A stretch of 64,000 nucleotides of DNA from a virus: positions 1 through 64,000 of IMG/VR virus record IMGVR_UViG_3300036859_000973, one strand, 5' to 3'. The stretch's first letter is position 1; each line of letters begins with the position of its first letter. The position numbers and the translations under genes were made by a program. Below the pieces are notes generated by a model, which worked only from the letters and a program-made list of their open reading frames with translations, made no database searches and was not told where the DNA came from. This document shows, one piece after another, positions 1 through 64,000 of the stretch.

Positions 1-413
1 CGGCGCATCTTCATGCAGGGGGCGTACTATGTACGTCGCTATCAACCCATCGTCGCCGTTTCGGATGGAGCGCGGCGGGCGGGCGATTCCGCCACCCTTA
101 TCGGCTCCGCACGTCCATGGAGTCGCGCGAGGGACGTCTCAGGGTTCACCGGACGCCCCTCGCGCAGCCTCCCGCGTCCCGGTCCTGGGCAAGGTCCCGG
201 GGCGCCGTCGGCCGGGAATCTGGGCCACACTCTTGTTCCCGGCCGTGCGAGTCTCCGTGTCGGAGCACTCAAGCCATGAGGTGCGCATCGCCCGACAGCG
301 CCCGTGGCTGGTCGGCCGGCAGCCTACAGCCACGGGCGCATTTTCTGGCACCGGGGCTCAAGAAAAGGAGCGGGCCGCCGGTGATGATCCCGGCGGCCTC
401 TTCGAGGAAGCGT
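1..413. other. Left-edge non-coding stretch with consecutive hairpins
   Basis: No convincing gene is seen here; the open frames are low-complexity GC-rich shadows, although a frame entering from the left edge could be the tail of a gene outside the window. The stretch holds three inverted repeats in a row. One is a 9-bp perfect stem at 210-218/236-244. One is a short stem around 250-271 (CTCCG tgt CGGAG). One is an 11-bp perfect stem at 300-310/327-337, followed on the plus strand by GCATTTTCTGG. The last could act as a terminator between this region and the minus-strand gene ending at 414. A structured RNA is possible but unproven. Confidence 0.35.
300..348 (+). terminator. Strong hairpin, possible terminator
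   Basis: GCCCGTGGCTG at 300-310 pairs perfectly with CAGCCACGGGC at 327-337 across a 16-nt loop, and a short T run (ATTTTCT) follows. It lies just beyond the 3' end of the minus-strand gene at 414, so it could end transcription entering from the left or separate two units. Its direction is uncertain. Confidence 0.35.
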
Positions 414-686
414 TCAGCCCAGGATCGCGCGCAGGGTCTCCACGATCTTGATGCGGCCAGTCGTGCTGACCTTGATGTCCACGGTCGTGCCGCCCACGTT
501 GACCGTGGGGGAGGCAGTCAGGCCGTGGGCCGCCAGGACGCTGGCGGCCGCGAGGGTGGCCGCGCGCACTGCGCGCCGCTCCAACGCGAGGGCTTGCTCG
601 GGGGTGAGGTCCACGCCGCCGAGTTCCGCGGTGCCCGCCATGCTGCCGGAGAGGCTGATGCTGAAGGTCATGCGATCGTCACCCAT
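414..686 (-). CDS. Small hypothetical protein (90 aa)
   Basis: This 90-residue protein of unknown function is rich in Ala, Thr and Val. It has a predicted helix in the middle (EQALALERRAVRAATLAAAS) between two beta-prone segments. It is the last gene of a minus-strand set after the glycosidase-like gene, 47 bp away. The start at 686 (MGDDRMTF) is preferred. A second ATG five codons later is possible, and no strong Shine-Dalgarno sequence is visible. Confidence 0.55.
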   Translation of the reverse strand: MGDDRMTFSISLSGSMAGTAELGGVDLTPEQALALERRAVRAATLAAASVLAAHGLTASPTVNVGGTTVDIKVSTTGRIKIVETLRAILG

Positions 687-733
687 GCGCCATGCAATCA
701 GCTTTTCGGTTTCACGGCGGGGGGTTCGTCCGC

Positions 734-2035
734 CTACGCGCAGCGCGGCAACACCCGGAACGGGTGGTCGGTCGGTTCGTCCCGCCACGTCCCGTTGGGC
801 AAGCGAACCGCCACATACGCCGTCCAATCCCCGAGGGGGTCGCCGTCGGTGAGCGGGCGCGCGAGCCGGATCTCCTTGGGCACGTTGGCCTTCAGGGCCA
901 CGCTCACGACGGAGCCGATGTCCAGGTAGGGGCCGCCGGTGCGGCTCGCGCCGGGCGGCCGGGCCGCGAGGACGACCTTCGGGAGCACCACGTCCTGGGT
1001 GGCGAACAGCGTGACGGTCCCGCACGCCACGCCGTTGCCGATCTCGTAGGCCGGCGCGTGCATCCGCGCCGCCATGGACATGTTGAGCGTGGGCAGGCCG
1101 GCCAGCGCGAAGAACTCGTCGTAACCGCGCTTCTTCGTCGTGCCGTTGCTGTGGAGGATGCCAAAAGACCGCTCAGCGAAGCCGTAGTAGTTGTACGTCC
1201 CCGTGTTGGGGTCGTCCACCAGCGCGCGGTACAGCAACGCCTCGATGCCCGCCGCTTCCATCTTCCCGAGGTACATCGCCGCGTTGCGGAACGCGGTCTC
1301 CTGGTCGCCCTCCAGGGCGGTGCCGTCACCGCCGCCGAACGGGTGGGTCGCCGCGAAGTTCCCGCCGTAGGTGCTCACGCCGAAGTCCGTGATGAGGGCT
1401 GTCTTCGCTGCCAGGCTCGCCGCCGCGGCCCGCATCGCCTTGATGGCCGCCTCGAACAGGGGCGCGGGGTTGCGGACCACGTCGATCGACATGCCCCGGA
1501 CGACGCTGAACAATCCCTGGGTGGCGAGGACGTCGCTGCCCTCGAAGGCGCGCAGGTGGAAGCGCGCGAGGTCCGTGAGGTTGCCCCAGTTCCCCGGTGC
1601 ACAGACGATGCGGCAGCCCGGGCAGTTGTCGCGCAGCACCTTGGCCACGCTCAGGTAGTAGTCGGACCACCCGGACCAACCACTGATGCCGCCCTTGTTC
1701 CATTCGGTCTCGACGATAAAATAAGGCTTCAGCCCGCGCGCCTTGGCGCGCAGCGCGCACTGGCGCGCAAGCTCCAGGGCCTTGGCCTTCGTCTTCAACT
1801 CGCCGCCGTAGCCGGTGACGCCGTTCTCGATGGCGCCTTCGCCGATCTGGTCGCCGAACTCCCAGATCTGGATGGCGGGCACGAAGCCCTCGCCCGCGCA
1901 TCGGTCGAGGAACACGTCGTAGCCGCCGTAGCCGCTCTCCTCGATCCAGGAGCCCATCCAATAGACCGGTGGGCCGTGCTGGCGGCCGAGAGCCTTGACG
2001 ACGCTGACGACGGCGATCGGCCCGCCCATCTTCAT
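734..2035 (-). CDS. Glycoside-hydrolase-like TIM-barrel protein
   Basis: This 433-residue protein has the look of a (beta/alpha)8 glycosidase. Aromatic, substrate-site-like segments (VYWMGSW near 24-30, IQIWEFGD near 56-63) are followed by an acid/base-like IVETEW (Glu109/Glu111) and, about 100 residues later, ITDFGVSTY (Asp217) where GH families usually carry a catalytic Glu. The C-terminal ~100 residues form a beta-rich domain. No signal peptide is visible, so it is cytoplasmic, virion-bound, or released at lysis. The start follows a GAGGAG ribosome-binding site and overlaps the stop of the upstream 46-aa gene (ATGA). Family assignment is inferred from motifs only. The Glu-to-Asp change may mean altered or lost activity. 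Confidence 0.6.
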   Translation of the reverse strand: MKMGGPIAVVSVVKALGRQHGPPVYWMGSWIEESGYGGYDVFLDRCAGEGFVPAIQIWEFGDQIGEGAIENGVTGYGGELKTKAKALELARQCALRAKARGLKPYFIVETEWNKGGISGWSGWSDYYLSVAKVLRDNCPGCRIVCAPGNWGNLTDLARFHLRAFEGSDVLATQGLFSVVRGMSIDVVRNPAPLFEAAIKAMRAAAASLAAKTALITDFGVSTYGGNFAATHPFGGGDGTALEGDQETAFRNAAMYLGKMEAAGIEALLYRALVDDPNTGTYNYYGFAERSFGILHSNGTTKKRGYDEFFALAGLPTLNMSMAARMHAPAYEIGNGVACGTVTLFATQDVVLPKVVLAARPPGASRTGGPYLDIGSVVSVALKANVPKEIRLARPLTDGDPLGDWTAYVAVRLPNGTWRDEPTDHPFRVLPRCA

Positions 2036-2172
2036 GCGTCGGTCTCCTCGTACTCGGGGAAGCCGTCGTCGGCGCGGAGCTTCTTGAGCTTCAGCTTCTT
2101 CCCACGCTCCTTCAGCTTCTTGTGCTCGCTCGGGTGCATGATCCGGTAATGGGCGTCGGCCTCGTCGGTCAT
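2032..2172 (-). CDS. Small basic/charged protein (46 aa)
   Basis: This tiny protein has a lysine-rich helix (KKLKERGKKLKLKKL) followed by an acidic tail. Its TGA overlaps the ATG of the glycosidase-like gene as ATGA, so the two are translationally coupled. It may bind nucleic acid through the basic helix, but no family is recognised. Confidence 0.6.
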   Translation of the reverse strand: MTDEADAHYRIMHPSEHKKLKERGKKLKLKKLRADDGFPEYEETDA

Positions 2173-2264
2173 CTCCGTCCTGGAAGCACCAGCGGACGCT
2201 TGACGGTTCCGGAACTGTGCTTTGCACGAAAAACTTCAAGCATCGTGAGATCAACGCTCGCCTC

Positions 2265-2402
2265 ATGGCAGCCATCGTCGCGACCGTGCTCTGCCTCATC
2301 GCCGCCGCCATGGCAGTGGTGGACCACGCGCCAACGAGGAGCGGCTGGCCGCTCGGGCTGCTTGCCGCGGGCGTGGCGATGCTCGCGATCGGCGCGCCGT
2401 AG
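2265..2402 (+). CDS. Small membrane protein (45 aa)
   Basis: The protein has two hydrophobic segments (MAAIVATVLCLIAAAMAVV and a Leu/Ala/Gly-rich C-terminal segment) joined by a short polar loop, giving a two-helix hairpin. It sits 10 bp upstream of a lipoprotein gene in the same direction and probably shares its transcript. Function is unknown; a membrane-modifying or exclusion role would fit. Confidence 0.55.
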   Translation: MAAIVATVLCLIAAAMAVVDHAPTRSGWPLGLLAAGVAMLAIGAP

Positions 2403-2412
2403 GTGGGGGACC

Positions 2413-2808
2413 ATGAAGACCTGGATCGTGCTCGGAACGGCTGTGCTCCTGATGGCCGGCTGCGTGTCGCGGGTGCAGAGCGACCTCGGCATCGGCGTCG
2501 ATCCGCGTGCGGACCGCTGGGAGGACACGATCAATCCCATCGAGGCCGCGACCGGCGTCAACCACTCGCTGACGTTCCAGAACGAGACGGCGCTCAACGT
2601 CACGCTGACGTTCGATGGTGGCGGCTCGATGCGTTTCGAGCTTTTCAACGGGAGCGGCGGGCTCGCCGCCGCCAGCGAGGGCGCCACGCCCGTCACGCTG
2701 CACGTCGATGTCGTGCAACCGGGGACGTACAACGCGCGCGTCAGCGCGCAGGACATCGCCGTGCAGCGGACCTTCGTCGCGACTGCCGAGTGGACAGTGC
2801 GAACCTAG
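2413..2808 (+). CDS. Lipoprotein with beta-sandwich domain
   Basis: This 131-residue secreted lipoprotein has a short signal peptide ending in a lipobox (LLMAGC, Cys17). The mature part has several N-x-T/S sequons and an Ig-like beta-sandwich pattern. Its C-terminal stretch (GTYNARVSAQ...FVATAEW) resembles the end of the lipoprotein at 5421-5936 (GDWSVYVQSV...FDATASW), so the two look like paralogues. The ATG follows a GGTGGGGGA ribosome-binding site. Virus-encoded lipoproteins often act at the host surface, for example in superinfection exclusion; that role is inferred. Confidence 0.75.
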   Translation: MKTWIVLGTAVLLMAGCVSRVQSDLGIGVDPRADRWEDTINPIEAATGVNHSLTFQNETALNVTLTFDGGGSMRFELFNGSGGLAAASEGATPVTLHVDVVQPGTYNARVSAQDIAVQRTFVATAEWTVRT

Positions 2809-2859
2809 AGCACGATCCCAACCGGATGTCTCAAGTCCCCTTCACCCCCATCGGTAGCC

Positions 2860-3270
2860 GTGGGGCGCCCGTTGTACCCACGCTGCCGGAACGGGCACGC
2901 GCTCTCGCCAGCCAATTCCATCCACTACCTCTACCGGGGTCGCTGGCGGCGCAAGTGCCGCCGGTGCCACAACCTCGTGAACAAGATCCGCGCGCGCGCG
3001 TACCGTCGCCGCCGCGCGCTCGAAGCCGGACGACTGCCCGCGGCGTCCCACAACCATGTGAGCAAGCACCAGGATGGTGTGCTGGTTGCACGGTTGCTTG
3101 AGGCGGGCGCCGTCGTGCAGTTCACGAGCGACCGCTCGGGACGCATCTACCTCGGCAAGCAACTCTCCGGCCGGCGCGTCAAGGTCATGTTGGTCAGGGT
3201 CCGTCGCCGGCTCCGCAACGGGACCGCGGGATCTCCGCTGCGCTTCGCCAGGCGGATCGAGCGCGAATGA
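2860..3270 (+). CDS. Zinc-binding, HNH-associated-type small protein
   Basis: This 136-residue very basic protein starts with a zinc-knuckle pattern, CRNGH...YRGRWRRKCRRCH (about residues 9-37). That arrangement is typical of small phage proteins related to HNH endonucleases. The middle is Arg-rich (RARAYRRRRALEAGR) and the C-terminal half has a beta-prone region. A DNA-binding or nicking role is likely from the family. The HNH catalytic histidines are not clearly present, so activity is uncertain. The start is a GTG without a clear Shine-Dalgarno sequence; no ATG lies in frame upstream. Its stop codon abuts the TATA box of the next promoter. Confidence 0.6.
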   Translation: MGRPLYPRCRNGHALSPANSIHYLYRGRWRRKCRRCHNLVNKIRARAYRRRRALEAGRLPAASHNHVSKHQDGVLVARLLEAGAVVQFTSDRSGRIYLGKQLSGRRVKVMLVRVRRRLRNGTAGSPLRFARRIERE

Positions 3271-3305
3271 TATATACGACCTTGGACATAGCGGGCCCCA
3301 GGAGG
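3268..3305 (+). promoter_or_regulatory. TATA box, TTGGACA element and Shine-Dalgarno of a microgene operon
   Basis: TATATA at 3271-3276 starts directly after the TGA of the upstream gene. TTGGACA follows at 3282-3288 and a strong AGGAGG at 3300-3304 precedes the ATG at 3313. The TATA-TTGGACA order and spacing match the promoters near 8771-8796 and 51825-51851. Confidence 0.65.
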
Positions 3306-3312
3306 TGACTCC

Positions 3313-3429
3313 ATGCGTCCGGGATCCTCGGCAGGCCACGCGGCCAACGTCTTCAAGCAGGGCATCCCGGACACCCCCGAAGATCTCGGGCGGCCCGTGG
3401 GGCGCGACCTCCTGTTCCCACGAACATGA
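3313..3429 (+). CDS. Microprotein (38 aa)
   Basis: This short unknown protein is supported by a complete expression signal: TATA box, 24-nt leader region, consensus AGGAGGTGA ribosome-binding site and ATG. Its stop overlaps the start of the following microgene as ATGA. It contains DTPEDLGRPVGRDLLF and no recognisable domain. Confidence 0.6.
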   Translation: MRPGSSAGHAANVFKQGIPDTPEDLGRPVGRDLLFPRT

Positions 3430-3551
3430 GGCGCCGCTCGCGCCCCGTGTCCGCTCATGGCCTCGCGGGAGCGGCGCCCGCGTCTCGTCCGGTTTCGATG
3501 GGTCCAAGAATGTCCAAGATGATAGAATGTCACAAAAGAGCGAAACCATGA
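3426..3551 (+). CDS. Basic microprotein (41 aa)
   Basis: This 41-residue Arg/Lys-rich product has both ends overlapped by neighbours as ATGA (start with the 38-aa gene, stop with the 47-aa gene). That is the main evidence that the frame is translated. It shows no domain and has one Cys and one His near the C-terminus. A role in keeping the downstream frame translated cannot be excluded. Confidence 0.45.
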   Translation: MRRRSRPVSAHGLAGAAPASRPVSMGPRMSKMIECHKRAKP

Positions 3552-3691
3552 ACAAGATCCCGCTCGTCGAGATCTGCACCGTGTCCGACTGCTCCGACTG
3601 CCTCGCGCGCGTGCGCTTCGCCATCCTCAAGTTGGCGTACATCGAGGCCGCACGGTCGCTGTCCTCGTCACAGCAGCGCCGCCTCTACTAG
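3548..3691 (+). CDS. Microprotein with CxxxxCxxC (47 aa)
   Basis: This 47-residue protein has three clustered cysteines (CTVSDCSDC) followed by an amphipathic helix. It is the third gene of a coupled microgene trio. Its stop lies in a CTAG palindrome shared with the stop of the convergent gene at 3688, so the two transcripts end tail to tail. Metal binding is plausible; function is unknown. Confidence 0.55.
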   Translation: MNKIPLVEICTVSDCSDCLARVRFAILKLAYIEAARSLSSSQQRRLY

Positions 3692-4143
3692 AGGAAGCGC
3701 TGCGGCGTGGTCTGCTCCAGCCAGATCTGGAAATCCGCCCAGAGCCATGCTGGTGTCTCGCGCCAGCGCAGGAGCCGCGTGAAGGCGCCGATCCCGAACC
3801 GCGCCACGAAGATCGCGTGGAGGATCGCCGCACCGGGCGTCTCGGGGTGGTCGTCGTGGCCGACACAATGATCGTACTCGTGGGATAGAAGTAGCGCCTC
3901 GGCCCGGCCCTCAAGGCCCTCGCCGCCGGTGCGCACCTCCTCGAAGTAGTGCCGCGCCGCAGCCCACACGCCGCTCGTCGTGACGATCACGTCGTCGGAG
4001 TCCGGCACGCCATCCTGGTCGGGGCGCGAGTACGCTCCCGGCGCCGTCTCCGGGATCTGGTGATACCACGCTGACACGTCCTGCCCGGACAGGTGGGTCT
4101 GCCACTTCCTGTCCTCGACGAGCTTCAGGAGAGGTCCCGTCAT
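3688..4143 (-). CDS. HExxH putative metalloprotein/peptidase
   Basis: This 151-residue protein carries HEYDHCVGH at residues 88-96, an HExxHxxxH pattern in a predicted helix, as in zinc peptidases. The rest lacks a recognisable protease family and shows no signal peptide. The aspartate-rich segment at 42-51 (DQDGVPDSDD) could bind calcium. The start is set by an ATGA overlap with the upstream 78-aa gene. It is the last gene of a five-gene minus-strand operon of small metal-binding proteins. Peptidase activity is inferred from the motif alone. Confidence 0.6.
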   Translation of the reverse strand: MTGPLLKLVEDRKWQTHLSGQDVSAWYHQIPETAPGAYSRPDQDGVPDSDDVIVTTSGVWAAARHYFEEVRTGGEGLEGRAEALLLSHEYDHCVGHDDHPETPGAAILHAIFVARFGIGAFTRLLRWRETPAWLWADFQIWLEQTTPQRFL

Positions 4144-4376
4144 GCCGACACGCCCAACCAGTGCCGCCAGATGCGGCTCACGGCCCCCGCGGCGCCGCGG
4201 TAGGCCACGAGGTCCTTGTCGCTCCACGACGCGAGCACCGCGCTGCGGAGCTTCATCATTCCCGCGACGTATCCCTCCATCCGCGCAGCCTCGATCCCGA
4301 GGAAGTCGTTGTGGCTCGCCATCATCCTCTCCACGGTCTCGGCCTCCAGATGGACCTCGCAACCCGGGCAGCGCAT
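4140..4376 (-). CDS. Small CxxC protein (78 aa)
   Basis: This 78-residue, mostly helical protein has an N-terminal CPGC and several methionines. It overlaps the metalloprotein gene by ATGA and the upstream 32-aa frame by TGATG, so it is a coupled member of the operon. Function is not recognised. Confidence 0.65.
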   Translation of the reverse strand: MRCPGCEVHLEAETVERMMASHNDFLGIEAARMEGYVAGMMKLRSAVLASWSDKDLVAYRGAAGAVSRIWRHWLGVSA

Positions 4377-4474
4377 CAGATCACCGGCATCAGTCCGTTA
4401 CGTTCCGCGCACCGGATGGCCGCCATGAACCCGAGGTGGGCCCGTGGACAACCGGGGTGCGACACTTCGCCCAT
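4376..4474 (-). CDS. Possible microprotein (32 aa)
   Basis: This 32-residue frame has two cysteines and a His/Cys-containing start (MGEVSHPGC). It fills the gap between two certain small genes, and its stop overlaps the next start (TGATG). Support is positional only; it may be a leader that maintains coupling. Confidence 0.4.
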   Translation of the reverse strand: MGEVSHPGCPRAHLGFMAAIRCAERNGLMPVI

Positions 4475-4507
4475 CTACGCGCCGCTCTTGTGGACGGCGC
4501 CCGCCCT

Positions 4508-4648
4508 TCAAGACCTCTGCGATTCTGACGCAGCCACGGCGGCCCGGAAGGCAACGCCCTCCTTCTTCTCGTTCGCGCAGCCGGCCCGCGTGCACCCGCA
4601 GTAGCAGCACCACTGGGCACCGCATCGGAAGCAGCGGGGGCGCCTCAT
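4508..4648 (-). CDS. Cysteine-rich zinc microprotein (46 aa)
   Basis: The N-terminal half carries eight cysteines in close pairs (CFRC, CCYCGC, then C), which suggests a two-metal zinc knuckle. A helical tail follows. The ATG overlaps the upstream TGA (ATGA), supporting the start. A nucleic-acid or protein interaction module is likely, but no family is assigned. Confidence 0.6.
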   Translation of the reverse strand: MRRPRCFRCGAQWCCYCGCTRAGCANEKKEGVAFRAAVAASESQRS

Positions 4649-4812
4649 GCACGTCGCGACTCAAGCTCGGTCAAGACGCGGAGCAGCGCCTCGCCGAACT
4701 CCTGCGCTCGCCACGCGCTGCTGAGCGGGGGAGGGAAGGGTGTCCCGACCTCGGCTTGTGCGAGGGCTTCCGCGCCGCTGCGGACCAGCCGCAGATCGTC
4801 GTCGAGGGTCAT
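4645..4812 (-). CDS. Small helical protein (55 aa)
   Basis: This 55-residue, mostly helical acidic protein is the first gene of the small-protein operon reading left. An AAAGG-type ribosome-binding site precedes its ATG. Longer frames upstream exist but are Arg/Pro-rich shadows. No function is recognised. Confidence 0.55.
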   Translation of the reverse strand: MTLDDDLRLVRSGAEALAQAEVGTPFPPPLSSAWRAQEFGEALLRVLTELESRRA

Positions 4813-5003
4813 GGTAGCAACCTTTATCGTTCCGCCCGCGATGGGCGCCCGCCCGACTCGAACGGGCTGCACGCAAACCTCCACGACCTTCCTCTGGGGG
4901 AGGGAGAGACGAGACGGAGGCCTTCTGTGGGGGCGCCTGTGGAGGGCACCTCCCGGTCGCGGCAAGAACGTGGTGGTTTTGAATCGGCCCGCCGCCGCGA
5001 TGG

Positions 5004-5058
5004 ACATTGTTGGACAATGTATGGTCCGTTTTCCCGCTTCGGGAAGATATATGTTCCC
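5004..5058 (+). promoter_or_regulatory. Promoter with ACATTGT/ACAATGT palindrome
   Basis: ACATTGT (5004-5010) and ACAATGT (5014-5020) form a 7-bp inverted repeat around TGG. The right half is part of TTGGACAATGTATGG (5010-5024), a copy of the virus-wide element. The TATA box ATATAT (5047-5052) lies inside a second dyad, GGGAA...TTCCC (5041-5058). This is the promoter of the secreted cysteine-rich gene and the lipoprotein gene behind it. The element is upstream of the TATA box here, unlike the other copies. Confidence 0.6.
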
Positions 5059-5094
5059 TTCCGCCCCTCGGCGGCGACGGCTGGAGGCATCTCA

Positions 5095-5436
5095 TTGATC
5101 CGCAACCTGATCCTGGCCATGCTGGTGCTTGCCGCGCTGACCGTCGTTGCCGCGCCCGCCGGCGCGACGTGCGTGGACGTGAACCAGGACGAGTGCACGT
5201 TCTACGCTAGCTTCGAGTGGTGCGCTCCGGACACGAGCGACCCCGGCACCGGCGTCATCGTGGGCAACCTCCCGGGCGCCTGCATCCCGTACAGCTTGCC
5301 CGCGACGCAGACGTGCATCGACATCCTGAGCCGACCCTGCGTCATCGGCGCGTCCTATCCGAACGGCGAGTGCTCCCACGGTCAGGGCATCCTCGTGGTC
5401 CTCGCGGGGGTCGAGGCCGTATGCGTTCGGAAGTGA
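5095..5436 (+). CDS. Secreted disulfide-rich protein
   Basis: This 113-residue protein has an N-terminal signal peptide (hydrophobic core LILAMLVLAALTVVAA, likely cleavage after AGA). The mature part contains eight cysteines, probably forming disulfides outside the cell. The start is TTG at 5095, chosen because a consensus GGAGG lies 7 bp upstream and no ATG precedes the signal sequence. It overlaps the next lipoprotein gene by 16 bp. Function is unknown; the position suggests a role at the host surface. Confidence 0.65.
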   Translation: MIRNLILAMLVLAALTVVAAPAGATCVDVNQDECTFYASFEWCAPDTSDPGTGVIVGNLPGACIPYSLPATQTCIDILSRPCVIGASYPNGECSHGQGILVVLAGVEAVCVRK

Positions 5437-5936
5437 TCCTCGCGCTGGGCGTGCTGCTCGCGGGCTGCACGGCGCCCGCCGCGCCCGCGGACTGCACCGG
5501 GCCGCCGCGCTGCCAGGCGCCCGGGCTCGGCGGGGAAAACGTCCCAGAAAGCGCAGATGGAGCAAACGGGGAAAACGTGGCAGAAATCCAAGGTTCCGGA
5601 ACGGTCCCCCGCGGCGATGCGTGGAACGGCACGATCTATGTCCAGGCTGCCGATGCCGTGGGCGTGGCCGACGACCCCCACGTCCTCCACGTCGCGACGC
5701 CGGCCATCGTGCTGCTGATCGTAGAGGACGCCCCGGGCGGCCCCTTCAACGGCCCTCTGCGCGTCAGCGTGCGGAACGGGTCAACCACGGCGATCGACGT
5801 GACGGACGAGCCGCCGATCATCGCCCCCGTCGTGGTTGCCGCTGGCGACTGGTCGGTGTACGTCCAGTCGGTGGGCACGTTCGCGCTCGACCGGCGCTTC
5901 GACGCTACAGCTTCGTGGTCTGAGACACCGGCTTGA
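5421..5936 (+). CDS. Lipoprotein, beta-sandwich, paralogue of the 2413 gene
   Basis: This 171-residue lipoprotein has a short signal and lipobox (LLAGC, Cys15). A low-complexity Gly/Asn/Glu linker follows, containing two copies of GGENV/NGENV, and then a beta-sandwich domain. Its final 35 residues match the end of the lipoprotein at 2413-2808 in pattern. It is cotranscribed with the secreted cysteine-rich protein, whose frame it overlaps. Surface display on the archaeal host is inferred; superinfection exclusion or adhesion are options. Confidence 0.7.
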   Translation: MRSEVILALGVLLAGCTAPAAPADCTGPPRCQAPGLGGENVPESADGANGENVAEIQGSGTVPRGDAWNGTIYVQAADAVGVADDPHVLHVATPAIVLLIVEDAPGGPFNGPLRVSVRNGSTTAIDVTDEPPIIAPVVVAAGDWSVYVQSVGTFALDRRFDATASWSETPA

Positions 5937-6165
5937 CGTCCACGATCTGCGTCCCGGCGGTGCCGCCCGTGCCGGCCGACAAGCTCGACGATGCGCTTGT
6001 CGATGCCTCCTCGATGACGCGCCGCCGTTCCCAGAACAGCGTGAAGCCGGCGTTCGGATGGTGCGTCGCCGTCACGAGCCGCCAGCCCGCGAGGGCGCGG
6101 ACCTTGAGGGTGCTCTGGAGGAGCGACATGCTCGGCACGGAGTCGAGCGCGTATTCCCAGGTCAT
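5905..6165 (-). CDS. DUF4177-like small protein (86 aa)
   Basis: The first 50 residues (MTWEYAL...LAGWRLVTATH...FTLFWERR) follow the pattern of the DUF4177-type family, in which W-E-Y at the start and G-W-x-L-V in the middle are conserved. The Ser/Gly-rich tail is probably unstructured. The start lies 1 bp after the upstream TGA, so the pair is coupled. The 3' end overlaps the convergent lipoprotein gene by 32 bp. Function of the family is unknown. Confidence 0.6.
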   Translation of the reverse strand: MTWEYALDSVPSMSLLQSTLKVRALAGWRLVTATHHPNAGFTLFWERRRVIEEASTSASSSLSAGTGGTAGTQIVDVKPVSQTTKL

Positions 6166-6166
6166 C

Positions 6167-6361
6167 TCATAGCCTCCCGATGCCCAGGTGTTCGCGCAGC
6201 CGCGTGCCGATGCGGATGGACTTGCGCGCAGTCGCCTTCCTGCTGAGCTTCTGCCGGTAGCCTGGACACGTTCCGCCCCCGATCGGAAGGCGCTCCCCCA
6301 TCGTATAATGCGCCTCCCGGCTCAGGCCGCACTGGCAGATCTCGTTCACAGGGCCGCCCAT
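6167..6361 (-). CDS. Small zinc-type protein (64 aa)
   Basis: This 64-residue protein has CQCG followed 25 residues later by C (GGGTCPGY) and a basic helical tail rich in Arg and Lys. The start codon lies inside the CATACTTCGTATG palindrome shared with the divergent HerA-like gene. A DNA-binding protein controlling this divergent promoter is a tempting but unsupported idea. Confidence 0.55.
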   Translation of the reverse strand: MGGPVNEICQCGLSREAHYTMGERLPIGGGTCPGYRQKLSRKATARKSIRIGTRLREHLGIGRL

Positions 6362-6371
6362 ACTTCGTATG
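6359..6371. promoter_or_regulatory. Operator-like palindrome CATACttcGTATG
   Basis: A perfect 5-bp dyad with a 3-nt centre lies between the divergent starts at 6361 (minus) and 6397 (plus), and includes the minus-strand ATG. The same dyad, CATACgttGTATG, occurs at 56553-56565 next to a TATA box, and half-sites occur at other promoters. It is best read as a regulator-binding site. Confidence 0.55.
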
Positions 6372-6396
6372 TGACACGGGGCATAAGTCTGCCGTA

Positions 6397-8223
6397 GTGG
6401 ACGCACTTGAAAAGTTAGAAGCCCGCGGACCGCGTTGCGGCCCTCCGGTGGCCTCCAAGCGCATCGCCCTCGGCAAGGGTGTCAACCTCGACCTCTCCAG
6501 GCTGGCCCACATGCTCATCACGAGTAGCACCGGCGGCGGCAAGAGCAACACCGACCGCGTGCTCCTGGAGCGCTCGAACACGGTCATCCCGCAGTTCATC
6601 CTCGACTGGGAGGACGAGTTCGTCACCCTCCGCGAGGTCGGCGACTACGTCATCGTCGGGCCGGGCCGCGACATCGACGTCCCGCCCGAGGCCGCGTCCG
6701 AGTTCATCCGGAAGTTCGCCGAGGAGCCGTTCAACGTCATCGTGGCGCTCCACGAGATGCCGCTCGCCGCCAAGCACCGGTGGGCCCTCAACGCCCTCCA
6801 AGCCTTCCTCGACCTGCCCCGCGAACTCCAGAACGACGTCCTCATCGTCGTCAGCGAGGCCCACCACCTGGCGCCGGAGCAGGAGAAGCGCTCCACGCCG
6901 TCCCCGGCGAAGGCCGTCCTCGCGGACCTGGCGTCGCGCGGCCGCAAGCGCGGCCAGAAGCTCGTCCTCGACACGCAGCGCCTCGCGAAGCTCGACAAGG
7001 ACATCGCCGCCGAGTGCCAGACCAAGCTCATCGGCGTGATGAACCTCGACGACGACCGCTCCCGCGGGGCCCGTGAGCTTGGCGCGAAGGGCAACCGCGA
7101 GGTCGAGCGCCACATCCAGGACTTCGAGCCCGGCAGCTTCTACGCCCTCGGCCCAGGCTTCGGCCTGAAGCGCCCCAACCCCATCCGCATCGACCTCGCC
7201 GTCACCAAGGACCCGCCGCGTGGTCGCGCCTATCGCCCGCCGGCGCCGCGCGCCACCGCCCTCAAGGCCATCGAGGGCCTCAAGGACCTTCCGCGGCAGG
7301 CCACCGAACGCGCCCGCACCCTGGAGCAGGCCAACGCCGAGATCCGCACCCTCAAGCGCGACCTGAAGCTCTCGCGCGCGGGCACGCCCAAGCAGCCCAT
7401 CGCCCCGGACCCGGCGCTCGCGAAGAAGGTCGCCCACCTCCAACGCGAACTCGATGCCAAGCCCAAGGAACGCCCCATCCTCCGCGATCGCCAACTCGCG
7501 CGCCTCGAAGCCTACGAGAAGCGCGTCGAGAAGATCGCCGACAAGCTCGAAGCCGCTCTCGCGGCCGCGCGCGCGCAGGCCGGCGAGGTTTCTGCGGCGA
7601 TGCGCATCGCATCACAGCGCAGCGACGCGACGCGCATCGCATCGCCGCCGCCACCACCGCCACGCAACGTCGCCATCCGGACCGTGCCGAAGATCGCGAC
7701 GCCGGCGGTCGCGCGCATCGACGACGAGGTCGTCACCGCCAACGGCAACCTCGGCAAGGGCGAGCGCGCGATTCTCCAAGCCATCGCGCAGCACGAGTCA
7801 GGCGCCGACCGCGAGCAGATCAGCGTGCTCGCCGGCTATCGGAGATCGACGCGGAACACATACCTCCAGAGATTGCAGTCGTGGGGCTACATCGAGCCCG
7901 CGCCCGGCGACACCTTCGTCGCCACCATCCAGGGCATCGAAGCCCTCGGTGACGGCTTCCAGCCGCTCCCGACCGGCAGCGCGCTCCGGGACTACTGGAT
8001 GCGGAAGCTCCCCGAGGGCGAGCGCATCATCCTGGAGGCGCTCATCAAGGCCTGGCCCACCATCATGCCGCGTGAGGAACTCGACGTCCGCATCGGCGGC
8101 GCGTACAAGAGATCCTCGCGGAACACTTATCTTCAAAGGCTCTCGGCGCGGCACCTCGTCACCACGCAGGGCGACTTGGTCAAGGCGAGCGACAACCTCT
8201 TCGACAGCGAGGACAGCGCATGA
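6397..8223 (+). CDS. HerA/FtsK-like ATPase fused to tandem winged helices
   Basis: This 608-residue protein has an N-terminal HerA-type (DUF87) ATPase domain with Walker A SSTGGGKSN (residues 43-51) and a Walker B of the form VLIVVSEAHH (148-157), where SEAH replaces DEAH. A long coiled coil follows (about 290-410). Two related C-terminal winged-helix-like repeats come last (about 450-515 and 535-605), each with Y-x-RS-(T/S)-RNTYLQRL. HerA proteins are hexameric DNA translocases. Because a separate large terminase is present, this one more likely works in DNA processing, segregation or recombination than packaging. The start is GTG. It heads an operon of three overlapping genes. Confidence 0.75.
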   Translation: MDALEKLEARGPRCGPPVASKRIALGKGVNLDLSRLAHMLITSSTGGGKSNTDRVLLERSNTVIPQFILDWEDEFVTLREVGDYVIVGPGRDIDVPPEAASEFIRKFAEEPFNVIVALHEMPLAAKHRWALNALQAFLDLPRELQNDVLIVVSEAHHLAPEQEKRSTPSPAKAVLADLASRGRKRGQKLVLDTQRLAKLDKDIAAECQTKLIGVMNLDDDRSRGARELGAKGNREVERHIQDFEPGSFYALGPGFGLKRPNPIRIDLAVTKDPPRGRAYRPPAPRATALKAIEGLKDLPRQATERARTLEQANAEIRTLKRDLKLSRAGTPKQPIAPDPALAKKVAHLQRELDAKPKERPILRDRQLARLEAYEKRVEKIADKLEAALAAARAQAGEVSAAMRIASQRSDATRIASPPPPPPRNVAIRTVPKIATPAVARIDDEVVTANGNLGKGERAILQAIAQHESGADREQISVLAGYRRSTRNTYLQRLQSWGYIEPAPGDTFVATIQGIEALGDGFQPLPTGSALRDYWMRKLPEGERIILEALIKAWPTIMPREELDVRIGGAYKRSSRNTYLQRLSARHLVTTQGDLVKASDNLFDSEDSA

Positions 8224-8429
8224 CGGCCCAACCGCTCAGCGTCACCTATCGCGTCATCGACGACGGCGCGTATGCCCCCTACGGGAGGTACGCCGTCATC
8301 CGCAGGACGCGCCACAAGAACGGAGCCACCGAGGAGGATCTCGGCATGTTCCCGTCGCGCCGCATGGCCCTCTTCTTCCGCCGCCAGCTTGAGGACCACA
8401 CCGACCACCGCGGGAAGCTGCGGACATGA
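8220..8429 (+). CDS. Small hypothetical protein (69 aa)
   Basis: This 69-residue beta-then-helix protein begins YRVIDDGAYAPYGRYAVIRR and ends in an Arg-rich helix. It is coupled to the HerA-like gene by ATGA and to the next gene by ATGA, so it belongs to the same operon. No family is recognised. Confidence 0.7.
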   Translation: MTAQPLSVTYRVIDDGAYAPYGRYAVIRRTRHKNGATEEDLGMFPSRRMALFFRRQLEDHTDHRGKLRT

Positions 8430-8713
8430 CCAGGCCGCGCCGCCTCGACAGCGACCACGTCGCCGCGCTGCTGAAGGCCGTCTCCATCGCCAGCACCGCC
8501 GCGCCGGACGGGTGGGCGCGCACGAGCGACGTGATGGATCAGTATCGCCACACCGAGATCGTCAGGGACGGTCGCCATCGTCCACCGAAGGGGCACCTCA
8601 CCGAGCGCGCCGCGCGCTACTACCTGGGCCTCATGATCGAGGAGGGCAAGATCGACGGCGAGGTGCGCAGCCTCGGCGCCGGCGGGCGCACGACGTACTG
8701 GCGCCCCGTATAA
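8426..8713 (+). CDS. Winged-helix-like protein (95 aa)
   Basis: This 95-residue protein has helices and a wing-like end (RAARYYLGLMIEEGKIDGEV...RTTYWRP) as in winged helix-turn-helix proteins, so DNA binding is likely. It ends the HerA operon. Its stop codon TAA is the first base triplet of a tandem 10-bp repeat, which raises the possibility of autoregulation through that repeat. Confidence 0.6.
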   Translation: MTRPRRLDSDHVAALLKAVSIASTAAPDGWARTSDVMDQYRHTEIVRDGRHRPPKGHLTERAARYYLGLMIEEGKIDGEVRSLGAGGRTTYWRPV

Positions 8714-8740
8714 GGCGAGATAAGGCTAGATAAGGCCGAG
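8711..8740 (+). repeat. Three tandem 10-bp repeats (TAAGGCnAGA)
   Basis: TAAGGCGAGA, TAAGGCTAGA and TAAGGCCGAG follow one another without gaps, one per DNA helical turn. They start at the stop codon of the winged-helix gene and lie about 30 bp before the TATA box of the DUF2080-like gene. They could be a phased protein-binding site. Confidence 0.7.
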
Positions 8741-8769
8741 TGGTCCTGGCCCACGTCCGCACCGGAATA

Positions 8770-8796
8770 CATATATCTCTTGGACAGTGTATGTAG
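8770..8796 (+). promoter_or_regulatory. TATA box plus TTGGACAGTGTATGTAG element
   Basis: ATATAT at 8771-8776 is followed 3 nt later by TTGGACAGTGTATGTAG (8780-8796). The gene starts at 8808, so transcription should begin within or just after the element. The arrangement is nearly the same as at the PCNA gene promoter. Confidence 0.7.
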
Positions 8797-8807
8797 TCCG
8801 CGTGGGA

Positions 8808-9035
8808 ATGAAAATCGTCGTCAAGGGCGTCGGCGTCGAGGACAAGATCGGCTACAGCCACCTGTTCAAGAAGGTGAAGATCTCCGGGAACGGCTGCTAC
8901 ATCTACGTCCCGCGTTCGTGGATCGGCACCCAGGTCGTCATCATCGCGCTGGAGCCCGTGCCGGACGAGGGCGTGAACCTGCGAGGCAGCAACAAGCCGC
9001 ACCTCTCGAAGAGACGCGCCAAGCCGACCGCGTGA
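8808..9035 (+). CDS. DUF2080/AbrB-like DNA-binding protein
   Basis: This 75-residue protein contains KVKISGNGCYIYVPRSWIGT, the pattern of archaeal DUF2080 (transposon-associated, AbrB-like swapped-hairpin) proteins: K-x-S-G-N-G-x-x-I-x-V-P-x-S-W-I-G. Such proteins bind DNA as dimers. It is driven by a promoter bearing the shared GTATG element, and is therefore a good candidate for the regulator that binds that element. An in-frame GTG at 8787 would add seven residues but lies inside the promoter element, so ATG at 8808 is preferred. Confidence 0.7.
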   Translation: MKIVVKGVGVEDKIGYSHLFKKVKISGNGCYIYVPRSWIGTQVVIIALEPVPDEGVNLRGSNKPHLSKRRAKPTA

Positions 9036-9081
9036 GCCAACTTCGCCACGTTCAAGTCCCTCCTCGGGCCATTCCATCAGC

Positions 9082-9378
9082 GTGCGTCCTGTCCTGCGCG
9101 ACATCGGCGGCATCCGGATCGTCGTGGACTGTCCCCACTGCGGGACACCGCTGGCGTTGTCGCCGCCCTTCAACGTGCGGCTCGCGGGCGAGGGTCCGAC
9201 CGTCGAGCCGGACTTCCTCTGCCACCAGTGCGGCTTCTATGGCCACCTGAAGCGCGGCAAGGTCATCGAGCGGCGCGGCGGGCTCTCCATCCCGCCCGAC
9301 CGCCCTGTCGCCGTGGCGCCAGCCCCGTCGCGGCGCCGCGCCATGCAGTTCCGCCACGGGACACGAGGGCGGCTCTGA
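9082..9378 (+). CDS. Zinc-ribbon protein (98 aa)
   Basis: CPHCG near residues 17-21 and CHQCG near 47-51 form a zinc ribbon. The C-terminal third is basic and probably disordered. The start is a GTG. Its stop overlaps the next ATG (TGATG). The location just before the head genes suggests a nucleic-acid-related early or packaging role, but no family is assigned. Confidence 0.65.
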   Translation: MRPVLRDIGGIRIVVDCPHCGTPLALSPPFNVRLAGEGPTVEPDFLCHQCGFYGHLKRGKVIERRGGLSIPPDRPVAVAPAPSRRRAMQFRHGTRGRL

Positions 9379-9683
9379 TGCCGCGGTGGAAGACCCCCGA
9401 CGTCCTTGGGATGCGCACGACGCCGACGCTGCGGCGCATGGCTGAAGAGCTTGGGCTCACGGTCAAGCCCGACGCGACGAAGTACGACATCGTCGCGGCG
9501 ATCCGCGACCACTACGATCCTCCCGTCCTTCCCTCGACGTTCCGGGAGCACCTCAACGAGAACTACGAGTCGCCGAGCTTGCGCGAGGCGCGGGAGCGCG
9601 AGGAGCGCCACGCGAAGCAGACGCAGCGCGAGTTCCGCATCCAGCAGGACGCCCTCAAGCGGATTTTTAGGAAGCCATTTTGA
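9378..9683 (+). CDS. Small protein with SAP/Rho-N-like helix pair (101 aa)
   Basis: The middle segment (LRRMAEELGLTVKPDATKYDIVAAIRDHY) resembles the SAP or Rho N-terminal helix-extension-helix motif used to bind nucleic acid. A charged coiled-coil tail follows (SLREAREREERHAK). It is coupled to the zinc-ribbon gene and lies 172 bp before the portal gene. A small-terminase role is conceivable because small-terminase genes often precede portal genes; this is inference. Confidence 0.55.
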   Translation: MPRWKTPDVLGMRTTPTLRRMAEELGLTVKPDATKYDIVAAIRDHYDPPVLPSTFREHLNENYESPSLREAREREERHAKQTQREFRIQQDALKRIFRKPF

Positions 9684-9855
9684 ATACGGCGCGCCATCCG
9701 CGGGACGGGCCTGTTGCGGGCTCGACGGCGCCGCTGGGGAGGCCACGGCGCCGCCCACCTTCCCCCCCTCTGGAAGGAATCTGTGCATCCCATCGTGGCC
9801 TCCCACACATTCAAATCGGCACGTTCAAGACGCCCTCGAAGGCATCCCGTCCGTC

Positions 9856-11397
9856 ATGCCGGCCAAGCGCGCCAAGAAGGCTCCGTCGTCGCGCCGCGCC
9901 GCCGCGGCGCCGCCCGCGCGCCAGTTCACGCCGCGGCCCGGCCACCGCTACAAGGTCGGCCTCTTCCCATCCACCGAGCAGGCGCAGGCCTACGTCAGCT
10001 TCGTGCAGTCCGAGTCGCGCCGGCGCGGCTTCTCGCCGACCGCCTCGTGGTACAACAACGCCATCAACCAGTTCGGCGGCATCCCGTCCGGCAGCGTCGC
10101 CTCCAGCGCCTCGCGGCGCGAGGTCAGGAGCTACGACTACCAGATGCGCATCTGGCCCCAGGATCGCATCTACCTCTTCGAGCGCGACGTCACCGCGCGG
10201 ATGATCTGCGAGGACCCGCCCCTGATGGCGTGGCATCGCCTCCCCGAGACGCTCGACCCCGCCATCGACGACTACTTCGACGACCTCACGGACCTCGGGC
10301 TGCCCCAGGCAGCCTCGGCCGCCCACGCGCTCGCGCGGCGCGACGGGGGGGCTTGGCTCTACATCAACGCCACCGGCGAGCCGACGGAGCCCATCGGCGC
10401 CCGCGACGAGCTTCTCGGCTTCGACCTCATCTCGGGCTACGACGTCGTGGACGAGCCCACCACGACGATCCAGGTCGCCCCCGAGGAGCGCGGGCGCGAC
10501 CCCGTCCTGCGCCAGCACGGATTCAAGTCCATCGCCTTCTTCGCGACGCCCGAGGACAAGGCACGCAACTTCCCGACCGTGGTTCACGGCTCGCGCCTCG
10601 TCAACTTCAACTTCGACCGCTACTCGAAGTGGTGGCACGGCCGCAGCTACCTCGACGTGCGCTTCGACGTGCTCTGGAACCTGCGCGACGTCGAGTTCGC
10701 GCAGAAGCACGGCCAGATCCAGGGCAACCCCATCGCGGCCTATGTGGACGTCGAGAACGAGTTCTCGTCCTCGGACGACGCGGACGACGACCTCGCGGCG
10801 GAGATCGTGGAGTTCCGCGAGGGCTCAAGGGACATGTTCTCCAGCGTCGAGGGCCTCGAACTGAAGCGCCTCGGCGCCGCCGATCTCGACGACCCCGACA
10901 AGGTCATCCGGCTCCTCGCCTCGCGCGCGTCGCACGGCACGGAATACACCGTCAACCAGATCCTCGCGTCGTCGCGCGGCAGCGAGCAGGTCACGGACCA
11001 GGACATCAAGATGCACATCGGCGCCATCCGGGTCAAGACGCAGGAGACCCAGGTGCGCCCGATCCTCTCGCACCTCGTCCGCATCGGCCACGCTACGAAC
11101 CTCGTGCCGCGGCGCAGGCGCTTGCCCCGCCAGATGGTCTGGCCCGACCTCATCACGCTCCTGCCCGAGGAACGCACCCGCGTCCTGCGCGGCGAGGCCG
11201 ATGCTGTGAACAAGGCCCTCAAGAGCGGCCGCCTCGCGCCGCCCGAGGTTGAGCGCCGCTGGCGGCCCAACCTTACACCGATTGACACGCGCTTCGTGCT
11301 CCCGAGCGTCGCGGCGAAGGAGACCCTCGGTGAGGACGGCGAGCCCATCGACCCGAACGACAAGCCGGCGCCCGGCGACGACAGCGAGGAGGCCTGA
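9856..11397 (+). CDS. Portal protein
   Basis: This 513-residue protein stands first in the virion operon, directly before a maturation protease and the capsid gene, which is the standard portal position. Its length suits a portal. The N-terminus is a basic Ala/Arg/Lys-rich tail. The body has alternating helices and beta strands and a long helical stem region around 330-400, and the C-terminus is acidic. It would form the dodecameric DNA gateway of the head. The ATG at 9856 is chosen because the open frame upstream is GC-rich shadow sequence. Identification rests on gene order and general pattern more than on a single motif. Confidence 0.7.
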   Translation: MPAKRAKKAPSSRRAAAAPPARQFTPRPGHRYKVGLFPSTEQAQAYVSFVQSESRRRGFSPTASWYNNAINQFGGIPSGSVASSASRREVRSYDYQMRIWPQDRIYLFERDVTARMICEDPPLMAWHRLPETLDPAIDDYFDDLTDLGLPQAASAAHALARRDGGAWLYINATGEPTEPIGARDELLGFDLISGYDVVDEPTTTIQVAPEERGRDPVLRQHGFKSIAFFATPEDKARNFPTVVHGSRLVNFNFDRYSKWWHGRSYLDVRFDVLWNLRDVEFAQKHGQIQGNPIAAYVDVENEFSSSDDADDDLAAEIVEFREGSRDMFSSVEGLELKRLGAADLDDPDKVIRLLASRASHGTEYTVNQILASSRGSEQVTDQDIKMHIGAIRVKTQETQVRPILSHLVRIGHATNLVPRRRRLPRQMVWPDLITLLPEERTRVLRGEADAVNKALKSGRLAPPEVERRWRPNLTPIDTRFVLPSVAAKETLGEDGEPIDPNDKPAPGDDSEEA

Positions 11398-11398
11398 G

Positions 11399-11707
11399 AT
11401 GCAACCTCACCAGCCCGGTCTCCAGTTCGGGGAGCACCACTGGTCGCGTGGGTGGTTCTTCCGCCGCCTCGCCGACGGCGCCGTGCGGATGCAGCACCGC
11501 GTCCCGTGCAACGACAATCCACCGTGCGACGATGGCGAGCACATCCTGGCCTCGTTCAACATCCCGGCGGCCGAGTGGGCCAGCATCGTCGCCTACGTCA
11601 GCCTCGGTGGCGAGACCGACGGTCGCCACCAGGTCGCCGAGGCTTTTCACGCCAGCACGGGTCGCCAGGTCCTCGTCGCCGAGCCTGCGTCGAAATCGGA
11701 AGGCTGA
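11399..11707 (+). CDS. Small head-region protein (102 aa)
   Basis: This 102-residue protein contains FGEHHWSRGWFFRRLADGAV and two Cys in a short loop (CNDNPPCDDGEH). It sits between portal and protease. The start overlaps the spacing after the portal TGA (TGAGATG). It is unknown; small proteins at this position are often head-assembly accessories. Confidence 0.6.
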   Translation: MQPHQPGLQFGEHHWSRGWFFRRLADGAVRMQHRVPCNDNPPCDDGEHILASFNIPAAEWASIVAYVSLGGETDGRHQVAEAFHASTGRQVLVAEPASKSEG

Positions 11708-11741
11708 TGAGCAGCGTGCCACGCTTCCGTCACCGGTAGCC

Positions 11742-11879
11742 ATGCCGGTCCACCGTGGCCCCTTCAAGCTCATCGACGGCGTCCTGCTCGACGGTGACGA
11801 GCAGCCGGTTCTTCTTCTGTTGCAGGAGGTGGAGCCAGTTGCCTCGCTGGCTCCCGGTCGTTGGAGGCATGCCCTGTGA
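11742..11879 (+). CDS. Small protein (45 aa)
   Basis: This 45-residue protein has a beta-prone start (GPFKLIDGVLLDGDEQPVLLLLQEVE) similar in style to bacteriophage gp-type small domains. Its TGA overlaps the GTG start of the protease (GTGA), and the protease ribosome-binding site lies within it. Confidence 0.5.
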   Translation: MPVHRGPFKLIDGVLLDGDEQPVLLLLQEVEPVASLAPGRWRHAL

Positions 11880-12925
11880 CGCCGATCACGACGCCGCTGA
11901 CGTCGTGCTGGGCGATCGAGCCGCACGTCTTCGAGGGCATGATCCATGTGTTCTCGATGCTCAGCGGCGACGATCTCCGCCGCCTCGCGGAGACGGCGCG
12001 CGCCGCTGCGTCTCCCACGGAGATCGCCACGAACGGCGACATCGCCATCATCCCGATCATGGGCCCGATCACCAAGGGCCACAGCATCTTCGAGGACATC
12101 TTCGGCGGCACGTCCTCCGTCCACACGCGCAACCTCCTCGCCAGCGCCATGGCCGACCCGCGGATCGGCGCCGTCGTGCTCCACATTGACAGCCCCGGCG
12201 GCACGGTCGCCGGCAGCGTCGATCTCGCGGCCGACGTCGCCGCTGCGACGAAGCCCGTCCTCGCCTTCGTCGAGGACATGGCCGCGAGCGCGGGCCTCTG
12301 GATCGCCTCCCAGACGGACGGCATTATCGCCACGCGCACGAGCGAGATCGGCAGCATCGGCGTGCGCACGGGCCTCTACGACCTCTCCGCGCTCTTCGAG
12401 AAGATGGGCGTGCGCGCCGTCCCGATCTCGACGGCGCAGCACAAGTCCATCGGGATGCCGGGCGCCCCGATCACGTCCGAGCAGGTCGAGGTCATCCGCG
12501 AGCGCATCCAGCCGATCCACGACCTCTTCGTGCGCGACGTCGCCAAGGGGCGCGGCATGAGCGTCAAGGACGTCGAGGCGCTCGCCGACGGGCGCATCTG
12601 GATCGGCGCCGACGCCGTCAAGCTCGGCCTCGCCGACCGCATCGGGACCGTCCAGGACGTCATCGCCGAGGCGCGCGCCCGTGTGGGCAAGAAGCGCCGG
12701 CGCGGCACCTGGGCTCATGTTCTCGTGCTGAAGGAGACGACGACGGACGCCGGGACCGCGGCCGGCCCCGAGGTCTCCGTTGGTGGTGTCCCGGAGGAGC
12801 CCGCCGCCCCCGCTGTCGCCAGCTACCAGCAGTTCATCGAGGCAGGCGCGACCGGCGAGTTCGCAGCCGACGATCCCGACTTCCTCGCGGACACCGAGGA
12901 GATCGACCCCAAGGAGGTGGCCTAG
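11876..12925 (+). CDS. Capsid maturation protease, S49 (SppA/ClpP-fold) family
   Basis: This 349-residue protein matches S49 signal-peptide-peptidase-type proteases. HIDSPGG (103-109) forms the oxyanion region, the nucleophile is Ser138 in DMAASAG, and the general base is Lys190 in QHKSIG, 52 residues later as in SppA. In tailed viruses this family cuts scaffold and capsid during maturation. The C-terminal ~80 residues are acidic and may be a scaffold-like extension. The GTG start at 11876 is preferred over an upstream TTG because GGAGG lies 8 bp before it and it overlaps the previous stop. Confidence 0.88.
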   Translation: MTPITTPLTSCWAIEPHVFEGMIHVFSMLSGDDLRRLAETARAAASPTEIATNGDIAIIPIMGPITKGHSIFEDIFGGTSSVHTRNLLASAMADPRIGAVVLHIDSPGGTVAGSVDLAADVAAATKPVLAFVEDMAASAGLWIASQTDGIIATRTSEIGSIGVRTGLYDLSALFEKMGVRAVPISTAQHKSIGMPGAPITSEQVEVIRERIQPIHDLFVRDVAKGRGMSVKDVEALADGRIWIGADAVKLGLADRIGTVQDVIAEARARVGKKRRRGTWAHVLVLKETTTDAGTAAGPEVSVGGVPEEPAAPAVASYQQFIEAGATGEFAADDPDFLADTEEIDPKEVA

Positions 12926-13702
12926 ATGCCACTGCCAAACGAAGCATCCTGCCGTCTTGCGGAGCCTGCCGAGGGCGCGAAGTTCCGGCGCAAGAACGGC
13001 GCGGCCAAGATCGCGGGCAAGCCCGTGGACCACATCTTCATGATCCAGGGCGGGAAATCCAAGCTCCAAAGCGTGCGTTTTCCACGCGCGGCCGGGTGGA
13101 CGAATACCGAGGCGAAGAAGCACTGCTCGGGCAAGTTCGAGCCCATGACCGGCGACGGCAAAGAATCGAGCAATTCAAGTACGCGGCGCGCGCCTTCCGC
13201 CAACGGCGAGATTCCCATGGCGGACGGCGACGTTCCAGAGAACGCGGCGATCATCACGGCGCTCCAACAGAAGGTCGAGACGCTCTCGACGAGCGTCCAG
13301 GCGCTCACCGCCGCGATGGAGCAGGAGCGCGTGCAGCGCGCCGAGGCCGCCAAGGCCGCGCTCTCCCAGCGCCGGGCCGAACTCGTCGCGAAGTTCCCCG
13401 ACGACATCACCGCCGAGGAGGTCGCCAGCGCCGACGACGCGACCATCACGCTGCTCGACGCCAAGCTCGCCAAGGCCAAGGCGCGCGGCAACGGCCTGCC
13501 GCGCACGCGCGGCGGCGACGCCATCGCCGGCCAGAAGGGATTCATGGAGTCCCTCGGCGACGAGCCCGTCGAGGTCCTCGGCATCCCCGTCGTCTCGCCC
13601 GCGGCCATGGAGAAGCAGCGCCGCCAGTGGGTCGAGGGCCTCGCCCGGCACAACGACATGCCTGGCGTCCAGCGCATCGTCCGCGGAGGTGTGTCACAAT
13701 GA
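12926..13702 (+). CDS. Scaffold-like head protein with coiled coil
   Basis: The first ~70 residues (KFRRKNGAAKIAGKPVDHIF...) are a compact basic domain with two cysteines. A coiled coil follows (about 100-165, QQKVETLSTSVQALTAAMEQ) and then Ala-rich helices. A coiled-coil protein between protease and capsid gene is the expected scaffold or core protein. A consensus AAGGAGG precedes the ATG. The N-terminal domain is unusual for a scaffold and resembles small domains seen with viral proteases; its role is unknown. Confidence 0.6.
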   Translation: MPLPNEASCRLAEPAEGAKFRRKNGAAKIAGKPVDHIFMIQGGKSKLQSVRFPRAAGWTNTEAKKHCSGKFEPMTGDGKESSNSSTRRAPSANGEIPMADGDVPENAAIITALQQKVETLSTSVQALTAAMEQERVQRAEAAKAALSQRRAELVAKFPDDITAEEVASADDATITLLDAKLAKAKARGNGLPRTRGGDAIAGQKGFMESLGDEPVEVLGIPVVSPAAMEKQRRQWVEGLARHNDMPGVQRIVRGGVSQ

Positions 13703-14172
13703 CGCTCCAGAGCATCGACCAGCACGAGAACCGCAACGGCATCGTGGTGGACTCGCCCGGCGACATGGTCGGCGAGGGCCTCGTCACCGCCGCCAACACC
13801 GTCACGCCTGGCATGGTCGTGACGAAGGGCACCAACGACGGCGAGGTGATCCCGGACAACAACAGCGGCAAGCACCTCGGCTACGCCCTGGAGCGCGTCT
13901 CCAGCGCCGACGAGGACCTGCGCAGCGACTTCGACGCCGGCGAGAACGTGCGCTACGCCTACAAGCCCGGCGCGCGCTGCATGCTGCTCATCGCGAGCGG
14001 CCAGAACCTCACCAAGGGCGCGCGCCTCAAGTCGTCGTCGGGCAAGCTCGTCGCCTTCGTCGCGGGCACGGACGGAGCCGAGGAGGCTGTCGCCGTCATC
14101 ATCCAGGAGAACGGCACCGGCGGTGCGCTCGGTGCGGATGCGTACAAGCTCTGCCGCTGGGGGGTGCAGTAG
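13699..14172 (+). CDS. Head decoration-type protein (157 aa)
   Basis: This 157-residue beta-rich Gly/Ala/Thr-rich protein contains VTPGMVVTKG and GARCMLLIASGQNLTKGARL. These phrases are typical of capsid decoration proteins encoded just before the major capsid gene (DUF2190-like). It overlaps the scaffold gene by ATGA and abuts the capsid gene. It probably trims the outside of the capsid. Confidence 0.65.
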   Translation: MTLQSIDQHENRNGIVVDSPGDMVGEGLVTAANTVTPGMVVTKGTNDGEVIPDNNSGKHLGYALERVSSADEDLRSDFDAGENVRYAYKPGARCMLLIASGQNLTKGARLKSSSGKLVAFVAGTDGAEEAVAVIIQENGTGGALGADAYKLCRWGVQ

Positions 14173-15150
14173 ATGAGCTACGCGCCGTACCCGGCCATCG
14201 ACGAGGTCGGCATCACCACCGCCCTCATCCAAGGGTTCACGCGCGATCTCCGGCAGGACCTCCCCGGGCTCGCGCTCGCCGCGGGCCACGAGTCCCGCAT
14301 GGGCCGCTGGTTCCATGACGACCTCAAGTGGCGCGAGGCGGGCCGGCTCAAGCACACGGTCCTCTCGATGGACTTCCCGCCCGTCCAGTCGGACAGCGGC
14401 AAGCTCAAGAAGCGCACCGTCGAGGCCCCGATCTGGACCAAGGACCTGGAGTGGGGCGGCCGCAAGGCACGCCAGGTCGAGGAGGCCGGCCTCGACACCG
14501 TCGCCCTCGCGGAGCGCGCGGAGGCGATGGCGGAGGACCTGAGCCGCTTCATCCTGCTCGGCGCGGACAAGGAGATCTTCGGCGGCAGCCAGGACATCCT
14601 CGGCCTCATCAACCACGCCGGCATCGACACGACCGCCGGCGGCGACTGGACCGACCCGACCATCATGAACAGCGACCTCGGCGTCGCGCACGCGGCCCTC
14701 GCAGTCAAGCGCCAGGGCGGCAACGTCACGCTGCTCATGAACCAGGTCAACCGCGGCGTGCTGAACAACTTCATCAACAACCAGCCCGTCCGCATCGGCC
14801 AGAACCTCCCGCCCTTCATCAGCCGCGTCCTCTTCGAGGAGGACACGGCGATCGTCGCGGCCGACACGGCGTTCCTCATCAACGACGGCCGGCGCACGAA
14901 CTACGACGTGGTCGCGCCGCCGAACGAGGACGGCCTCAGTTTCGGCCTGGGCAACGTCAACCTCGGCAACGCCGAGGAGGACTTCGACCGTGCCATCGGT
15001 CTCGGGGGCACGAGCATGGAGCGCGCGGACCAGATCATGAGGTCGCGCACGCTGCGCTTCATGAACATCCTCACCCTGAAGATCAACCGGGACGGCGACA
15101 GCCTGGAGGGCGATCGGAGCTTCGCCCAGAAAATTACGTATTCTGATTAG
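14173..15150 (+). CDS. Major capsid protein (HK97 fold)
   Basis: This 325-residue protein is at the canonical position. It has an N-terminal helical arm, an E-loop-like segment, a spine helix (ERAEAMAEDLSRFILLGADK) and encapsulin-like features (DILGLINHAG). The C-terminal beta segment ends in ITYSD. Its last 17 nt overlap the stop of the antisense homing endonuclease, and the final codons (AAA ATT ACG TAT TCT GAT) are AT-rich, unlike the rest. The insertion of the endonuclease probably set or replaced the native C-terminus. Assignment is by gene order, size and fold-like pattern. Confidence 0.78.
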   Translation: MSYAPYPAIDEVGITTALIQGFTRDLRQDLPGLALAAGHESRMGRWFHDDLKWREAGRLKHTVLSMDFPPVQSDSGKLKKRTVEAPIWTKDLEWGGRKARQVEEAGLDTVALAERAEAMAEDLSRFILLGADKEIFGGSQDILGLINHAGIDTTAGGDWTDPTIMNSDLGVAHAALAVKRQGGNVTLLMNQVNRGVLNNFINNQPVRIGQNLPPFISRVLFEEDTAIVAADTAFLINDGRRTNYDVVAPPNEDGLSFGLGNVNLGNAEEDFDRAIGLGGTSMERADQIMRSRTLRFMNILTLKINRDGDSLEGDRSFAQKITYSD

Positions 15151-16069
15151 GCGATAGTTCCTGAATCGTCTGCGGGTTGATCCCCGCAGCCCTCTTTTCT
15201 ATCCACCGCTCGAACATCAGTGCCCGCTCCGCCTTGCGCGCGAGCGCCACCGTTGCGCCCTCATACATTTCTCTCGTGATGTCGGCGACGACGTAGCCAC
15301 TCACGCGGAACTCGTGAAGCTTCGGTGTCGATCGTCTCACGTTGGCGGAGATGTTTTCGCAGACCTCTTCCCGCACGAATGTCGAGAATCCCTTGCACAT
15401 CGCCTCGCTCCCGGAAAGTTGGATCGAGGGGGCCAGGTACGTTCCCATCTTGTTCTTGTGGACGTTGAACGAGAGGCATCCGTCGCCGTCGATCAGGCCG
15501 CGCCAGTAGTGGCGACGCAGTGCAGCGTCGAACATAGAGTCGGAGGGCGTCTCGCGCGTACTCTTCTTCGGAATGACGCCGAGTCGAATGAGACTCTCGG
15601 CCATCCGATCAGAATAGATCTGGGTGGAGGCCATTTCGCTGGTGGAATTGTGGAAGTCTCCCCATTTGCTTTTCCTCGTCAAGATGGAGGTAGGATAATT
15701 GCTCCCGATGTCGCTGGAGAATCGTTCGACATGTGCCTTGTCCTTCGCGCTCAGCGAGAGCATCACCTTGGCCGGTGCGGAACCATGGCGGGGATATACG
15801 CATCCATCGGCCGTGACGAAACCGAGCCAGTACGCCTTGACCTCGGTGTCGATAGCGTCGAAGAAAGACTCGTTGCACCACCGCTTCCTGATCTTCTTGG
15901 TCCGGAACGCGATCGACACGCGTTCCGATGTCGGTCGCAGCGCGCCCGCTGCGCGCACAGCTTCCCGGATGTCATAGGCGTGGACGTGCAGATCGTGGGC
16001 GATCCACGCGAGAGCGTCTCCTGCCTTGTAGCGGCGCACGGCCTCGGCTGTAGAAGTTTCATCGAGCAC
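15134..16069 (-). CDS. Free-standing LAGLIDADG homing endonuclease
   Basis: This 311-residue protein has two LAGLIDADG helices, AYWLGFVTADG (79-89) and HYWRGLIDGDG (187-197), each ending in the catalytic acidic residue. An N-terminal helix-turn-helix-like region precedes them. The gene runs against the virion operon and overlaps the capsid gene end by 17 bp. It is more AT-rich than its neighbours, a sign of transfer. A CCTATATCC TATA box sits near 16116-16124 on the minus strand. The start is GTG; an ATG lies within a few codons. It shares extended similarity with the endonuclease at 30894, including FFDxIDTExKAYWLGF. Confidence 0.85.
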   Translation of the reverse strand: MLDETSTAEAVRRYKAGDALAWIAHDLHVHAYDIREAVRAAGALRPTSERVSIAFRTKKIRKRWCNESFFDAIDTEVKAYWLGFVTADGCVYPRHGSAPAKVMLSLSAKDKAHVERFSSDIGSNYPTSILTRKSKWGDFHNSTSEMASTQIYSDRMAESLIRLGVIPKKSTRETPSDSMFDAALRRHYWRGLIDGDGCLSFNVHKNKMGTYLAPSIQLSGSEAMCKGFSTFVREEVCENISANVRRSTPKLHEFRVSGYVVADITREMYEGATVALARKAERALMFERWIEKRAAGINPQTIQELSPNQNT

Positions 16070-16155
16070 ATCTTGGTGAAGGTTTTGTACCCTATCAGCG
16101 TGTCGTTCCGCTGAGGATATAGGGGGCGCGCGGGTTGAGAGTTTTGAGGGTCGAG

Positions 16156-17082
16156 ATGGTCAGCACGTTCACGAAGCGGCACCGCAGCAGGTTCGGCGCG
16201 GAGTCGCGCGTCCGGGGCGACCTGAGCATCAGCGCCATCGGCTCCGCGACCGGCGAGGCCGTGGACGGCGCCAAGTTCCTGCTGCGCACGCTCCAGGACG
16301 TGATCTTCATGGGGCCCTCGACGAAGGGCAAGGAGGCGCGCTACGATCGCACCACCGGCAAGATCCGCGTGCTCAGCGGCGGCCTCGGTGGTGTCGTGAC
16401 AGAGTCGTGGCCCGACGTCAAGGGCGGGGAGTTCGGCGACCAGGTCGCCGGTGGCGCGGCTGCCGTCAACGGGGAGTTCATCATCGCCTTCGCGGACGCC
16501 AACGTGACGGCGAAGACCACCATCGCCGCGCAGCCCAACACCGCGGCGGGCCAGCCCGGCAACGCCGCCGCGGGCCGCAACGTGTGTGTCCAGTTCACGA
16601 CGCCCGGTGGCGGGACGCTCCCCGCGGCCGTGGGCAACGCCACCGTGGTCGGCACGGACCAGTTCGGCGCGGCGCAGACCGAGGTGATCTCGCTGGCCGG
16701 GCTCAACGACGTCGTGCTCGCCGCCGGCAACGAGGTCTTCATCCTCGGCAACAAGGTGTTCGCCACCGTCACGAGCCTCACGCTGTCGGTGAACCTGACG
16801 ACCTCGATCGCCGACCTCGACGTGAGCCTCGGCCTCGGCACGATCTTCGCCCTGCGTGGCAGCATCAGCGCCGAGTCCGACGTCAAGAGCGTCCGCAAGG
16901 ACGCCGCGGCGATCACGTCCGCGACCTACGTCGGCAGCGCCACGACCCACAGCCTCGACATGGGCGCGGACGTGGCCGACAACGTGGACATCGTCGTGAC
17001 CTACGACAGCATCGACGCCGAGCAGGACGCCGCCAACGGGGAGAACTGCGGGACGTTCTTGTGCGAGGCCATCGGGACTTAG
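16156..17082 (+). CDS. Virion surface or second head protein
   Basis: This 308-residue protein is poor in charged residues after the first 110 positions and is rich in Ala, Val, Thr and Gly with beta pattern. The N-terminus is basic (TFTKRHRSRFG). It follows the capsid gene once the endonuclease insert is removed, so it was probably its direct neighbour. A head protein such as a decoration or accessory capsid protein is likely. ATG at 16156 has GAGGG 6 bp upstream and is preferred over a TTG at 16135. Confidence 0.6.
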   Translation: MVSTFTKRHRSRFGAESRVRGDLSISAIGSATGEAVDGAKFLLRTLQDVIFMGPSTKGKEARYDRTTGKIRVLSGGLGGVVTESWPDVKGGEFGDQVAGGAAAVNGEFIIAFADANVTAKTTIAAQPNTAAGQPGNAAAGRNVCVQFTTPGGGTLPAAVGNATVVGTDQFGAAQTEVISLAGLNDVVLAAGNEVFILGNKVFATVTSLTLSVNLTTSIADLDVSLGLGTIFALRGSISAESDVKSVRKDAAAITSATYVGSATTHSLDMGADVADNVDIVVTYDSIDAEQDAANGENCGTFLCEAIGT

Positions 17083-17092
17083 TTTATATAGT
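17081..17092 (+). promoter_or_regulatory. TATA box of the zinc-finger nuclease gene
   Basis: AGTTTATATAGT starts at the stop of the preceding gene and lies about 23 bp before the ATG at 17110. That spacing is expected for a leaderless archaeal transcript. The nuclease gene thus carries its own promoter inside the virion operon. Confidence 0.65.
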
Positions 17093-17109
17093 TTTGCTCC
17101 GTCTCGGTG

Positions 17110-17931
17110 ATGATGCGCCGCGTGCCTCGCGCATTGAGGCAGTGCCGTCGTTGCGGAGTCCAATTCGAGGTTCGTGTCTGCTACGTCAGGAAAGGCAATC
17201 CCTCCTTCTGTTCGAGAGATTGCTACTTGGTTGCCCAGCATGAGGGCCTTGCGGAGAAAAAATGCAGGCATTGTGGGGGTACGTTCGTTGTTCGTCCGTC
17301 GGAGCGCAATTTGTTCTGCGGACGCAAATGTTACTTCCTTTCGAGGGCGATGAAAATCAAGCCGTGTAGGACATGCAGAAAACCCACCCCGGTTCGCAAA
17401 CGCAACAAGACCGGATCGGGGTTCTGTTCAAGGGCTTGTATGCGTTCGCGCATGGCGATTCCGTGCTCGGTGTGTGGAAGAGTCACGATGAAGAAGCCCT
17501 CGGTCATCGCCGTCGGAGCAAGATATTGCAGCGTGGAGTGCAGGAGGAAAGTCGGACGCGGACCAATTAGGACGGTGGCGCTCGATGGTCATCGTTGCGA
17601 CTCCCTGATCGAGGCCATCGCCGACAATCTGCTGTATATGATGCAGATAGAGCACGAGACACACAAGAGGGTTCATGGAAGGCTAAGCTGCGATTTCTAC
17701 ATCCCATCGACCGGTGTCTGGATCGAGGTCGATGGTTTGGGATCTGAGCGTTCTGCACGCAGTAAAGAGACGGCTTCTAGGAAATACAGCATACTGAGCG
17801 AACGAAACCAGACACTCATCGTCCTCTGTCGCCAGGAGGTTCTGCGCCTCGCACTGATCGCGGTGGCCGTGATGACGATCCAGATGAAAAGGGGCGCTAG
17901 TTATATGCTGGCGACGTCATCAGCAGTTTGA
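17110..17931 (+). CDS. Four zinc fingers fused to a PD-(D/E)XK nuclease
   Basis: This 273-residue protein has four successive C-x2-C...C-x3-C fingers (C12/15-C34/38, C52/55-C70/74, C86/89-C106/110, C119/122-C140/144). A nuclease domain with Glu168, Asp195 (CDFYIP) and WIEVDG (Glu206, Asp208) follows, as in Vsr-like or EDxHD-type homing nucleases. The gene has its own TATA box and lower GC content than the virion genes around it, which points to a mobile, homing-type insertion. The zinc fingers probably give target recognition. A consensus catalytic lysine is not obvious. Confidence 0.75.
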   Translation: MMRRVPRALRQCRRCGVQFEVRVCYVRKGNPSFCSRDCYLVAQHEGLAEKKCRHCGGTFVVRPSERNLFCGRKCYFLSRAMKIKPCRTCRKPTPVRKRNKTGSGFCSRACMRSRMAIPCSVCGRVTMKKPSVIAVGARYCSVECRRKVGRGPIRTVALDGHRCDSLIEAIADNLLYMMQIEHETHKRVHGRLSCDFYIPSTGVWIEVDGLGSERSARSKETASRKYSILSERNQTLIVLCRQEVLRLALIAVAVMTIQMKRGASYMLATSSAV

Positions 17932-17935
17932 TCCC

Positions 17936-18094
17936 ATGGTCGTCACGACCACGACCAGTGCCGATGGTGAATACAAGACGCACACCGGCACGCCCCAGGA
18001 GGTCCTCGACGTCATCGAGGACATCCAGCGCTCGAAGATCCTCGCCTTCGGCATGACCTCCGCCACGGCGGCCTGGGCCTTCGTCCGGGCCTGA
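17936..18094 (+). CDS. Small hypothetical protein (52 aa)
   Basis: This 52-residue protein has a Thr-rich start and a helix (PQEVLDVIEDIQRSKILAFG). It lies between the nuclease insert and the large surface protein. It returns to the GC-rich codon use of the virion operon, so it was probably present before the nuclease arrived. Function is unknown. Confidence 0.5.
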   Translation: MVVTTTTSADGEYKTHTGTPQEVLDVIEDIQRSKILAFGMTSATAAWAFVRA

Positions 18095-18146
18095 ATCAAT
18101 TTCGAGCCCCTTTTAGCGGCTCGCGCCCCATCCCGAAGCACTGTCC

Positions 18147-21065
18147 ATGGCCGGCGTCGTCGCGCTCGTCAAGCGCATCTTCTTGAAGGACGCCAGCGGC
18201 GCGACGGTCAATCCTGCAACGAAGGAGGGGCTGACCGAGGTCAAGGACGTCCTCGACGACCTCAACGCGCGGATCGACATCGTCTCTGAGAAGGCGTATC
18301 ACGCGCAGCCGATGTTGTATCTCGTGTTCTCGCCGGTGTCGCCGACGTTCGTCACCCTCGGCGACGACGACATGACCTCGCCGATCGCCATGCCGTTCGC
18401 CTTCGAGTTCTTCGGCGAGGCTGTGACGACCTTCCGCATCAGTTCCAACGGCTTCATCACGTTCAGCGGCAGCGCGGCAGCGCACCAGCGCCCCGTCGGG
18501 CCCATCCCCAACATCCTCCACAGGGAGCCGGCCGCGGGCGGCATCCTCGCGCCAGCCATCTATGCGTGGTCCGATGACCTGGATCCTTCCCTGCCGGGAA
18601 GCTCGATCTGGTACGAGGTCTTCGGGACCGCCCCGAACCGCAGGCTCATCATCAACTGGACGAGCAAGTTGTTCAGCGGCCTGGGCCCCGTCACGTTCCA
18701 GGCGCACCTCATCGAGACGGACAACACGGTCCAGATCCACACCACCAACACGGTTCTCGACTTGTCGGGCACCGACGCCGGGTTCAACATCCAGGGCCTC
18801 GAAGGATCGGATGGCGTCCAGGCGGCCTACATCGAGGGGCGCCAGGGCAAGACCAAGCTGCTCCTGAGTTCGGACGCTGTCGCCTTCATCCCCTTCGACA
18901 GGGTTCGCACCGCGACGACGGAGCCGCTCCCCGTCCGCGCCCTCCAGATCTCCCCGCTCGACACCTACATGAGCTTCGACCAGGCGCTCAGCGGAGCGTC
19001 CTCGAAGGTCACGAACTGGAGCCGCATCGACGACATCCACTGGCTCGACTTCCTCGTCGAGCTTGGCGCAGCGCAGGCCTGCACGGCCACCATCGAGTTC
19101 ACGAGCGCCGCCGACCCGAACGTGACGTCGCCCGGTGCGGGCGACGTGACGCGCGCAATCAGCACCACCATCGCGGGCGCGAGCCTGGGCGGCATCACCA
19201 AGCCGAGCTTCGGCATCCCTGCGCAGGGCCTCTGGGCGCGCATCACCGTCACCAACCTGGTGGGCAGCGGCACGGTGAAGGTGCGCGCGTACCGCGTCGA
19301 GGAGGCGCAGGCATCGGCCCAGGTCCCGCTGGCCACGACGCTGACCAAGGACTTCCGCGCCAGCATCACCCGCGCGGTGATCTCCGGGCAGCGCCGCACC
19401 GCGGCCGCGGGCTTTGCCAACGCTGGCCTCACTGCGCTGGACGAACTCATCGTGAGGGACCAGAAGGTCCACGTCACCCAGACAGGCTCACTGTTTCAGG
19501 AGGGCATCCTCGATCACGTCACCCTCAAGTTCAGCCGTGACGGCGGCGCAGCGAGCCTCGCCAAGCTCGTGAACGCCTATGCGGCTGGCGGCGGCACCGT
19601 CGTCCAGGACACCGTGGAAGGCCAGGCGGTGTTCGCCACGCCCGCGGCCGCGGGCAAGATCGCGTACTTCGAGTCCAACAAGACGCTGAAATACAACGCC
19701 GGCCACACGAACCGCTTCGAGCAGACCATCAGGATCGACACGACGAACCTCGTCGGCAACGCCGCGGTGGAGTGGGGCGCGGGCGAGGACGATGGCTCTG
19801 GGAACATCCTGAATGGCATCTACTGGCGTCTCGACACCACCGGCCTCCGCGTCCGCCGCAAGAAGAACGGCGTGGTCGTCAGCGACGTGGCGCAGGCCAG
19901 CTTCAACCGTGATCCCCTCTTGGGCCAAACGGGCTCGTTGTTCCGCACGGCTGACGCGCCCGTCGCCATCAACGCAGCGAAGAACAACTACTACCTCGGC
20001 CAGTTCGAGTGGCTCGGCGCTGCCCCGCCGCACTACGAGGTACAAGGCCCCACGGGCGACATCATCCTCGCGCACGTCGAGGAGTACCCGAACACGGCCA
20101 CGGGCAGCACCGTGCCAGAGCCGGAGTTGCCGCTGTTCGTGCGCATCCAGAACGACACCACCGTGGGCGGCATCATCGAGGTGCGCAGCGGCTCCTGGCG
20201 CGGCGGCGAGCACAGCAACCGCAGCATCCAGACTGGCAGGCAACCGGACGAGGACCTCGTGGACCTCCGGGCCGACGGAACGGCGTGGACCACGAGTACG
20301 CCCTTGGGTATCAGCGGCACGTTCCTGTCGCCCATCGTGGACACGGACGGGTACGCCAGCCTCGAAATCTTCATCGCGGCGGACCAGATCTCGGCCAGCA
20401 ACGGCATCGAGATCGAGTTCTTCGAGGACGTGCAGGTTCCCGTGCCGGTCGTGAAGGGCACGATCCGCATGGAGTTCGCCACCTCGGACGTGTCAGCCGG
20501 CTTCCGCGTCATCCCGCTGCCGGCGCTGCTGGATGGCTGCCGCGTGCGCTACATCAACGGCGGTACTGCGCAGGGCTCGTTCTTCGCCGCGCTGAACCTG
20601 CGCACGCAGCCCATCGCGCCGGAGGACACGGCGCGCGCGACGATCAAGGACAGCACGCTCATGCTCCTCGTGCGTGGCCTGCTGAACGCGAAGGATGGTA
20701 CCACGGGCACCTACGCGAACATCGACAGCGAGGGCGGCGGCCTCAACGTCAACATCAAGAACTCCACGGGCCGAGTGAAGGTCTCGCCCCTGGCAAACTG
20801 GGATCACAACCAGGTGAGTGTGGGCACCGTGGCCGTGCAGCTATACGCGAGCGCGATGACGAACCAGCAAGCCGTCGGCGTGACGGCGATCGTCAGCGGG
20901 AACAACAACATCTACTGGGGGAACAGCAGCGGCGTGACGACGGGCAACGGGGATTTTCTGCCGAACCAGTCGGAGAAGACCATGGATCTTGGCACCGGCG
21001 ATGAGGTGTGGGTGGTCGCGGACGCGAGCGGCCAGCGCGTGAGCTACCGGAGGATCGCAGAATGA
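18147..21065 (+). CDS. Large virion surface protein (972 aa)
   Basis: This is the largest plus-strand product. The N-terminal ~60 residues are helical (anchor-like). About 65-220 forms a beta domain with SSNGFITFSG and LIINWTSKLF, a pattern seen in secreted repeat-domain proteins of archaea and bacteria. About 380-550 holds further beta domains, and the C-terminal ~120 residues (NGGTAQGSFFAALNLRTQP...VSVGTVAVQLYASAM) resemble carbohydrate- or capsid-binding tips. No catalytic motif is seen. The position among the head genes and the size suggest head fibres or another externally exposed adhesin. The exact place on the particle is unknown. Confidence 0.6.
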   Translation: MAGVVALVKRIFLKDASGATVNPATKEGLTEVKDVLDDLNARIDIVSEKAYHAQPMLYLVFSPVSPTFVTLGDDDMTSPIAMPFAFEFFGEAVTTFRISSNGFITFSGSAAAHQRPVGPIPNILHREPAAGGILAPAIYAWSDDLDPSLPGSSIWYEVFGTAPNRRLIINWTSKLFSGLGPVTFQAHLIETDNTVQIHTTNTVLDLSGTDAGFNIQGLEGSDGVQAAYIEGRQGKTKLLLSSDAVAFIPFDRVRTATTEPLPVRALQISPLDTYMSFDQALSGASSKVTNWSRIDDIHWLDFLVELGAAQACTATIEFTSAADPNVTSPGAGDVTRAISTTIAGASLGGITKPSFGIPAQGLWARITVTNLVGSGTVKVRAYRVEEAQASAQVPLATTLTKDFRASITRAVISGQRRTAAAGFANAGLTALDELIVRDQKVHVTQTGSLFQEGILDHVTLKFSRDGGAASLAKLVNAYAAGGGTVVQDTVEGQAVFATPAAAGKIAYFESNKTLKYNAGHTNRFEQTIRIDTTNLVGNAAVEWGAGEDDGSGNILNGIYWRLDTTGLRVRRKKNGVVVSDVAQASFNRDPLLGQTGSLFRTADAPVAINAAKNNYYLGQFEWLGAAPPHYEVQGPTGDIILAHVEEYPNTATGSTVPEPELPLFVRIQNDTTVGGIIEVRSGSWRGGEHSNRSIQTGRQPDEDLVDLRADGTAWTTSTPLGISGTFLSPIVDTDGYASLEIFIAADQISASNGIEIEFFEDVQVPVPVVKGTIRMEFATSDVSAGFRVIPLPALLDGCRVRYINGGTAQGSFFAALNLRTQPIAPEDTARATIKDSTLMLLVRGLLNAKDGTTGTYANIDSEGGGLNVNIKNSTGRVKVSPLANWDHNQVSVGTVAVQLYASAMTNQQAVGVTAIVSGNNNIYWGNSSGVTTGNGDFLPNQSEKTMDLGTGDEVWVVADASGQRVSYRRIAE

Positions 21066-21319
21066 GTTCGACGCCCTTGACCCTGCGCTGGGCAGAGCAG
21101 GTCCGATGGACCGTCGTGGCCAGCGGGGAGAACACGGATCTCATCCGCGTCCACATCGAGGGGCGCAATCCCGTGGACATCCAATCCGGCGAGTCCAGGA
21201 CCATCGACTTCCTCTTCGTCCCCGGAGAGCCCGGCGACGTGCCGCGCACCCCCAGGGTCCACTTCTTGAGCGCAGGCCTCTTGCAGGAGTTTGAACTCCA
21301 GGACGAGGTGCCGCTATGA
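21062..21319 (+). CDS. Small beta-rich protein (85 aa)
   Basis: This 85-residue protein has alternating strands (EQVRWTVVASGENTDLIRVH) and is coupled by ATGA on both sides, to the large surface protein and to the repeat protein. It is probably a structural partner of one of them. No family is recognised. Confidence 0.6.
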   Translation: MSSTPLTLRWAEQVRWTVVASGENTDLIRVHIEGRNPVDIQSGESRTIDFLFVPGEPGDVPRTPRVHFLSAGLLQEFELQDEVPL

Positions 21320-22503
21320 CGCGCCTCGGCGGCCGCGGCATGAGCGGGCGCATGGGGGGTGGCGGTGGCGCAGGCGGGACGGGAGGCGCCCCTCCCCCGT
21401 CGCCGCCCACGGTCGAGGGCACGACGGACCTCGTCAACGTGCAGTTCGACCTGATGTTCGATGCTCTCGACGTCGCAACCGACCTGCCGAACCTCCAGGC
21501 GGTGTCGCAGATCACGGCATTGGAGGCCGACATCGACTTCCCCAACGTGCAGGCCGACGTGCGGATGGACCTCGACGGGATCTTCGATCTCCCGGACGTG
21601 CGGTTCGACGTCGTGTTCAACAGCCTCGACGTCGCCACGGACCTTCCCAACGCGCAGGCTGACATCGCGCTCACGGAACTCGTCGTCGAGAGCGACATGC
21701 CGAACGCGCAGGCGGACGTCGCGCTCACGGAGATCGAGACGGCCACGGATCTTCCGAACGCGCAGGCCGATGTGGCCCTCACGACGCTGGAGTCGTCGAT
21801 CGACCTGCCCAACGTCCAACTCGACGTCGTGTTCAACGCCCTCGACGTGGCGACGGACTTCCCGAACGTCCAGGCCGACATCGCGTTCAACGCGCTCGAA
21901 GCCTCGTCGGATTTCAAGAACGTCCAGGCGAAGACCAATGCTCTGACGGTGGAGATGCAGCAGAACCTCGCGGAGAAGGACAGCTTCGTGCCCGTCGCCA
22001 CGACACTCGGAGCCTGCAACGATGATGGGAACAAGGACACGCAGGACCTCTTCGTGAGCGCCGCGGCGCTCCAGAACGATGCGCGAGCCTACATGGCGTG
22101 GGACCTCTCGGGCCTGCCGACCGGGATCAGCGACGCCACGCTCATTCCCACGCTGCGGCTCAAGCCAAGCATCAACGGCAACCTCGTGGGCGTCAACCGC
22201 ACGTTCCAGCACATCGCCAACGCTGGCGAGGGGTGGGACGAGACGACCATCAAGTGCAGCACGACCCCTGCCGGCACAGACTTCCAGACGGCAACCCAGC
22301 CCACCGGAACGGCAGACTGGGCCGTCGTCCTCGACGAGGATGCCTCCATCCGCATCGCCGCGCGCATGGGTGTGGGCTTCTACACGGTCGTCGTGCGCGA
22401 CTCGCAGGTCGGGGGGGCGTCCTCGACGTTCGAGAGCAAGGACCAGGGTACGAACGACGACCTGGGCCCGCGGCTGACCATCCAGTTCGACATCGCTGTG
22501 TGA
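21316..22503 (+). CDS. Repeat-fibre protein with DNRLRE-like tip
   Basis: This 395-residue protein has a Gly-rich head (MSGRMGGGGGAGGTGG). About ten short repeats follow (roughly 20 residues each, consensus DLPNAQADVALTELE, residues ~38-215), suggesting a regular solenoid or fibrous shaft. The C-terminal domain (225-395) starts RAYMAWDLSGLPTGISDATL, the signature of DNRLRE/CBM96-like beta-sandwich domains. The likely role is a virion fibre whose tip binds a carbohydrate or protein at the cell surface. It starts at an ATGA overlap. Confidence 0.65.
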   Translation: MTRLGGRGMSGRMGGGGGAGGTGGAPPPSPPTVEGTTDLVNVQFDLMFDALDVATDLPNLQAVSQITALEADIDFPNVQADVRMDLDGIFDLPDVRFDVVFNSLDVATDLPNAQADIALTELVVESDMPNAQADVALTEIETATDLPNAQADVALTTLESSIDLPNVQLDVVFNALDVATDFPNVQADIAFNALEASSDFKNVQAKTNALTVEMQQNLAEKDSFVPVATTLGACNDDGNKDTQDLFVSAAALQNDARAYMAWDLSGLPTGISDATLIPTLRLKPSINGNLVGVNRTFQHIANAGEGWDETTIKCSTTPAGTDFQTATQPTGTADWAVVLDEDASIRIAARMGVGFYTVVVRDSQVGGASSTFESKDQGTNDDLGPRLTIQFDIAV

Positions 22504-22508
22504 CCAAC

Positions 22509-22997
22509 ATGGAAGTGAACATCCCCCTCAAGATCCGCAGCTACACCCACGTCTGGACTGAGGTCATCTTCAACGGCGTGCCGCCGACCACGCCCCTGGA
22601 CGAGTGCGTCCGCAGCTTCAACGAGCGCCACCGCGAGCTATGGCTCCAGGAGGGCAAGCCGACGCCCCGGCCGGCCAGGATCATCGCGCAGCAGGAAAAC
22701 GCCTACTGCCGGGCCGACGAGTGCCAGCATCCCCACCATGATGGTCCCTGCATGGAACTGGTGCGCACACCAGAGGGCGAGGCGCGGTGCTGGTGCGAGA
22801 ACGAGGAGGTGCCGGCCCATGTCGGCCTCGTCCTCTCCGCCTATGCGAACCTCAAGCGCGGAGACAAACTGTTGGTGGCTAAGAACTGGCAGCACCTCCT
22901 GGGAGAGGAAGTGCTGTACCTCGGCAACGGCAGGATCCGCGTCGATGTCACGCTTCGGACGAGCAGGATGAAGAAGAACGGGGGATGCTGCGGATGA
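22509..22997 (+). CDS. Cys/His-rich protein (162 aa)
   Basis: This 162-residue protein has a metal-binding region in the middle (CRADECQHPHHDGPC...CWCENEE, about 72-103) and a C-terminal hydrophobic-basic segment ending in CCG. The gene abuts the repeat-fibre gene and overlaps the next by ATGA. It is unusual inside a virion operon; it might be a regulatory protein or a metal-stabilised virion part. Confidence 0.6.
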   Translation: MEVNIPLKIRSYTHVWTEVIFNGVPPTTPLDECVRSFNERHRELWLQEGKPTPRPARIIAQQENAYCRADECQHPHHDGPCMELVRTPEGEARCWCENEEVPAHVGLVLSAYANLKRGDKLLVAKNWQHLLGEEVLYLGNGRIRVDVTLRTSRMKKNGGCCG

Positions 22998-23467
22998 CGT
23001 GCTCGGAGTGCAACGACACGCGGTCGATCATGGTCTTCGGCGCCGACGGCGCCCAGATGCTTCCCTGCGAGGCATGCTACGACACGCCCGAGGCCGTCGC
23101 CGCGCGCGAGCAGGGCCCGCTCTGCGTCTGCGGCTGCCCGAAGGCGCCGCGGCACGGGGGCTACACCAGTCCCGTGGCGTCCTCGGTCACTGGCATCGTG
23201 GGCACGGATGTCGGTGTTGACGTCTCCGCGACCGTGGAGATCATCACGACGCCCGAGGAGATCCCCACTCCAGAGGGCCCCTACGAGATGGCTCTCCGCG
23301 AGGTCAACGAGGAGGTCCGTCTCAGCGAGTGGCGCGGCGACGCGCCCGAGGAGACGGCCGCTTTCGAGAGGGAGCGCGAGCGCCTCAAGTCGCTGACGGC
23401 GGCGCGGCCTGGATGGACTGCGGGCTGCACCGAGCACGCGGACTGCATGAGCTTCCGGGAGGCCTGA
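22994..23467 (+). CDS. Zinc-binding protein with acidic helical tail (157 aa)
   Basis: CSECND, CEAC and CVCGC in the first 45 residues form a zinc-binding N-terminus like DnaJ-type knuckles. A Val/Thr/Glu-rich linker follows and then a charged helix (EVNEEVRLSEWRGDAPEETA). ATG at 22994 is chosen because it overlaps the previous stop as ATGA; an in-frame ATG nine bases upstream also exists. Function is unknown. Confidence 0.6.
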   Translation: MTCSECNDTRSIMVFGADGAQMLPCEACYDTPEAVAAREQGPLCVCGCPKAPRHGGYTSPVASSVTGIVGTDVGVDVSATVEIITTPEEIPTPEGPYEMALREVNEEVRLSEWRGDAPEETAAFERERERLKSLTAARPGWTAGCTEHADCMSFREA

Positions 23468-23498
23468 TCTCATCTCGAACCTCACGTCCACTCAAGGC

Positions 23499-24323
23499 TT
23501 GGAGTTCATCTTCTCGCGTGCGTTCAACATCAACGGCCCGCCCGGCAAGCTCAGCGGCGTCTGCGTCAGCGACACCGCCAGCGTCCTGACGGCAGCCCAA
23601 ACGACGGTGACGGGGACGACCGTCCACGCCAAGGCCTTCGAGACCACGCCGACGCGGGCTGCGCAGACCTCCACATGCAAGACGCTCTACGGCACGGGCG
23701 ACGCCAACTTCGTCCACAAGGTCATCACGCTCGTCGGCGGCACCGCCTCGCTCCCAGACACGTCTTCGCCCGTTCCGGGTTTCTACGGTGGCATCGACTC
23801 GCTCCAGAGCGTCGGCATCTCGAAGACGTCCTCGTTCTCCCTGCGCCACATCGTCAACCAGACCTTCGTGAACATCGGCACGGGCGGCAACCTCTGGGTC
23901 AATCAGGCCCTCCAACTGCTCATCGACAACCTGTACGACATCTCGCCCCTGAACGCCTCGAAGTTCCTCTCGATGGGGTTCGACGACGGAGCGAGCGCCT
24001 ACGTCGCTGCCGACACGACGTTCACGGGCGCGACAGCGGCGATCAGCATCCTATTCGACGCCACGCCCACGGGCGCGACGGGCGGCGGCACGCCCGTGAC
24101 CGTGACGGCCATCGGCACGATCCCGAAGGGCGGCGCGGGCAACAACATGAACGCGAAGTCCATCAAGCGCATGAACATCAACACCCAGGTCGGGACCGTC
24201 GCGCAGACCGCAGGCGCGATCAGCGGCCTCGGGCCGGGCGTGAGCTTTACCGCAAACCCCATCAGAAAGGAACTGGACTACTCGCTCAAGTGGACCGTCG
24301 TGAGCACGGCCAGCAGCGCGTGA
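23499..24323 (+). CDS. Virion structural protein (274 aa), start uncertain
   Basis: This 274-residue Thr/Ala/Gly-rich beta protein has an early conserved-looking segment (LEFIFSRAFNINGPPGKL) and a C-terminal jelly-roll-like pattern ending in LKWTVVSTASSA. The only standard start in frame is TTG at 23499. Similar-looking sequence continues upstream (NLTSTQG), so the true start may be a rare codon near 23472. It lies between the zinc proteins and the connector genes and is likely part of the head or neck. Confidence 0.55.
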   Translation: MEFIFSRAFNINGPPGKLSGVCVSDTASVLTAAQTTVTGTTVHAKAFETTPTRAAQTSTCKTLYGTGDANFVHKVITLVGGTASLPDTSSPVPGFYGGIDSLQSVGISKTSSFSLRHIVNQTFVNIGTGGNLWVNQALQLLIDNLYDISPLNASKFLSMGFDDGASAYVAADTTFTGATAAISILFDATPTGATGGGTPVTVTAIGTIPKGGAGNNMNAKSIKRMNINTQVGTVAQTAGAISGLGPGVSFTANPIRKELDYSLKWTVVSTASSA

Positions 24324-24328
24324 GGGCC

Positions 24329-24496
24329 ATGACCGTGACCTTGACGCGGGTCGAGACGTGGCAGGCCCAGTCGCAGGCAGAATACGACGTGCTCTCCGCG
24401 CGCGCACAGGAACTCCAGGCGAACCTCTTCGACGTCGATCTCGATCCCAACAACCTCAAGGTCGTCGTCACGTTCACCAAGGACTACGAGGTGTGA
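24329..24496 (+). CDS. Small hypothetical protein (55 aa)
   Basis: This 55-residue protein has a helix (QAQSQAEYDVLSARAQELQA) followed by two short strands. The gene is 5 bp from both neighbours' ends and is clearly part of the virion operon. No function is recognised. Confidence 0.6.
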   Translation: MTVTLTRVETWQAQSQAEYDVLSARAQELQANLFDVDLDPNNLKVVVTFTKDYEV

Positions 24497-24500
24497 GGGC

Positions 24501-24887
24501 ATGGGCGCTGGCGTCGGACGGTGGAAGGTCGGCACCGATGCCGACGTCACGGCGCGGTTCATCGACGACGAGGGCGAGATCATCACAGGCACGGCCACCG
24601 TCAAGATCACGCGCCGGAACCCCACCGTCGAGTACCTCCAGTCCGATCTCACGACCTGGGGGGCTACGCCGGTGAGCCACGCCGCCAGCTACATCGCGGC
24701 TGTCGGATGGACGCTCGTGCTCGACGTCCCGCTCAGCGCCGACGGGTTCTACGTCACGGCCGAGCTTACGCACAGCGACCCCGACGTGGTGCCGTGGATC
24801 GAGACGAACTTCGTGACCCAGCAGGACGAGGACGACGTCGAGGTGCAGCAAGCTCCCGTCGAGCCCGCCCTCGTATTTGAGGACTGA
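24501..24887 (+). CDS. Ig-like beta protein (128 aa)
   Basis: This 128-residue protein is a single beta-sandwich pattern (VTARFIDDEGEIITGTATVK...FYVTAELTHSD) with an acidic tail. The pattern is common in phage neck and capsid accessory proteins. It precedes the connector gene. The exact role is unknown. Confidence 0.6.
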   Translation: MGAGVGRWKVGTDADVTARFIDDEGEIITGTATVKITRRNPTVEYLQSDLTTWGATPVSHAASYIAAVGWTLVLDVPLSADGFYVTAELTHSDPDVVPWIETNFVTQQDEDDVEVQQAPVEPALVFED

Positions 24888-24901
24888 GTCGTTTCCGGAT
24901 G

Positions 24902-24943
24902 GCTTATGTTGGACCGCCGACGTAGAGCGACGGGAGAAGGCGA
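24902..24943 (+). promoter_or_regulatory. Weak internal promoter candidate
   Basis: A TATA-like CTTATG at 24903-24908 is directly followed by TTGGAC (24909-24914). GGGAGAAGG follows at 24932-24940, just before the ATG at 24943. The layout matches the promoter at 3268-3305 but each part is weaker, so it is only a candidate for an internal start in the virion operon. Confidence 0.3.
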
Positions 24944-26073
24944 TGGTTTCAGAGCCCTTCGTTGACAACGTCCCCGCCAACGCCTTCATCATCCCGAGGG
25001 GCCGCATCGACTTCCTCAAGACGGCGCTCAAGAGCGGGTCGAGCCTCCTCGCGCCCGACACCGACGCCTTCGCCTACATCGACCTCGTCAGGATCTTCGA
25101 CCCGGACGACAACGATGTCACGGCAGACTGGGAGACGATCGCGCTCGATCCCGACGACGATGATGACATCTACGACGACACCCACGCGAAGTACGTCGGA
25201 AACGCCTCGAAGCGCACCGTCACCGACGGTGTCACGAACAACGGGTCGCCAACGCTGACGAGCGCCACGGCGGCCTTCGTCGCAGGCTCCGACGTCGGCA
25301 AGGCCGTGGTCGGCGCCGGCATCCCCGGGGGCACGACGATCTCCGCCGTCGTGAGCGCCACCCAGGCCACGATGTCGGCCAACGCCACAGCGACCGCGAC
25401 AGGCCTCACCGTGGTCATCGGCACGCCGAACATCGGCCTCTTCCACAACGGCGGCGGCCGGATGGCCCAGAAGATCAAGGCCCCCGACGACGCGGAGGTC
25501 ACGACATCCTCCACCACGCGCCTATGGAAGGTGACGTGGCGCGTCAAGAAGAACGACAGCTTCATCGAGAACTCGGAGAACTTCAACGTCGCCGAGGCCG
25601 GCGTCCTCGTCTTCAACGTGGACGTCGTGACCGTCGCCGAGGTCGAGCGCGGCATTGTCACGAACCTCACCGACCCCGAGATCGAGGACATCATCGTCGA
25701 GGCCACCGACCAGATCGAAGGCCTCCTGGACGCCTGCGGCATCGACGTGGACGGCTTCACCGAGATCCCGCCCCTCGTGCGCAACGGGATCATCAAGTGG
25801 TCGCGCGGGCTCATCTTCCAACGCGACTCCCTCGCGACGGGAGGCCAGATCATCCGCGTGAAGGAAGGCCCCGTCGAAGTCGGCTACTCCAGCACGAGCG
25901 TCCGCACGAGCATCTCCGACTACTTCGACGAGGCGCGGATCGACATCGCGACGTACTGCAAGCGCCACGGCCCGCTCAAGCGCCCGCGGCTCAGGGTCAC
26001 GCGGCAGCTACCGGGAGACGGGGCCTTCGTGCTTGATGGAGAGATCGATACCGCGATCACCCTCGGGCGGTGA
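24943..26073 (+). CDS. Head-tail connector/adaptor with inserted beta-helix module
   Basis: This 376-residue protein ends in a helical region (about 255-345, EVERGIVTNLTDPEIEDIIV...) like gp6/gp15-type head-tail adaptors. The centre (about 90-165) is a module (TVTDGVTNNGSPTLTSATAAF...GKAVVGAGIP) found in many phage fibres and lyases, where it repeats as a small beta element. It appears to have been inserted into the adaptor, which makes the protein much longer than usual. The ATG has GGGAGAAGG upstream. Confidence 0.6.
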   Translation: MVSEPFVDNVPANAFIIPRGRIDFLKTALKSGSSLLAPDTDAFAYIDLVRIFDPDDNDVTADWETIALDPDDDDDIYDDTHAKYVGNASKRTVTDGVTNNGSPTLTSATAAFVAGSDVGKAVVGAGIPGGTTISAVVSATQATMSANATATATGLTVVIGTPNIGLFHNGGGRMAQKIKAPDDAEVTTSSTTRLWKVTWRVKKNDSFIENSENFNVAEAGVLVFNVDVVTVAEVERGIVTNLTDPEIEDIIVEATDQIEGLLDACGIDVDGFTEIPPLVRNGIIKWSRGLIFQRDSLATGGQIIRVKEGPVEVGYSSTSVRTSISDYFDEARIDIATYCKRHGPLKRPRLRVTRQLPGDGAFVLDGEIDTAITLGR

Positions 26074-26077
26074 GGCG

Positions 26078-26458
26078 GTGCCGTCCTCCGATCCGTGGGA
26101 CTTTTTCGACTTCGTCCACAAGATCGAGCGCGTCGCCGTCACCAAGATGACCGTGGATCAGGCCACGGGCGCTGTCGTCGCTCCGACGACCGTCGTGACG
26201 GTGATCTCCGGCCACGTCTCCTTCGATCCCGAGGAACTCAACGTCCGCGAGCGCTCGGGCATCGCCGAGCGCGGCGACGCGCTCCTGTGGACGGAGACCA
26301 CGCTGGCCATCGGGGACAACGTCAACATCTACCTGGACAGCACGAACACGGTCTTCGACGCCTTCCAGGTCATCGGCGTGCAGCGTCACGACGTCCTCTA
26401 CACCCACGTCAGCACCCCGAACCGGAAGGAGTACGTCCTGCGCCGGAGGGCATCCTGA
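26078..26458 (+). CDS. Head-closure (stopper)-like protein (126 aa)
   Basis: This 126-residue protein has the layout of head-completion proteins: an initial H-K-I-E-R-V segment, a central region with SGIAERGDALLWT, and a closing strand FQVIGVQRHD. It lies between the adaptor and the gp10-like protein, the normal stopper position. The start is GTG at 26078, 4 bp after the previous stop. A longer frame from 26033 would overlap the adaptor. Confidence 0.6.
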   Translation: MPSSDPWDFFDFVHKIERVAVTKMTVDQATGAVVAPTTVVTVISGHVSFDPEELNVRERSGIAERGDALLWTETTLAIGDNVNIYLDSTNTVFDAFQVIGVQRHDVLYTHVSTPNRKEYVLRRRAS

Positions 26459-27063
26459 TGCCACCCCGCGCGACGATCCGGCGCGGGCGCAACATCACGA
26501 TCCTGGACTTCGACAACACGCCGCGCCTCCTCGCGGTGCTGCCGTTCCTCAAGGTCGCTGCCGTCGAGATGGGCGCTGCGGCGCTCAAGCGCGAGATGGA
26601 GAAGATCTTCGCGACGCAGGGCGGCGACGACCCGTGGGGGCCGAACAGCGACCTCACGATCCGCTGGAAGGGCCACAACCGCATCATGCAGGGCCGCACG
26701 GGATCGCTCTCGGATCGCATCGACATCCGGATCGGCAGCGCCGAGATCCCGCCGGTCGAGCGCCCCCACGAGCAACGCCTCATCGGGTGGTTCGACGAGC
26801 CGCACCCGGACTCGGCGACAGGGCTCACCGTGGGCGAGGTCGCGATGGCACACGAGTTCGGCGTCCTCTCCGGCGAGAACCTGCCGCGCCACAGCGGCCA
26901 GGGCAGCGACCCCATCTTCGGCATGACGGGGCGCCGCGGCACCGCCATGGACATCCCGCCGCGCCCGTGGGCGAGCGCCGCGGCCGACGGTCAAGGCGAC
27001 GAGATCCTGGCGAAGATGGAAAGCGGCATCCTTTTCGGCGTCCGGGGGGTGCTCCTCTCGTGA
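26458..27063 (+). CDS. HK97 gp10/virion morphogenesis-type tail completion protein
   Basis: This 201-residue protein contains DPWGPNSDLTIRWKGHNRIM, then TGSLSDRIDIR and later VGEVAMAHEFG. This matches the pattern of Mu gpG/HK97 gp10 virion-morphogenesis proteins that finish the tail end at the neck. It overlaps the stopper gene by TGATG and the next microgene by GTGA. Confidence 0.65.
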   Translation: MPPRATIRRGRNITILDFDNTPRLLAVLPFLKVAAVEMGAAALKREMEKIFATQGGDDPWGPNSDLTIRWKGHNRIMQGRTGSLSDRIDIRIGSAEIPPVERPHEQRLIGWFDEPHPDSATGLTVGEVAMAHEFGVLSGENLPRHSGQGSDPIFGMTGRRGTAMDIPPRPWASAAADGQGDEILAKMESGILFGVRGVLLS

Positions 27064-27182
27064 GCTACTGGGCTGTGATGCGCGGCAAGGAGCCCCTCGG
27101 GCTCTTCGTCCTCCAGTCCGACGCCGAGCGCGCCGTCGTGCGCGTGTGGGGCGGCGACGGCTCCGTCCTGGAGGTTGCATGA
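27060..27182 (+). CDS. Small coupled protein (40 aa)
   Basis: This 40-residue protein starts at GTG overlapping the previous stop (GTGA), and its stop overlaps the next ATG (ATGA). It has a beta-hairpin-like sequence (YWAVMRGKEPLGLFVLQSDA). Function is unknown; tight coupling on both sides supports translation. Confidence 0.5.
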   Translation: MSYWAVMRGKEPLGLFVLQSDAERAVVRVWGGDGSVLEVA

Positions 27183-28060
27183 GCGAGGAGGTCATCGACA
27201 TCGTCGCCGGCCTCGTCAAGCTCCTCCCGGAGACGTTCACCATCGCCAACGGCGACGTCATCGGCGACGATGGCAGCGGTGTGAAGGCCTTCGATGCCGA
27301 GGAGGACGTCGCGCGCCCCGCGTACCCGTACATCACGGTCCAGCGGCTTCCGCAGCCGCGGATCTCCCAGTTCAACGAGTTCTTCGAGGCCAAGGTCAAG
27401 CTGGTCGATCAGACGGACCGGCTCTACGCGGGCGCGACGCCAGGCGATGGCGCGGTGGGCGAGGCCGCGCTCGGCGAGCCCGTCACGCCCGAGGGCGCGA
27501 CGCCGACGATCTACCCGCTCTCGCAGAAGGACGTGAGCAGCATCGTGGCCGTCGAGGCCTCCGTGGGCGGCAGCTACGTCACCCTCGCGTCCTCGAACTA
27601 CCAGATCGTCGAGCTTGAGGGCTACACGACGGGCAGCGCCATCGAGTTCACCGGGGCGGCGCCGGACGCCGGCACGACGTTCACCGTTTCCTACAAGCAC
27701 AAGCTTTACCAGGTGACGAACGCGAACCAGGTCCGCCACACCCTGCGCCTGTTCGTCTGGTGCGGCCCGCTCGCGCCCGGCGCGCGCGGCGCGACCGTGT
27801 TCTACCCCAAGTCCAGGCTCGCCGAGCAGCTTTCCCAGGCCGTCCTGGGCGCGCTGGCGCGCGTGCAGGGGCAAGCTCTCGACAGCGGCAACACGGCCAA
27901 GATCGGCGCCGCGGCGAGCATCGGCACGATCCCCACGGACCAGGCCGAGTCCTTCATGCGGGCCGCCATCGACGTCCTCGTCCACCAGCACCAGCGCGTC
28001 GTGATCCTGGAAGCCGAAGCTGTCGGCCGCATCGTGGCGGCGCCGGAAGCGACCGTCTGA
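27179..28060 (+). CDS. Tail terminator-like protein (293 aa)
   Basis: The gene stands where contractile-tailed viruses encode the tail terminator, just before the sheath. An N-terminal helix (IDIVAGLVKLLPETF), the phrase RPAYPYITVQRLP and the C-terminal domain (YHKLYQVTN..., LVHQHQRVVILEAEAVG) fit that role. The middle (about 75-165) is an added beta domain, so the protein is longer than the family's usual ~150-200 residues. Assignment is mainly by position. Confidence 0.5.
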   Translation: MSEEVIDIVAGLVKLLPETFTIANGDVIGDDGSGVKAFDAEEDVARPAYPYITVQRLPQPRISQFNEFFEAKVKLVDQTDRLYAGATPGDGAVGEAALGEPVTPEGATPTIYPLSQKDVSSIVAVEASVGGSYVTLASSNYQIVELEGYTTGSAIEFTGAAPDAGTTFTVSYKHKLYQVTNANQVRHTLRLFVWCGPLAPGARGATVFYPKSRLAEQLSQAVLGALARVQGQALDSGNTAKIGAAASIGTIPTDQAESFMRAAIDVLVHQHQRVVILEAEAVGRIVAAPEATV

Positions 28061-28128
28061 GCCCGCCAGAAGCAAATCGCCGACTTCAAGTACCTCGGTG
28101 AAGCCTTTCGCCACCGGAGCGGACAGCT

Positions 28129-29502
28129 TTGGCGGCCGTGGACTTCGTCATCACGACGACCAACCTGGATGCCAAGGGCAGCGGGCGCCGCGGCGCGCGC
28201 ATCCTTGCCCTCGTGGCCCCCTTGGAGGCCCTGGGCGGTTCCGAGTCGGCCAACGTCGTCAAGCGCGTGATCCGCGTGGCCGACGCCGAGGAGTTCTTCG
28301 GCGTGGGATCGAAGCTCGCCCTCGGCGCGAAGGCCGCCATCAACTCGGGTGCGCGCCCCATCTTCGAGGTCGCCGCTGACGACCTCGCGGGCTCGCCGTT
28401 CACGGAGACGTTCGGCACGGGTGGCGCCATCACGACCGGCACGCTCACTGCGGCCAACCTCCCGCTCACCGAGATCACGGCCGCGTCGCGCGATGGCTCG
28501 AACATCCTGGCCGGCGTGAAGTTCACGTCGAAGGACCCCGCGACCGTCTCGCCAGCGCCCGCCGCAGCCGAGGTCTTCATCAACCCGAAGACGGGAGCGT
28601 TCAAGCTGGGTACGGCGACCACGGGGGCCGGCGCGGGCTTCGTCGTCACCTACAAGAGCCACGACTGGCAGGCCGCGTTCAACGTGCTCGCCCTGGAGGA
28701 CTACGAGATCCTCGCGCCCGCGGGCTTCCAATTCACGGCGCAGAACTTCGGCATCTACGACAAGTTCCTCACCGAGGCCGAGGACCGCTTCAAGCTGGTC
28801 TGCGGCGGCCTCGCGGACGGCGTGGCCGTCACCGATGTCGGGGACGCCACGGCGAACTCGATCTTCGACGTGGCCGACATCGGCACTAAGCCGCGCCTCA
28901 ACCTGCTGGCGGCGTTCTACGCCAGCGGCGACGACCTCACGTCCGCGTGGGCGGGCGACCGCGTGGCCGACGTGGCCAACGGCACGTCCAAGATGCAGCC
29001 AGCGCCCGAGGGCGTCACCTACGACGACTCGTACCTCGAAGATGACTTCGGCGCCGAGGAGAGCCCCGCCGCCGGCACCTGGCACGCCGCGGGCGTCAAC
29101 GCCGTCATCAAGAACGAGTTCGGCGCCTTCGAGGTCACGAACGACCGCAGCCGCACGCCCTACACCGACTTCCAGAAGTTCTGGAGCACCACGCGCAACA
29201 TCCGCGCCGTGAACGTGCGCGTCGAGGGCGACCTCATCAACGCGCGCCGGCGCAGCAGCGTCGCCATCCCCTTCACGCAGGGTGGCATGGAGATCATCCG
29301 CGGCGTGATCGAGAACTCGCTCAGCAGCTTGCTCGGCCAGGGTCTCATCGCGCCCGAGCCAGCGCCGGTGGTCATCGTGCCCAACGTCGAGGAGGTGGAC
29401 GCCACCGACCGCGCGAACCGCGTGGTGACGGGCGTCGAATACACCTACCGCCTGCCCGGCCAGGTCCATCTCGTGAAGATCGTCGCCAACGTGTCCATCT
29501 GA
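28129..29502 (+). CDS. Contractile tail sheath protein
   Basis: This 457-residue protein is followed directly by a tail-tube-sized gene, the standard sheath-tube order. The C-terminal ~130 residues (FQKFWSTTRNIRAVNVRVEGDLINARRRSS...) match the conserved core of phage sheath proteins, including the final strand YRLPGQVHLVKIVANVSI. The middle carries a variable beta domain. The sheath contracts to drive the tube through the host envelope. The start is TTG at 28129 with GGAG about 9 bp upstream; a GTG three codons later is possible. Confidence 0.8.
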   Translation: MAAVDFVITTTNLDAKGSGRRGARILALVAPLEALGGSESANVVKRVIRVADAEEFFGVGSKLALGAKAAINSGARPIFEVAADDLAGSPFTETFGTGGAITTGTLTAANLPLTEITAASRDGSNILAGVKFTSKDPATVSPAPAAAEVFINPKTGAFKLGTATTGAGAGFVVTYKSHDWQAAFNVLALEDYEILAPAGFQFTAQNFGIYDKFLTEAEDRFKLVCGGLADGVAVTDVGDATANSIFDVADIGTKPRLNLLAAFYASGDDLTSAWAGDRVADVANGTSKMQPAPEGVTYDDSYLEDDFGAEESPAAGTWHAAGVNAVIKNEFGAFEVTNDRSRTPYTDFQKFWSTTRNIRAVNVRVEGDLINARRRSSVAIPFTQGGMEIIRGVIENSLSSLLGQGLIAPEPAPVVIVPNVEEVDATDRANRVVTGVEYTYRLPGQVHLVKIVANVSI

Positions 29503-29521
29503 GGATCTCTGAGGTCTCATC

Positions 29522-29944
29522 ATGTCCAACTGGGAACCAAGCGACTGGGACCTTCTCGTGGCAGAGGAGATCGTCAGCGAGCCCGGGGACAAGCTTCGCG
29601 GGTGGAAACCGAACGGCGAGCCTTCCCCGATCGAGGGGCCCGGTGGCGTGTGGTACGGCTTCAACACGCAGAAGGGCGCCAACGGCGTCCGCTTCCAGAT
29701 CACCGTCAAGAGTTCCTCGACGCACCTGAAGAAGCTCTACGATGCCGCCAAGGAGATGCGCGAGGTCCCGATCTACGCCGTGCTGGCGCGCAACATCGGC
29801 ACCTACCCGCCGAACTACCCGAAGCGTATCGGCGCGAAGCGGTGCGTCCTGGCCCCCGGCGAGGGCATGGCCGGCACCAGCGAGGCCGGCGACGTCACAT
29901 TCGACGTGCTCGGTATTGATCCCGTCATCGAGGTTATTGGCTGA
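29522..29944 (+). CDS. Tail tube protein
   Basis: This 140-residue protein follows the sheath gene at 20 bp. Segments such as GVRFQITVKSSSTHLKKLYDAAKE and AGTSEAGDVTFDVLGID fit tube proteins of contractile tails (strand-helix-strand with a terminal strand). It would stack as hexamers to form the inner tube. Confidence 0.78.
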   Translation: MSNWEPSDWDLLVAEEIVSEPGDKLRGWKPNGEPSPIEGPGGVWYGFNTQKGANGVRFQITVKSSSTHLKKLYDAAKEMREVPIYAVLARNIGTYPPNYPKRIGAKRCVLAPGEGMAGTSEAGDVTFDVLGIDPVIEVIG

Positions 29945-29996
29945 GCGGCGCCGATTTCGTCTCCTTGATGGGGCGGCGCCGTCCTAGCCTCGATCC

Positions 29997-30773
29997 ATGG
30001 CCGACTCACCTGCCTCCCAGGTCCAGCCACCTCCCACGGAGGAGGAGCTTCGCGCCGTCGAGGCGCTGTTCGTCGAGAGCAACGAGCCCCTTGTCGGCAC
30101 GCTCGATGACGCCTTCATCCACGACGACGAGATCGACGAGGTCCTCGTCCCGACGGGGCGCCATCGCGACGGGCAGCAAGTGGCCATCGTGGTCAAGGTG
30201 CGCGATCCAGGCGTGAGTTCCCAGGCCGTCGCCCTCGAACTCGCCGATCCGAAGGAGAAGGAGCTTGCGACGCTCCGACTCTGGCGCGCGTGCGTCGTGG
30301 AGCCGCGCGAGATCGCGCGCAGCTACGTCCACGAGGAGGCCAAGGACGCGGACGTGCGCGCGTGGGAGGCAGCCGAGGCTGCGTGGCAGAAGGCCGCCGA
30401 GGACAAGCGCGGCCCGCGGCCGAAGCGTCCCTTCTGCTTCGAGGACACCACGACCGCGTTCCGCGGCTTCCTCACCATCGAGCTTCAGTTGAAGCTGGGG
30501 ATCGACGCGGATTTTACGCAACGCCTCCTCCGCAAGACGGTGTCCAAGGAGGCAGTCCATCGGGCGATCAAATCGTACACGAAGTCGCTGCCGCCTACCG
30601 GCTCGATCCGGAGGAAGTTGCACGACGAGCGCGAGTCCGCCCGCGCTGGCTCGCCGACGCCTACCTCTGGCTCCGCATCCGTCACGGACGAGAGCGCGCC
30701 GAACGGTTCATCGACACCACCTACGCCGTCGCCAGCGGCTTCGGCGGGAAGTTCCAACACCCCGAACTCCTGA
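29997..30773 (+). CDS. Tail assembly chaperone, short form
   Basis: This is the zero-frame product of 258 residues. About 1-195 is a helical chaperone domain (LDDAFIHDDEIDEVLVPTGRH..., FRGFLTIELQLKLGIDADF). After residue ~205 the sequence becomes Ser/Thr/Pro-rich and unnatural because translation has passed the point where the long form switches frame. The position between tube and tape measure is diagnostic for the gpG/gpG-T chaperone pair that loads the tape measure. Confidence 0.7.
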   Translation: MADSPASQVQPPPTEEELRAVEALFVESNEPLVGTLDDAFIHDDEIDEVLVPTGRHRDGQQVAIVVKVRDPGVSSQAVALELADPKEKELATLRLWRACVVEPREIARSYVHEEAKDADVRAWEAAEAAWQKAAEDKRGPRPKRPFCFEDTTTAFRGFLTIELQLKLGIDADFTQRLLRKTVSKEAVHRAIKSYTKSLPPTGSIRRKLHDERESARAGSPTPTSGSASVTDESAPNGSSTPPTPSPAASAGSSNTPNS

Positions 30774-30889
30774 AGGAGGTCACACCGCGCATGACCGAAC
30801 TGCAACGCCACCTCGCCGCGAAGGGCACGGCCAGCGAGAAGCCCGGCTACAGGCCGACGATCGACGGCGGCTTCGAGATCCGGTTCTGA
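29997..30889 (+). CDS. Tail assembly chaperone, -1 frameshift long form
   Basis: A second protein-like segment lies in the -1 frame: QIVHEVAAAYRLDPEEVARR and then WLADAYLWLRIRHGRERAER to the stop at 30889. It has no start codon of its own near its beginning, so it is best explained as the C-terminal extension made by programmed -1 frameshifting, as in most tailed phages. The exact slip site is unclear. TTTT at 30512-30515 lets tRNA-Phe re-pair fully, and ATCAAAT near 30567 is an alternative closer to where both frames look protein-like. A sequencing error is less likely given the conserved arrangement. Confidence 0.65.
30512..30515 (+). promoter_or_regulatory. Candidate -1 frameshift slip site
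   Basis: The run of four T (zero frame GAT TTT ACG) is the only place near the frame switch where a tRNA can move back one base with full pairing. It is not a classical heptamer, and slipping here would replace ~25 residues of the short form, so confidence is low. Confidence 0.3.
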
Positions 30890-30893
30890 GACG

Positions 30894-31715
30894 ATGGTCG
30901 CCGCGCTCTCCGAGGAGAGGCAACTGGCCATCTGCGGTGCCTACCTTGGGGGTTTCGGGGCCGCGAGGGCTGGTGCCCTCGTCGGGGCTTCAAAGTGCGC
31001 AGCCGAGGGCGCGATCAGGAGACACGGAATCTCCATGCGCACGGCGGAACAGGCGTCACGAAGGTACGATCTCGACGAGCACTTCTTCGACTCCATCGAC
31101 ACGGAGGAGAAGGCGTACTGGCTTGGCTTCGTCGTGGCCGACGGGTACATCACGCCTGCCGGCTCGATCAAGCTGGGGTTGCAGGAGAGAGACAGGAGTC
31201 ACATCGAGAAGTTCCGTGCCGCGCTGAAGAGCGACATGTCGATCAGATCGTACAACTACGGCGACCCCTATGCCATAATGGAGGTGCGGAGCAAGACGAT
31301 GTTCGCTGCGTTGCAGCGTCTTGGTGTCGCGTGCCTGAAACCGAAGAGGGCGGTTCCGGATGTCCGGGAGGACTTGCTCCGTCACTACTGGCGCGGGGCG
31401 TTCGATGCCGATGGAACCCTCACGAACTATCCGAAGTGCAGCCGATACAAGGACACGATCTACGTCTATGATTCATGGGGGGCTCAATTCACAGGAAACT
31501 TGAGTGCTGTTATGGCGTTTGAGAGGTTCGTAGGGGAAAATACTGGATTGAGAGCGCACGTTGGAAGCTACAAGGACGGGAGCAACAGGGCCACTTATGG
31601 CAACAAAGGCGCTTCAATTGTGGCTTCATTGTTGTATAACGGATGCAATTATTTCCTCGATAGGAAGAAGGTGCTTGCTGAGAGGATTTCTCTTTGTTTC
31701 TCGGAGGAATCCTGA
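30894..31715 (+). CDS. Free-standing LAGLIDADG homing endonuclease in the tail operon
   Basis: This 273-residue protein has LAGLIDADG helices AYWLGFVVADG (74-84) and HYWRGAFDADG (164-174), with an N-terminal helix-turn-helix-like region (about 8-50). It sits exactly between the tail chaperone and the tape measure, in their direction. Its TGA overlaps the tape-measure ATG (TGATG), and the tape-measure ribosome-binding site GGAGGA lies inside its last codons. GC content drops through its 3' half and into the first ~60 bp of the tape measure. It is clearly related to the endonuclease at 15134-16069. Confidence 0.85.
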   Translation: MVAALSEERQLAICGAYLGGFGAARAGALVGASKCAAEGAIRRHGISMRTAEQASRRYDLDEHFFDSIDTEEKAYWLGFVVADGYITPAGSIKLGLQERDRSHIEKFRAALKSDMSIRSYNYGDPYAIMEVRSKTMFAALQRLGVACLKPKRAVPDVREDLLRHYWRGAFDADGTLTNYPKCSRYKDTIYVYDSWGAQFTGNLSAVMAFERFVGENTGLRAHVGSYKDGSNRATYGNKGASIVASLLYNGCNYFLDRKKVLAERISLCFSEES

Positions 31716-33775
31716 TGGTCATCTTCGCTGGCGCTGGAGCATTGAGGACATTAGTGCTTGCATTGAGACTTGACGATGGGGGCCTCACGCGCGACCTCCG
31801 TCGCAGCGGCGCAGGCGTCAGCCTCTTCACGCGCGGCGTCGGCAACGCGGACCGTTCCCTCTTCGCGCTCCAGACCCAGCTTGCGATCACGGCCGTCACG
31901 GCGGGCGTCTTCACGGCCGCGATGGGCTCCGCCTTCGCGAGCTTCGAGCGCGAGATCACGCTGGGCGCCATCGCCGACGGCGCGGAGGGAGCCGCCGACC
32001 GGTTCAAGACGCTCTCGGCCGAGGCGTTGACGCTGAGCCGCCGCTTCGCCCGCAGCCCGCAGGACATGGCGGTGCTGATCCGCAGCATCCAGGAACTCGG
32101 CATCTCGACCGACGCTTCCGCCGACTCGCTGGCCCGCGCCGCGATCCAGCTTGGCCTGATCGGCGGCGTCCCGGCCGACGAGGCCGCCAAGACCATCTTC
32201 CGTCTCACGCGCCTCACGACGCGCGCGGGCGAGAGCTTCGAGGACAACCTCACGCAGGGCGCCGAGGGCACGGCCAACGCCATCCTGCGCGTCGGCCAGC
32301 AGACGGCCGCTGGAACGCGCGGCCTTGAGGACTTCCTCCGCAAGTTCGCCACCATCGGCCTTGCTTCCCGTTTCTCGCGTGCCGAGGTCATCGCGCTCGC
32401 CGGCGCCTTCGCCGACCTCGACGAGAGCACCCGCGAGGTCTCGACGAGCTTCATCCAGACGCTCTTCGGCAGCGACATCCCCGAGCGGGCGCGCGCCATC
32501 GCAGAGGCGATCGGCGAGCCCGTCGAGAAGCTCGAAGACCTGCGCCGCGATCGCCCCTTCGAGCTTCTGCTCCGTCTCGCGCAGCACTTCCGCCGCGTCG
32601 AGGCATCCGGGGGCAACCTGGCCCAGGAGTTCCGCCGCCTCGGCATCGACCAGGTCCGCTACATCCGGCAGGCCACCGCGCTCACGGCGCAGGTCGAGAT
32701 CCTGCCGCGCTTGCTCGAAACCGCCAGCGAGGCCACGAAGGACTCCAGCGAGTTGAACAACCAGGCCGCGATCGTCCTCGACACGACGGCGGAGCGCTGG
32801 AACGCGCTCAAGGCGTCCGTGCAGCGCTTCGCCATCGCGGCCGGCGGGACCCTGAAGCCGCTCCTCGTGACGCTCACGGGCCTCCTGACGGGCCTGGCGG
32901 ACGCGCTGGAGCGGAACCGCGCCCTTGCGGCCGCCTTCGCGTTCGGCACGCTGGCCGTCACGATCCGGTCCCTCAGAGGCCTCATCGCCACGATGGGCGG
33001 AGCGAGCGGCCTCCTGGGCTTCGCCGGCCTCGGTGGAGTGGCGGGCGGCTTCCGTGCCGGCAGGCTCGCCGTGGGGGCTGGCGGTCTTGGCCGCACGGCC
33101 CTGGGCTTCTCCGCGCTCGACCGCGCCCTCCTCGCTGGAGGGGCGGCCGGAGGCCTCGCACAGCCCGCCGGGCGGCTCGCGGGGCTCGGTGGCGGCCTCC
33201 TTGGCGCCCTCGTGCCTGGCGGTGCTGGCATCGCCGGGCGCCTCGCCACCTCCTCGCTCGGCCGCTTCGCCCTCATGGCCGGGCCCATCGGCCTCGCAGT
33301 GGGGCTCCTCGCGCTCCTGGGCCCGATGTTCGCCAGCCTCGGCCGCGCGCTCGCGGACGCAGGCAAGGCAGGCGGCCTCGCGGGCATCGCGTTCAAGACC
33401 CTCGCCATCATCATGAAGATCATCGAGACCGGCGCCAACCTCCTGAACAAGGCGTTCTCGCTCCTGCTCGACGCCATCAAGTTCGGGCTCAAGATCGTCG
33501 GCGACATCATCGGCGTGGACATCGTCGGCTCCATCAACGCGGGTCTCGACCAGATCATCGGCGGCCTCGACACGTTCAACGCGGGCATCGCCGGCACGCC
33601 AGCGCCCGAGGCCGGCGCTGCCGCTGCGGCTGCGCCCGCGGCGCAGACGAACCTCTACACGAGCATCAACCTCAACGAGGGCGGCGACGTGGCCTCGCGC
33701 ACAGTGCGCGACGTCGCAGCGTCGCACGCCTTCGGGCTGAACCGGCGCAGCCGGGTGGTGGTGGCCAGTGGCTAG
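31715..33775 (+). CDS. Tail tape measure protein
   Basis: This 686-residue protein begins with a TP901-type tape-measure core (FASFEREITLGAIADGAEGA, about 65-230, including ELGISTDASADSLARA). A long Ala/Gly-rich hydrophobic region with several membrane-prone helices follows (about 395-560), and then a beta-prone tail. It sets tail length and is ejected with the DNA. It follows the chaperone once the endonuclease insert is removed. At 686 residues it implies a tail of roughly 100 nm by the usual 1.5 A per residue relation, which is inference. Confidence 0.85.
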   Translation: MVIFAGAGALRTLVLALRLDDGGLTRDLRRSGAGVSLFTRGVGNADRSLFALQTQLAITAVTAGVFTAAMGSAFASFEREITLGAIADGAEGAADRFKTLSAEALTLSRRFARSPQDMAVLIRSIQELGISTDASADSLARAAIQLGLIGGVPADEAAKTIFRLTRLTTRAGESFEDNLTQGAEGTANAILRVGQQTAAGTRGLEDFLRKFATIGLASRFSRAEVIALAGAFADLDESTREVSTSFIQTLFGSDIPERARAIAEAIGEPVEKLEDLRRDRPFELLLRLAQHFRRVEASGGNLAQEFRRLGIDQVRYIRQATALTAQVEILPRLLETASEATKDSSELNNQAAIVLDTTAERWNALKASVQRFAIAAGGTLKPLLVTLTGLLTGLADALERNRALAAAFAFGTLAVTIRSLRGLIATMGGASGLLGFAGLGGVAGGFRAGRLAVGAGGLGRTALGFSALDRALLAGGAAGGLAQPAGRLAGLGGGLLGALVPGGAGIAGRLATSSLGRFALMAGPIGLAVGLLALLGPMFASLGRALADAGKAGGLAGIAFKTLAIIMKIIETGANLLNKAFSLLLDAIKFGLKIVGDIIGVDIVGSINAGLDQIIGGLDTFNAGIAGTPAPEAGAAAAAAPAAQTNLYTSINLNEGGDVASRTVRDVAASHAFGLNRRSRVVVASG

Positions 33776-34595
33776 TCCCAAGGTGTTCTTCGCGGACCGC
33801 GAGACGGACGCCATCCACACCTTCGACCTGTGGAAGCAATCCGACTTCGAGGACCCTCTGGAGATCAGTGACCGTCCGGTCCAGGGAGCCGTTGCCCAGT
33901 TCCCGAGTGGCGAGTTCGGCCGCGCCCTCCCACCCACGCTGCGCCTCGACGTCCAGTTGGCCAAGATCACCACGTCCGGATCGGGCCGGAACGACTTCTT
34001 CCAGTCCGATCCCGTGCGTGGCCAGTTCCACCGCCTGCGCCAGTTGAAGGGGCGCCTCGTGGAGGTCACGACGCGCTACGTCGCGATGACTGGCGTCGTG
34101 GTGAACGTCCGTCTCGCTGATGACGGCAAGTACGACGAGTACGCCGTGGCCACCGTCGAGGTGCGCGCCCTCGGCTTCGCCGGCGATGGGGGCGTCGAGC
34201 TTGGCACGGTAGTCGTGCCACGCGCGGCCACCGATCCTGGTGTTGATCCCACCTTTGGCCCATTCATCACGCCAGAGCAACTCGAACAGCTTCGTGGGGC
34301 CATGCCAGGCACGGGCCCGCACGACTGCTCGCGCCTGGAAACTGGCTTCGTCGCGGACACGTCCATGCTCGTCACCGACCACCTCTTCGGATTTGCCGGT
34401 CTGAAAGATCTTGCCCCCGTCTTCGAGGCCGCAGGGGCGGCAGCCGGCCCCTTCTTCATCGGCGGGGACGCCATTAACAGCCAAATCGACCAGGCGCTCG
34501 TGACGGCCGTGAGGTTTGCGGGCGAGACGTTCTTCTCGTTGCCAGAGGCGCTGACTGCCGCACTTCCGCATACCGAATACGGGGAGTGCAAGTGA
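33768..34595 (+). CDS. Distal tail or baseplate protein (275 aa)
   Basis: This 275-residue protein has an N-terminal beta-rich half (FDLWKQSDFEDPLEISDRPV, LVEVTTRYVAMTGVVVNVRL) and a helical C-terminal half. It is located between the tape measure and the baseplate plug, where LysM or distal-tail proteins are usually encoded. The start is GTG overlapping the tape-measure stop. No specific family is claimed. Confidence 0.55.
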   Translation: MASPKVFFADRETDAIHTFDLWKQSDFEDPLEISDRPVQGAVAQFPSGEFGRALPPTLRLDVQLAKITTSGSGRNDFFQSDPVRGQFHRLRQLKGRLVEVTTRYVAMTGVVVNVRLADDGKYDEYAVATVEVRALGFAGDGGVELGTVVVPRAATDPGVDPTFGPFITPEQLEQLRGAMPGTGPHDCSRLETGFVADTSMLVTDHLFGFAGLKDLAPVFEAAGAAAGPFFIGGDAINSQIDQALVTAVRFAGETFFSLPEALTAALPHTEYGECK

Positions 34596-34596
34596 G

Positions 34597-34971
34597 ATGG
34601 CTTACGGCTTCGTCGTGAAGGGGAGTGCCCGCGTTATCCCGGCGGTCAAGATCGTGCGGCGGTCCACCGACTTCGCTGCGATCGTCCGCATCGCCGGCAC
34701 GAGCTATCAATTCCTGTTCTCGTGGAACGGCCTTCACGGCTACTACTCGATGAAGATCGTGCGCGACGACAATCGCGTTCTCCTCCAGCGCTGGCCCGAG
34801 ACCGGCGAGTTCACCGACCCGATCAGGAACTTCAGTCTCAAGAATCCAGAGATGCCGGACGCGAGGATCGCCATCCTCGACACGACGGGCGAGAACGCGG
34901 CGCTGTCGCCAGCGAACTTCGGCGACACGCACTTCGTCGCCATCATGCTCGGTCGGGTGGTGCCGCTCTGA
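34597..34971 (+). CDS. Baseplate plug-like protein (124 aa)
   Basis: The sequence order GTSYQFLFSWNGLHGYYSMK, then IRNFSLKNPEMPDARIAILD, then FGDTHFVAIMLG follows small baseplate plug proteins of contractile tails (DUF6983-like). These have a central N-x-x-x-x-Y/W strand and a closing L-G motif. The plug closes the tube end above the spike. The position directly before the hub gene agrees. Confidence 0.55.
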   Translation: MAYGFVVKGSARVIPAVKIVRRSTDFAAIVRIAGTSYQFLFSWNGLHGYYSMKIVRDDNRVLLQRWPETGEFTDPIRNFSLKNPEMPDARIAILDTTGENAALSPANFGDTHFVAIMLGRVVPL

Positions 34972-34988
34972 CAAGGTTCTTCCAGCCG

Positions 34989-35999
34989 GTGGCGATCCTC
35001 AAGATCCAGCGGGCGTTCCAATCTACCTCGACGCGCGGCTTCGACGTCCCGCCGCTCGACGCCGAGATTGCCTACGTCTTCAACTGGCCCGCGCTCAGCT
35101 TCCAGGCCGTCGTCGATCAAGCAGCGTCCCGTGACGGCTTTGTCAAGAGCCTCGTCGCCGACATCTCGAACATCGACCCGGAGCTTGTGTGGAACCTCCG
35201 CGGCGGCGGCATCGTCGAACTCCACGCCGGCTACGAGGATGCCATCTCCGCCGACGAGCGCAGTCCCCCAACGGTGCGCCCGATCTTCGCGGGGATACTC
35301 GACCTCGCGTACAACGTCGGCGAGGGGGGATCGAACATCCTCCACATCGAGGCTTCGAGCGCCGCGTCAAGATCGGAAGACGGTGTCTTCCCAGTCCACG
35401 TCCGTGCCGAGACCACGACGATCGGCGAGGCGATCCGCCTCCTGGCGCAGGCTGTCGGCGGGACGGCCATCCTGCCGCGGAGCGCGACGGGCGACGATCC
35501 CGACATCCCTGGGAACAAAGACCGCGTGCGGCTCAAGCCGCCGTACACCGCGACGCAGCCGGTCCGGCGCGAGATCGAACTCCTCGTCAGCGAGCTTACT
35601 ACCGCGACGGGGCTCGAACACACGCTCGTCATCTCCGACGAGGCTCCGTTCACCTACGTCATCGTCAACGAGCACGACCCCGGCGAGGAGATCGAGATCG
35701 ACATCGGCGAGGAGGGCGACACCATCACGCACGCCTCGCCCATGATCGTGCGCGGCGAGCCCGAGGGATTCCAGGGCCTCGGCGACGTGATCTCGGTCGG
35801 CGAGCTTGAGGAGCAGATGGCGACGCTCGGCTTCGACATCGACGGGGCCTTCGATCCGCGCTACGCCGTGGGGCTACGCATCACCGTCAACCGGAACCGC
35901 GTCCCGCAGGGCAGGATGCTCGTCGCGGAGCTTCGCAGCCAGGTCGGCGACCACTGGAGTTCCCACCTCACGGGGCCCTTCACGGAGGACATCGAATGA
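34989..35999 (+). CDS. Baseplate hub protein (gpD/gp44-like)
   Basis: This 336-residue beta-rich protein starts AILKIQRAFQ and continues with FNWPALSFQAVVDQ and IVELHAGYED, typical of hub proteins that form the trimer joining tube and spike. The C-terminal domain contains an acidic stretch (PGEEIEIDIGEEGDT). The start is GTG at 34989, as no ATG exists between it and the previous stop. It overlaps the spike gene by ATGA. Confidence 0.65.
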   Translation: MAILKIQRAFQSTSTRGFDVPPLDAEIAYVFNWPALSFQAVVDQAASRDGFVKSLVADISNIDPELVWNLRGGGIVELHAGYEDAISADERSPPTVRPIFAGILDLAYNVGEGGSNILHIEASSAASRSEDGVFPVHVRAETTTIGEAIRLLAQAVGGTAILPRSATGDDPDIPGNKDRVRLKPPYTATQPVRREIELLVSELTTATGLEHTLVISDEAPFTYVIVNEHDPGEEIEIDIGEEGDTITHASPMIVRGEPEGFQGLGDVISVGELEEQMATLGFDIDGAFDPRYAVGLRITVNRNRVPQGRMLVAELRSQVGDHWSSHLTGPFTEDIE

Positions 36000-36664
36000 G
36001 GGGCTTCAAGGGCTTCCTCGGCCAGCGCCACGGCGACGTGCAGAACCGCGCCGCAGACGCGCTGAACTTCCGCGCCGCGATCCGGCGCGCCTGCGACGGC
36101 CTGCGCACGACGGAGCCGGCCGTCGTCCAGAGCTACGATGCGGCGCGGCAGCGCGTGAACGTCCGCCTGAAGAACTTCCCCTCCGCGCTCGCCATCGAGG
36201 ACGTGCCGATCCTGCGCGCCGGCGGGAGGTTCCGCGTCATCACGCCCCTCGCCGCTGGCGAGGTTGGCGCGCTCGTCTTCTCGGGCACCGACAGCCGCGG
36301 CAGCTATGCCACGGCCCTCGTCACGAAGGCCATCACGACCTTGTGCCACACGGGGCGCGGCTGCGTGTTCATCCCCGGCGCGATGCTCTCCGAGGACGCG
36401 ACCCCCACCATCTTCGACGCTGCGGCGACGTCGGAGCAGGCCGACAAGCTCGGGCCCGACGACGGAGGCATCTTCGATACGCTCACGGGAAGCTTCCTGA
36501 TGTTCAAGAGCAACGGCGACGTCGTGCTGAAGTGCGCCAAGTTCTACGTCGGAGGCGTCGCCGACGACGTTGTGGACTTCAAGGCGGCCGCGCGCACGGG
36601 TGACGCGGTCGCGGGGGCCGGCGCCATCACGGGCGGGTCGGCCGTCGTATTTATCGGAGACTGA
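35996..36664 (+). CDS. Baseplate spike protein (gpV/gp45-like)
   Basis: This 222-residue protein has an N-terminal helix and an OB-fold-like domain (PAVVQSYDAARQRVNVRLKN, VPILRAGGRFRVITPLAAGE, VGALVFSGTD). A beta-helical tip follows (TGSFLMFKSNGDVVLKCAKF) and ends in a Gly/Ala-rich stretch. This is the layout of membrane-piercing spikes of contractile tails. It is encoded between hub and gp25/W-like genes. Confidence 0.7.
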   Translation: MRGFKGFLGQRHGDVQNRAADALNFRAAIRRACDGLRTTEPAVVQSYDAARQRVNVRLKNFPSALAIEDVPILRAGGRFRVITPLAAGEVGALVFSGTDSRGSYATALVTKAITTLCHTGRGCVFIPGAMLSEDATPTIFDAAATSEQADKLGPDDGGIFDTLTGSFLMFKSNGDVVLKCAKFYVGGVADDVVDFKAAARTGDAVAGAGAITGGSAVVFIGD

Positions 36665-36670
36665 GAATCC

Positions 36671-37153
36671 ATGGCTGGAACGACCTACGGCGAGTGCTTC
36701 GAGGTGGACAAGGACGGCGACGCCGTCTTCGACTTCTTCCGCGGCCCGCCGCTGAGCGACGTGCTGGGCGCCGTGGGCGAGGGCGCCCTCGGCGAGAGTG
36801 TCCTCGACGTCTCGCTCGGGCCCGAGGTTCCGACCGGCTTCGCCATCGTCGAGGACGTCGAGGCCGTCGCCCAGGCGATCCGCCTCCGTCTCCAGACGCG
36901 GCGCGGCGAGGACCCCTTCGCCCCGGAGGTCGGGCTTCCGGTGCGCCAGATGGTGGGCAAGCTCGACCAGGACTTCATCGCTGGCCAGGTTCGCCGCGTG
37001 GTGCTCGCCGATCTGCGTGTCTCCGACGTCCAGAACGTCGAGACGGTCTTCGGCAACGACACGGACCGCGCCAACCGCGTCGTCACAGTCAGTTTCGATG
37101 TCCTTTTGAAGGACGGTAGGACGTTCACCCTCGTCGAAGCGTTGAGCGTCTGA
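36671..37153 (+). CDS. Baseplate wedge protein W/gp25-like
   Basis: This 160-residue protein contains VEDVEAVAQAIRLRLQTRRG followed by EDPFAPEVGLPVRQMVG. That is the gp25/GpW signature, with conserved E at the turn (the EPR-like core) and the phrase for the baseplate entry site. It links sheath to baseplate wedge. The neighbours are spike and J genes, as expected. Confidence 0.75.
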   Translation: MAGTTYGECFEVDKDGDAVFDFFRGPPLSDVLGAVGEGALGESVLDVSLGPEVPTGFAIVEDVEAVAQAIRLRLQTRRGEDPFAPEVGLPVRQMVGKLDQDFIAGQVRRVVLADLRVSDVQNVETVFGNDTDRANRVVTVSFDVLLKDGRTFTLVEALSV

Positions 37154-37160
37154 GGTGTCC

Positions 37161-37916
37161 ATGTCCTCGAACTTTCCAGGGTCGGCGGACGCCTATGGCG
37201 CCTCGGGCCTCCACAAGGTCAACTTCCTCGGGATCAGCGAGTTGACGACGGCGATCACCAGCGGTTCGACGACGTTCACCGTCGCGAGCGCCTCAACGGG
37301 GACGACGTGGCCAGCCGACAACTTCGCCGTGCGCATCGGTGACGAGGACATCTTCGTCTCCTCGCGCACGGGGGCTGTCTGCACGATCGGGGCCCGCGCG
37401 CACGACAACACGGCGCAGGCCGACCACGCGATCGGCGACGACGTCCGCGTGGTGATGGACTCCGACGCGCTCATGAAGATGAGCGACGCGATCATCGCGA
37501 TCGAGACGTACCTCCTCTCGGGCGGTACTGGTCTCAACGCGGCGGACAACGAGACGATCACGGGCGCGTGGACCTTCGACAACACCCTCACCATGGCCAA
37601 CGGCCGCAACATCGTCGTCGGCACGTCCACCGGCACGAAGATCGGTACGGCGACCGGCCAGAAGCTCGGGTTCTTCAATGCCGCCCCCGTCATCCAGCGC
37701 TCCGATTTCGGGGCCCTCACGGACAGCACCGGCCAGACACCCGACAACACCATCGAGAACGTGCCCGACCCGGCGGACACACCGGCAGACGCCGATGCGC
37801 TGCGCGACGACCTGGTGGCGAACACGCTGCCGGCCATCGAGCGGAACCTGAGCGACCTCGCCGACCAGATCAACGCGATCCGCACGGTCCTGCGCGACCT
37901 CGGATTTGTCGCCTGA
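37161..37916 (+). CDS. Tail-associated fibre-like protein (251 aa)
   Basis: The first ~105 residues form a module common in phage tail proteins (LTTAITSGSTTFTVASASTG, FAVRIGDEDIFVSSRTG, then ADHAIGDDVRVV). The middle resembles fibre shaft sequence (ETITGAWTFDNTLTMANGRN), and the C-terminus is a helical coil (LSDLADQINAIRTVLRDLGF) that could trimerise. It is probably a small baseplate-attached fibre. ATG at 37161 is used; a GTG two codons upstream is possible. Confidence 0.6.
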   Translation: MSSNFPGSADAYGASGLHKVNFLGISELTTAITSGSTTFTVASASTGTTWPADNFAVRIGDEDIFVSSRTGAVCTIGARAHDNTAQADHAIGDDVRVVMDSDALMKMSDAIIAIETYLLSGGTGLNAADNETITGAWTFDNTLTMANGRNIVVGTSTGTKIGTATGQKLGFFNAAPVIQRSDFGALTDSTGQTPDNTIENVPDPADTPADADALRDDLVANTLPAIERNLSDLADQINAIRTVLRDLGFVA

Positions 37917-37926
37917 GCGTGATTCC

Positions 37927-38388
37927 ATGGAAGCAACCCAAGAGCCTCCCAAGGCGGCCCCTGAGACCGCCTCGAAGTCCCTGACTCCCGACGGCGTCGC
38001 TGCCCTCCTCGAAGAGGAGAAGGCGCTGCTCGGCCGGCTCAACGTCGAGAACGTTCAGAAGATTGAACTCCTCAACGCCATGCGCGACGCCGGCAACGTG
38101 GAGATGACCAAACTCGACGGCGAGCGCGAGCGTCTTGAAGCCGAGCTTGAGGACGCCGTCGCCATGGAGGGCGTCGTCCCGCAGCAGGTCGTGGATGAGC
38201 AGCGGCGCCGCGTGAAGGCAGCCATCGAGGCGCACGCCAAGAAGGTCGAGGAGGTGCGCGAGGGCTGGAACAAGCGCATCACCGAGGCCATCGAGGACAG
38301 CAACGCCCACCGCAAGAAGATCCGCGAGTGCATCGGCCGCGTCCGGAACAAGGAGAACATCTACAAGATCATGGCCAAGAACAAGTGA
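37927..38388 (+). CDS. Coiled-coil tail protein (153 aa)
   Basis: This 153-residue, almost wholly helical and charged protein has heptad-like repeats from residue ~30 to 150. It lies between the fibre-like gene and baseplate J. A structural rod or an assembly factor for the baseplate is likely; no family is known. Confidence 0.6.
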   Translation: MEATQEPPKAAPETASKSLTPDGVAALLEEEKALLGRLNVENVQKIELLNAMRDAGNVEMTKLDGERERLEAELEDAVAMEGVVPQQVVDEQRRRVKAAIEAHAKKVEEVREGWNKRITEAIEDSNAHRKKIRECIGRVRNKENIYKIMAKNK

Positions 38389-38395
38389 GCCCCTC

Positions 38396-40498
38396 ATGCC
38401 CTTTGACGCGAGCGGATTCTGGGTCAAGCGCGGCGTCACGGACATCCTCCAGGCGATCAAGGACGCGCTGCGCGCCAAGCTCGGTCCGAACTTCGATCTC
38501 ACCGATGGCAGCCCTGCCTTGAAGTGGCTCCAGGCCTGGGGCGCCATGCCCCTGGCCGAGGTCGAGAACGACATGGACGACATCGTCCGCGAGGGCCGCT
38601 GGGCCGACTCGCGGAATCCGTGGGACATCTCCTTCATGTTCCCGCGGAAAGCCGCGGCGCGCGCCACGGGCGACGTCGGGATCAGCTTCAAGACCGTCCA
38701 GTCGTCGCCGGACCCGTACTTCGCGTCGGGCACGCTCACCTTCATCGACACCGCGGATCGCAGCTACGACCTGATCGACGACGTGGACCTGCCGACGAAG
38801 GCCCTCGACATCAACGAGACGGCCTCGTCCTCGGAGACCATCGACGGCACGACGACGCGCATCGCGCAGAAGTTCACGACCGCGGCGCGCGAGTTCCTCC
38901 AGGCCTTCGGCGTCAAGGTCACGGGCACGATCACGCTCACGGTGCGGATCGAGACGGACGTCGGCGGCGAGCCGAGCGGCACGCTGGCCCACGCCAACCT
39001 GGAGCGCACCGGCTGGTCGCCGACGTCCGGGAGCTTCGCGACCGAGGTCTTCACCAACGGGGCCTTCATCGACGATGGCATCTACTGGATCGTCTTCACG
39101 CGCACCGCCGGGTCCGGCACCTTCGATGGCGGGACGGGCGGCACAGCCAACCAGGTCAAGAAGTTCGCCTCGGGCGCGTGGTCGAACTCCTCGAACGTCG
39201 AGAACCTCAACATCGAGGTGATCCGCGGGGGCATCGCTAGCGTGCGTGCGCAGGTGGCTGGCGCGGCTGGCAACATCGACCCCGACTCGATCGACGACGT
39301 CTCGTTCCCAGGCGGCGCCACCATCGGCGAGCGCTGGGCCACGAACGTCGGGGAGTTCGGCAACCAGGACGCCTTCGACGGTGGCCAGGACGAGGAGACC
39401 ATCGCCCTCTACCGCACGCGCGTCCGCAACCGCCTCCACGCCAACCCGGAGTGCAGCCTCGATGGCCTCATCGCGGCCGTGGACGACGGCGTGGATGGCG
39501 TCGAGAGCGTCAGTGGCCAGGAGAACACCGACGACACCGGCAGCACGATCAACAAGGTCTTCGACAGCAACCAGACCGGCACGGCCTCGGAGACCATCGA
39601 TGGGACGACCACGAAGATTGCCCAGAAGTTCGTCACCACCGAGGAGCGCTTCGTCCAGCACGCCAACGCGAAGCTCGCGTCGGACACCTCCCTCATCTGC
39701 AAGGTACGCATCGAGACCGATACCGCAGGCAGCCCCTCCGGGGCGCTGGCCAACGCCTACTTCGAGAAGACGAACTTCGACTTCGATGGCACGAACCTCT
39801 CGACGGTCACGTTCGACAACGGCGCCTACCTTCCGGCCGGCACCTACTGGCTCGTCTTCGAGCGCACTAGTGGCAGCGGCACCTTCGATGGTGGCACCGG
39901 TGGAACGGCCGACCAGGTGAAGAACAACGACGGGACGTGGGCCCTCGACGCCAACGTCGAGAACCTCAACTCCGAGGTCCTCGGAGGCATCCCGCCCCAC
40001 GGCGCGCGCATCTACGTCGATGGGGGCGACGCCGATGCCATCGCCCAGGAGCTATGGGAGTCGCACAGCACTGGCACCACGCTGGACGGCGTGGACTCCG
40101 GCACGGCCAAGGACCGCAACAACGCCGACCAGACGGTGCGCTTCGAGCGGCCGACCATCGTCCCGATCTACATCGACATCACCATCACGAAGACCGACGA
40201 CTTCTCCGGCGACGAGGACACGATCCGCGACGAGATCGTGGACTACATCGGCGGCCTCGACACGGGTGGGACCAGCCATCCAGGCCTCGCCGTGGACTTC
40301 GACGTCATCCGGAACAAGCTCATCACGCGCGTCCTGTCGCTGACGGGCCTCGTGAACATCACGAGCCTCAAGCTCGACACCGTGGACCCGCCCGTTGCCA
40401 CCACGGGCGACATCGGCATCGCCGTGGGCGAGAAGGCCAAGATCGAGGACATCGCCGCCGACGTGGACGTGACCTTGGTTCTGGCGAGCGGGGTGTAG
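38396..40498 (+). CDS. Baseplate wedge protein J with two duplicated inserts
   Basis: This 700-residue protein has the baseplate J layout: an N-terminal helix and ALKWLQAWGAMPLAEVENDM, a middle with FGNQDAFDGGQDEETIALYR, and a C-terminal domain with PPHGARIYVDGGDADAIAQE. Two homologous beta domains are inserted (about 142-275 and 391-529). Both begin SETIDGTTT(R/K)IAQKF and contain GSGTFDGGTGGTA(N/D)QVK. The inserts have the look of choice-of-anchor or carbohydrate-binding sandwiches and would project from the baseplate. The family without inserts is about 350-400 residues long. Confidence 0.75.
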   Translation: MPFDASGFWVKRGVTDILQAIKDALRAKLGPNFDLTDGSPALKWLQAWGAMPLAEVENDMDDIVREGRWADSRNPWDISFMFPRKAAARATGDVGISFKTVQSSPDPYFASGTLTFIDTADRSYDLIDDVDLPTKALDINETASSSETIDGTTTRIAQKFTTAAREFLQAFGVKVTGTITLTVRIETDVGGEPSGTLAHANLERTGWSPTSGSFATEVFTNGAFIDDGIYWIVFTRTAGSGTFDGGTGGTANQVKKFASGAWSNSSNVENLNIEVIRGGIASVRAQVAGAAGNIDPDSIDDVSFPGGATIGERWATNVGEFGNQDAFDGGQDEETIALYRTRVRNRLHANPECSLDGLIAAVDDGVDGVESVSGQENTDDTGSTINKVFDSNQTGTASETIDGTTTKIAQKFVTTEERFVQHANAKLASDTSLICKVRIETDTAGSPSGALANAYFEKTNFDFDGTNLSTVTFDNGAYLPAGTYWLVFERTSGSGTFDGGTGGTADQVKNNDGTWALDANVENLNSEVLGGIPPHGARIYVDGGDADAIAQELWESHSTGTTLDGVDSGTAKDRNNADQTVRFERPTIVPIYIDITITKTDDFSGDEDTIRDEIVDYIGGLDTGGTSHPGLAVDFDVIRNKLITRVLSLTGLVNITSLKLDTVDPPVATTGDIGIAVGEKAKIEDIAADVDVTLVLASGV

Positions 40499-40500
40499 GG

Positions 40501-41100
40501 ATGGGCCTCACGACGGCCCACCTCCTGCGGCGGCTGACGACGGCGTACTACAAGCGCTCCGGTGGGAACAACGAGAAGCTCGCCGACATCTTCCGCCAGG
40601 GCTACTGGGAAGGCATCGAGGACGACCTCGCGACGTTGCGCACCGAGAGCATGCTGCTCACGATGACCGACGTCGAGATCATCGAGCTATGGCAGCGCCA
40701 GTGGATCGACGTCGCGCCGCGGCCGGACGAGAGCCTCGCCAGCTACCGGCTGCGCGTCAAGGGCGCCCTCGCGCGCAAGGTCGCTGGGACGCACCCCAAC
40801 GCGATCATGGAAGTCGTCGAGGGCATGATCGACGGCGAGCTTGGCGACGTGACCATCGTGGAGAACGAGGACTTCGACACGGGGAACTTCCGGCGGGCCT
40901 ACTTCTACCTCCAATTCCCCGTCGAGCGGCTCACAAGCCAGGGCTTCACGGACGCCGAGATCACGCAGGCCCTCGCCGACATCGAGGAGGTCGTGAACCA
41001 GCTTGCCGCTGCGGGCGTCCTCGGCGAGATCAAGGTCCAGGGCGGCGCCGAGTGGGACTCTGGCATGTGGGACACCGCCGGCGACGTGTGGGGCTCCTAG
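40501..41100 (+). CDS. Baseplate/tail protein I-like (199 aa)
   Basis: This 199-residue protein follows J, as tail protein I does. It has an N-terminal helical half (ADIFRQGYWEGIEDDLATLR) and a beta-helix C-terminus ending in a small Trp/Gly-rich tip (GGAEWDSGMWDTAGDVWGS). Sequence phrases LARKVAGTHPNAIMEVVEGM agree with DUF2313/gpI-type proteins. It probably connects the wedge to the tail fibre encoded next. Confidence 0.6.
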   Translation: MGLTTAHLLRRLTTAYYKRSGGNNEKLADIFRQGYWEGIEDDLATLRTESMLLTMTDVEIIELWQRQWIDVAPRPDESLASYRLRVKGALARKVAGTHPNAIMEVVEGMIDGELGDVTIVENEDFDTGNFRRAYFYLQFPVERLTSQGFTDAEITQALADIEEVVNQLAAAGVLGEIKVQGGAEWDSGMWDTAGDVWGS

Positions 41101-41162
41101 GCGGCTTCAAAGCGAAGGACCTTTAGGCCTGCCGTCGCGATAGCCGGACTGGCGAGACGGCG

Positions 41163-43853
41163 ATGGCGTTCACACCGCACCCGTTGACTGCGACGACCAT
41201 CAGTTCGTCGGACATGGCTAGGCACCTCGACGACCTGGCCAGCTTCCGGAACCGGTGGGTCTCTGGCTACGCCGAGACGCACTCCGCCGTGTCGCTCAAC
41301 GTCACGATCGACACCGGTGTCGCCATCATCGGGGGCCGCCGCGTCGGCGTGGCGACCGATGCCAGCGTGGTCGCGGCGCTCCAACCCAGCGACACGAACC
41401 ACCTCTTCCTGAAGTCCGACGGCACGCTCTTCGTGGACCAGACTGGCGCTGGCCCGTCGGGCGAGTCGTTCAAGCTCTACGAGTTCGTCACCGACGGCAG
41501 CGGCGTCACGTCGGTCGTGGATTTCCGCGTGGACGACGTCGGCATCGACGCAACGCTCAACGTCGAGAAGGTCGTCGCGGACGGCAGCGACCCCGGCCTC
41601 GTGGGCGGCTACGCGCTCCTGGAGCAGACGCAGCCCTACCTGCGCTTCAAGGACGGCGCCAACATCAAGCGCCTGTGGTTCCGCTCGAACAAGATCCAAG
41701 TCACGGACGACGCCGGCGCGACGCTCACGGACGACCTCGGCAACATCACGCTCACGGGAACTGCCGGGAGCATCTTCTTCGCGGGCGCGACGGGCAGTGC
41801 CACGGAGGACAACGCCAACCTCTTCTGGGACAACACGAACAACCGCCTCGGCATCGGCACAGCGACCCCGCAGTTCACCATCGACATCGCGGGTCAGGTG
41901 CGCATCCGCTCGGCGAACGCCCTCTCCTTCGGTGGCACGGGCGCAGCCGACAACGACGTCTCGCTCTCTCGCGGCGCCGCGGACCGTCTCGACCTGGCTA
42001 GCGGCGACAGCCTGCTCATCGCCACCGATGGCAGCACGGGCGCGCTCAAGTTCGGCGCCGCAGCCGATGTGGGGCTCTTCCGTGGTGCCGCGGACCGCCT
42101 CGACCTGGCGACGGGCGACTCGTTCAACATCGTCAGCGGATCGTTCCTCATCGGCGACACGGCGGTCTTCGAGAGCGACCGCGACCTGGCCGTCAGCCTG
42201 ATCCCGAACGCGAACAACACGCTGGCCCTCGGGTCCACGACGCGGAACTTCAGCGGCCTCTTCATCTCCTTCGCAGAGGGCAGCGTCCCGTACATCGGCG
42301 CGAGCGGGCAGCTTTCCCAGAACAACCTTGCCCTCAACTGGGACAACGCCAACAAGAAGCTCCAGCTTGGCGACGGCACGACCCTCGACGTGACGCTGTA
42401 CCGCAGTGCCGCGAACGTGCTCAAGACCGACGACTCGCTCACCGTCGCCATCGACCTTGACGTCACGGGCACCGTCAAGATCGGCGCGACGACGGTCTTC
42501 GAGGCAGACCGCGACTTCGCCATCGACTTGCTGCCGAACGCCGACAACGCCCTCGACCTCGGCAGCGCCGCGAAGCGGTTCGCCGAGGTCAACGGGGTCA
42601 TCGTCCAGGTCTTCGCCGCCGCGAGCGATGCGAACCCGATCGTCAAGCTCAGCAGCAACACCATCGAGATGGGCGCCGGCGGGGCCAGCGCCGTGGACGT
42701 GCGCCTCTTCCGCGGGGCCGCGGATCGCATGGACCTCGCCACTGGCGACTCGTTCAACCTCGTCTCCGGCTCGCTGATCTTCGTTGCCGGCGCCAACCAG
42801 GCCGCCCTGAGCCGCGGTGCCAACGACCGCCTCGACCTCGCCAGCGGGGACAGCTTCAACATCGTCAGCGGCTCGCTGCTCTTCGCCGCGACCGCCGTCA
42901 TCGACAGCAGCCGCAACCTCGTGGGCATCAACGCCGTTGCGCAGGCCCTCTCGCCCGACGCCACGGGTACGCGCGACCTCGGCACGACGTCGCTGAAGTA
43001 CCGCGACGTCTTCGCCGTCAAGGTCAAGGGTCTCAGCGATGGCGCGGCCACGGGCGAGGCCATCGTGTACGGCCAGGCTGCCGGCGGCGACCTGGGCGGG
43101 ACGTATCCGAATCCGACCGTACCTGCTGCGGCGTCATACGCCAACAAAGATACCAGCGCGGTTCCGGGTACTGGTGACATCTTGTGGCAAGGACCAATTC
43201 TTGCGGTGTCTGCAAATCCATCCAACAATGGTGGCGCGACACTGCCCGGTGCAATTTCTATCAATCATACATCTGGAACAACTCCTCGTAGGTTCTTCTT
43301 GACAGGTCCCTTCTCGGCAGAGGCAGCGGGTAACTCGGCAGGCGTTCCTCTTGGGACAAAGTTCTATGCGAAGGGGATCTACAAGGAACATGCAGATACC
43401 AGGTTGGCAACTACTCACGAGAAGTTTGCAGTCGGTGTCATATTCGCTGCAGACAATGTCGATACCACTGTTTTTGCCAATCAAACGGAGACCACCCGCG
43501 ATGATCGTGCCACGGTGGCTGTAGTGGTCGATGCAACGGACGAAAGTATTCAGTCATACAATACCGCAGAAGCTGGAAATGCTGCGTACACAGACAGCAC
43601 CTTTGATGCCGCCCTCGCAAGTGGAACTGAGTTCGAGATCATTGTTGAAGTTCCAACCGGAGCTAACAGCGACGATGACGTCTTGGTCACGATCAAGATC
43701 AGGGATAGTGGAGGTACGATGCGCACGATCTTCAGCGCAGCCGTCCCGGCATCTACCTCGGCCACTGCAAATCGGGCAGTCTTTCCAATCATCTTGATTA
43801 ACCAGGCGGCAACAGTTTACAATCTCTTTGGCAAGCTGGAGAAGGCGGCCTGA
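41163..43853 (+). CDS. Tail fibre with mosaic C-terminal domain (896 aa)
   Basis: The N-terminal ~190 residues attach to the baseplate. The shaft (about 190-640) is built of repeated units such as LFRGAADRLDLATGDSFNIV and NADNALDLGSAAKRF, common in phage fibres. GGDLGGTYPNPTV at about 641-653 is the widespread fibre junction motif. Directly after it, codon use changes to a clearly more AT-rich pattern for the last ~240 residues, up to the stop. This suggests a recently exchanged receptor-binding tip. No chaperone-type self-cleavage motif was recognised. Confidence 0.8.
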   Translation: MAFTPHPLTATTISSSDMARHLDDLASFRNRWVSGYAETHSAVSLNVTIDTGVAIIGGRRVGVATDASVVAALQPSDTNHLFLKSDGTLFVDQTGAGPSGESFKLYEFVTDGSGVTSVVDFRVDDVGIDATLNVEKVVADGSDPGLVGGYALLEQTQPYLRFKDGANIKRLWFRSNKIQVTDDAGATLTDDLGNITLTGTAGSIFFAGATGSATEDNANLFWDNTNNRLGIGTATPQFTIDIAGQVRIRSANALSFGGTGAADNDVSLSRGAADRLDLASGDSLLIATDGSTGALKFGAAADVGLFRGAADRLDLATGDSFNIVSGSFLIGDTAVFESDRDLAVSLIPNANNTLALGSTTRNFSGLFISFAEGSVPYIGASGQLSQNNLALNWDNANKKLQLGDGTTLDVTLYRSAANVLKTDDSLTVAIDLDVTGTVKIGATTVFEADRDFAIDLLPNADNALDLGSAAKRFAEVNGVIVQVFAAASDANPIVKLSSNTIEMGAGGASAVDVRLFRGAADRMDLATGDSFNLVSGSLIFVAGANQAALSRGANDRLDLASGDSFNIVSGSLLFAATAVIDSSRNLVGINAVAQALSPDATGTRDLGTTSLKYRDVFAVKVKGLSDGAATGEAIVYGQAAGGDLGGTYPNPTVPAAASYANKDTSAVPGTGDILWQGPILAVSANPSNNGGATLPGAISINHTSGTTPRRFFLTGPFSAEAAGNSAGVPLGTKFYAKGIYKEHADTRLATTHEKFAVGVIFAADNVDTTVFANQTETTRDDRATVAVVVDATDESIQSYNTAEAGNAAYTDSTFDAALASGTEFEIIVEVPTGANSDDDVLVTIKIRDSGGTMRTIFSAAVPASTSATANRAVFPIILINQAATVYNLFGKLEKAA
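43107..43850 (+). other. AT-richer exchanged segment in the tail-fibre gene
   Basis: From just after the GDLGGTYPNPTV-coding site to the end of the fibre gene, third codon positions become rich in A and T. The preceding 1,900 bp of the same gene are strongly GC at that position. The frame is unbroken. This marks a recombinant receptor-binding domain. Confidence 0.7.
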
Positions 43854-43855
43854 GG

Positions 43856-44182
43856 ATGACCTGGACCGAGGATGAGGGCCGGCGCATCGAGACGCTCGTG
43901 GCCAACGCCGAGGCGAACGCCCGTGCCCTCCTGCGGATCGAGCAGTCCGTGATCGGCTATCCTGGAATCGGTGGTGGTCTCATCTCTGACATGCGCGACG
44001 TGGAGCAGCGCCTCGCGGTGCTGGAGCGGTCCTCGTTCACGGCATCGGACATCGAAGGCATCGAGGAGCGCCTCGGCGAGATCGAGAAGAAGATGTACGT
44101 CGCGAGCGCCGCCTACGGGGCGGGTTCGGCCATCGCCATCTTCGTGGTGGCGGAGATCATCCTGCGCCTGGTCCCGATCTAG
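43856..44182 (+). CDS. Coiled-coil protein with C-terminal membrane segment (108 aa)
   Basis: The N-terminal 80 residues form a charged helix (LVANAEANARALLRIEQS, GIEERLGEIEKKM). The C-terminal 25 residues are a transmembrane helix (YGAGSAIAIFVVAEIILRLV). This layout is common among small proteins encoded after tail fibres and often linked to lysis. The role in an archaeal virus is unknown. Confidence 0.6.
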   Translation: MTWTEDEGRRIETLVANAEANARALLRIEQSVIGYPGIGGGLISDMRDVEQRLAVLERSSFTASDIEGIEERLGEIEKKMYVASAAYGAGSAIAIFVVAEIILRLVPI

Positions 44183-44231
44183 TACGGGAACAACGCTGTG
44201 TGGAGGGGCGAGTCTTTCAGTACGGGCGTGC

Positions 44232-44378
44232 ATGCTCCCCACGATGTGGGACGACGGGGAGCTTCAGGTCATCCAGAGGCTGGAGCGCATCGAGGATGCC
44301 ACCACGCGGCGCATCGAGCGACTCATGGACGAACTCGTCCACAGCCGGGGCGAGATCCTGGCGTGGCCGCCCGCCTAG
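44232..44378 (+). CDS. Small helical protein (48 aa)
   Basis: This 48-residue protein is one amphipathic helix (DGELQVIQRLERIEDATTRR). It lies between two small membrane-protein genes. A second ATG four codons downstream is possible. It may be a partner of the neighbouring membrane proteins. Confidence 0.5.
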   Translation: MLPTMWDDGELQVIQRLERIEDATTRRIERLMDELVHSRGEILAWPPA

Positions 44379-44381
44379 CGG

Positions 44382-44390
44382 CTTATAAAG
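44382..44390 (+). promoter_or_regulatory. TATA box before the small membrane-protein gene
   Basis: CTTATAAAG is a near-consensus archaeal TATA box about 90 bp before the ATG at 44482, just after the stop of the 48-aa gene. It implies a separate transcript with a leader of about 65 nt for the last plus-strand gene, which would allow different timing from the virion operon. Confidence 0.5.
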
Positions 44391-44481
44391 CGGGCTCAGT
44401 TCGGGCGCATAGTTCACGTCACGCACTGAGCGCGCGTCAACTTCGGAACGGTTAAGTCTCTCTGGACCAGGTTCCGGGCCC

Positions 44482-44757
44482 ATGCCAACAGCCTCCGCAT
44501 CCGCGAACGTCAAGGTCAAGACGGCCGGCGGAGGCGTCGCCAGCGTCTTCGACTGGCGCGTCGGCGAGGACACGGTGGACAAGCTCGTGCCGACGGGCAT
44601 CGCTTGGGCGGGCCTGATCATCGGCTTCCTCATCCCGCTGATCGAGGAACTCGCCGCGCAGCAACTCATCGAACTGACCCCGGGCGTGCAAGCCCTGGTG
44701 CAGTCGCTGACCGTTCTCTATGTAGGGTTCCACGCGCGCGGCAGCCTGCGGGCCTGA
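44482..44757 (+). CDS. Small membrane protein, holin-like (91 aa)
   Basis: This 91-residue protein has one clear transmembrane helix (GIAWAGLIIGFLIPLIEELA) and a second weaker hydrophobic stretch (VQSLTVLYVGFHA). It ends the plus-strand operon and has its own TATA box. Size, location and topology are holin-like, but archaeal virus lysis proteins are poorly known, so this is tentative. It ends 2 bp from the stop of the convergent gene. Confidence 0.5.
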   Translation: MPTASASANVKVKTAGGGVASVFDWRVGEDTVDKLVPTGIAWAGLIIGFLIPLIEELAAQQLIELTPGVQALVQSLTVLYVGFHARGSLRA

Positions 44758-44759
44758 GC

Positions 44760-44954
44760 CTACTTCGCCAGCCGGGCGAGGATGCGCTCCAGGCGCGCGA
44801 GGCGCTCCTCGACCGTCAGGTGGTGGTATGCCGGCGTGGGGATCTCCCAGCGGTCAGGGACAACGTGGTCCTCGACGGCGAGGTCGCACTCGGGCGCGAT
44901 CGAGAGTTCCATGGCGTCGATGCGTTGGATTGTCTGCTCAGTGTTTCCTGCCAT
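44760..44954 (-). CDS. Small protein (64 aa), last gene of the replication operon
   Basis: This 64-residue protein has a C-terminal leucine-rich helix (LTVEERLARLERILARLAK) likely to form a coiled coil. It overlaps the end of the ERCC4-nuclease gene by 17 bp, so it may be coupled. It may be an accessory subunit of that nuclease; no family is recognised. Confidence 0.55.
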   Translation of the reverse strand: MAGNTEQTIQRIDAMELSIAPECDLAVEDHVVPDRWEIPTPAYHHLTVEERLARLERILARLAK

Positions 44955-46803
44955 CGGGTTCTTCCTCCTTGATGCCCAGTAGCTCGCGCGAGATCCGCGC
45001 GCAGCGGCGGAGCGAGATCAACTGCGCGCGCCCACCGGCGCCGCCCTTCCCGTCCTTGGCCGGCGGGCCCACGTCGATCATCGGCCAGCGGCCGAGGTGG
45101 AGGGCCTCCTCCAGCATCTTCCAATCCACCTCGCGCTCCGCCTTCACGCCGAAGGTCTCGCCATCCTTGGTGGGCCGCGTGACGTTGACGCCCGAGAGGC
45201 TGTCCAGGAGCCGCTGCCTCGGTGGCAGGCCCGTGGCCCACACGCGCGCCGGCTTGGGCGCCATCTCGGGATCGGCCTCGATGCGGCGCAGGATCTCCAC
45301 GGTGTACGCGGGCCCGAACGACACGATGACCCAGAAGTTCTTCGAGATGCGGGCCAGGTGCTTCAGGGCTTGCGAGCGCGTGGCCTGCCAGCCGCGGAGG
45401 CGCTCGTTCCAGGCGTCGTTGGACTCCCCCCCGATTGGCTCCAGCTTGTCGTCGGTGAGCATGTCGATGGGGTCGAACTCGATGATGAGACCGTGGACGT
45501 AGGAAAGCTGGCGGTCGAGCTTGCCAGGGTCCTCCTTGTTGCGCCACGTCGCGACGTAGTCGCCCCAGGTGTTGTGAGTGACGATGAACCTCTCCGCGAC
45601 GTAGAGACCATCTTTGTTGGCGACACGGATGCAAACTGCCTCGGCATCGCCCAATAGCTTCACGTTTTTGATCGAGCGCTTAACTGAGTGGGAACGGCGC
45701 CCTCTTTGTTTTTGGGAGTCTTGCTTGCGTGTTGTCCTGAACGGCTGCACCCAGGATGGATACTTAACAGAAATTGTCCAGTTTTTGCGCCCGGTTTTCT
45801 TGTTCCCTTTGTAGGTGTATTGACTGTTGGTCCTGCTGTTGCACCACACGACGCATCCTAGACTCTCTGCCAGATGTATGAAGTCCTCCGTCAGCTTTGG
45901 ACTTGTTGTGCCATATTTTACCGAGGTACGATCGCGACAGGCCCATCCATCGGTGTCCATCATTCCTTGGAGAAGGGCCACCCGTTGCTCTACGCTCCCA
46001 AACAGATAGGTCTCTGGAATGAACTTCTCCCATGCACGATGGCCCGAGAGACCGAGTTTTCGTAGAGCAATGAGGTAGGGGTGGCGTTCACCGTATCCGG
46101 GTGAGCCGCTGATCCTCCATGTGATTCCTCTCTTGTCTGGAACAAGGCGAAGACCATCTGGCAGTAGGGCCCTGACGTTCTCAACCAATTCGGCGTCTCC
46201 TTTGGTGAATGTGACATCATCGCCAGTTAGACATCCATCTCCTAGCAAGACGCCAAGGACATATGGATGGATGGGGAGGTTTTTGCTTGAAAATTGCACA
46301 GGTTCCACGATGGGCAGGTGCCAACGATAACCACCGTGCCTCCACCTGACACTGTTGGCAATTTCCTTGAGGGGAATTGTTCTCCATGTACCGCCCGACT
46401 GTCTAACGGTCCAGAGGTGTTCTTCGGTACAACGTGTCTTGGCTCCATCCGTGAGCAGGACTTCGTAGATCGGAACCTTGCCTTGTGGGAAAACTCCAGT
46501 GATTGTCGTAGGATTTCCGTCGGAACCGATGACGCGGTCGCCAACAGAGAGCTTCCCGATGGGAATCCATCCATCTGGCGTCAGGATCGGGGTGTCGATC
46601 GGATGCGCCTTGCGCTCGAAGCGGATCTCCAGCTTCGCATGGTGGTTCGCGGGTCGAGGGTCCTCGACGATCACAAGGAAGTCATACCTAAAAGGCGAAC
46701 CGTCGTGGTCCTCCTCCTCGATGTCGAGATTCCAGATCTCGTCGCACTCCTGCTTGAAGATGGGCTCGTCGCGCGCCTCGCGCTCGTCCACGATGACTGT
46801 CAC
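44938..46803 (-). CDS. ERCC4 (XPF-type) nuclease interrupted by an intein
   Basis: The 621-residue precursor consists of a 275-residue nuclease split by a 346-residue intein (residues 66-411). The host protein begins TVIVDERE, has YDFLVIVEDP, and joins ERK (63-65) to TWGD after splicing. This restores ERKxxxD, the catalytic motif of ERCC4/XPF nucleases. The C-terminal part (LPPRQRLLDSLSGVN) may be a helix-hairpin-helix-like segment. XPF-family enzymes cut branched DNA, so a role in recombination or replication-fork processing is likely. The unspliced form must be inactive. The start is GTG overlapping the upstream stop (GTGA). Confidence 0.88.
   Translation of the reverse strand: MTVIVDEREARDEPIFKQECDEIWNLDIEEEDHDGSPFRYDFLVIVEDPRPANHHAKLEIRFERKAHPIDTPILTPDGWIPIGKLSVGDRVIGSDGNPTTITGVFPQGKVPIYEVLLTDGAKTRCTEEHLWTVRQSGGTWRTIPLKEIANSVRWRHGGYRWHLPIVEPVQFSSKNLPIHPYVLGVLLGDGCLTGDDVTFTKGDAELVENVRALLPDGLRLVPDKRGITWRISGSPGYGERHPYLIALRKLGLSGHRAWEKFIPETYLFGSVEQRVALLQGMMDTDGWACRDRTSVKYGTTSPKLTEDFIHLAESLGCVVWCNSRTNSQYTYKGNKKTGRKNWTISVKYPSWVQPFRTTRKQDSQKQRGRRSHSVKRSIKNVKLLGDAEAVCIRVANKDGLYVAERFIVTHNTWGDYVATWRNKEDPGKLDRQLSYVHGLIIEFDPIDMLTDDKLEPIGGESNDAWNERLRGWQATRSQALKHLARISKNFWVIVSFGPAYTVEILRRIEADPEMAPKPARVWATGLPPRQRLLDSLSGVNVTRPTKDGETFGVKAEREVDWKMLEEALHLGRWPMIDVGPPAKDGKGGAGGRAQLISLRRCARISRELLGIKEEEPDGRKH
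45571..46608 (-). mobile_element. Intein (class 2, Ala1) with LAGLIDADG domain in the ERCC4 nuclease
   Basis: The intein is 346 residues long. It starts AHPIDTPILTPDGW with Ala in place of the usual Cys/Ser, has block B TEEHLWT, LAGLIDADG-type helices (VLGVLLGDG, LLQGMMDTDG) and ends FIVTHN before Thr+1. Ala1 inteins splice by direct attack of the +1 residue, and Thr+1 fits. The DNA is less GC-rich than the flanks. The insertion point is inside the ERKxxxD active site. It is related to the intein in the helicase at 60713-61765. Confidence 0.88.
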
Positions 46804-47063
46804 GTCTTGGCCTCCGGGACCAGTTGGTCCTCCAACGGACGCTGGAGGATCAGGACGGCCCCGTCGCGCTCGAAGGCGGCGACGCGCGTGATGAGGACGT
46901 CGAGGCGAGCCCGCGCCGTTGCCGCGTCGTCCTCGATCTGGCGCAGGATGTCGCGCTGCGCGGCGATCTCGTCGGCGAGCTTGTCCACCGCCTTCGCGAG
47001 CGCCTTCAGGGCCTTGGCGTGCTCGTCAATCAAGCCAGGATCACCATCTTCTTCATGCACCAA
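46800..47063 (-). CDS. Coiled-coil protein (87 aa)
   Basis: This 87-residue helical protein has a long coiled coil (AKALKALAKAVDKLADEIAA, then ATARARLDVLITRVAAFERD). It is coupled to the ERCC4-nuclease gene by GTGA and overlaps the upstream zinc microgene by 34 bp. It may be a partner of the nuclease. Confidence 0.6.
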   Translation of the reverse strand: MVHEEDGDPGLIDEHAKALKALAKAVDKLADEIAAQRDILRQIEDDAATARARLDVLITRVAAFERDGAVLILQRPLEDQLVPEAKT

Positions 47064-47197
47064 CCGCAGCCGAGCGTCGGCGCCTCCATCTGGCTCGTCG
47101 TGTAGAGCAGCGTCGTTGGGCGCTGCTCGGTACGGTTGCCCGGACAGTGTGGCGTCACGCAGCCGTACTTGACGGTGCCGTTCACGAGCACAGACAT
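47030..47197 (-). CDS. Zinc microprotein (55 aa)
   Basis: This 55-residue protein has CVTPHC and CGWC about 35 residues apart, a likely four-cysteine zinc site. AGGTGA precedes its ATG. Its 3' end overlaps the coiled-coil gene. Function is unknown. Confidence 0.55.
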   Translation of the reverse strand: MSVLVNGTVKYGCVTPHCPGNRTEQRPTTLLYTTSQMEAPTLGCGWCMKKMVILA

Positions 47198-47312
47198 CGG
47201 TTCACCTACCTGGGGCGCGCGCCCGGATGCGGCGGCGGAGGGATACACACATGGCCACCCGAGGGTTTCCACGAATGAGCCGCCGCCTGGGCCGCCGGGC
47301 GCACGTCCGGTC

Positions 47313-47651
47313 TTACTTCTTCTCCTCGGCCTTCGCGGCGCCCTTCGGCTCGCGCATGGGGATGCCAAGCTCCTTGTGGATCTCGTCGAGCACGCTCAGG
47401 AACTCGGTCTCGATCGCCTCGACGCGCGTGCTGGCGTCGGCCCTGGCGGCCCTCAGGAGCCCGCGGAGCGCGACGAGCTTCGGCTCCAGGATCTCCATGG
47501 CCTTGGCCTCCATCGCCTTGTCGGCCGCGGCCTTGGCGACCTTGATGGAGAAATCCCCGCCCAGGTCGGTCTTGCCGCTGATGTAGGTCGTGTCGTCGCG
47601 CGTCTGGATCTTCAGTTCCGTGGCCCCAAACTCAGTCCTCGTGTGGTTCAC
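47313..47651 (-). CDS. Hypothetical protein after the Sak4-like ATPase (112 aa)
   Basis: This 112-residue protein has a beta-rich first third (TELKIQTRDDTTYISGKTDL) and a helical remainder ending in a Lys/Glu-rich tail. It starts at GTG overlapping the TGA of the ATPase gene and therefore is probably its partner. In other viruses, annealing proteins or single-strand binding proteins take this position, but no motif supports that here. Confidence 0.6.
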   Translation of the reverse strand: MNHTRTEFGATELKIQTRDDTTYISGKTDLGGDFSIKVAKAAADKAMEAKAMEILEPKLVALRGLLRAARADASTRVEAIETEFLSVLDEIHKELGIPMREPKGAAKAEEKK

Positions 47652-48844
47652 GCTCCTGCTGGTTGCTTCTCTGCGACGGCGATGGCGGTGTCCATCGCCG
47701 CGTCCTTTGGCAGCGCCTCGAAGAAGACGCTGATGTCCCTGTCCGTGATGTCGCGCCGCTGTCCCGGCGGGAAGAGGGCGAGCTTCGAGTCCATGACTTC
47801 GACCCAGAAGTGGTCGTTGGACTCCCCCTTCCGCGTCTCGCTCTCCCGCGTGTGGTCGAACTTGAGACGCGCGTGGTAGTTCCGTGCGATGTCGCTCGCC
47901 GCTCCCGATGCCAGCCACTTCGGAGGCACGATGTCCTTCGTGATCCTGGTCTTGTGCCGTCCATCGGGGCCGGTCTCGCCGGTCTCCTCGACCGTGGTGC
48001 GCTCCTCGTCGCCGTAGCCGCTGAGCGCGAAGAAGCCCTTGGCGACGCGGCGGGCCTTGGCCTCGATGAGCTTGCAGTTCCGCGCGCGCGACTCGTACAC
48101 GCCGAGCGCGTTCTTGCCGAGGTCGCTGTTCTTGGCCGCAGGATCGAAGCCGAAGTCGTGGCGGCCCTTCGTGACGCCGACGTTCTCCCAGAGGGCTTGG
48201 AAGTGGTCGAGGATCACCGACCATCCGTCGTTGCGCTGCTCGATCTTCTCCAGGAGCGCCATCGTCGTGCCGATGACGACCTCGCCGGTGACGGTGTTGT
48301 TCGGGTCGAAGCCGTCGTAGATCTTCTTGACGGTGCCATCGGGCAGCTTCTTGAAGTGGCGCCGGCACGGCTCGGCGAGCTTGATCTTGTGCTTGGCCTT
48401 GAGTTGGTCGTAGGTCATCCCGAGTTCGCTGGCCCGCTTCTCCAGAGCCTCGCGCGTCGTCTCGTCGAAGGAGATGACGTAGGTCCAGTGGCCCTCGGGT
48501 GGGATCGGCAAGCCCAGGATCAGGTTGCACGACTTTCCTGATCCCTTTGGTCCCTCGACGATGAGCCCGATGGCGCGCGAGACCTCGATGTTGGCGGCCA
48601 TCTCGTCCTCGAATCCGATCTGGAGGCCGCCGTGGACGCGCAGGAGGCCGCTGACGCCCCTCTGCGGGCCCGCGGTGGGCGTCATGGCCGAGGGCAGGTC
48701 CTTGGCCTGCGCCGCCGCGGGCGCCGCCTGGGCCGCCTGCGACGCGCTGGCGATGGCGGGCTTGGGCGCGGGCGCTGACGGGGGCGCCTTCGGGACGTAC
48801 AGCGCCGGCTTCTTGGCCTGCTTTGGTGCCTGTTCCTCGGCCAT
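47648..48844 (-). CDS. Sak4/RecA-like recombination ATPase
   Basis: This 398-residue protein has an N-terminal Ala/Pro-rich linker (1-60) and then a RecA-fold ATPase with Walker A GPKGSGKS and a Walker B-like hydrophobic strand in GWSVILDHFQALW. The core is in the style of phage Sak4/AAA_24 proteins. These work with a single-strand binding protein to promote strand annealing. The C-terminal Ala-rich tail is flexible. It lies between an OB-fold protein gene and the nuclease set, as in recombination modules. ATG at 48844 is chosen over an in-frame GTG at 48853. Confidence 0.7.
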   Translation of the reverse strand: MAEEQAPKQAKKPALYVPKAPPSAPAPKPAIASASQAAQAAPAAAQAKDLPSAMTPTAGPQRGVSGLLRVHGGLQIGFEDEMAANIEVSRAIGLIVEGPKGSGKSCNLILGLPIPPEGHWTYVISFDETTREALEKRASELGMTYDQLKAKHKIKLAEPCRRHFKKLPDGTVKKIYDGFDPNNTVTGEVVIGTTMALLEKIEQRNDGWSVILDHFQALWENVGVTKGRHDFGFDPAAKNSDLGKNALGVYESRARNCKLIEAKARRVAKGFFALSGYGDEERTTVEETGETGPDGRHKTRITKDIVPPKWLASGAASDIARNYHARLKFDHTRESETRKGESNDHFWVEVMDSKLALFPPGQRRDITDRDISVFFEALPKDAAMDTAIAVAEKQPAGA

Positions 48845-48854
48845 GATGCACACC

Positions 48855-50183
48855 TCAGATCTTCGTCGGGTCGGTCAGCGGTGCCGCGGGCGTCGCCCCG
48901 AACTCTTCCAGGTCCAGTTGCTTCGCCGCGAGCGCGAAGGGGTCGTCCTCCGCGAGCCTGCGGCCACCGATCTGGTTGAGGAACACCACGAAGGCGCCCT
49001 CGTTGTTCACGCGGTGTTCCCCGGCCTTTGTGGTGTAGTGGTGCTCGACGCAGTCCATCCACGGCGTCTTGCCCTGCTCCGTTGCGAGTACCATGAACTT
49101 CCACTCGCGCCGCCCCGTGTCCTTGTCCACCTCCTCGACGATGTCGTACACGTTGTAGTTCCCGATCCTCACGAAGAGTGGCTGCTCTACGGTGCCATCG
49201 GGGCGTTCGACCGTGTAGTCCTTCAGCACGAGGGCCTTCAGCTTCGTAGCATCGGGCGCAGTCTGGCGCGTCTCGCGGATCAGGCCCTTGGCCGAGAGAT
49301 CAGCGATGGCCTCTGTCGCCACGCCCTCGTCGAAGTCCTTGACGCTCTTCGGGTGGAAGAGGCCGAGCTTTCCGTACACGGCGATGGGCTCGCCGTGCAG
49401 GACGTCGCGGAACTCCTCGCGCATCTGGCGGATGCTGTCCTCCTCGCCCATGTTGAACTGGATGTTGAAGGTCTCGCAGACCTGGTCGATGGGCAACTTG
49501 AGGCTCATGGCGACGCCGCGCGCGTCGCGCGCGATGGACTTCAGGACCGGCACCTTGCTGAAGCCGCCGGGGCCGAAGAAGCTGACATCCTCGCGCTCGC
49601 CGATGGTCAGCGTGGCGAAGACCATGTTCTTGCCGCTCTCGCCGAACATCGTGCCGCGGGCGTCAGCGCCGATGGAGCGCGTGTTCTTGGCGCGCTCGAC
49701 GGCGCCGCCGATCGAGACGTCGGGCACCATGGCGTCATGGTCGTGCGGCATCGCCTTCGTGGTCTTGGGGATCACGACGACGTCCTCGGTGCCGAGGTAG
49801 ATGTCCTCGCGGATGTTCACCGGGCCGGCGCTGATGCGCTGCATGACGCCGGCGCCGTCCAGGGGCGGGGCGCCCCAGAGCGTGAGCACCGTGCTGTCGG
49901 CGAGGAGCACGCGCGGCTGGTGGCCCACGACGGTGGTCTTCCGCGTCGTCTTGTCGAACTGGCGGTTCGGGGCGTTGTCGATGAAGAACGCCGGCACGCC
50001 CTCGACCTGCTTCATCTTGTAGCGCAGGCCCTTCTTGAGCACGACGCCGGTGTCCTTGAACGTCGTGAAGGCCGTGTTGAACTCCTTCGTCTTCTTGAGA
50101 TCCTGGATCGTCTTCACGCCGTAGGCCTCGCAGGCCTTGGCGATGATCTCCTTCGGGGTCAGATTCAGTTCGTCGTCTGCCAT
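48855..50183 (-). CDS. OB-fold, RPA-like single-stranded DNA binding protein (candidate)
   Basis: This 442-residue protein has a region at about 90-150 (PRVLLADSTVLTLWGAPPLD, then NIREDIYLGTEDVVVIPK) that follows RPA-type OB folds. A long C-terminal part includes VRIGNYNVYDIVEEVD (possible second OB-like domain). It is flanked by the Sak4-like ATPase and the primase-like gene, and there is no other single-strand binding protein, so this role fits. It lacks the usual RPA zinc motif. The call is inference from pattern and context. Confidence 0.5.
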   Translation of the reverse strand: MADDELNLTPKEIIAKACEAYGVKTIQDLKKTKEFNTAFTTFKDTGVVLKKGLRYKMKQVEGVPAFFIDNAPNRQFDKTTRKTTVVGHQPRVLLADSTVLTLWGAPPLDGAGVMQRISAGPVNIREDIYLGTEDVVVIPKTTKAMPHDHDAMVPDVSIGGAVERAKNTRSIGADARGTMFGESGKNMVFATLTIGEREDVSFFGPGGFSKVPVLKSIARDARGVAMSLKLPIDQVCETFNIQFNMGEEDSIRQMREEFRDVLHGEPIAVYGKLGLFHPKSVKDFDEGVATEAIADLSAKGLIRETRQTAPDATKLKALVLKDYTVERPDGTVEQPLFVRIGNYNVYDIVEEVDKDTGRREWKFMVLATEQGKTPWMDCVEHHYTTKAGEHRVNNEGAFVVFLNQIGGRRLAEDDPFALAAKQLDLEEFGATPAAPLTDPTKI

Positions 50184-50187
50184 GTTG

Positions 50188-51009
50188 CTACCGTCCTGTC
50201 GGGCATTGTTCGCACGTCATGTCTAGGCCCACGGTCGATTCCGGTCCCGGGAGGCACTGCGGCCCCCGGGGGCACCGGCCGAAGGTCACGGCCACGGTCG
50301 CGTGGAGCGCTCCCGGCGGCCACTCCGCGATCGGGAGCCGCGTCGGGATCACCACGCCAGCCTGCTTGTACGCCTCGTCACGATCGAGCGGGAGCCTGCG
50401 GTAAGGGCCTGGGCCGAAAGTCCACAGGGTCTTGCGGCGCCCCTTCTTGGCTGCGCCGAACTCGCGCACCTGCCGCGCCTCGTAGTTCGGCGCGACGCAC
50501 ACGGGATCGACGATGACGCCGCCGTCGGCGAGGGATTGTTCGAGACCGAGCCGCTCGTTGCAGGCTCCTACAACCGTGTCTGCGAAGGCCTTCCGGTCAA
50601 GGCCGTTGGGGTGGAGGAACGTTTCGGTATGGGTGCCAACCCCACCAGTTAATGCCCCCCAGTATTCCAGTCGAAATCCATGGGGCGCCATCCACGCGGC
50701 CCACTCGTTGAGGACATCCCACAACATGTGGGTGTCGCGCACAGTACGATCCCAAGCGGTATGATCGCCGACGTCGAAGACCACTTGGTTGGCAAGGACG
50801 CAGCGAAGTTGGTATGCGATCTCGGTGGGGCTCTCGATGTGCCGCCACTGGCGCGGGTGGCCCGCGGCGTCGGCATCGCCGACCCGGATGCGCGGCGGGC
50901 CCGGCGTGCCCTCGGGCCGGCTGAAGAACTCCTCGGCGAGGAGAGCTTCGGCGAGCGCCGTGCGATGGGCCTCGAAGATTACGTCGCTGCGGAAGCCGAA
51001 GCGGGTCAT
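50188..51009 (-). CDS. AEP primase-like protein (candidate)
   Basis: This 273-residue protein has three features in the order expected of archaeo-eukaryotic primases: VFDVGD (Asp79, Asp82) like the metal-binding hDxD motif, TGGVGTHTE (121-129) like the S/T-G-G-x-G-x-H nucleotide motif, and further conserved-looking acidic positions downstream. The last ~35 residues hold CPRGPQC and CEQC, a zinc site. It sits next to PCNA in a replication operon. Similarity is weak and the alignment is by eye, so it may be an unrelated protein. Confidence 0.4.
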   Translation of the reverse strand: MTRFGFRSDVIFEAHRTALAEALLAEEFFSRPEGTPGPPRIRVGDADAAGHPRQWRHIESPTEIAYQLRCVLANQVVFDVGDHTAWDRTVRDTHMLWDVLNEWAAWMAPHGFRLEYWGALTGGVGTHTETFLHPNGLDRKAFADTVVGACNERLGLEQSLADGGVIVDPVCVAPNYEARQVREFGAAKKGRRKTLWTFGPGPYRRLPLDRDEAYKQAGVVIPTRLPIAEWPPGALHATVAVTFGRCPRGPQCLPGPESTVGLDMTCEQCPTGR

Positions 51010-51010
51010 C

Positions 51011-51808
51011 TCAGGCCTCCTCCACCCGTGGCGCGATGAGTCCTAGGAATCGGAGATGCTCGTCGGCGTAGCGAAAGGCGATCGGCACGTCGTTGCCGAA
51101 GAGGATCTCGATCTGGCGCTGCGGGAAGCAGGCCACCATCTGGTTGAGCACGTCAATCCCGAGACACGTCCGGATTCCCTCGATCTCCTTCGGGACGCCA
51201 TCGGCGCCCGGCAGCGGCACGACATCGTCCATGTCGATGGTAGCACCCGTGCCGAGGGAGTCGTCCTTGGACTCGATGACCAGCTTGCCGTCCTTGACGG
51301 TGAAGATGATGAGGCTCGCGCGGTCGCGGCTCTCCGTGCCGAGCTTCTCGGCCGTCGTCGCGAGGAGCTTGATCTGCTTGGCGTCGAGCCGCGTCATGGC
51401 ACGCAGATCGAGCTTCTCGATGGGCGGGATGTTCTTGATGTTGGGGCCGTAGGCGTCGAGGGGGCGCTCGACGCGCACGCGACCGCAGCGCATGACCATC
51501 TTCTTGCCGTGATCCATGAAGACGGAGACGTCGTCCTCGATGCCCAGCTTGCGCACGCTCTCCAGGAACGTGGCGGCGTGCGACAGCGGGACGTAGAAAT
51601 CCGTTCCTTCCGGCGGGCCGATCCACTCGAACTCCTTGAACGCGCCGCGCGCCATCTCGACGCTGATGAGCATCACGCTGGCGTGGTCGCTGAGCGCCGT
51701 GCGGATTCCCTTGTCGTCCACGCGGACGGCTGCGACGTCGTGGAGCTTCGACGCGAGAACGAAGGCTTCCTCGAATCGGAAGGCGGGCGCGATGAGCGAC
51801 AGGGGCAT
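51011..51808 (-). CDS. pcn: PCNA sliding clamp
   Basis: This 265-residue protein ends HLRFLGLIAPRVEEA, the typical PCNA terminus. The interdomain connector lies around residues 120-135 (IPPIEKLDLRAMTR), and the beta pattern of two clamp domains is visible. It forms a ring on DNA that tethers polymerase, nuclease and ligase partners. It lies behind a TATA box and the shared TTGGACAACGTATGTAGG element with a leader of only about 12 nt. The ATG at 51808 is set by this promoter. Confidence 0.92.
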   Translation of the reverse strand: MPLSLIAPAFRFEEAFVLASKLHDVAAVRVDDKGIRTALSDHASVMLISVEMARGAFKEFEWIGPPEGTDFYVPLSHAATFLESVRKLGIEDDVSVFMDHGKKMVMRCGRVRVERPLDAYGPNIKNIPPIEKLDLRAMTRLDAKQIKLLATTAEKLGTESRDRASLIIFTVKDGKLVIESKDDSLGTGATIDMDDVVPLPGADGVPKEIEGIRTCLGIDVLNQMVACFPQRQIEILFGNDVPIAFRYADEHLRFLGLIAPRVEEA

Positions 51809-51824
51809 GTGCGTGTATCCCGGA

Positions 51825-51851
51825 CCTACATACGTTGTCCAAGTGTATAAA
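51825..51851 (-). promoter_or_regulatory. PCNA promoter: TATA box with TTGGACAACGTATGTAGG element
   Basis: On the minus strand TTTATA (51851-51846) is followed after 3 nt by TTGGACAACGTATGTAGG (51842-51825), and the PCNA ATG starts 17 nt later. The element occupies the space between TATA box and start of transcription, a typical repressor site. Confidence 0.75.
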
Positions 51852-51879
51852 GGCTTCGTCTCGACCGGAAGTGAAGGCC

Positions 51880-53628
51880 TCACTGGGCGCGTCGCTCGCG
51901 GCGGTGGACCTTGACCTCGCGTCTGACGGCAGCCTTGATCCGGTTGAAGCCGAGGCGACACGCATCGGCCCTATCGTCGTGAAACCGTCCTTCTGCCGTG
52001 AACATGAGGAACTCTTGGATCGTGTCCTTGTCCTCGTATTCGAGGAGGAACTCGCCCCGCATCATGGCCTGGAGCAGGCCGCTCTCGACGAGGGCCGTGT
52101 CCTTGTCGGCTTGACCCTTCTCGACGAGGAGCGGCAGGATCTCCTTGGATTGCTGGTGGACTTGCTGGGCGTAGGCCTCCTGGAAGCCGATGCCCTCCGT
52201 CACGACGTTGGCTGGCTGGCGTATCCACGGGTGGCGATAGAGCGACTCCATCATCTTGCACACCTCGGGGAAGTCCCAGCGCGAGGCGCGCACGCGCGCG
52301 TACACCTTCTTGTCCCTCGTGCGCACGAGCATCGCGACGGCGGTGCGGTCGTGGCGGCGCTTCTTGCCGATGGCGTGGTCCCAGGCGTGGATCTCCATGA
52401 CGACGTCGTCCGGCTTCGGCGGCGGCACGATGGAGACGCTGTTGTATTCGCTGGGCTTGCCCACGAGCGCGGCGTCCGAACTCCAGAAGCGCAACATCTC
52501 CTTCGTGACGCGCTGCTGCGACGGCGGCACGAAGAAGAGCATCTGCTGGGTCGTGAAGGAGACGGCATCGCGGAGGTACTTCTCGTGCAAGAGCCACTCG
52601 ACGCTGCGGTGGACCCCCCATTCGACGTAGTGCTCCTTCGTGCCGGGGCAGTTGCCGGTGCCGAGCAGGCACGGCCAGAGCGCCTCCAGGCTCCGTCCCT
52701 TCTCGGTCATCGTGACCCACGTCCGCTCGCCGCTCTCGTTGAGGATCTCCTCGAAGTCGCCCTGCGCCTCCTCGGAGCCCATGGTCGGGAAGCGGCTCAG
52801 GGCAGGGCGCTTCACGACGTAGAAGCCCCCCTTGGCGAGACGATCGTTGGTGTCGTCCTCGTACTGCGGCGTGCAGAGGCTCCACACCGTTGCGCCGGGA
52901 TCGAGCGTGCCGAACAGGGTGTTCTGGCACCACTCGTACTGGACGTTGCGGAGATGCTGCGTGCGCGAGTTCTTCGGCGTCACGATGTCGTCGAGCTTGG
53001 TCTTCTTGGGGTGGAGGCCTTGGAGCGCGCCACCGACGCCGATGGCCAGGATCGTCGGGTTCTTGCCGATGCTGCCGGCAGCGGGGATCACGATCTTGTC
53101 GCCCGCCCACGTCGTCGAGAGTTCATGGAGCGTCTCGCCCTTCGGGCCGTGGAAGGCCGCGTCGATGAGGCGCCCTTGGCCGCCCGAGTCGATCGTGTTG
53201 CGCACCGCGTTCATGGTGAGCGTGGCGGCGTCGGCCGTCTCCTGGACGATCAACTCGCGCGGGTCGCGGTACTTGCTGTCGGGGAGGATGGCGTAGCAGA
53301 CGTCGTGGACCGTGTCAGCGATGGCATACGTCTCCGACTTCGAGTGCGAACGCGGCAGCATCACGACGACGTTGTCGCGACCGCGGACTTCGCGATCGAC
53401 GTTGATCATGAATGGCACGACGTCCTTGCCAAGGAAGATGTGTGCGAAGAGCAGGACGTTGTCCTCGCATAGGACGGTGGCGCGAGCCACGCCGTCCTGC
53501 TGCTTCTCGACGCGCTCGCTGAGCAGGCCATCCATCAGCTTGTCGTAGTCGGCGTGGCCGATGAGGCCGTGGCGGACCGCGGCTGGGATGCGGCGGATTT
53601 CTGGGAGATCGGTCGGATGCTGGATCAT
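51880..53628 (-). CDS. terL: Large terminase subunit
   Basis: This 582-residue packaging motor has an N-terminal ATPase with Walker A-like LPRSHSKSE (91-99, Lys97) and Walker B KLDDIV (211-216). The C-terminal RNase H-like nuclease has acidic residues Asp417 (HAWDHAIG), Glu479 (VTEGIG) and Asp551/552 (FHDDRADA). It cuts concatemeric DNA and pumps it into heads through the portal. It lies on the opposite strand from the virion operon and far from the portal, which is unusual. The ATG at 53628 has a GGGGGAG site and overlaps the upstream stop. Confidence 0.92.
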   Translation of the reverse strand: MIQHPTDLPEIRRIPAAVRHGLIGHADYDKLMDGLLSERVEKQQDGVARATVLCEDNVLLFAHIFLGKDVVPFMINVDREVRGRDNVVVMLPRSHSKSETYAIADTVHDVCYAILPDSKYRDPRELIVQETADAATLTMNAVRNTIDSGGQGRLIDAAFHGPKGETLHELSTTWAGDKIVIPAAGSIGKNPTILAIGVGGALQGLHPKKTKLDDIVTPKNSRTQHLRNVQYEWCQNTLFGTLDPGATVWSLCTPQYEDDTNDRLAKGGFYVVKRPALSRFPTMGSEEAQGDFEEILNESGERTWVTMTEKGRSLEALWPCLLGTGNCPGTKEHYVEWGVHRSVEWLLHEKYLRDAVSFTTQQMLFFVPPSQQRVTKEMLRFWSSDAALVGKPSEYNSVSIVPPPKPDDVVMEIHAWDHAIGKKRRHDRTAVAMLVRTRDKKVYARVRASRWDFPEVCKMMESLYRHPWIRQPANVVTEGIGFQEAYAQQVHQQSKEILPLLVEKGQADKDTALVESGLLQAMMRGEFLLEYEDKDTIQEFLMFTAEGRFHDDRADACRLGFNRIKAAVRREVKVHRRERRAQ

Positions 53629-53840
53629 GGGCTCTCCCCCTTGCTGGTGCGGCGACGATGGGGATAGCGCTGCCTTGGCCACCCCAACACATCGCGCAGC
53701 GCGTTTGCCTCCGCTGCAAGCTCGGTTTGGATGAGCGCGAGCGGCGCGTTGACTTGCACAAGCGCTGGTTCGTAGAGGGCCAAGCGCTCATCGTCCTCGA
53801 TGCGCCGCAGTTTCTCGGCTACTTCCGTTTCCGTCATCAT
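53625..53840 (-). CDS. Small helical protein before the terminase (71 aa)
   Basis: This 71-residue helical protein (EKLRRIEDDERLALYEPALV, LALIQTELAAEANALRDVLG) ends in a basic tail RRRTSKGESP. It is coupled to terL by ATGA, and its last codons contain the terL ribosome-binding site. The position makes it a candidate small-terminase subunit or terminase regulator, but the length is short for that role. Confidence 0.6.
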   Translation of the reverse strand: MMTETEVAEKLRRIEDDERLALYEPALVQVNAPLALIQTELAAEANALRDVLGWPRQRYPHRRRTSKGESP

Positions 53841-53992
53841 GGTTTCGTGTCTCCCGTCCCACTGGCTCGCGTAGCAGCCCGCAGTCCGGCGTGGCTGCCG
53901 TGGACGGGGCAGGGCGCGCAGGTGCTTGTGGCCTTGACGTTGCAGGTGCAGGTTGTCCACGCGGCGAGCGCGCAGGGTCCTGGGTCGCACAT
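53837..53992 (-). CDS. Cysteine-rich microprotein (51 aa) with ASG tail
   Basis: This 51-residue protein has six cysteines in the first 30 positions (C2, C7, CTC, CAPC), a likely metal or disulfide core. It ends in the shared ASGTGDTKP tail. Its stop overlaps the next start (ATGA). No family is recognised. Confidence 0.6.
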   Translation of the reverse strand: MCDPGPCALAAWTTCTCNVKATSTCAPCPVHGSHAGLRAATRASGTGDTKP

Positions 53993-54193
53993 CTACGCTC
54001 CCTCCTTCCCGCTGGCGCTGAAAGCTCCCACGCCGCGCCGTGCCTGCATCATTGGAGAATCGTATAGCGCGCCCGTGGCCGTGTTCTCCGCGTAGATGAA
54101 CCGCGAGCCGCACTCCGGGCACGGCGGATCGGGAGGCCCATAGTCCAGCCACTCGAAACGGCAATCGTCGCAAGTTAGCGACCAGTCGCTCAT
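53993..54193 (-). CDS. Zinc-ribbon microprotein (66 aa)
   Basis: The protein has CDDC near residues 8-11 and CPEC near 24-27 (SDWSLTCDDC...PPCPECGSRFIY), a rubredoxin-like zinc ribbon followed by a flexible part ending in SASGKEGA. Its ATG overlaps the previous TGA. The stop TAG directly touches the next ATG. It may act as a transcription or RNA-binding factor, but nothing else supports this. Confidence 0.65.
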   Translation of the reverse strand: MSDWSLTCDDCRFEWLDYGPPDPPCPECGSRFIYAENTATGALYDSPMMQARRGVGAFSASGKEGA

Positions 54194-54420
54194 GGCGACC
54201 CTCCCGTCCCGCTGGCGCGCTCGATGGGGCGCGGCGCATCGTTGTGGCGCAGGACGCCCAGCATCTTGACCGCGTAGCGCGGCGGATTCTGGACCATCAC
54301 GCCTGTGAAGCGGGAGGCGTAGTAGCTGGTCTTGCCGAGCGTCAGGAGCATGAACGGTTCGTCGCGCCACCACGCGACGAGCCATCCACGCGGTAGCTTC
54401 AGGTTCCGTGTCACGCTCAT
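54190..54420 (-). CDS. Small protein with PRGWLVAWW core (76 aa)
   Basis: This 76-residue protein has a Trp-rich strand region (LPRGWLVAWWRDEPFMLLTL) and a C-terminal RASGTGGSP tail shared with neighbours. It is coupled on both sides by ATGA. No domain is recognised; the aromatic core resembles small beta folds of phage early proteins. Confidence 0.6.
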   Translation of the reverse strand: MSVTRNLKLPRGWLVAWWRDEPFMLLTLGKTSYYASRFTGVMVQNPPRYAVKMLGVLRHNDAPRPIERASGTGGSP

Positions 54421-54653
54421 GGCTTCGTCCCTCCGCTCCCGCTGGCTCGCGGCGGGCAACACGGCTCGTCCGGCGCGGTGCTCCTCACCCGATGTGTTTC
54501 GCAGTAGTACCACCCTCTCTCGGAGAGACTCGGCCGAACCCGGCAGGGCTCCACGCTCACCGCCTCCGCCTCGACTTCCTCTGCATCCGCTCTCCTGGGG
54601 CGTTGTTCCACCACCACACCTCGCAACCCTGCCAGGGATCGCACATCGCTCAT
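54417..54653 (-). CDS. Small protein with Cys residues and ASG tail (78 aa)
   Basis: This 78-residue protein has four cysteines (C46, C62 and CC near the end), an acidic middle (ADAEEVEAEAVSVE) and the tail RASGSGGTKP. It is coupled by ATGA to both neighbours. Function is unknown. Confidence 0.55.
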   Translation of the reverse strand: MSDVRSLAGLRGVVVEQRPRRADAEEVEAEAVSVEPCRVRPSLSERGWYYCETHRVRSTAPDEPCCPPRASGSGGTKP

Positions 54654-54793
54654 CGCCTCCGCTCGGAACGGTCGCGTAGCTGCCACATCGGGATGGGCGC
54701 ATATCCGGGCCAGGGCGCCTTCGTCACGAGGCGGGACTCCATGGTCGGCGGCTCCCAGCCGCGACGCCGCCAGCGGCGGTCATCGTCGCTCAT
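54650..54793 (-). CDS. Arg/Trp-rich microprotein (47 aa)
   Basis: This 47-residue protein (SDDDRRWRRRGWEPPTMESR, ending RDRSERRR) is strongly basic with four tryptophans, suggesting nucleic-acid contact. The ATGA overlaps on both sides are the main evidence that it is translated. Confidence 0.5.
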   Translation of the reverse strand: MSDDDRRWRRRGWEPPTMESRLVTKAPWPGYAPIPMWQLRDRSERRR

Positions 54794-54906
54794 GGCGTCT
54801 TCCCCCTCCCGTTGGAACGCTCGCGGGATGAAGAACCACGAACGACTCCGAGGCGACCGTTCGCCGCGGCCGCGTCCCCGCGAGGGGGTGGGGATTGGAA
54901 CATCAT
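54790..54906 (-). CDS. Microprotein after the uracil glycosylase (38 aa)
   Basis: This 38-residue Gly/Arg/Ser-rich product has ATGA overlaps with the glycosylase gene and the next microgene. It ends SNGRGKTP, a variant of the shared tail. It may exist mainly to carry the intercistronic element, or be a small basic protein. Confidence 0.45.
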   Translation of the reverse strand: MMFQSPPPRGDAAAANGRLGVVRGSSSRERSNGRGKTP

Positions 54907-55451
54907 GCCGTCAACTCCAAATTGGACCGGAGCCTGGCAACGTAGGGCGTCCAGTCCTTGCCCGTCCTCAAAAACCAGGAGGGGTGAGGAACGAGGAAGG
55001 TGGGCTGGTCGAGCCCTCCGAAGTGATCCGTGGCGTGTTCTGCGACGCGACCGACGGCCACGATGGCGCGCGGTTCGGAGAGCCGGACGATCTCGTTGAG
55101 CCACGGCCGGCACGCGCTGATCTCGCTGACACGGGGCGCACGGAAGTGGGCATCTGCGAGGTCGCGCGGCATGCAGGCCACGGCGTTGCAGAGAAGCCAG
55201 CCGTCGGCCGCGAGGCCGAGATAGCCATCGAGCCACGTCTGGAGAAGCTTCCCGGCACGTCCGATGAAGGGCTCGCCGGCCTTGATCTCGTCCGGGCCCG
55301 GCGCCTCGCCGACGAAGAGAACAATTCCCTTGCGGAACGAACCACGCCATGGCGCGTGCAGGCCTGGCATATGGCCAAGGAGACAGCGCGTGCAGACGAG
55401 GATCTCTTGACGGAGGTTCTCGACTTCGAGCGCCCACGAGGCATCGGTCAC
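54903..55451 (-). CDS. Family-4 uracil-DNA glycosylase
   Basis: This 182-residue protein is a 4Fe-4S uracil-DNA glycosylase. Motif A is GEAPGPDE (48-55), the cluster cysteines are C20, C23, C93 and C114, and the C-terminal motif HPSWF (156-160) has the catalytic His. It removes uracil from DNA arising from cytosine deamination, useful for a GC-rich genome. It overlaps the nuclease gene upstream and a microgene downstream by ATGA, so it is part of the replication operon. Confidence 0.9.
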   Translation of the reverse strand: MTDASWALEVENLRQEILVCTRCLLGHMPGLHAPWRGSFRKGIVLFVGEAPGPDEIKAGEPFIGRAGKLLQTWLDGYLGLAADGWLLCNAVACMPRDLADAHFRAPRVSEISACRPWLNEIVRLSEPRAIVAVGRVAEHATDHFGGLDQPTFLVPHPSWFLRTGKDWTPYVARLRSNLELTA

Positions 55452-56539
55452 GCCTCGACCTCTGCGACCCCGCGGACGAGTGGGTAGCGATAGGGCTTCT
55501 TTGTTCTGATGAATCCATCGAGCCCCGCCTCGCGCAGCGCCTTGATGTCGGCGTACTGGTCGTTGTCGCGGTTCACGACGGTCGCGGTCCAGCCGCCGGC
55601 GACGCCCTGCTTCTTGGCTTGCTTGTCCTGGATCTCGATGCAGATCAGTTCGCCGATGCGGCGCTTCTCGTCGATGGCCTCGTCGGCGATCTTGGCGAGC
55701 TTGTGGTACGCCGCGAGGTTCGTGGCGAGGTCGCCCGTTCCATCGGCAAGCTCCTCGAAGTCACGCAGGTACTCGGTCGGGTGCTCCTTGTCCCACGCGG
55801 CCGCGATCTCGGGATCGTCGGCCTCGACCGCGGACGCGATGGCCATCGCCTTGCTGACGTAGAAGTCGAGGATCTCCTGGACCTGCTCCATCGTCATCGG
55901 GAACTCGCGGATGATGGTGGGGTCGCCGCCGCGCTCTCCGTTGTTGCCGTCGAGCGGCTGGTCCGGCACGACGACCACGACGACGCCATCGGGGACGTAG
56001 CTGCGGAGCCAGTCGAAGTGGGCCGTCTGGTCCGGATGCCACGCAGCGACGGGGAAGACGTACACCTCGCGATCCGGGCGCTCGGAGAAGGCGGCGTGGG
56101 CCTCCCACCACATCGCCGCGAGCCCGAGCATGGCCTGGCGCTTGGCGCTCTCGATCTTCGCCGTCGAGGGCGTGCCGTGCGACTTGTGCTCTTGGACGAC
56201 GACCTTGTCGTCCACGACAGAGACGGCGTCGGGATGGATCACGAGCCGCCAGCCGGCGACGGAGAGTCCGATCTCGGCGTGGACCTCGGAGCAGTCCGCG
56301 TCGGCGAGGCTGCCGCCGGCCAGCGTGTTGCCCTTGTAGCTCCAGAACTTGTTGCCGGACGTCGGTGCCACCTCGCCCCGCTTCTGTGCGAGGATGCGCA
56401 GCGCGTAGTCCGCGGCCGTGAGCTTCACGATGGTCGAGCCGCCGATGTAGCGACCTTCCCACTCAGGCTGGTGGACGTTCCCGGTTGGACGATGCCTAGC
56501 TCTGATCCGGTCGGCGACGGTCTTGACGGACATCGACAT
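55448..56539 (-). CDS. PD-(D/E)XK (Cas4/RecB-like) nuclease
   Basis: This 363-residue protein carries the PD-(D/E)XK core: Glu85 (CSEVHAE), Asp104 in VIHPDAVSV, Glu117-x-Lys119 in VVQEHKSHG and Gln135 in AKRQAMLG. The order matches RecB/Cas4-type exonucleases, but no iron-sulfur cysteine set is seen. The C-terminal 120 residues are helical. It probably resects DNA ends in viral recombination or replication. Its promoter holds a TATA box and the CATACnnnGTATG palindrome, placing it under the shared regulator. Confidence 0.75.
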   Translation of the reverse strand: MSMSVKTVADRIRARHRPTGNVHQPEWEGRYIGGSTIVKLTAADYALRILAQKRGEVAPTSGNKFWSYKGNTLAGGSLADADCSEVHAEIGLSVAGWRLVIHPDAVSVVDDKVVVQEHKSHGTPSTAKIESAKRQAMLGLAAMWWEAHAAFSERPDREVYVFPVAAWHPDQTAHFDWLRSYVPDGVVVVVVPDQPLDGNNGERGGDPTIIREFPMTMEQVQEILDFYVSKAMAIASAVEADDPEIAAAWDKEHPTEYLRDFEELADGTGDLATNLAAYHKLAKIADEAIDEKRRIGELICIEIQDKQAKKQGVAGGWTATVVNRDNDQYADIKALREAGLDGFIRTKKPYRYPLVRGVAEVEA

Positions 56540-56550
56540 CCTTCATCACC

Positions 56551-56574
56551 TACATACGTTGTATGTATATTTAA
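56551..56574 (-). promoter_or_regulatory. Nuclease promoter: TATA box plus CATAC-gtt-GTATG palindrome
   Basis: On the minus strand TTAAATATA (about 56573-56566) is followed directly by CATACAACGTATG (56565-56553) and the gene starts at 56539. The upstream MCM-like gene ends inside the TATA box, with its TAA at 56571-56573. The 5-bp inverted repeat is the same as at 6359-6371. Confidence 0.75.
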
Positions 56575-57983
56575 GGACTCGCGTGGGGGGGATCTTCAAA
56601 GCTGGGGGGGACCAATCCAAGTTCCTCCAGAAGCTCATGGGCAGCAATCAAATACCTCGGGGCAACTCGTGTGACGAGCCCAGATTTCTCCATGGCGTGG
56701 ATATGGTTATATGCTGTCGAACGACTGCGACGTCCTTTTTGTTCTAGCCAGCTTACCAGGTCGCGCTGTGTGAAACCATTTTTTCTCTTGTCTGGTTCCT
56801 CCATGATGAACGATTGGAGCAAGTCATGATCGCCCGTGGTCTTTGGCTCGCTTCCCCCTTCAACATTGTATTTCTGGAAGAGAGCACTAATGTAATTCTC
56901 CGAAAGGAGACACGCGAGCTTCGCGTCTTCATCCTCATACTCAAGCTTCTCGATGTATTGCCCCTCCGTGAGTTTGCTGACTACGCGGCTGACGGCCGCT
57001 GCGGTGACAAGCTGGGCGATCCTTCCGTAGTCGCGTAGCGTGCGCAGCGTGCTCGTCGGCACGCCGATGTCGTCTTCGAGTTCTCTGTATGGTCCGTCGT
57101 GGACTTGCTGGACGATCTGGATGAGGTCCTTGGGTGGATAGGGGACGATCTCGAAGTTGGTGAGCCAGGCGATCTCGTTGAACTTCCTGATCGATGGTTG
57201 CAGCGAACTCACCCTGCCTGGGCCGTTCCACCACGTTGTTCTGGCCTGGATGCGGTTCGAGTTCCATGCCGCTGGGACCACGCGGCTGCTCAGGCCGCTC
57301 TCTTCCATGGTCTCGCGGACGCTGGACGCGAGCGGGCGGCTGCAACCGATGAAGGAGGCGTTGGTCCGGTACTGGAGGATGCCCTCGTTGGCGTCGAAGA
57401 CGATCTTGAACCGTTCCATGATCTCGCGTTGGGCATCGGTGGACTGGATGCCTACGAGCTTGGCAAGCGCAACGACGATGTCTCCTTCCTCGAAAGCGCG
57501 GTTGAGGTGCTCGCCCTTGTCCTTCGACGCTGGTCCGTGGCCGAGGAAGTCCATGAACTCGCTGCAATACCAGAAGTCGGCCCTCGGGAGCCACGGGACA
57601 CCAAGACGATCGCCGGTAGCTGTGCCGCGCGCGCGCTCCCAACCAGTGCCACTCTCCAGGGAGTAGTACGTCGGGCCGATGTAGTCGGACGGCGCGGAGA
57701 GGATGTCGCAGGCACCGATGTAGTCGCGCAGGAAGGCCTTGCTGCCGGTGCTCTTCCCGTCGCCGATCGGTCCGAGGATCATCATGTGGCGACGCAGGCG
57801 GGCGCGAGGGTTGTCGCTGTAAGTACCACGCTTCAGGCAAGCCAGGAGGTAGGTGATCTCCATCTCCGTGTACCAGACGCTGCCGGCGTCGCCGTACTCC
57901 TCGCGCCCGGCGCGCTCGACCTCGAAGAAGATGGGCGTGGCCACAACGCGGCTGATAGGCGGCGCCTCAATCCATTTTTCCAT
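56571..57983 (-). CDS. MCM-like AAA+ replicative helicase
   Basis: This 470-residue protein has Walker A GPIGDGKST (71-79), a Walker B strand FWYCSEF (137-143), a sensor-1 region ASFIGCSRP (209-217) and an arginine-finger motif GLSSRV (230-235). Together these fit the MCM-type AAA+ order. A helical middle and a C-terminal winged helix follow (about 390-460). It lacks the N-terminal MCM DNA-binding domain, so it resembles compact viral helicases. It would open the viral origin that lies directly upstream at 57984-58336. Its last codon overlaps the promoter of the downstream nuclease gene. Confidence 0.72.
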   Translation of the reverse strand: MEKWIEAPPISRVVATPIFFEVERAGREEYGDAGSVWYTEMEITYLLACLKRGTYSDNPRARLRRHMMILGPIGDGKSTGSKAFLRDYIGACDILSAPSDYIGPTYYSLESGTGWERARGTATGDRLGVPWLPRADFWYCSEFMDFLGHGPASKDKGEHLNRAFEEGDIVVALAKLVGIQSTDAQREIMERFKIVFDANEGILQYRTNASFIGCSRPLASSVRETMEESGLSSRVVPAAWNSNRIQARTTWWNGPGRVSSLQPSIRKFNEIAWLTNFEIVPYPPKDLIQIVQQVHDGPYRELEDDIGVPTSTLRTLRDYGRIAQLVTAAAVSRVVSKLTEGQYIEKLEYEDEDAKLACLLSENYISALFQKYNVEGGSEPKTTGDHDLLQSFIMEEPDKRKNGFTQRDLVSWLEQKGRRSRSTAYNHIHAMEKSGLVTRVAPRYLIAAHELLEELGLVPPSFEDPPHASP

Positions 57984-58068
57984 TTTGTATCATTCGAGTA
58001 GTGCGCCTGGAAAACGGTTTTTCTCCAGATGAAACGATAAATGTCTGAGGTAGGTTACCTGAGGCGAT

Positions 58069-58290
58069 TTTCCATTTATTCCAAGGCCCTCTAAGGGGGT
58101 GCTAAAAGGTGGACGAAGGCCAAGGCAGATCGACAGCTACATAAGGACGGACGTAGGTAAGAGAGTACCTTAGAGAGAGCTATCTTTCTAGGACGCTACC
58201 TTCTCTATGGACCCCCTTAGTCTCATCCCCTCACCCACCTCCTTGTCCATCCTTTAGCACCCCCTTAGAGGGCCTTGGAATAAATGGAAA
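58069..58290. repeat. Perfect 38-bp inverted repeat with 146-bp spacer
   Basis: The left arm 58069-58106 and the right arm 58253-58290 are exact reverse complements over 38 bp. Each arm starts TTTCCATTTATTCC and ends GGGGGTGCTAAA when read towards the centre. Similarity continues inward for about 12 bp with mismatches. Such long arms can form a cruciform or mark a small element. Confidence 0.85.
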
Positions 58291-58303
58291 TCCAATCCCT
58301 CTG

Positions 58304-58312
58304 TGTTTAAAT
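58304..58312 (+). promoter_or_regulatory. TATA box of a leaderless gene
   Basis: GTTTAAATA lies about 26 bp upstream of the ATG at 58337, so transcription should start at or next to the start codon. The box is just outside the right arm of the inverted repeat. Confidence 0.65.
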
Positions 58313-58336
58313 AGCATCGTTCCCCCTCTTCTTCCG

Positions 58337-58948
58337 ATGGGCGATCCGATCCCCGTCGATGTCCTGCACGCACCCGACGCGATCGTGCCGACGGACCACC
58401 CCATCGACCAGCATCCCGACCGCGACGCGGTGATCCACGCCATCGGGCTCTACCTCCTGGAGCCCAAGGCCACCAAGCCGACGTGGCGCATCTTCGTGGG
58501 GGCGCTGCGCACCGAGTTCCCCGACCTCGCGCTCGACGCCACCGAGGAGCGGGCCATCGCCCAGGTCCAGGCCTACGCGCGCAAGGTCGCGCGCGTCGTC
58601 GTGCTCTCGGGCGAGTTCTTCCGCAAGGCCCTCATCGAAGCCGGCATCGACCTGAACACGCTGAAGCACAAGGCGGACATCGCCCAGAAGCTCCAGGCCG
58701 AGTTCGAGGCCGTCATCGCCGATCGCAGCACCGACGCCAAGGGTCGCCCGAACATCCGTCCCATCGACCGCGCCACGCTCGGCCGGGCCGCTCTTGAGGC
58801 GTGGAACGACTTCGAGGAGACGGCAGAGCGCGCGGGGATGCTCGCGCCGCGCCACGTCAAGGTGGACACGACCCACGTCGAGATCGATGTGGCCGCGCTC
58901 CGCGCGCAGCACAAGGACAGCTATGCCGATCGGGTACGGGTCCGCTGA
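58337..58948 (+). CDS. Hypothetical helical protein next to the origin (203 aa)
   Basis: This 203-residue, mainly helical protein has a segment LSGEFFRKALIEAGIDLNTLKH in the middle, resembling the helix-turn-helix-like part of small-terminase proteins. The N-terminus is acidic with HPIDQHPDRD. It is the only plus-strand gene in this half of the genome, transcribed from a TATA box at the edge of the origin region. Origin-binding protein and small terminase subunit are both options; neither is proven. Confidence 0.5.
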   Translation: MGDPIPVDVLHAPDAIVPTDHPIDQHPDRDAVIHAIGLYLLEPKATKPTWRIFVGALRTEFPDLALDATEERAIAQVQAYARKVARVVVLSGEFFRKALIEAGIDLNTLKHKADIAQKLQAEFEAVIADRSTDAKGRPNIRPIDRATLGRAALEAWNDFEETAERAGMLAPRHVKVDTTHVEIDVAALRAQHKDSYADRVRVR

Positions 58949-59064
58949 ACCCGATGCGACGAGTGCGCCCGCGTAACCGTTAAGTGCGTGCGATCCCCAT
59001 CCAGGGATTGCCGGTTTCGTCGCGGCTTCCGGCAAGCAGCTTCGGGTGGGATGCACAGACGAAA

Positions 59065-59098
59065 CCCGCCGGACGGCAACCCGGCGGGCTTCATTTTC
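59065..59098. terminator. Bidirectional terminator hairpin
   Basis: CCCGCCGG (59065-59072) pairs with CCGGCGGG (59081-59088) around an 8-nt loop, followed by TTCATTTTCC. It lies between the ends of the convergent genes at 58948 and 59091. An additional stem TTGCCGG/CCGGCAA sits at 59008-59014/59029-59035. Confidence 0.6.
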
Positions 59099-59447
59099 CT
59101 TCGCAGATCGGGCACGCCATGTGGACGCGCCCGTCCTCCAACCTCGTGACCCAGCCACCGGCGCAGCCGCGCGGGCACGGCTCGAAGCTCACGGGCACGA
59201 GGGAGTCGAGCGCGACCGCATCGACCGCGACGACCTGTGTCGGGACGACCTTGGCCTTGATCCTGGGTTGCCGCAGGATCGACGGAGGTGCGTCCTCGCG
59301 CTCCGCCTCGTGGCGCCGCCCCGGGATCACGATGGGCCGCGTCAGGACGGCCCACAGCAGCGCGACGAACAGCACCGGGATGATGAGGCCCGTCACGGTG
59401 AGCACGACGACGGCTCCGAGCACCGCGGCGGGCCAGAGGTCGGTCAC
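59091..59447 (-). CDS. Membrane-anchored zinc protein (118 aa)
   Basis: The protein has an N-terminal hydrophobic segment long enough for one or two membrane helices (VLGAVVVLTVTGLIIPVLFV) and a C-terminal zinc-knuckle pattern (CPRGCAGGW ... CPICEGK). Its GTG start overlaps the TGA of the helicase gene (GTGA). Function is unknown; the arrangement of a zinc domain on a membrane anchor is seen in some small regulators. Confidence 0.55.
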   Translation of the reverse strand: MTDLWPAAVLGAVVVLTVTGLIIPVLFVALLWAVLTRPIVIPGRRHEAEREDAPPSILRQPRIKAKVVPTQVVAVDAVALDSLVPVSFEPCPRGCAGGWVTRLEDGRVHMACPICEGK

Positions 59448-62278
59448 GCGCCCCCCATCAGTCGCTCGGCGACGGCGTCCATGATGTTCGCCTCGATCTC
59501 GCCATCGGCTCCGTCGTGGACGGCGGCGGACTCCTTCTGCTTCTCCACGAGCACGCCCCAGATGTGCTCGTCGATGCTGCCCTCGCCGAGGAAGTACCAG
59601 GACGTCAGGCCGTGCGGATCGTTCTGGCGCGCGTAGCAGCGCCCCTCGGCTTGGATGAAATGTGCGGTGGGTGTCCACCAGAGCGATAGGGTCGCCATGT
59701 GCGACGCCGCGGTCATCGTGTATTGCTCCCCGCCGGCCAGGAGCGATCCGATGAGCTTGCGGCACGACGGATCAACCTGGAAACGGTCCACGTTCTTCTG
59801 CGCCGCGGCGCCCATGCCGCCGCGCACGATGGCGGAGTCCGGGAACGCCTCGACGAGCTTCGACATCGCATCCTCGTGATGGGCCCAGACGACGATCTTC
59901 TGGTCGCTCGACGGTGGGAAGTTGTCGTTCAACCACTCGATGACGCCGGCGACCTTGCCGATCTCCGTGAGATGGCGCAGCTTGTTCAGGCGCACCAGCT
60001 TCTCGGCGCGCATGGCGCCACTCGGGTCCTTGCCGTGAGCCACGAGCCACTGGACGATGTCCTCCTCGGCGGCGCGGTACTCGGCCTCGTTCGTGAGCGG
60101 CAGCGGGATCACGTTGCGCTGGAGCGGCGGAAGCTCGCCGAAGACCTCCTCCTTCGTGCGCCGCACCATGCACGTTGATCTCAAGCGCATGTGCAGGCCC
60201 TTCAGGTCGCGCACGCCCTTGCCGCCGAGGCGGTCCTGGCGCTGCCGGCCATAGGTGAAGCGGAATTGCGTCGGCCCGCCGAACTCGTTGATCCATCCCA
60301 GTACCGTGAGCGGCACGACGAGATCCTCCGCGGTGTTCACCACGGGGTTCGCCGTCAGGCCGACGCGCAGCGGGACGTCCTGGCTCAACGCGAGCGCGGC
60401 CTCGGCGCGGAGCGTGTTCCTGTTGCGGACCGAGTGGATCTCGTCGAAGACGACGGCGCGCGGCTTCAGCGCGCGGAGCGCGTCGATGTGTTTGTGAAGC
60501 AAATTATACGAGACCAGGTAGCAGTCGGCGCCCGTGGGAATCGTGCCCTTGCCCTCGACCACGACGACGCTGCGGCCGGGCAGCCAAGCCTTCATCCCGA
60601 GCGGATCGTAGCCCATGATGTGGCGCTTCCAGTGCTGCTTGCCGTTGCCGCGCACGACGAAGATCGCCGGCCATGCCCCGAGGGCGTGGGGGATCGCCAT
60701 GCCCTGCTGCGTGTTGTGCGTCAAGATGCAGTGCTCAGTCGCATAGAGGGCGTCTGGCGCATCCACGGCGATGCACACGGATTCGGCATCCTCAACGTAT
60801 TCGATAGATTGAACAACCCGGCGGGGAGCAGCAGATCTCCCAGGTGAATATCGAGACGCCCTTCGTGGCAGGGTAAATGGTGGAATCTCCGCTGGCAGTC
60901 GGATGCGAACTTGGTAGTCCGTAGGTTTTGATTCGTGTGAGCGATCGTATGCCCGCACGCTGGCTACTCCACCAAGACCCTCGACCAATTCTTGGACGTT
61001 TCCTGCTAGACGGGCGCTGATCGTATGATAATTGATTTTGTTTCCCGTCTTGGAGATACTTCCGTCACCATCCATCAGGCCGTGAAGCAAGGCGATACGA
61101 TCATTTGGCGTGGCTCTCAGATAAGCAATGGGGATGTGTTTCTCTCGGCTTAGAACATCAAGGTCCAGTGATCTAATGGCATTGATGATGCCAGAAAATC
61201 CTGCGCGGATCACATTATCATATTTGTTCTCGCTGCTTGCGACAATTCCCTCCTTCTTGAGCCTAGTCTTGATGAATGACCAATTCCACTTGGCTGTAGA
61301 GAGTTGTGGTGTGCCACTGGCGAGGTGCCCATTTGCAATGAGCTGTCCTAGAAAATATGGTGGGATTGGCAGGTTGCCCCTCTGCTTGTTGAAGATCACC
61401 GGTTTCTTGAGCATTGGCAAATGCAACTGAGTCTTGCTCAAATCGAGCTTTGTGCTCTTACGAGTGCCACTTTTCCACTTCATCTCAAGAATGGGTCGTG
61501 TCCTCATCTGTTCGGTGGTCAGGACGATTTCTTTCCATCTGCGTCCGCCGCAGTGGTATCTCATCGTCCATAGGTGATCTGGGCCGGCTTCGACCGAGGA
61601 ACCGTCGCTGAACTTCACCCGATAGCTAGGTTTTGTTCCCTGTGGGAAGATGGCGAGGACGTTCGCAGGTTTTCCGTTGGAACCAATGACGTTGTCTCCA
61701 ACTTTGAGAGAGCCGATGGTGCGCCATCCGCTCGATGTGAGGACATTTGTATTCGTCCTATGACATTTTCCGAGGCCGGTCTCGTCACCGATCAGGACGC
61801 CGATCGTCTTCTTCTCCGGCAGCTTCACAGGATCAACGACGTCGCCGCCAACCTCGTGGCCGGCGAGTCGCATAGCGAAGGCTACGCTCGCAGCTTGGTA
61901 CGGCCGCAGGTCCATCCGCATCCCAGACACCTGGAAGTGCGCCTCGGGCAGCGCGCTGGCGGTCCGCGTCGCCTCGGCGCGCTTGAGCACACCATCCGCA
62001 AGCTCGCGCGCCTCGTCGCCCCAGCGGTACGCGAACTTCTGGGTGAACTTGATGAGTTCGAGCACCTCGCTGAAGCTGGCGCCGACGAGCCATGTCTTCG
62101 ACTCATTGTCCCACGCCGGGCGCGGCCTGGGCCAGACGCGCACGGCCTCCGCGAAGGCGATGTCGTACTCGCCCTCGATGGCAAAGCCTTCGCCGCGGCG
62201 GTGGATCGTGCCGGTGCCGAACTTCCGCGTGGCGGTCGGGACGACGCCACCTTTCGGCTTCAGGTTGTAGAGGCCCAT
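59444..62278 (-). CDS. SNF2/HARP-type helicase interrupted by an intein
   Basis: The 944-residue precursor holds a 593-residue DNA-dependent ATPase split by a 351-residue intein (residues 172-522). The N-terminal domain (EGFAIEGEYD...PRPAWDNESKTWLV) resembles HARP domains of SMARCAL1-like proteins. Walker A GDETGLGK joins T after splicing, motif II is DEIH (612-615) and motif VI is QAEGRCYARQND. Such enzymes remodel replication forks or anneal DNA. It overlaps the membrane zinc protein by GTGA. Without splicing the Walker A motif is broken, so activity depends on the intein. Confidence 0.88.
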   Translation of the reverse strand: MGLYNLKPKGGVVPTATRKFGTGTIHRRGEGFAIEGEYDIAFAEAVRVWPRPRPAWDNESKTWLVGASFSEVLELIKFTQKFAYRWGDEARELADGVLKRAEATRTASALPEAHFQVSGMRMDLRPYQAASVAFAMRLAGHEVGGDVVDPVKLPEKKTIGVLIGDETGLGKCHRTNTNVLTSSGWRTIGSLKVGDNVIGSNGKPANVLAIFPQGTKPSYRVKFSDGSSVEAGPDHLWTMRYHCGGRRWKEIVLTTEQMRTRPILEMKWKSGTRKSTKLDLSKTQLHLPMLKKPVIFNKQRGNLPIPPYFLGQLIANGHLASGTPQLSTAKWNWSFIKTRLKKEGIVASSENKYDNVIRAGFSGIINAIRSLDLDVLSREKHIPIAYLRATPNDRIALLHGLMDGDGSISKTGNKINYHTISARLAGNVQELVEGLGGVASVRAYDRSHESKPTDYQVRIRLPAEIPPFTLPRRASRYSPGRSAAPRRVVQSIEYVEDAESVCIAVDAPDALYATEHCILTHNTQQGMAIPHALGAWPAIFVVRGNGKQHWKRHIMGYDPLGMKAWLPGRSVVVVEGKGTIPTGADCYLVSYNLLHKHIDALRALKPRAVVFDEIHSVRNRNTLRAEAALALSQDVPLRVGLTANPVVNTAEDLVVPLTVLGWINEFGGPTQFRFTYGRQRQDRLGGKGVRDLKGLHMRLRSTCMVRRTKEEVFGELPPLQRNVIPLPLTNEAEYRAAEEDIVQWLVAHGKDPSGAMRAEKLVRLNKLRHLTEIGKVAGVIEWLNDNFPPSSDQKIVVWAHHEDAMSKLVEAFPDSAIVRGGMGAAAQKNVDRFQVDPSCRKLIGSLLAGGEQYTMTAASHMATLSLWWTPTAHFIQAEGRCYARQNDPHGLTSWYFLGEGSIDEHIWGVLVEKQKESAAVHDGADGEIEANIMDAVAERLMGGA
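60713..61765 (-). mobile_element. Intein with LAGLIDADG domain in the helicase Walker A motif
   Basis: The 351-residue intein begins CHRTNTNVLTSSGW (Cys1) and ends CILTHN before Thr+1. It carries block B PDHLWTM and LAGLIDADG helices (FLGQLIANG, LLHGLMDGDG). The site, GDETGLGK|T, is a hot spot for inteins in ATPases. DNA composition is AT-richer than the flanks. It shares several long motifs with the intein in the ERCC4 nuclease (VGDxVIGSxG, FPQG, HLWT). Confidence 0.9.
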
Positions 62279-62279
62279 G

Positions 62280-62705
62280 TCAATACACGATCAGCTTGAG
62301 TTCGCCTGCCGACGTCGCGCGTGCGTGGATCTCCGAGCCGCACGGAGCGTCGATGCTGCGGAAGTCCATCGCCTCGCCGCGGCGGTCGTAGAGCATCCCG
62401 CCGAAGGAGACCATGCTGCCGTCGCAGCGCACCGTGCTCTCGACGTAGGTCCCCCAACCAGCCTCGACGTCGGCGACTCTGCCGCCCAGCTTCTCGTCGT
62501 TGCTGTTGAAGGTCGCCACGGAGAACTTCACGCGGCTGTCGTAGTCGTTGTAGAACGTGACATCCACCGTCGTCGGCCCCGCTGGCGGTGGTGGCGGCGG
62601 TGACGCCGGCGCCGGTGCCACGGACGGGCCCGGCGCAGCGTGCTGCTTTGGCACGACGCATCCGGCCATGACGATGGCCAGCGCCAGCACCACGAAGAGC
62701 TTCAT
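62280..62705 (-). CDS. Lipoprotein (141 aa)
   Basis: The signal peptide and lipobox are MKLFVVLALAIVMAGC (Cys16). A Pro-rich spacer follows and then a beta domain with two cysteines (VRCDGS, DAPCGSE) that may form a disulfide. It is a third lipoprotein besides those at 2413 and 5421, but with a different domain. The start overlaps the upstream stop as ATGA. The role at the host surface is unknown. Confidence 0.7.
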   Translation of the reverse strand: MKLFVVLALAIVMAGCVVPKQHAAPGPSVAPAPASPPPPPPAGPTTVDVTFYNDYDSRVKFSVATFNSNDEKLGGRVADVEAGWGTYVESTVRCDGSMVSFGGMLYDRRGEAMDFRSIDAPCGSEIHARATSAGELKLIVY

Positions 62706-63235
62706 GCTGGCTCCTGCGCCGTCACGGGACGGCAGACGTTGGAGGAGTGCTCGGTCACGCAGTCGATCTCGAAGAGTGCGCCCCACGCGCGCAGCAGCCG
62801 CTCAAGCTCGCCGCGGCGGCGTAGGTGCTCCGCCACGCCGAGCCGCGTCGGCGTCCGGATCTCGGCGTGGTTCGCCCACAGCCAGAAGCACCCGAGGTCG
62901 AGGAACGGGCCGGAGAGGTCCTTGACCATGTGCTGCTTGGCCTCGGCGCGTTCCAATGCCTGGAGCGCCTTCACGAAGTCCGGGTCCGGCACCTTCTTGG
63001 TCCGCAACTCGATGCGGGCTGGCGCCGAGTTGTCCTCGACCTCGACGGTGCCGCCGATGGCGCGGATCGCCTCGACGAGATCGGCCATGTAGGCGCCGCC
63101 GATCCGGATGCGCTTGCCGCCGTGGAGGAGCCAGTACCTCGTGTCGGGCTCGATGGGTTCTTCCTCGACGTCCATGCCGACGACCGTCGGCGGCATGATC
63201 GAGTACCTCGCCACCAAAGCTTGCTCTTTCGTCAT
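62702..63235 (-). CDS. Hypothetical protein (177 aa)
   Basis: This 177-residue mixed alpha/beta protein has an N-terminal beta region (IEPDTRYWLLHGGKRIRIGG) and a helical C-terminus with two cysteines near the end. It is coupled by ATGA to the lipoprotein gene and to the upstream zinc gene. No family is recognised. Confidence 0.6.
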   Translation of the reverse strand: MTKEQALVARYSIMPPTVVGMDVEEEPIEPDTRYWLLHGGKRIRIGGAYMADLVEAIRAIGGTVEVEDNSAPARIELRTKKVPDPDFVKALQALERAEAKQHMVKDLSGPFLDLGCFWLWANHAEIRTPTRLGVAEHLRRRGELERLLRAWGALFEIDCVTEHSSNVCRPVTAQEPA

Positions 63236-63441
63236 GGGTTCACCTTGCTGTGCTTGCTGCATGTCCTGAAGTAGTATCCTTGCCCGTTGGGGGGCAGCAC
63301 CTCAAGCGTGCACTCGGGACAGAGGGCGCAGTCCTCGGCCTCTCGCCGCTCGCCGCGCCACGTCGCCTTGGCCTGCTCGATGTCGGCCTGCTCCTGCTCG
63401 CGCGCGCGGAGCCAGAAACTCCAACGGCGCCAGAAGCTCAT
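63232..63441 (-). CDS. Zinc microprotein (69 aa)
   Basis: This 69-residue protein has an N-terminal Trp-rich basic helix (SFWRRWSFWLRAREQEQADI) and a CALCPEC motif, with a further Cys (RTCSKHS) near the end. It is coupled by ATGA to genes on both sides. It may bind nucleic acid. Confidence 0.6.
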   Translation of the reverse strand: MSFWRRWSFWLRAREQEQADIEQAKATWRGERREAEDCALCPECTLEVLPPNGQGYYFRTCSKHSKVNP

Positions 63442-64000
63442 GCGGCCTTCCTCCGGCGGCGCGGCGAGGGCTTCTTCCCCTGGCGGGCCATCTCCTTGGC
63501 GCACTCGCCCTCGTCGTCGCGGTAGTCGGCCTTGTGGCTTTCCATCTCCCTCGCGAAGTCCACCTTGTCGTCGGGATCGCCGAGGTCCATGCCGCAGTCC
63601 GGGCAGCCCGGCCGCGGCGGGATCGGGGCCACATCCCACGCGCCGGTGGCCAGCGACTCAAGCATCTTCGGGAAGGCACGGGTGCCGTAGGTCAGCATGT
63701 ACGAACCCCATGCCGCGTTCAGATCGCGCAGCCGGCGCTGGATCGCGCGGACGGCCTCGACGTTCTCGATCGTGGCCGGCAGCACGAGGGTCGTCCGGAC
63801 GCTCATGCCCTTGCGTCGCGCCTCGCGCTCCTCGCGCGACTCGTGGGTGGAGTCCTTGGCCCAGCGGTCGTTGCTGACGTGTCTCCCGGTGCGCTCCCAG
63901 CGGCCCGTCCATGGGCGATCGAGCGGGTCCATCCCCTCCTTGTCGGCCGCAGCCAGCGCTTCGGCGATGGACTCGGGTGGCTCCTCCTCGCCGAAGCGAA
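63438..64000 (-). CDS. Hypothetical protein, continues past the right edge
   Basis: The frame is open to the right edge of the window, so the gene may begin outside it; an ATG at 63932 could instead be the start (164 aa). The visible part has an N-terminal charged region, a helix (ENVEAVRAIQRRLRDLNAAW), a zinc-like CPDCG site and a basic tail (KKPSPRRRRKAA). The stop overlaps the next start as ATGA. Confidence 0.55.
   Translation of the reverse strand, partial: RFGEEEPPESIAEALAAADKEGMDPLDRPWTGRWERTGRHVSNDRWAKDSTHESREEREARRKGMSVRTTLVLPATIENVEAVRAIQRRLRDLNAAWGSYMLTYGTRAFPKMLESLATGAWDVAPIPPRPGCPDCGMDLGDPDDKVDFAREMESHKADYRDDEGECAKEMARQGKKPSPRRRRKAA

Follow-up and report, generated by a model that had tools for sequence, protein, structure and literature searches.

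A repeated start-site block within the coding junctions of a row of overlapping microgenes in an unclassified contractile-tailed phage

Between the uracil-DNA glycosylase gene and the terminase large-subunit gene (terL) of an unclassified phage, seven or eight microgenes of the minus strand run into each other over positions 54906 to 53625. Four of their junctions carry clear copies of a related block of 23-30 nt, composed of GCCAGCGGGA and a strong Shine-Dalgarno sequence, which also encodes the end of the upstream protein. We think it probable that these genes are translationally coupled via locally copied start sites, in which case the protein tail that they have in common would be a by-product. 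The window analysed here is a stretch of 64,000 bases, namely bases 1-64,000 of an 85,101-base IMG/VR virus record that was read to its end; positions in the whole record are marked as contig positions.

Results

The row is preceded by a gene of the uracil-DNA glycosylase superfamily (UDG, 54903..55451; PF03167, E 3.4e-25) and followed by terL (51880..53628; phrog_38, E 1.3e-38), both on the minus strand as are all genes of the row. UDG overlaps g1 by ATGA and terL overlaps g7 in the same way; every junction of the row is such an overlap except that of g5 and g6, which touch (TAGATG). Overlaps of 4 nt occur at 41 of the 119 same-strand neighbours in the contig. The first gene, g1 (54790..54906, 38 aa), ends in SNGRGKTP, and g2 (54650..54793, 47 aa) is rich in Trp and Arg. 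No homologue was found for g4 (54190..54420, 76 aa), which has the tail ASGTGGSP. The zinc-ribbon-like g5 (53993..54193, 66 aa) has two CxxC pairs, the tail ASGKEGA and a weak match to PF08274 (E 5.9e-4, below the curated cut-off), and g6 (53837..53992, 51 aa) is Cys-rich with the tail ASGTGDTKP. The last gene, g7 (53625..53840, 71 aa), matches phrog_22742 (function not known; E 8.1e-6) and has homologues in Aeromonas phages with 38-41% identity. Its position ahead of terL had suggested a small terminase, an idea that found no support in the Aeromonas homologues, whose genes are located near an RdgC-type exonuclease. In family searches, no protein of the row matched a family pointing to a role in counter-defence.

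Codon usage clearly favoured the annotated frame for g2, g4, g5 and g7 only; it gave marginal support to g3 and left the open frames g1 and g6 undecided. The preliminary description had counted seven overlapping microgenes between UDG and terL, and its frames and its ATGA or touching junctions stand, with the exception of the 78-aa g3 (54417..54653). This frame is probably two genes, because the Shine-Dalgarno sequence of the ATG at 54646 is far stronger than that of the ATG at 54653 (-12.5 vs. -5.4 kcal/mol) and the frame of the former has the higher third-position GC. The two candidates, both resting on Shine-Dalgarno strength and third-position GC, are 3b (54646-54557, 29 aa), which begins MCDPWQGCEVWWW, and 3c (GTG start at 54560 or 54554, end at 54417, 45-47 aa), and they overlap by GTGA. 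A short repeat, GCGGAGGCGRTGAGCG, is common to the two inner junctions of the g3 region.

The junction block is clear before g4 (GCGAGCCAGCGGGAGCGGAGGGACGAAGCC, 54421..54450), g5 (GCGCGCCAGCGGGACGGGAGGGTCGCC, 54194..54220), g6 (CAGCGCCAGCGGGAAGGAGGGAGCGTAG, 53993..54020) and g7 (GCGAGCCAGTGGGACGGGAGACACGAAACC, 53841..53870), all on the minus strand and all within 0.6 kb. These four copies read GCCAGYGGGA and then the Shine-Dalgarno sequence, and the frame of the upstream gene reads A-S-G through every one of them. A degenerate copy that includes the start of g2 lies before that gene (54785..54823, minus strand) and is 79% identical over 39 nt to 54185-54223 at the g4/g5 junction (self-search E 3.6e-5). 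Copies differ from each other at 10-25% of positions. The block is weak before terL and absent before g1 and g3, so that its earlier attribution to most junctions holds for four clear sites and the degenerate one. As for its occurrence elsewhere, a partial copy, AGCGGGAAGGAGG, was found at contig position 78828, in the same frame as in the row and again before an ATGAGC start, and a position-weight scan of the contig gave no further copy above noise.

The likeness of the junctions was compared with a null in which codons were shuffled except for the final five of every gene, where the Shine-Dalgarno codons lie. The summed pair similarity of the seven junctions was 160, as compared with 111 +/- 4.5 in the null, and none of the 2000 trials reached the observed value. 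Pairs scoring at least 14 made up 3 of 21 in the array and 0 of 1770 among the other coupled junctions outside the second row described below (Fisher 1.4e-6). When the array was searched against itself with BLASTN, all hits with E < 0.1 were junctions; their alignments, at most 43 columns long, span the stop and start codons. The likeness reaches upstream of the Shine-Dalgarno sequence, and the longest copies still match beyond the start codon, whereas the gene bodies showed no similarity to one another in DNA or protein. These results demonstrate that the repeat at the row junctions is not due to chance. They also bear out two earlier observations, that the bodies of the proteins differ and that the DNA of the block encodes the ASGTGGSP-like tail of the upstream protein, which it does in a fixed A-S-G frame at four junctions.

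In line with the preliminary description, the block has both the placement and the strength of a ribosome-binding site: sites in the array mostly fall at -10 to -13 kcal/mol, vs. a contig mean of -7.6. This strength resides in the 3′ half, and the 5′ half (GCCAGCGGGA) pairs poorly with the anti-Shine-Dalgarno sequence. An RNA stem-loop at the junctions was ruled out by folding, since five junctions folded no better than shuffled sequences (z -0.4 to +1.8). An overlapping stop and start with an internal Shine-Dalgarno sequence is the classic setting for termination-reinitiation coupling, and translation is known to be coupled at such ATGA pairs in E. coli and Haloferax (PMC6728339). Because the 3′ half is a strong Shine-Dalgarno sequence, the 5′ half pairs poorly, the junctions fold no better than shuffled sequences and the geometry is the classic one, we read each block as the putative start signal of the next gene, written in the last codons of the previous gene. 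From these features we infer that the frames of the row are translated and that their translation is coupled.

A second gene row, also on the minus strand, lies at 72.2-73.2 kb of the contig and has a junction block of its own, GCGGGGGTGGGCGC. This sequence or variants of it are common to the coupled junctions at contig positions 73205, 72780, 72589, 72224 and 69837; blocks of this type end directly at (A/G)TGA and specify tails such as AGVGA, LAVGA and RGWGA. Strong Shine-Dalgarno sites occur in both rows. When all coupled junctions of the minus strand were considered, pairs less than 1.5 kb apart were more alike than distant pairs in a permutation test whose p-values are exploratory, because it was devised after the data had been seen (p 0.0005 with the array and 0.008 without it; 0.001 and 0.013, respectively, in a repeat run; 0.03, a weak local likeness, for a segment just inside the downstream gene). 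Segments ending 33, 66 or 99 nt upstream of the junctions showed no significant local likeness, nor was any seen among the plus-strand coupled junctions or in four control phages, each of which has fewer coupled junctions. About 1 Mb of other phage DNA, searched at the same threshold, yielded one close junction pair and no triple.

The contig contains another repeat associated with gene starts, which likely represents an independent sequence family. The 12-mer AGAGGGAAACGC, in one copy TGAGGGAAACGC, is positioned 0-3 nt ahead of five starts (contig 76468, 75822, 73420, 68903 and 66663); the copies themselves, all on the minus strand and beyond the window, are at contig 76481, 75836, 73434, 68915 and 66678. 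At four of the five starts, the palindrome CTACATACNNNGTATGTAG or a variant lies 24-167 nt upstream. Such operator-like palindromes were found at 56550-56568 of the window and at contig 66756, 68970, 73587 and 75846, with a half-site near 51838 of the window.

Family searches matched the tail sheath, tape measure, baseplate, head protease and terminase to known families, and thus identified a contractile-tailed phage, the proteins of which have only distant kinship with those of cultivated phages. No close relative was found in IMG/VR with single-protein queries (TerL, sheath, UDG, g4 and a likely capsid protein guessed by gene position), with a TerL alignment (23-33% identity among the matches listed) or with two patterns, an exact one for the junction and one for a TerL motif, in GTDB with TerL, or in GenBank phages by tblastn (TerL, UDG, helicase, baseplate protein, protease, likely capsid protein, g4 and g7), in collections that may omit the records nearest to the genome of the window. 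No tRNA was found in the window, a search of 84 kb against Rfam gave no match, and no phage recombinase was recognised among the proteins searched, which represent part of the contig. Directly downstream of terL, the minus strand (51011-51808) encodes a protein like the archaeal-type DNA polymerase sliding clamps (NF002219, E 4.7e-13, below its curated cut-off). This match and those of the baseplate to haloviral proteins had raised the idea of a haloarchaeal host, which the amino-acid composition does not support (D+E 13%). An SNF2-type helicase gene (59444-62278, minus strand) has an apparent intein at its Walker A motif, as judged from an alignment and from matches to intein families, and a second protein with intein-type matches is encoded at 44938-46803 on the minus strand.

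Discussion

Repeats at start sites are already known in other phages, and the coding form seen here, confined to a row of overlapping genes, is a variation on them. The SAS/ESAS of cluster K mycobacteriophages are unusually conserved repeated ribosome-binding sites (PMC3203893), and Microbacterium cluster EF phages have start-associated sequences too (PMC7302621). Like the SAS, the block is short, asymmetric and repeated at the ribosome-binding sites of a number of small genes that are unrelated to each other, and it is conserved beyond the needs of a Shine-Dalgarno sequence. In cluster K, however, 11-19 copies are spread across the non-structural genes, mostly after gaps of more than 50 bp (PMC3203893), whereas the block belongs to one row (four clear copies, one degenerate copy and the partial copy elsewhere in the contig), is coding, and joins genes that overlap or touch with no gap. 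A closer parallel to SAS/ESAS appears to be the 12-mer AGAGGGAAACGC with its palindromes, which resemble ESAS inverted repeats or repressor operators and lie upstream of the 12-mer as the inverted repeats lie upstream of the SAS. Our pair test recovered the SAS of TM4 and detected extended ribosome-binding-site repeats in Streptomyces phage Percastrophe (ACAAGGGGAGAGAACA-like) and Aeromonas phage AhMtk13b (CCTGGAGACCATAAAA-like), so that repeats of an extended start site are not in themselves rare. The preliminary view of the block as a unique cassette signature is not supported: this contig has two or more local families of such blocks, and other phages, too, have extended ribosome-binding sites that recur. 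The row shares with known ATGA termination-reinitiation pairs the stop/start overlap and a Shine-Dalgarno sequence within the upstream gene, but those pairs are not described as sharing a copied segment (PMC6728339), as the row junctions probably do.

According to the reading that we favour, the row would be one polycistronic stretch read by translational coupling, in which the last 8-9 codons of each gene carry a strong ribosome-binding site for the next. At least four junction segments, each comprising block, Shine-Dalgarno sequence and stop/start, would descend from a single ancestral segment that was multiplied within the row through local duplication, insertion or recombination, and the gene bodies would have come from different sources or have diverged past recognition. 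The ASGTGGSP-like tail would then be the translation of the copied segment in a fixed frame and not a selected protein signal. Copying of junctions fits the different block of the second row and the likeness of neighbouring junctions. Descent of the copies from a common segment is suggested by their sequences, and it is not fully separable from strong selection on start sites, because the copies differ at 10-25% of positions.

One could envision the likeness of the junctions as having arisen by convergence, the ATGA overlap and a strong Shine-Dalgarno sequence at a fixed spacing forcing a Gly-rich tail with no common origin. Overlap geometry and the Shine-Dalgarno sequence do fix a large part of the last five codons, and strong sites are present in both rows. 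The GCCAGCGGGA half, however, lies outside the Shine-Dalgarno sequence, pairs poorly with the anti-Shine-Dalgarno sequence and is missing from most other coupled junctions, and shuffling with the final five codons held fixed never gives so high a likeness; we consider convergence strongly disfavoured and very unlikely. Equally improbable to us is a regulatory start-associated site, at which a phage or host factor would bind the block and control how the row is translated, a role that has been proposed for SAS. Bases are conserved beyond the Shine-Dalgarno sequence at the position of an SAS, in a phage with a separate SAS/ESAS-like system, but the block is limited to one row while the next row has a different one, it forms no RNA structure, and it lies within coding sequence. 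The second row, the local likeness on the minus strand and the single close junction pair in about 1 Mb of other phage DNA lead us to favour local copying over convergence or a regulator acting across the genome.

The tail might itself have been selected, for instance as a turnover or targeting signal, given that it is common to four proteins and in frame. We find this scarcely credible: the tail and the ribosome-binding site are one and the same DNA, the copies keep nearly the same codons instead of varying synonymously, and the second row has other tails, such as AGVGA. Whole-gene tandem duplication, in which units were doubled together with their junctions and the bodies diverged fast while selection for translation held the junctions, would also leave local junction families. 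The MCDP start of both 3b and g6 points in this direction, as does a weak Cys-rich alignment, ending in SGKE, between g5 and the gene that ends at contig position 78795. That the bodies within the row have no significant likeness in DNA or protein, and that the zinc-ribbon, Trp-rich and helical ones look unrelated, makes such an origin unlikely in our estimation.

The junctions might in addition serve as points of short homologous recombination, at which microgenes would enter or leave coupled rows while their neighbours keep working starts, so that each row would maintain a self-perpetuating junction family. We put this forward as a speculation that we consider unlikely. The PeSL cassettes of T4-like phages, repeated regulatory segments amid small unrelated genes, have reportedly been proposed as mediators of gene shuffling and are described as consisting of a promoter and a stem-loop (PMC4503421). 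They would do for transcription what the preliminary description suspected of the block, which differs in being translational, coding and devoid of a stem-loop; recombining junctions, if they exist, would be a translational counterpart of PeSL cassettes inside coding sequence. The suggestion that such a row is suited to gaining and losing anti-host genes as cassettes is a conjecture compatible with our results, which yielded neither a close relative nor a family match that ties the proteins to host defence.

For annotators, the row is a caution: where neighbouring small proteins end alike, the common C-terminal tail may stem from a shared start signal and need not be a protein motif. The origin of strings of small genes is usually left open, because most mosaic boundaries bear no trace. 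If the junction copies mark the points at which microgenes entered, they would be such a trace, left in the sequence, of the way in which phages put together rows of tiny genes that are not related.
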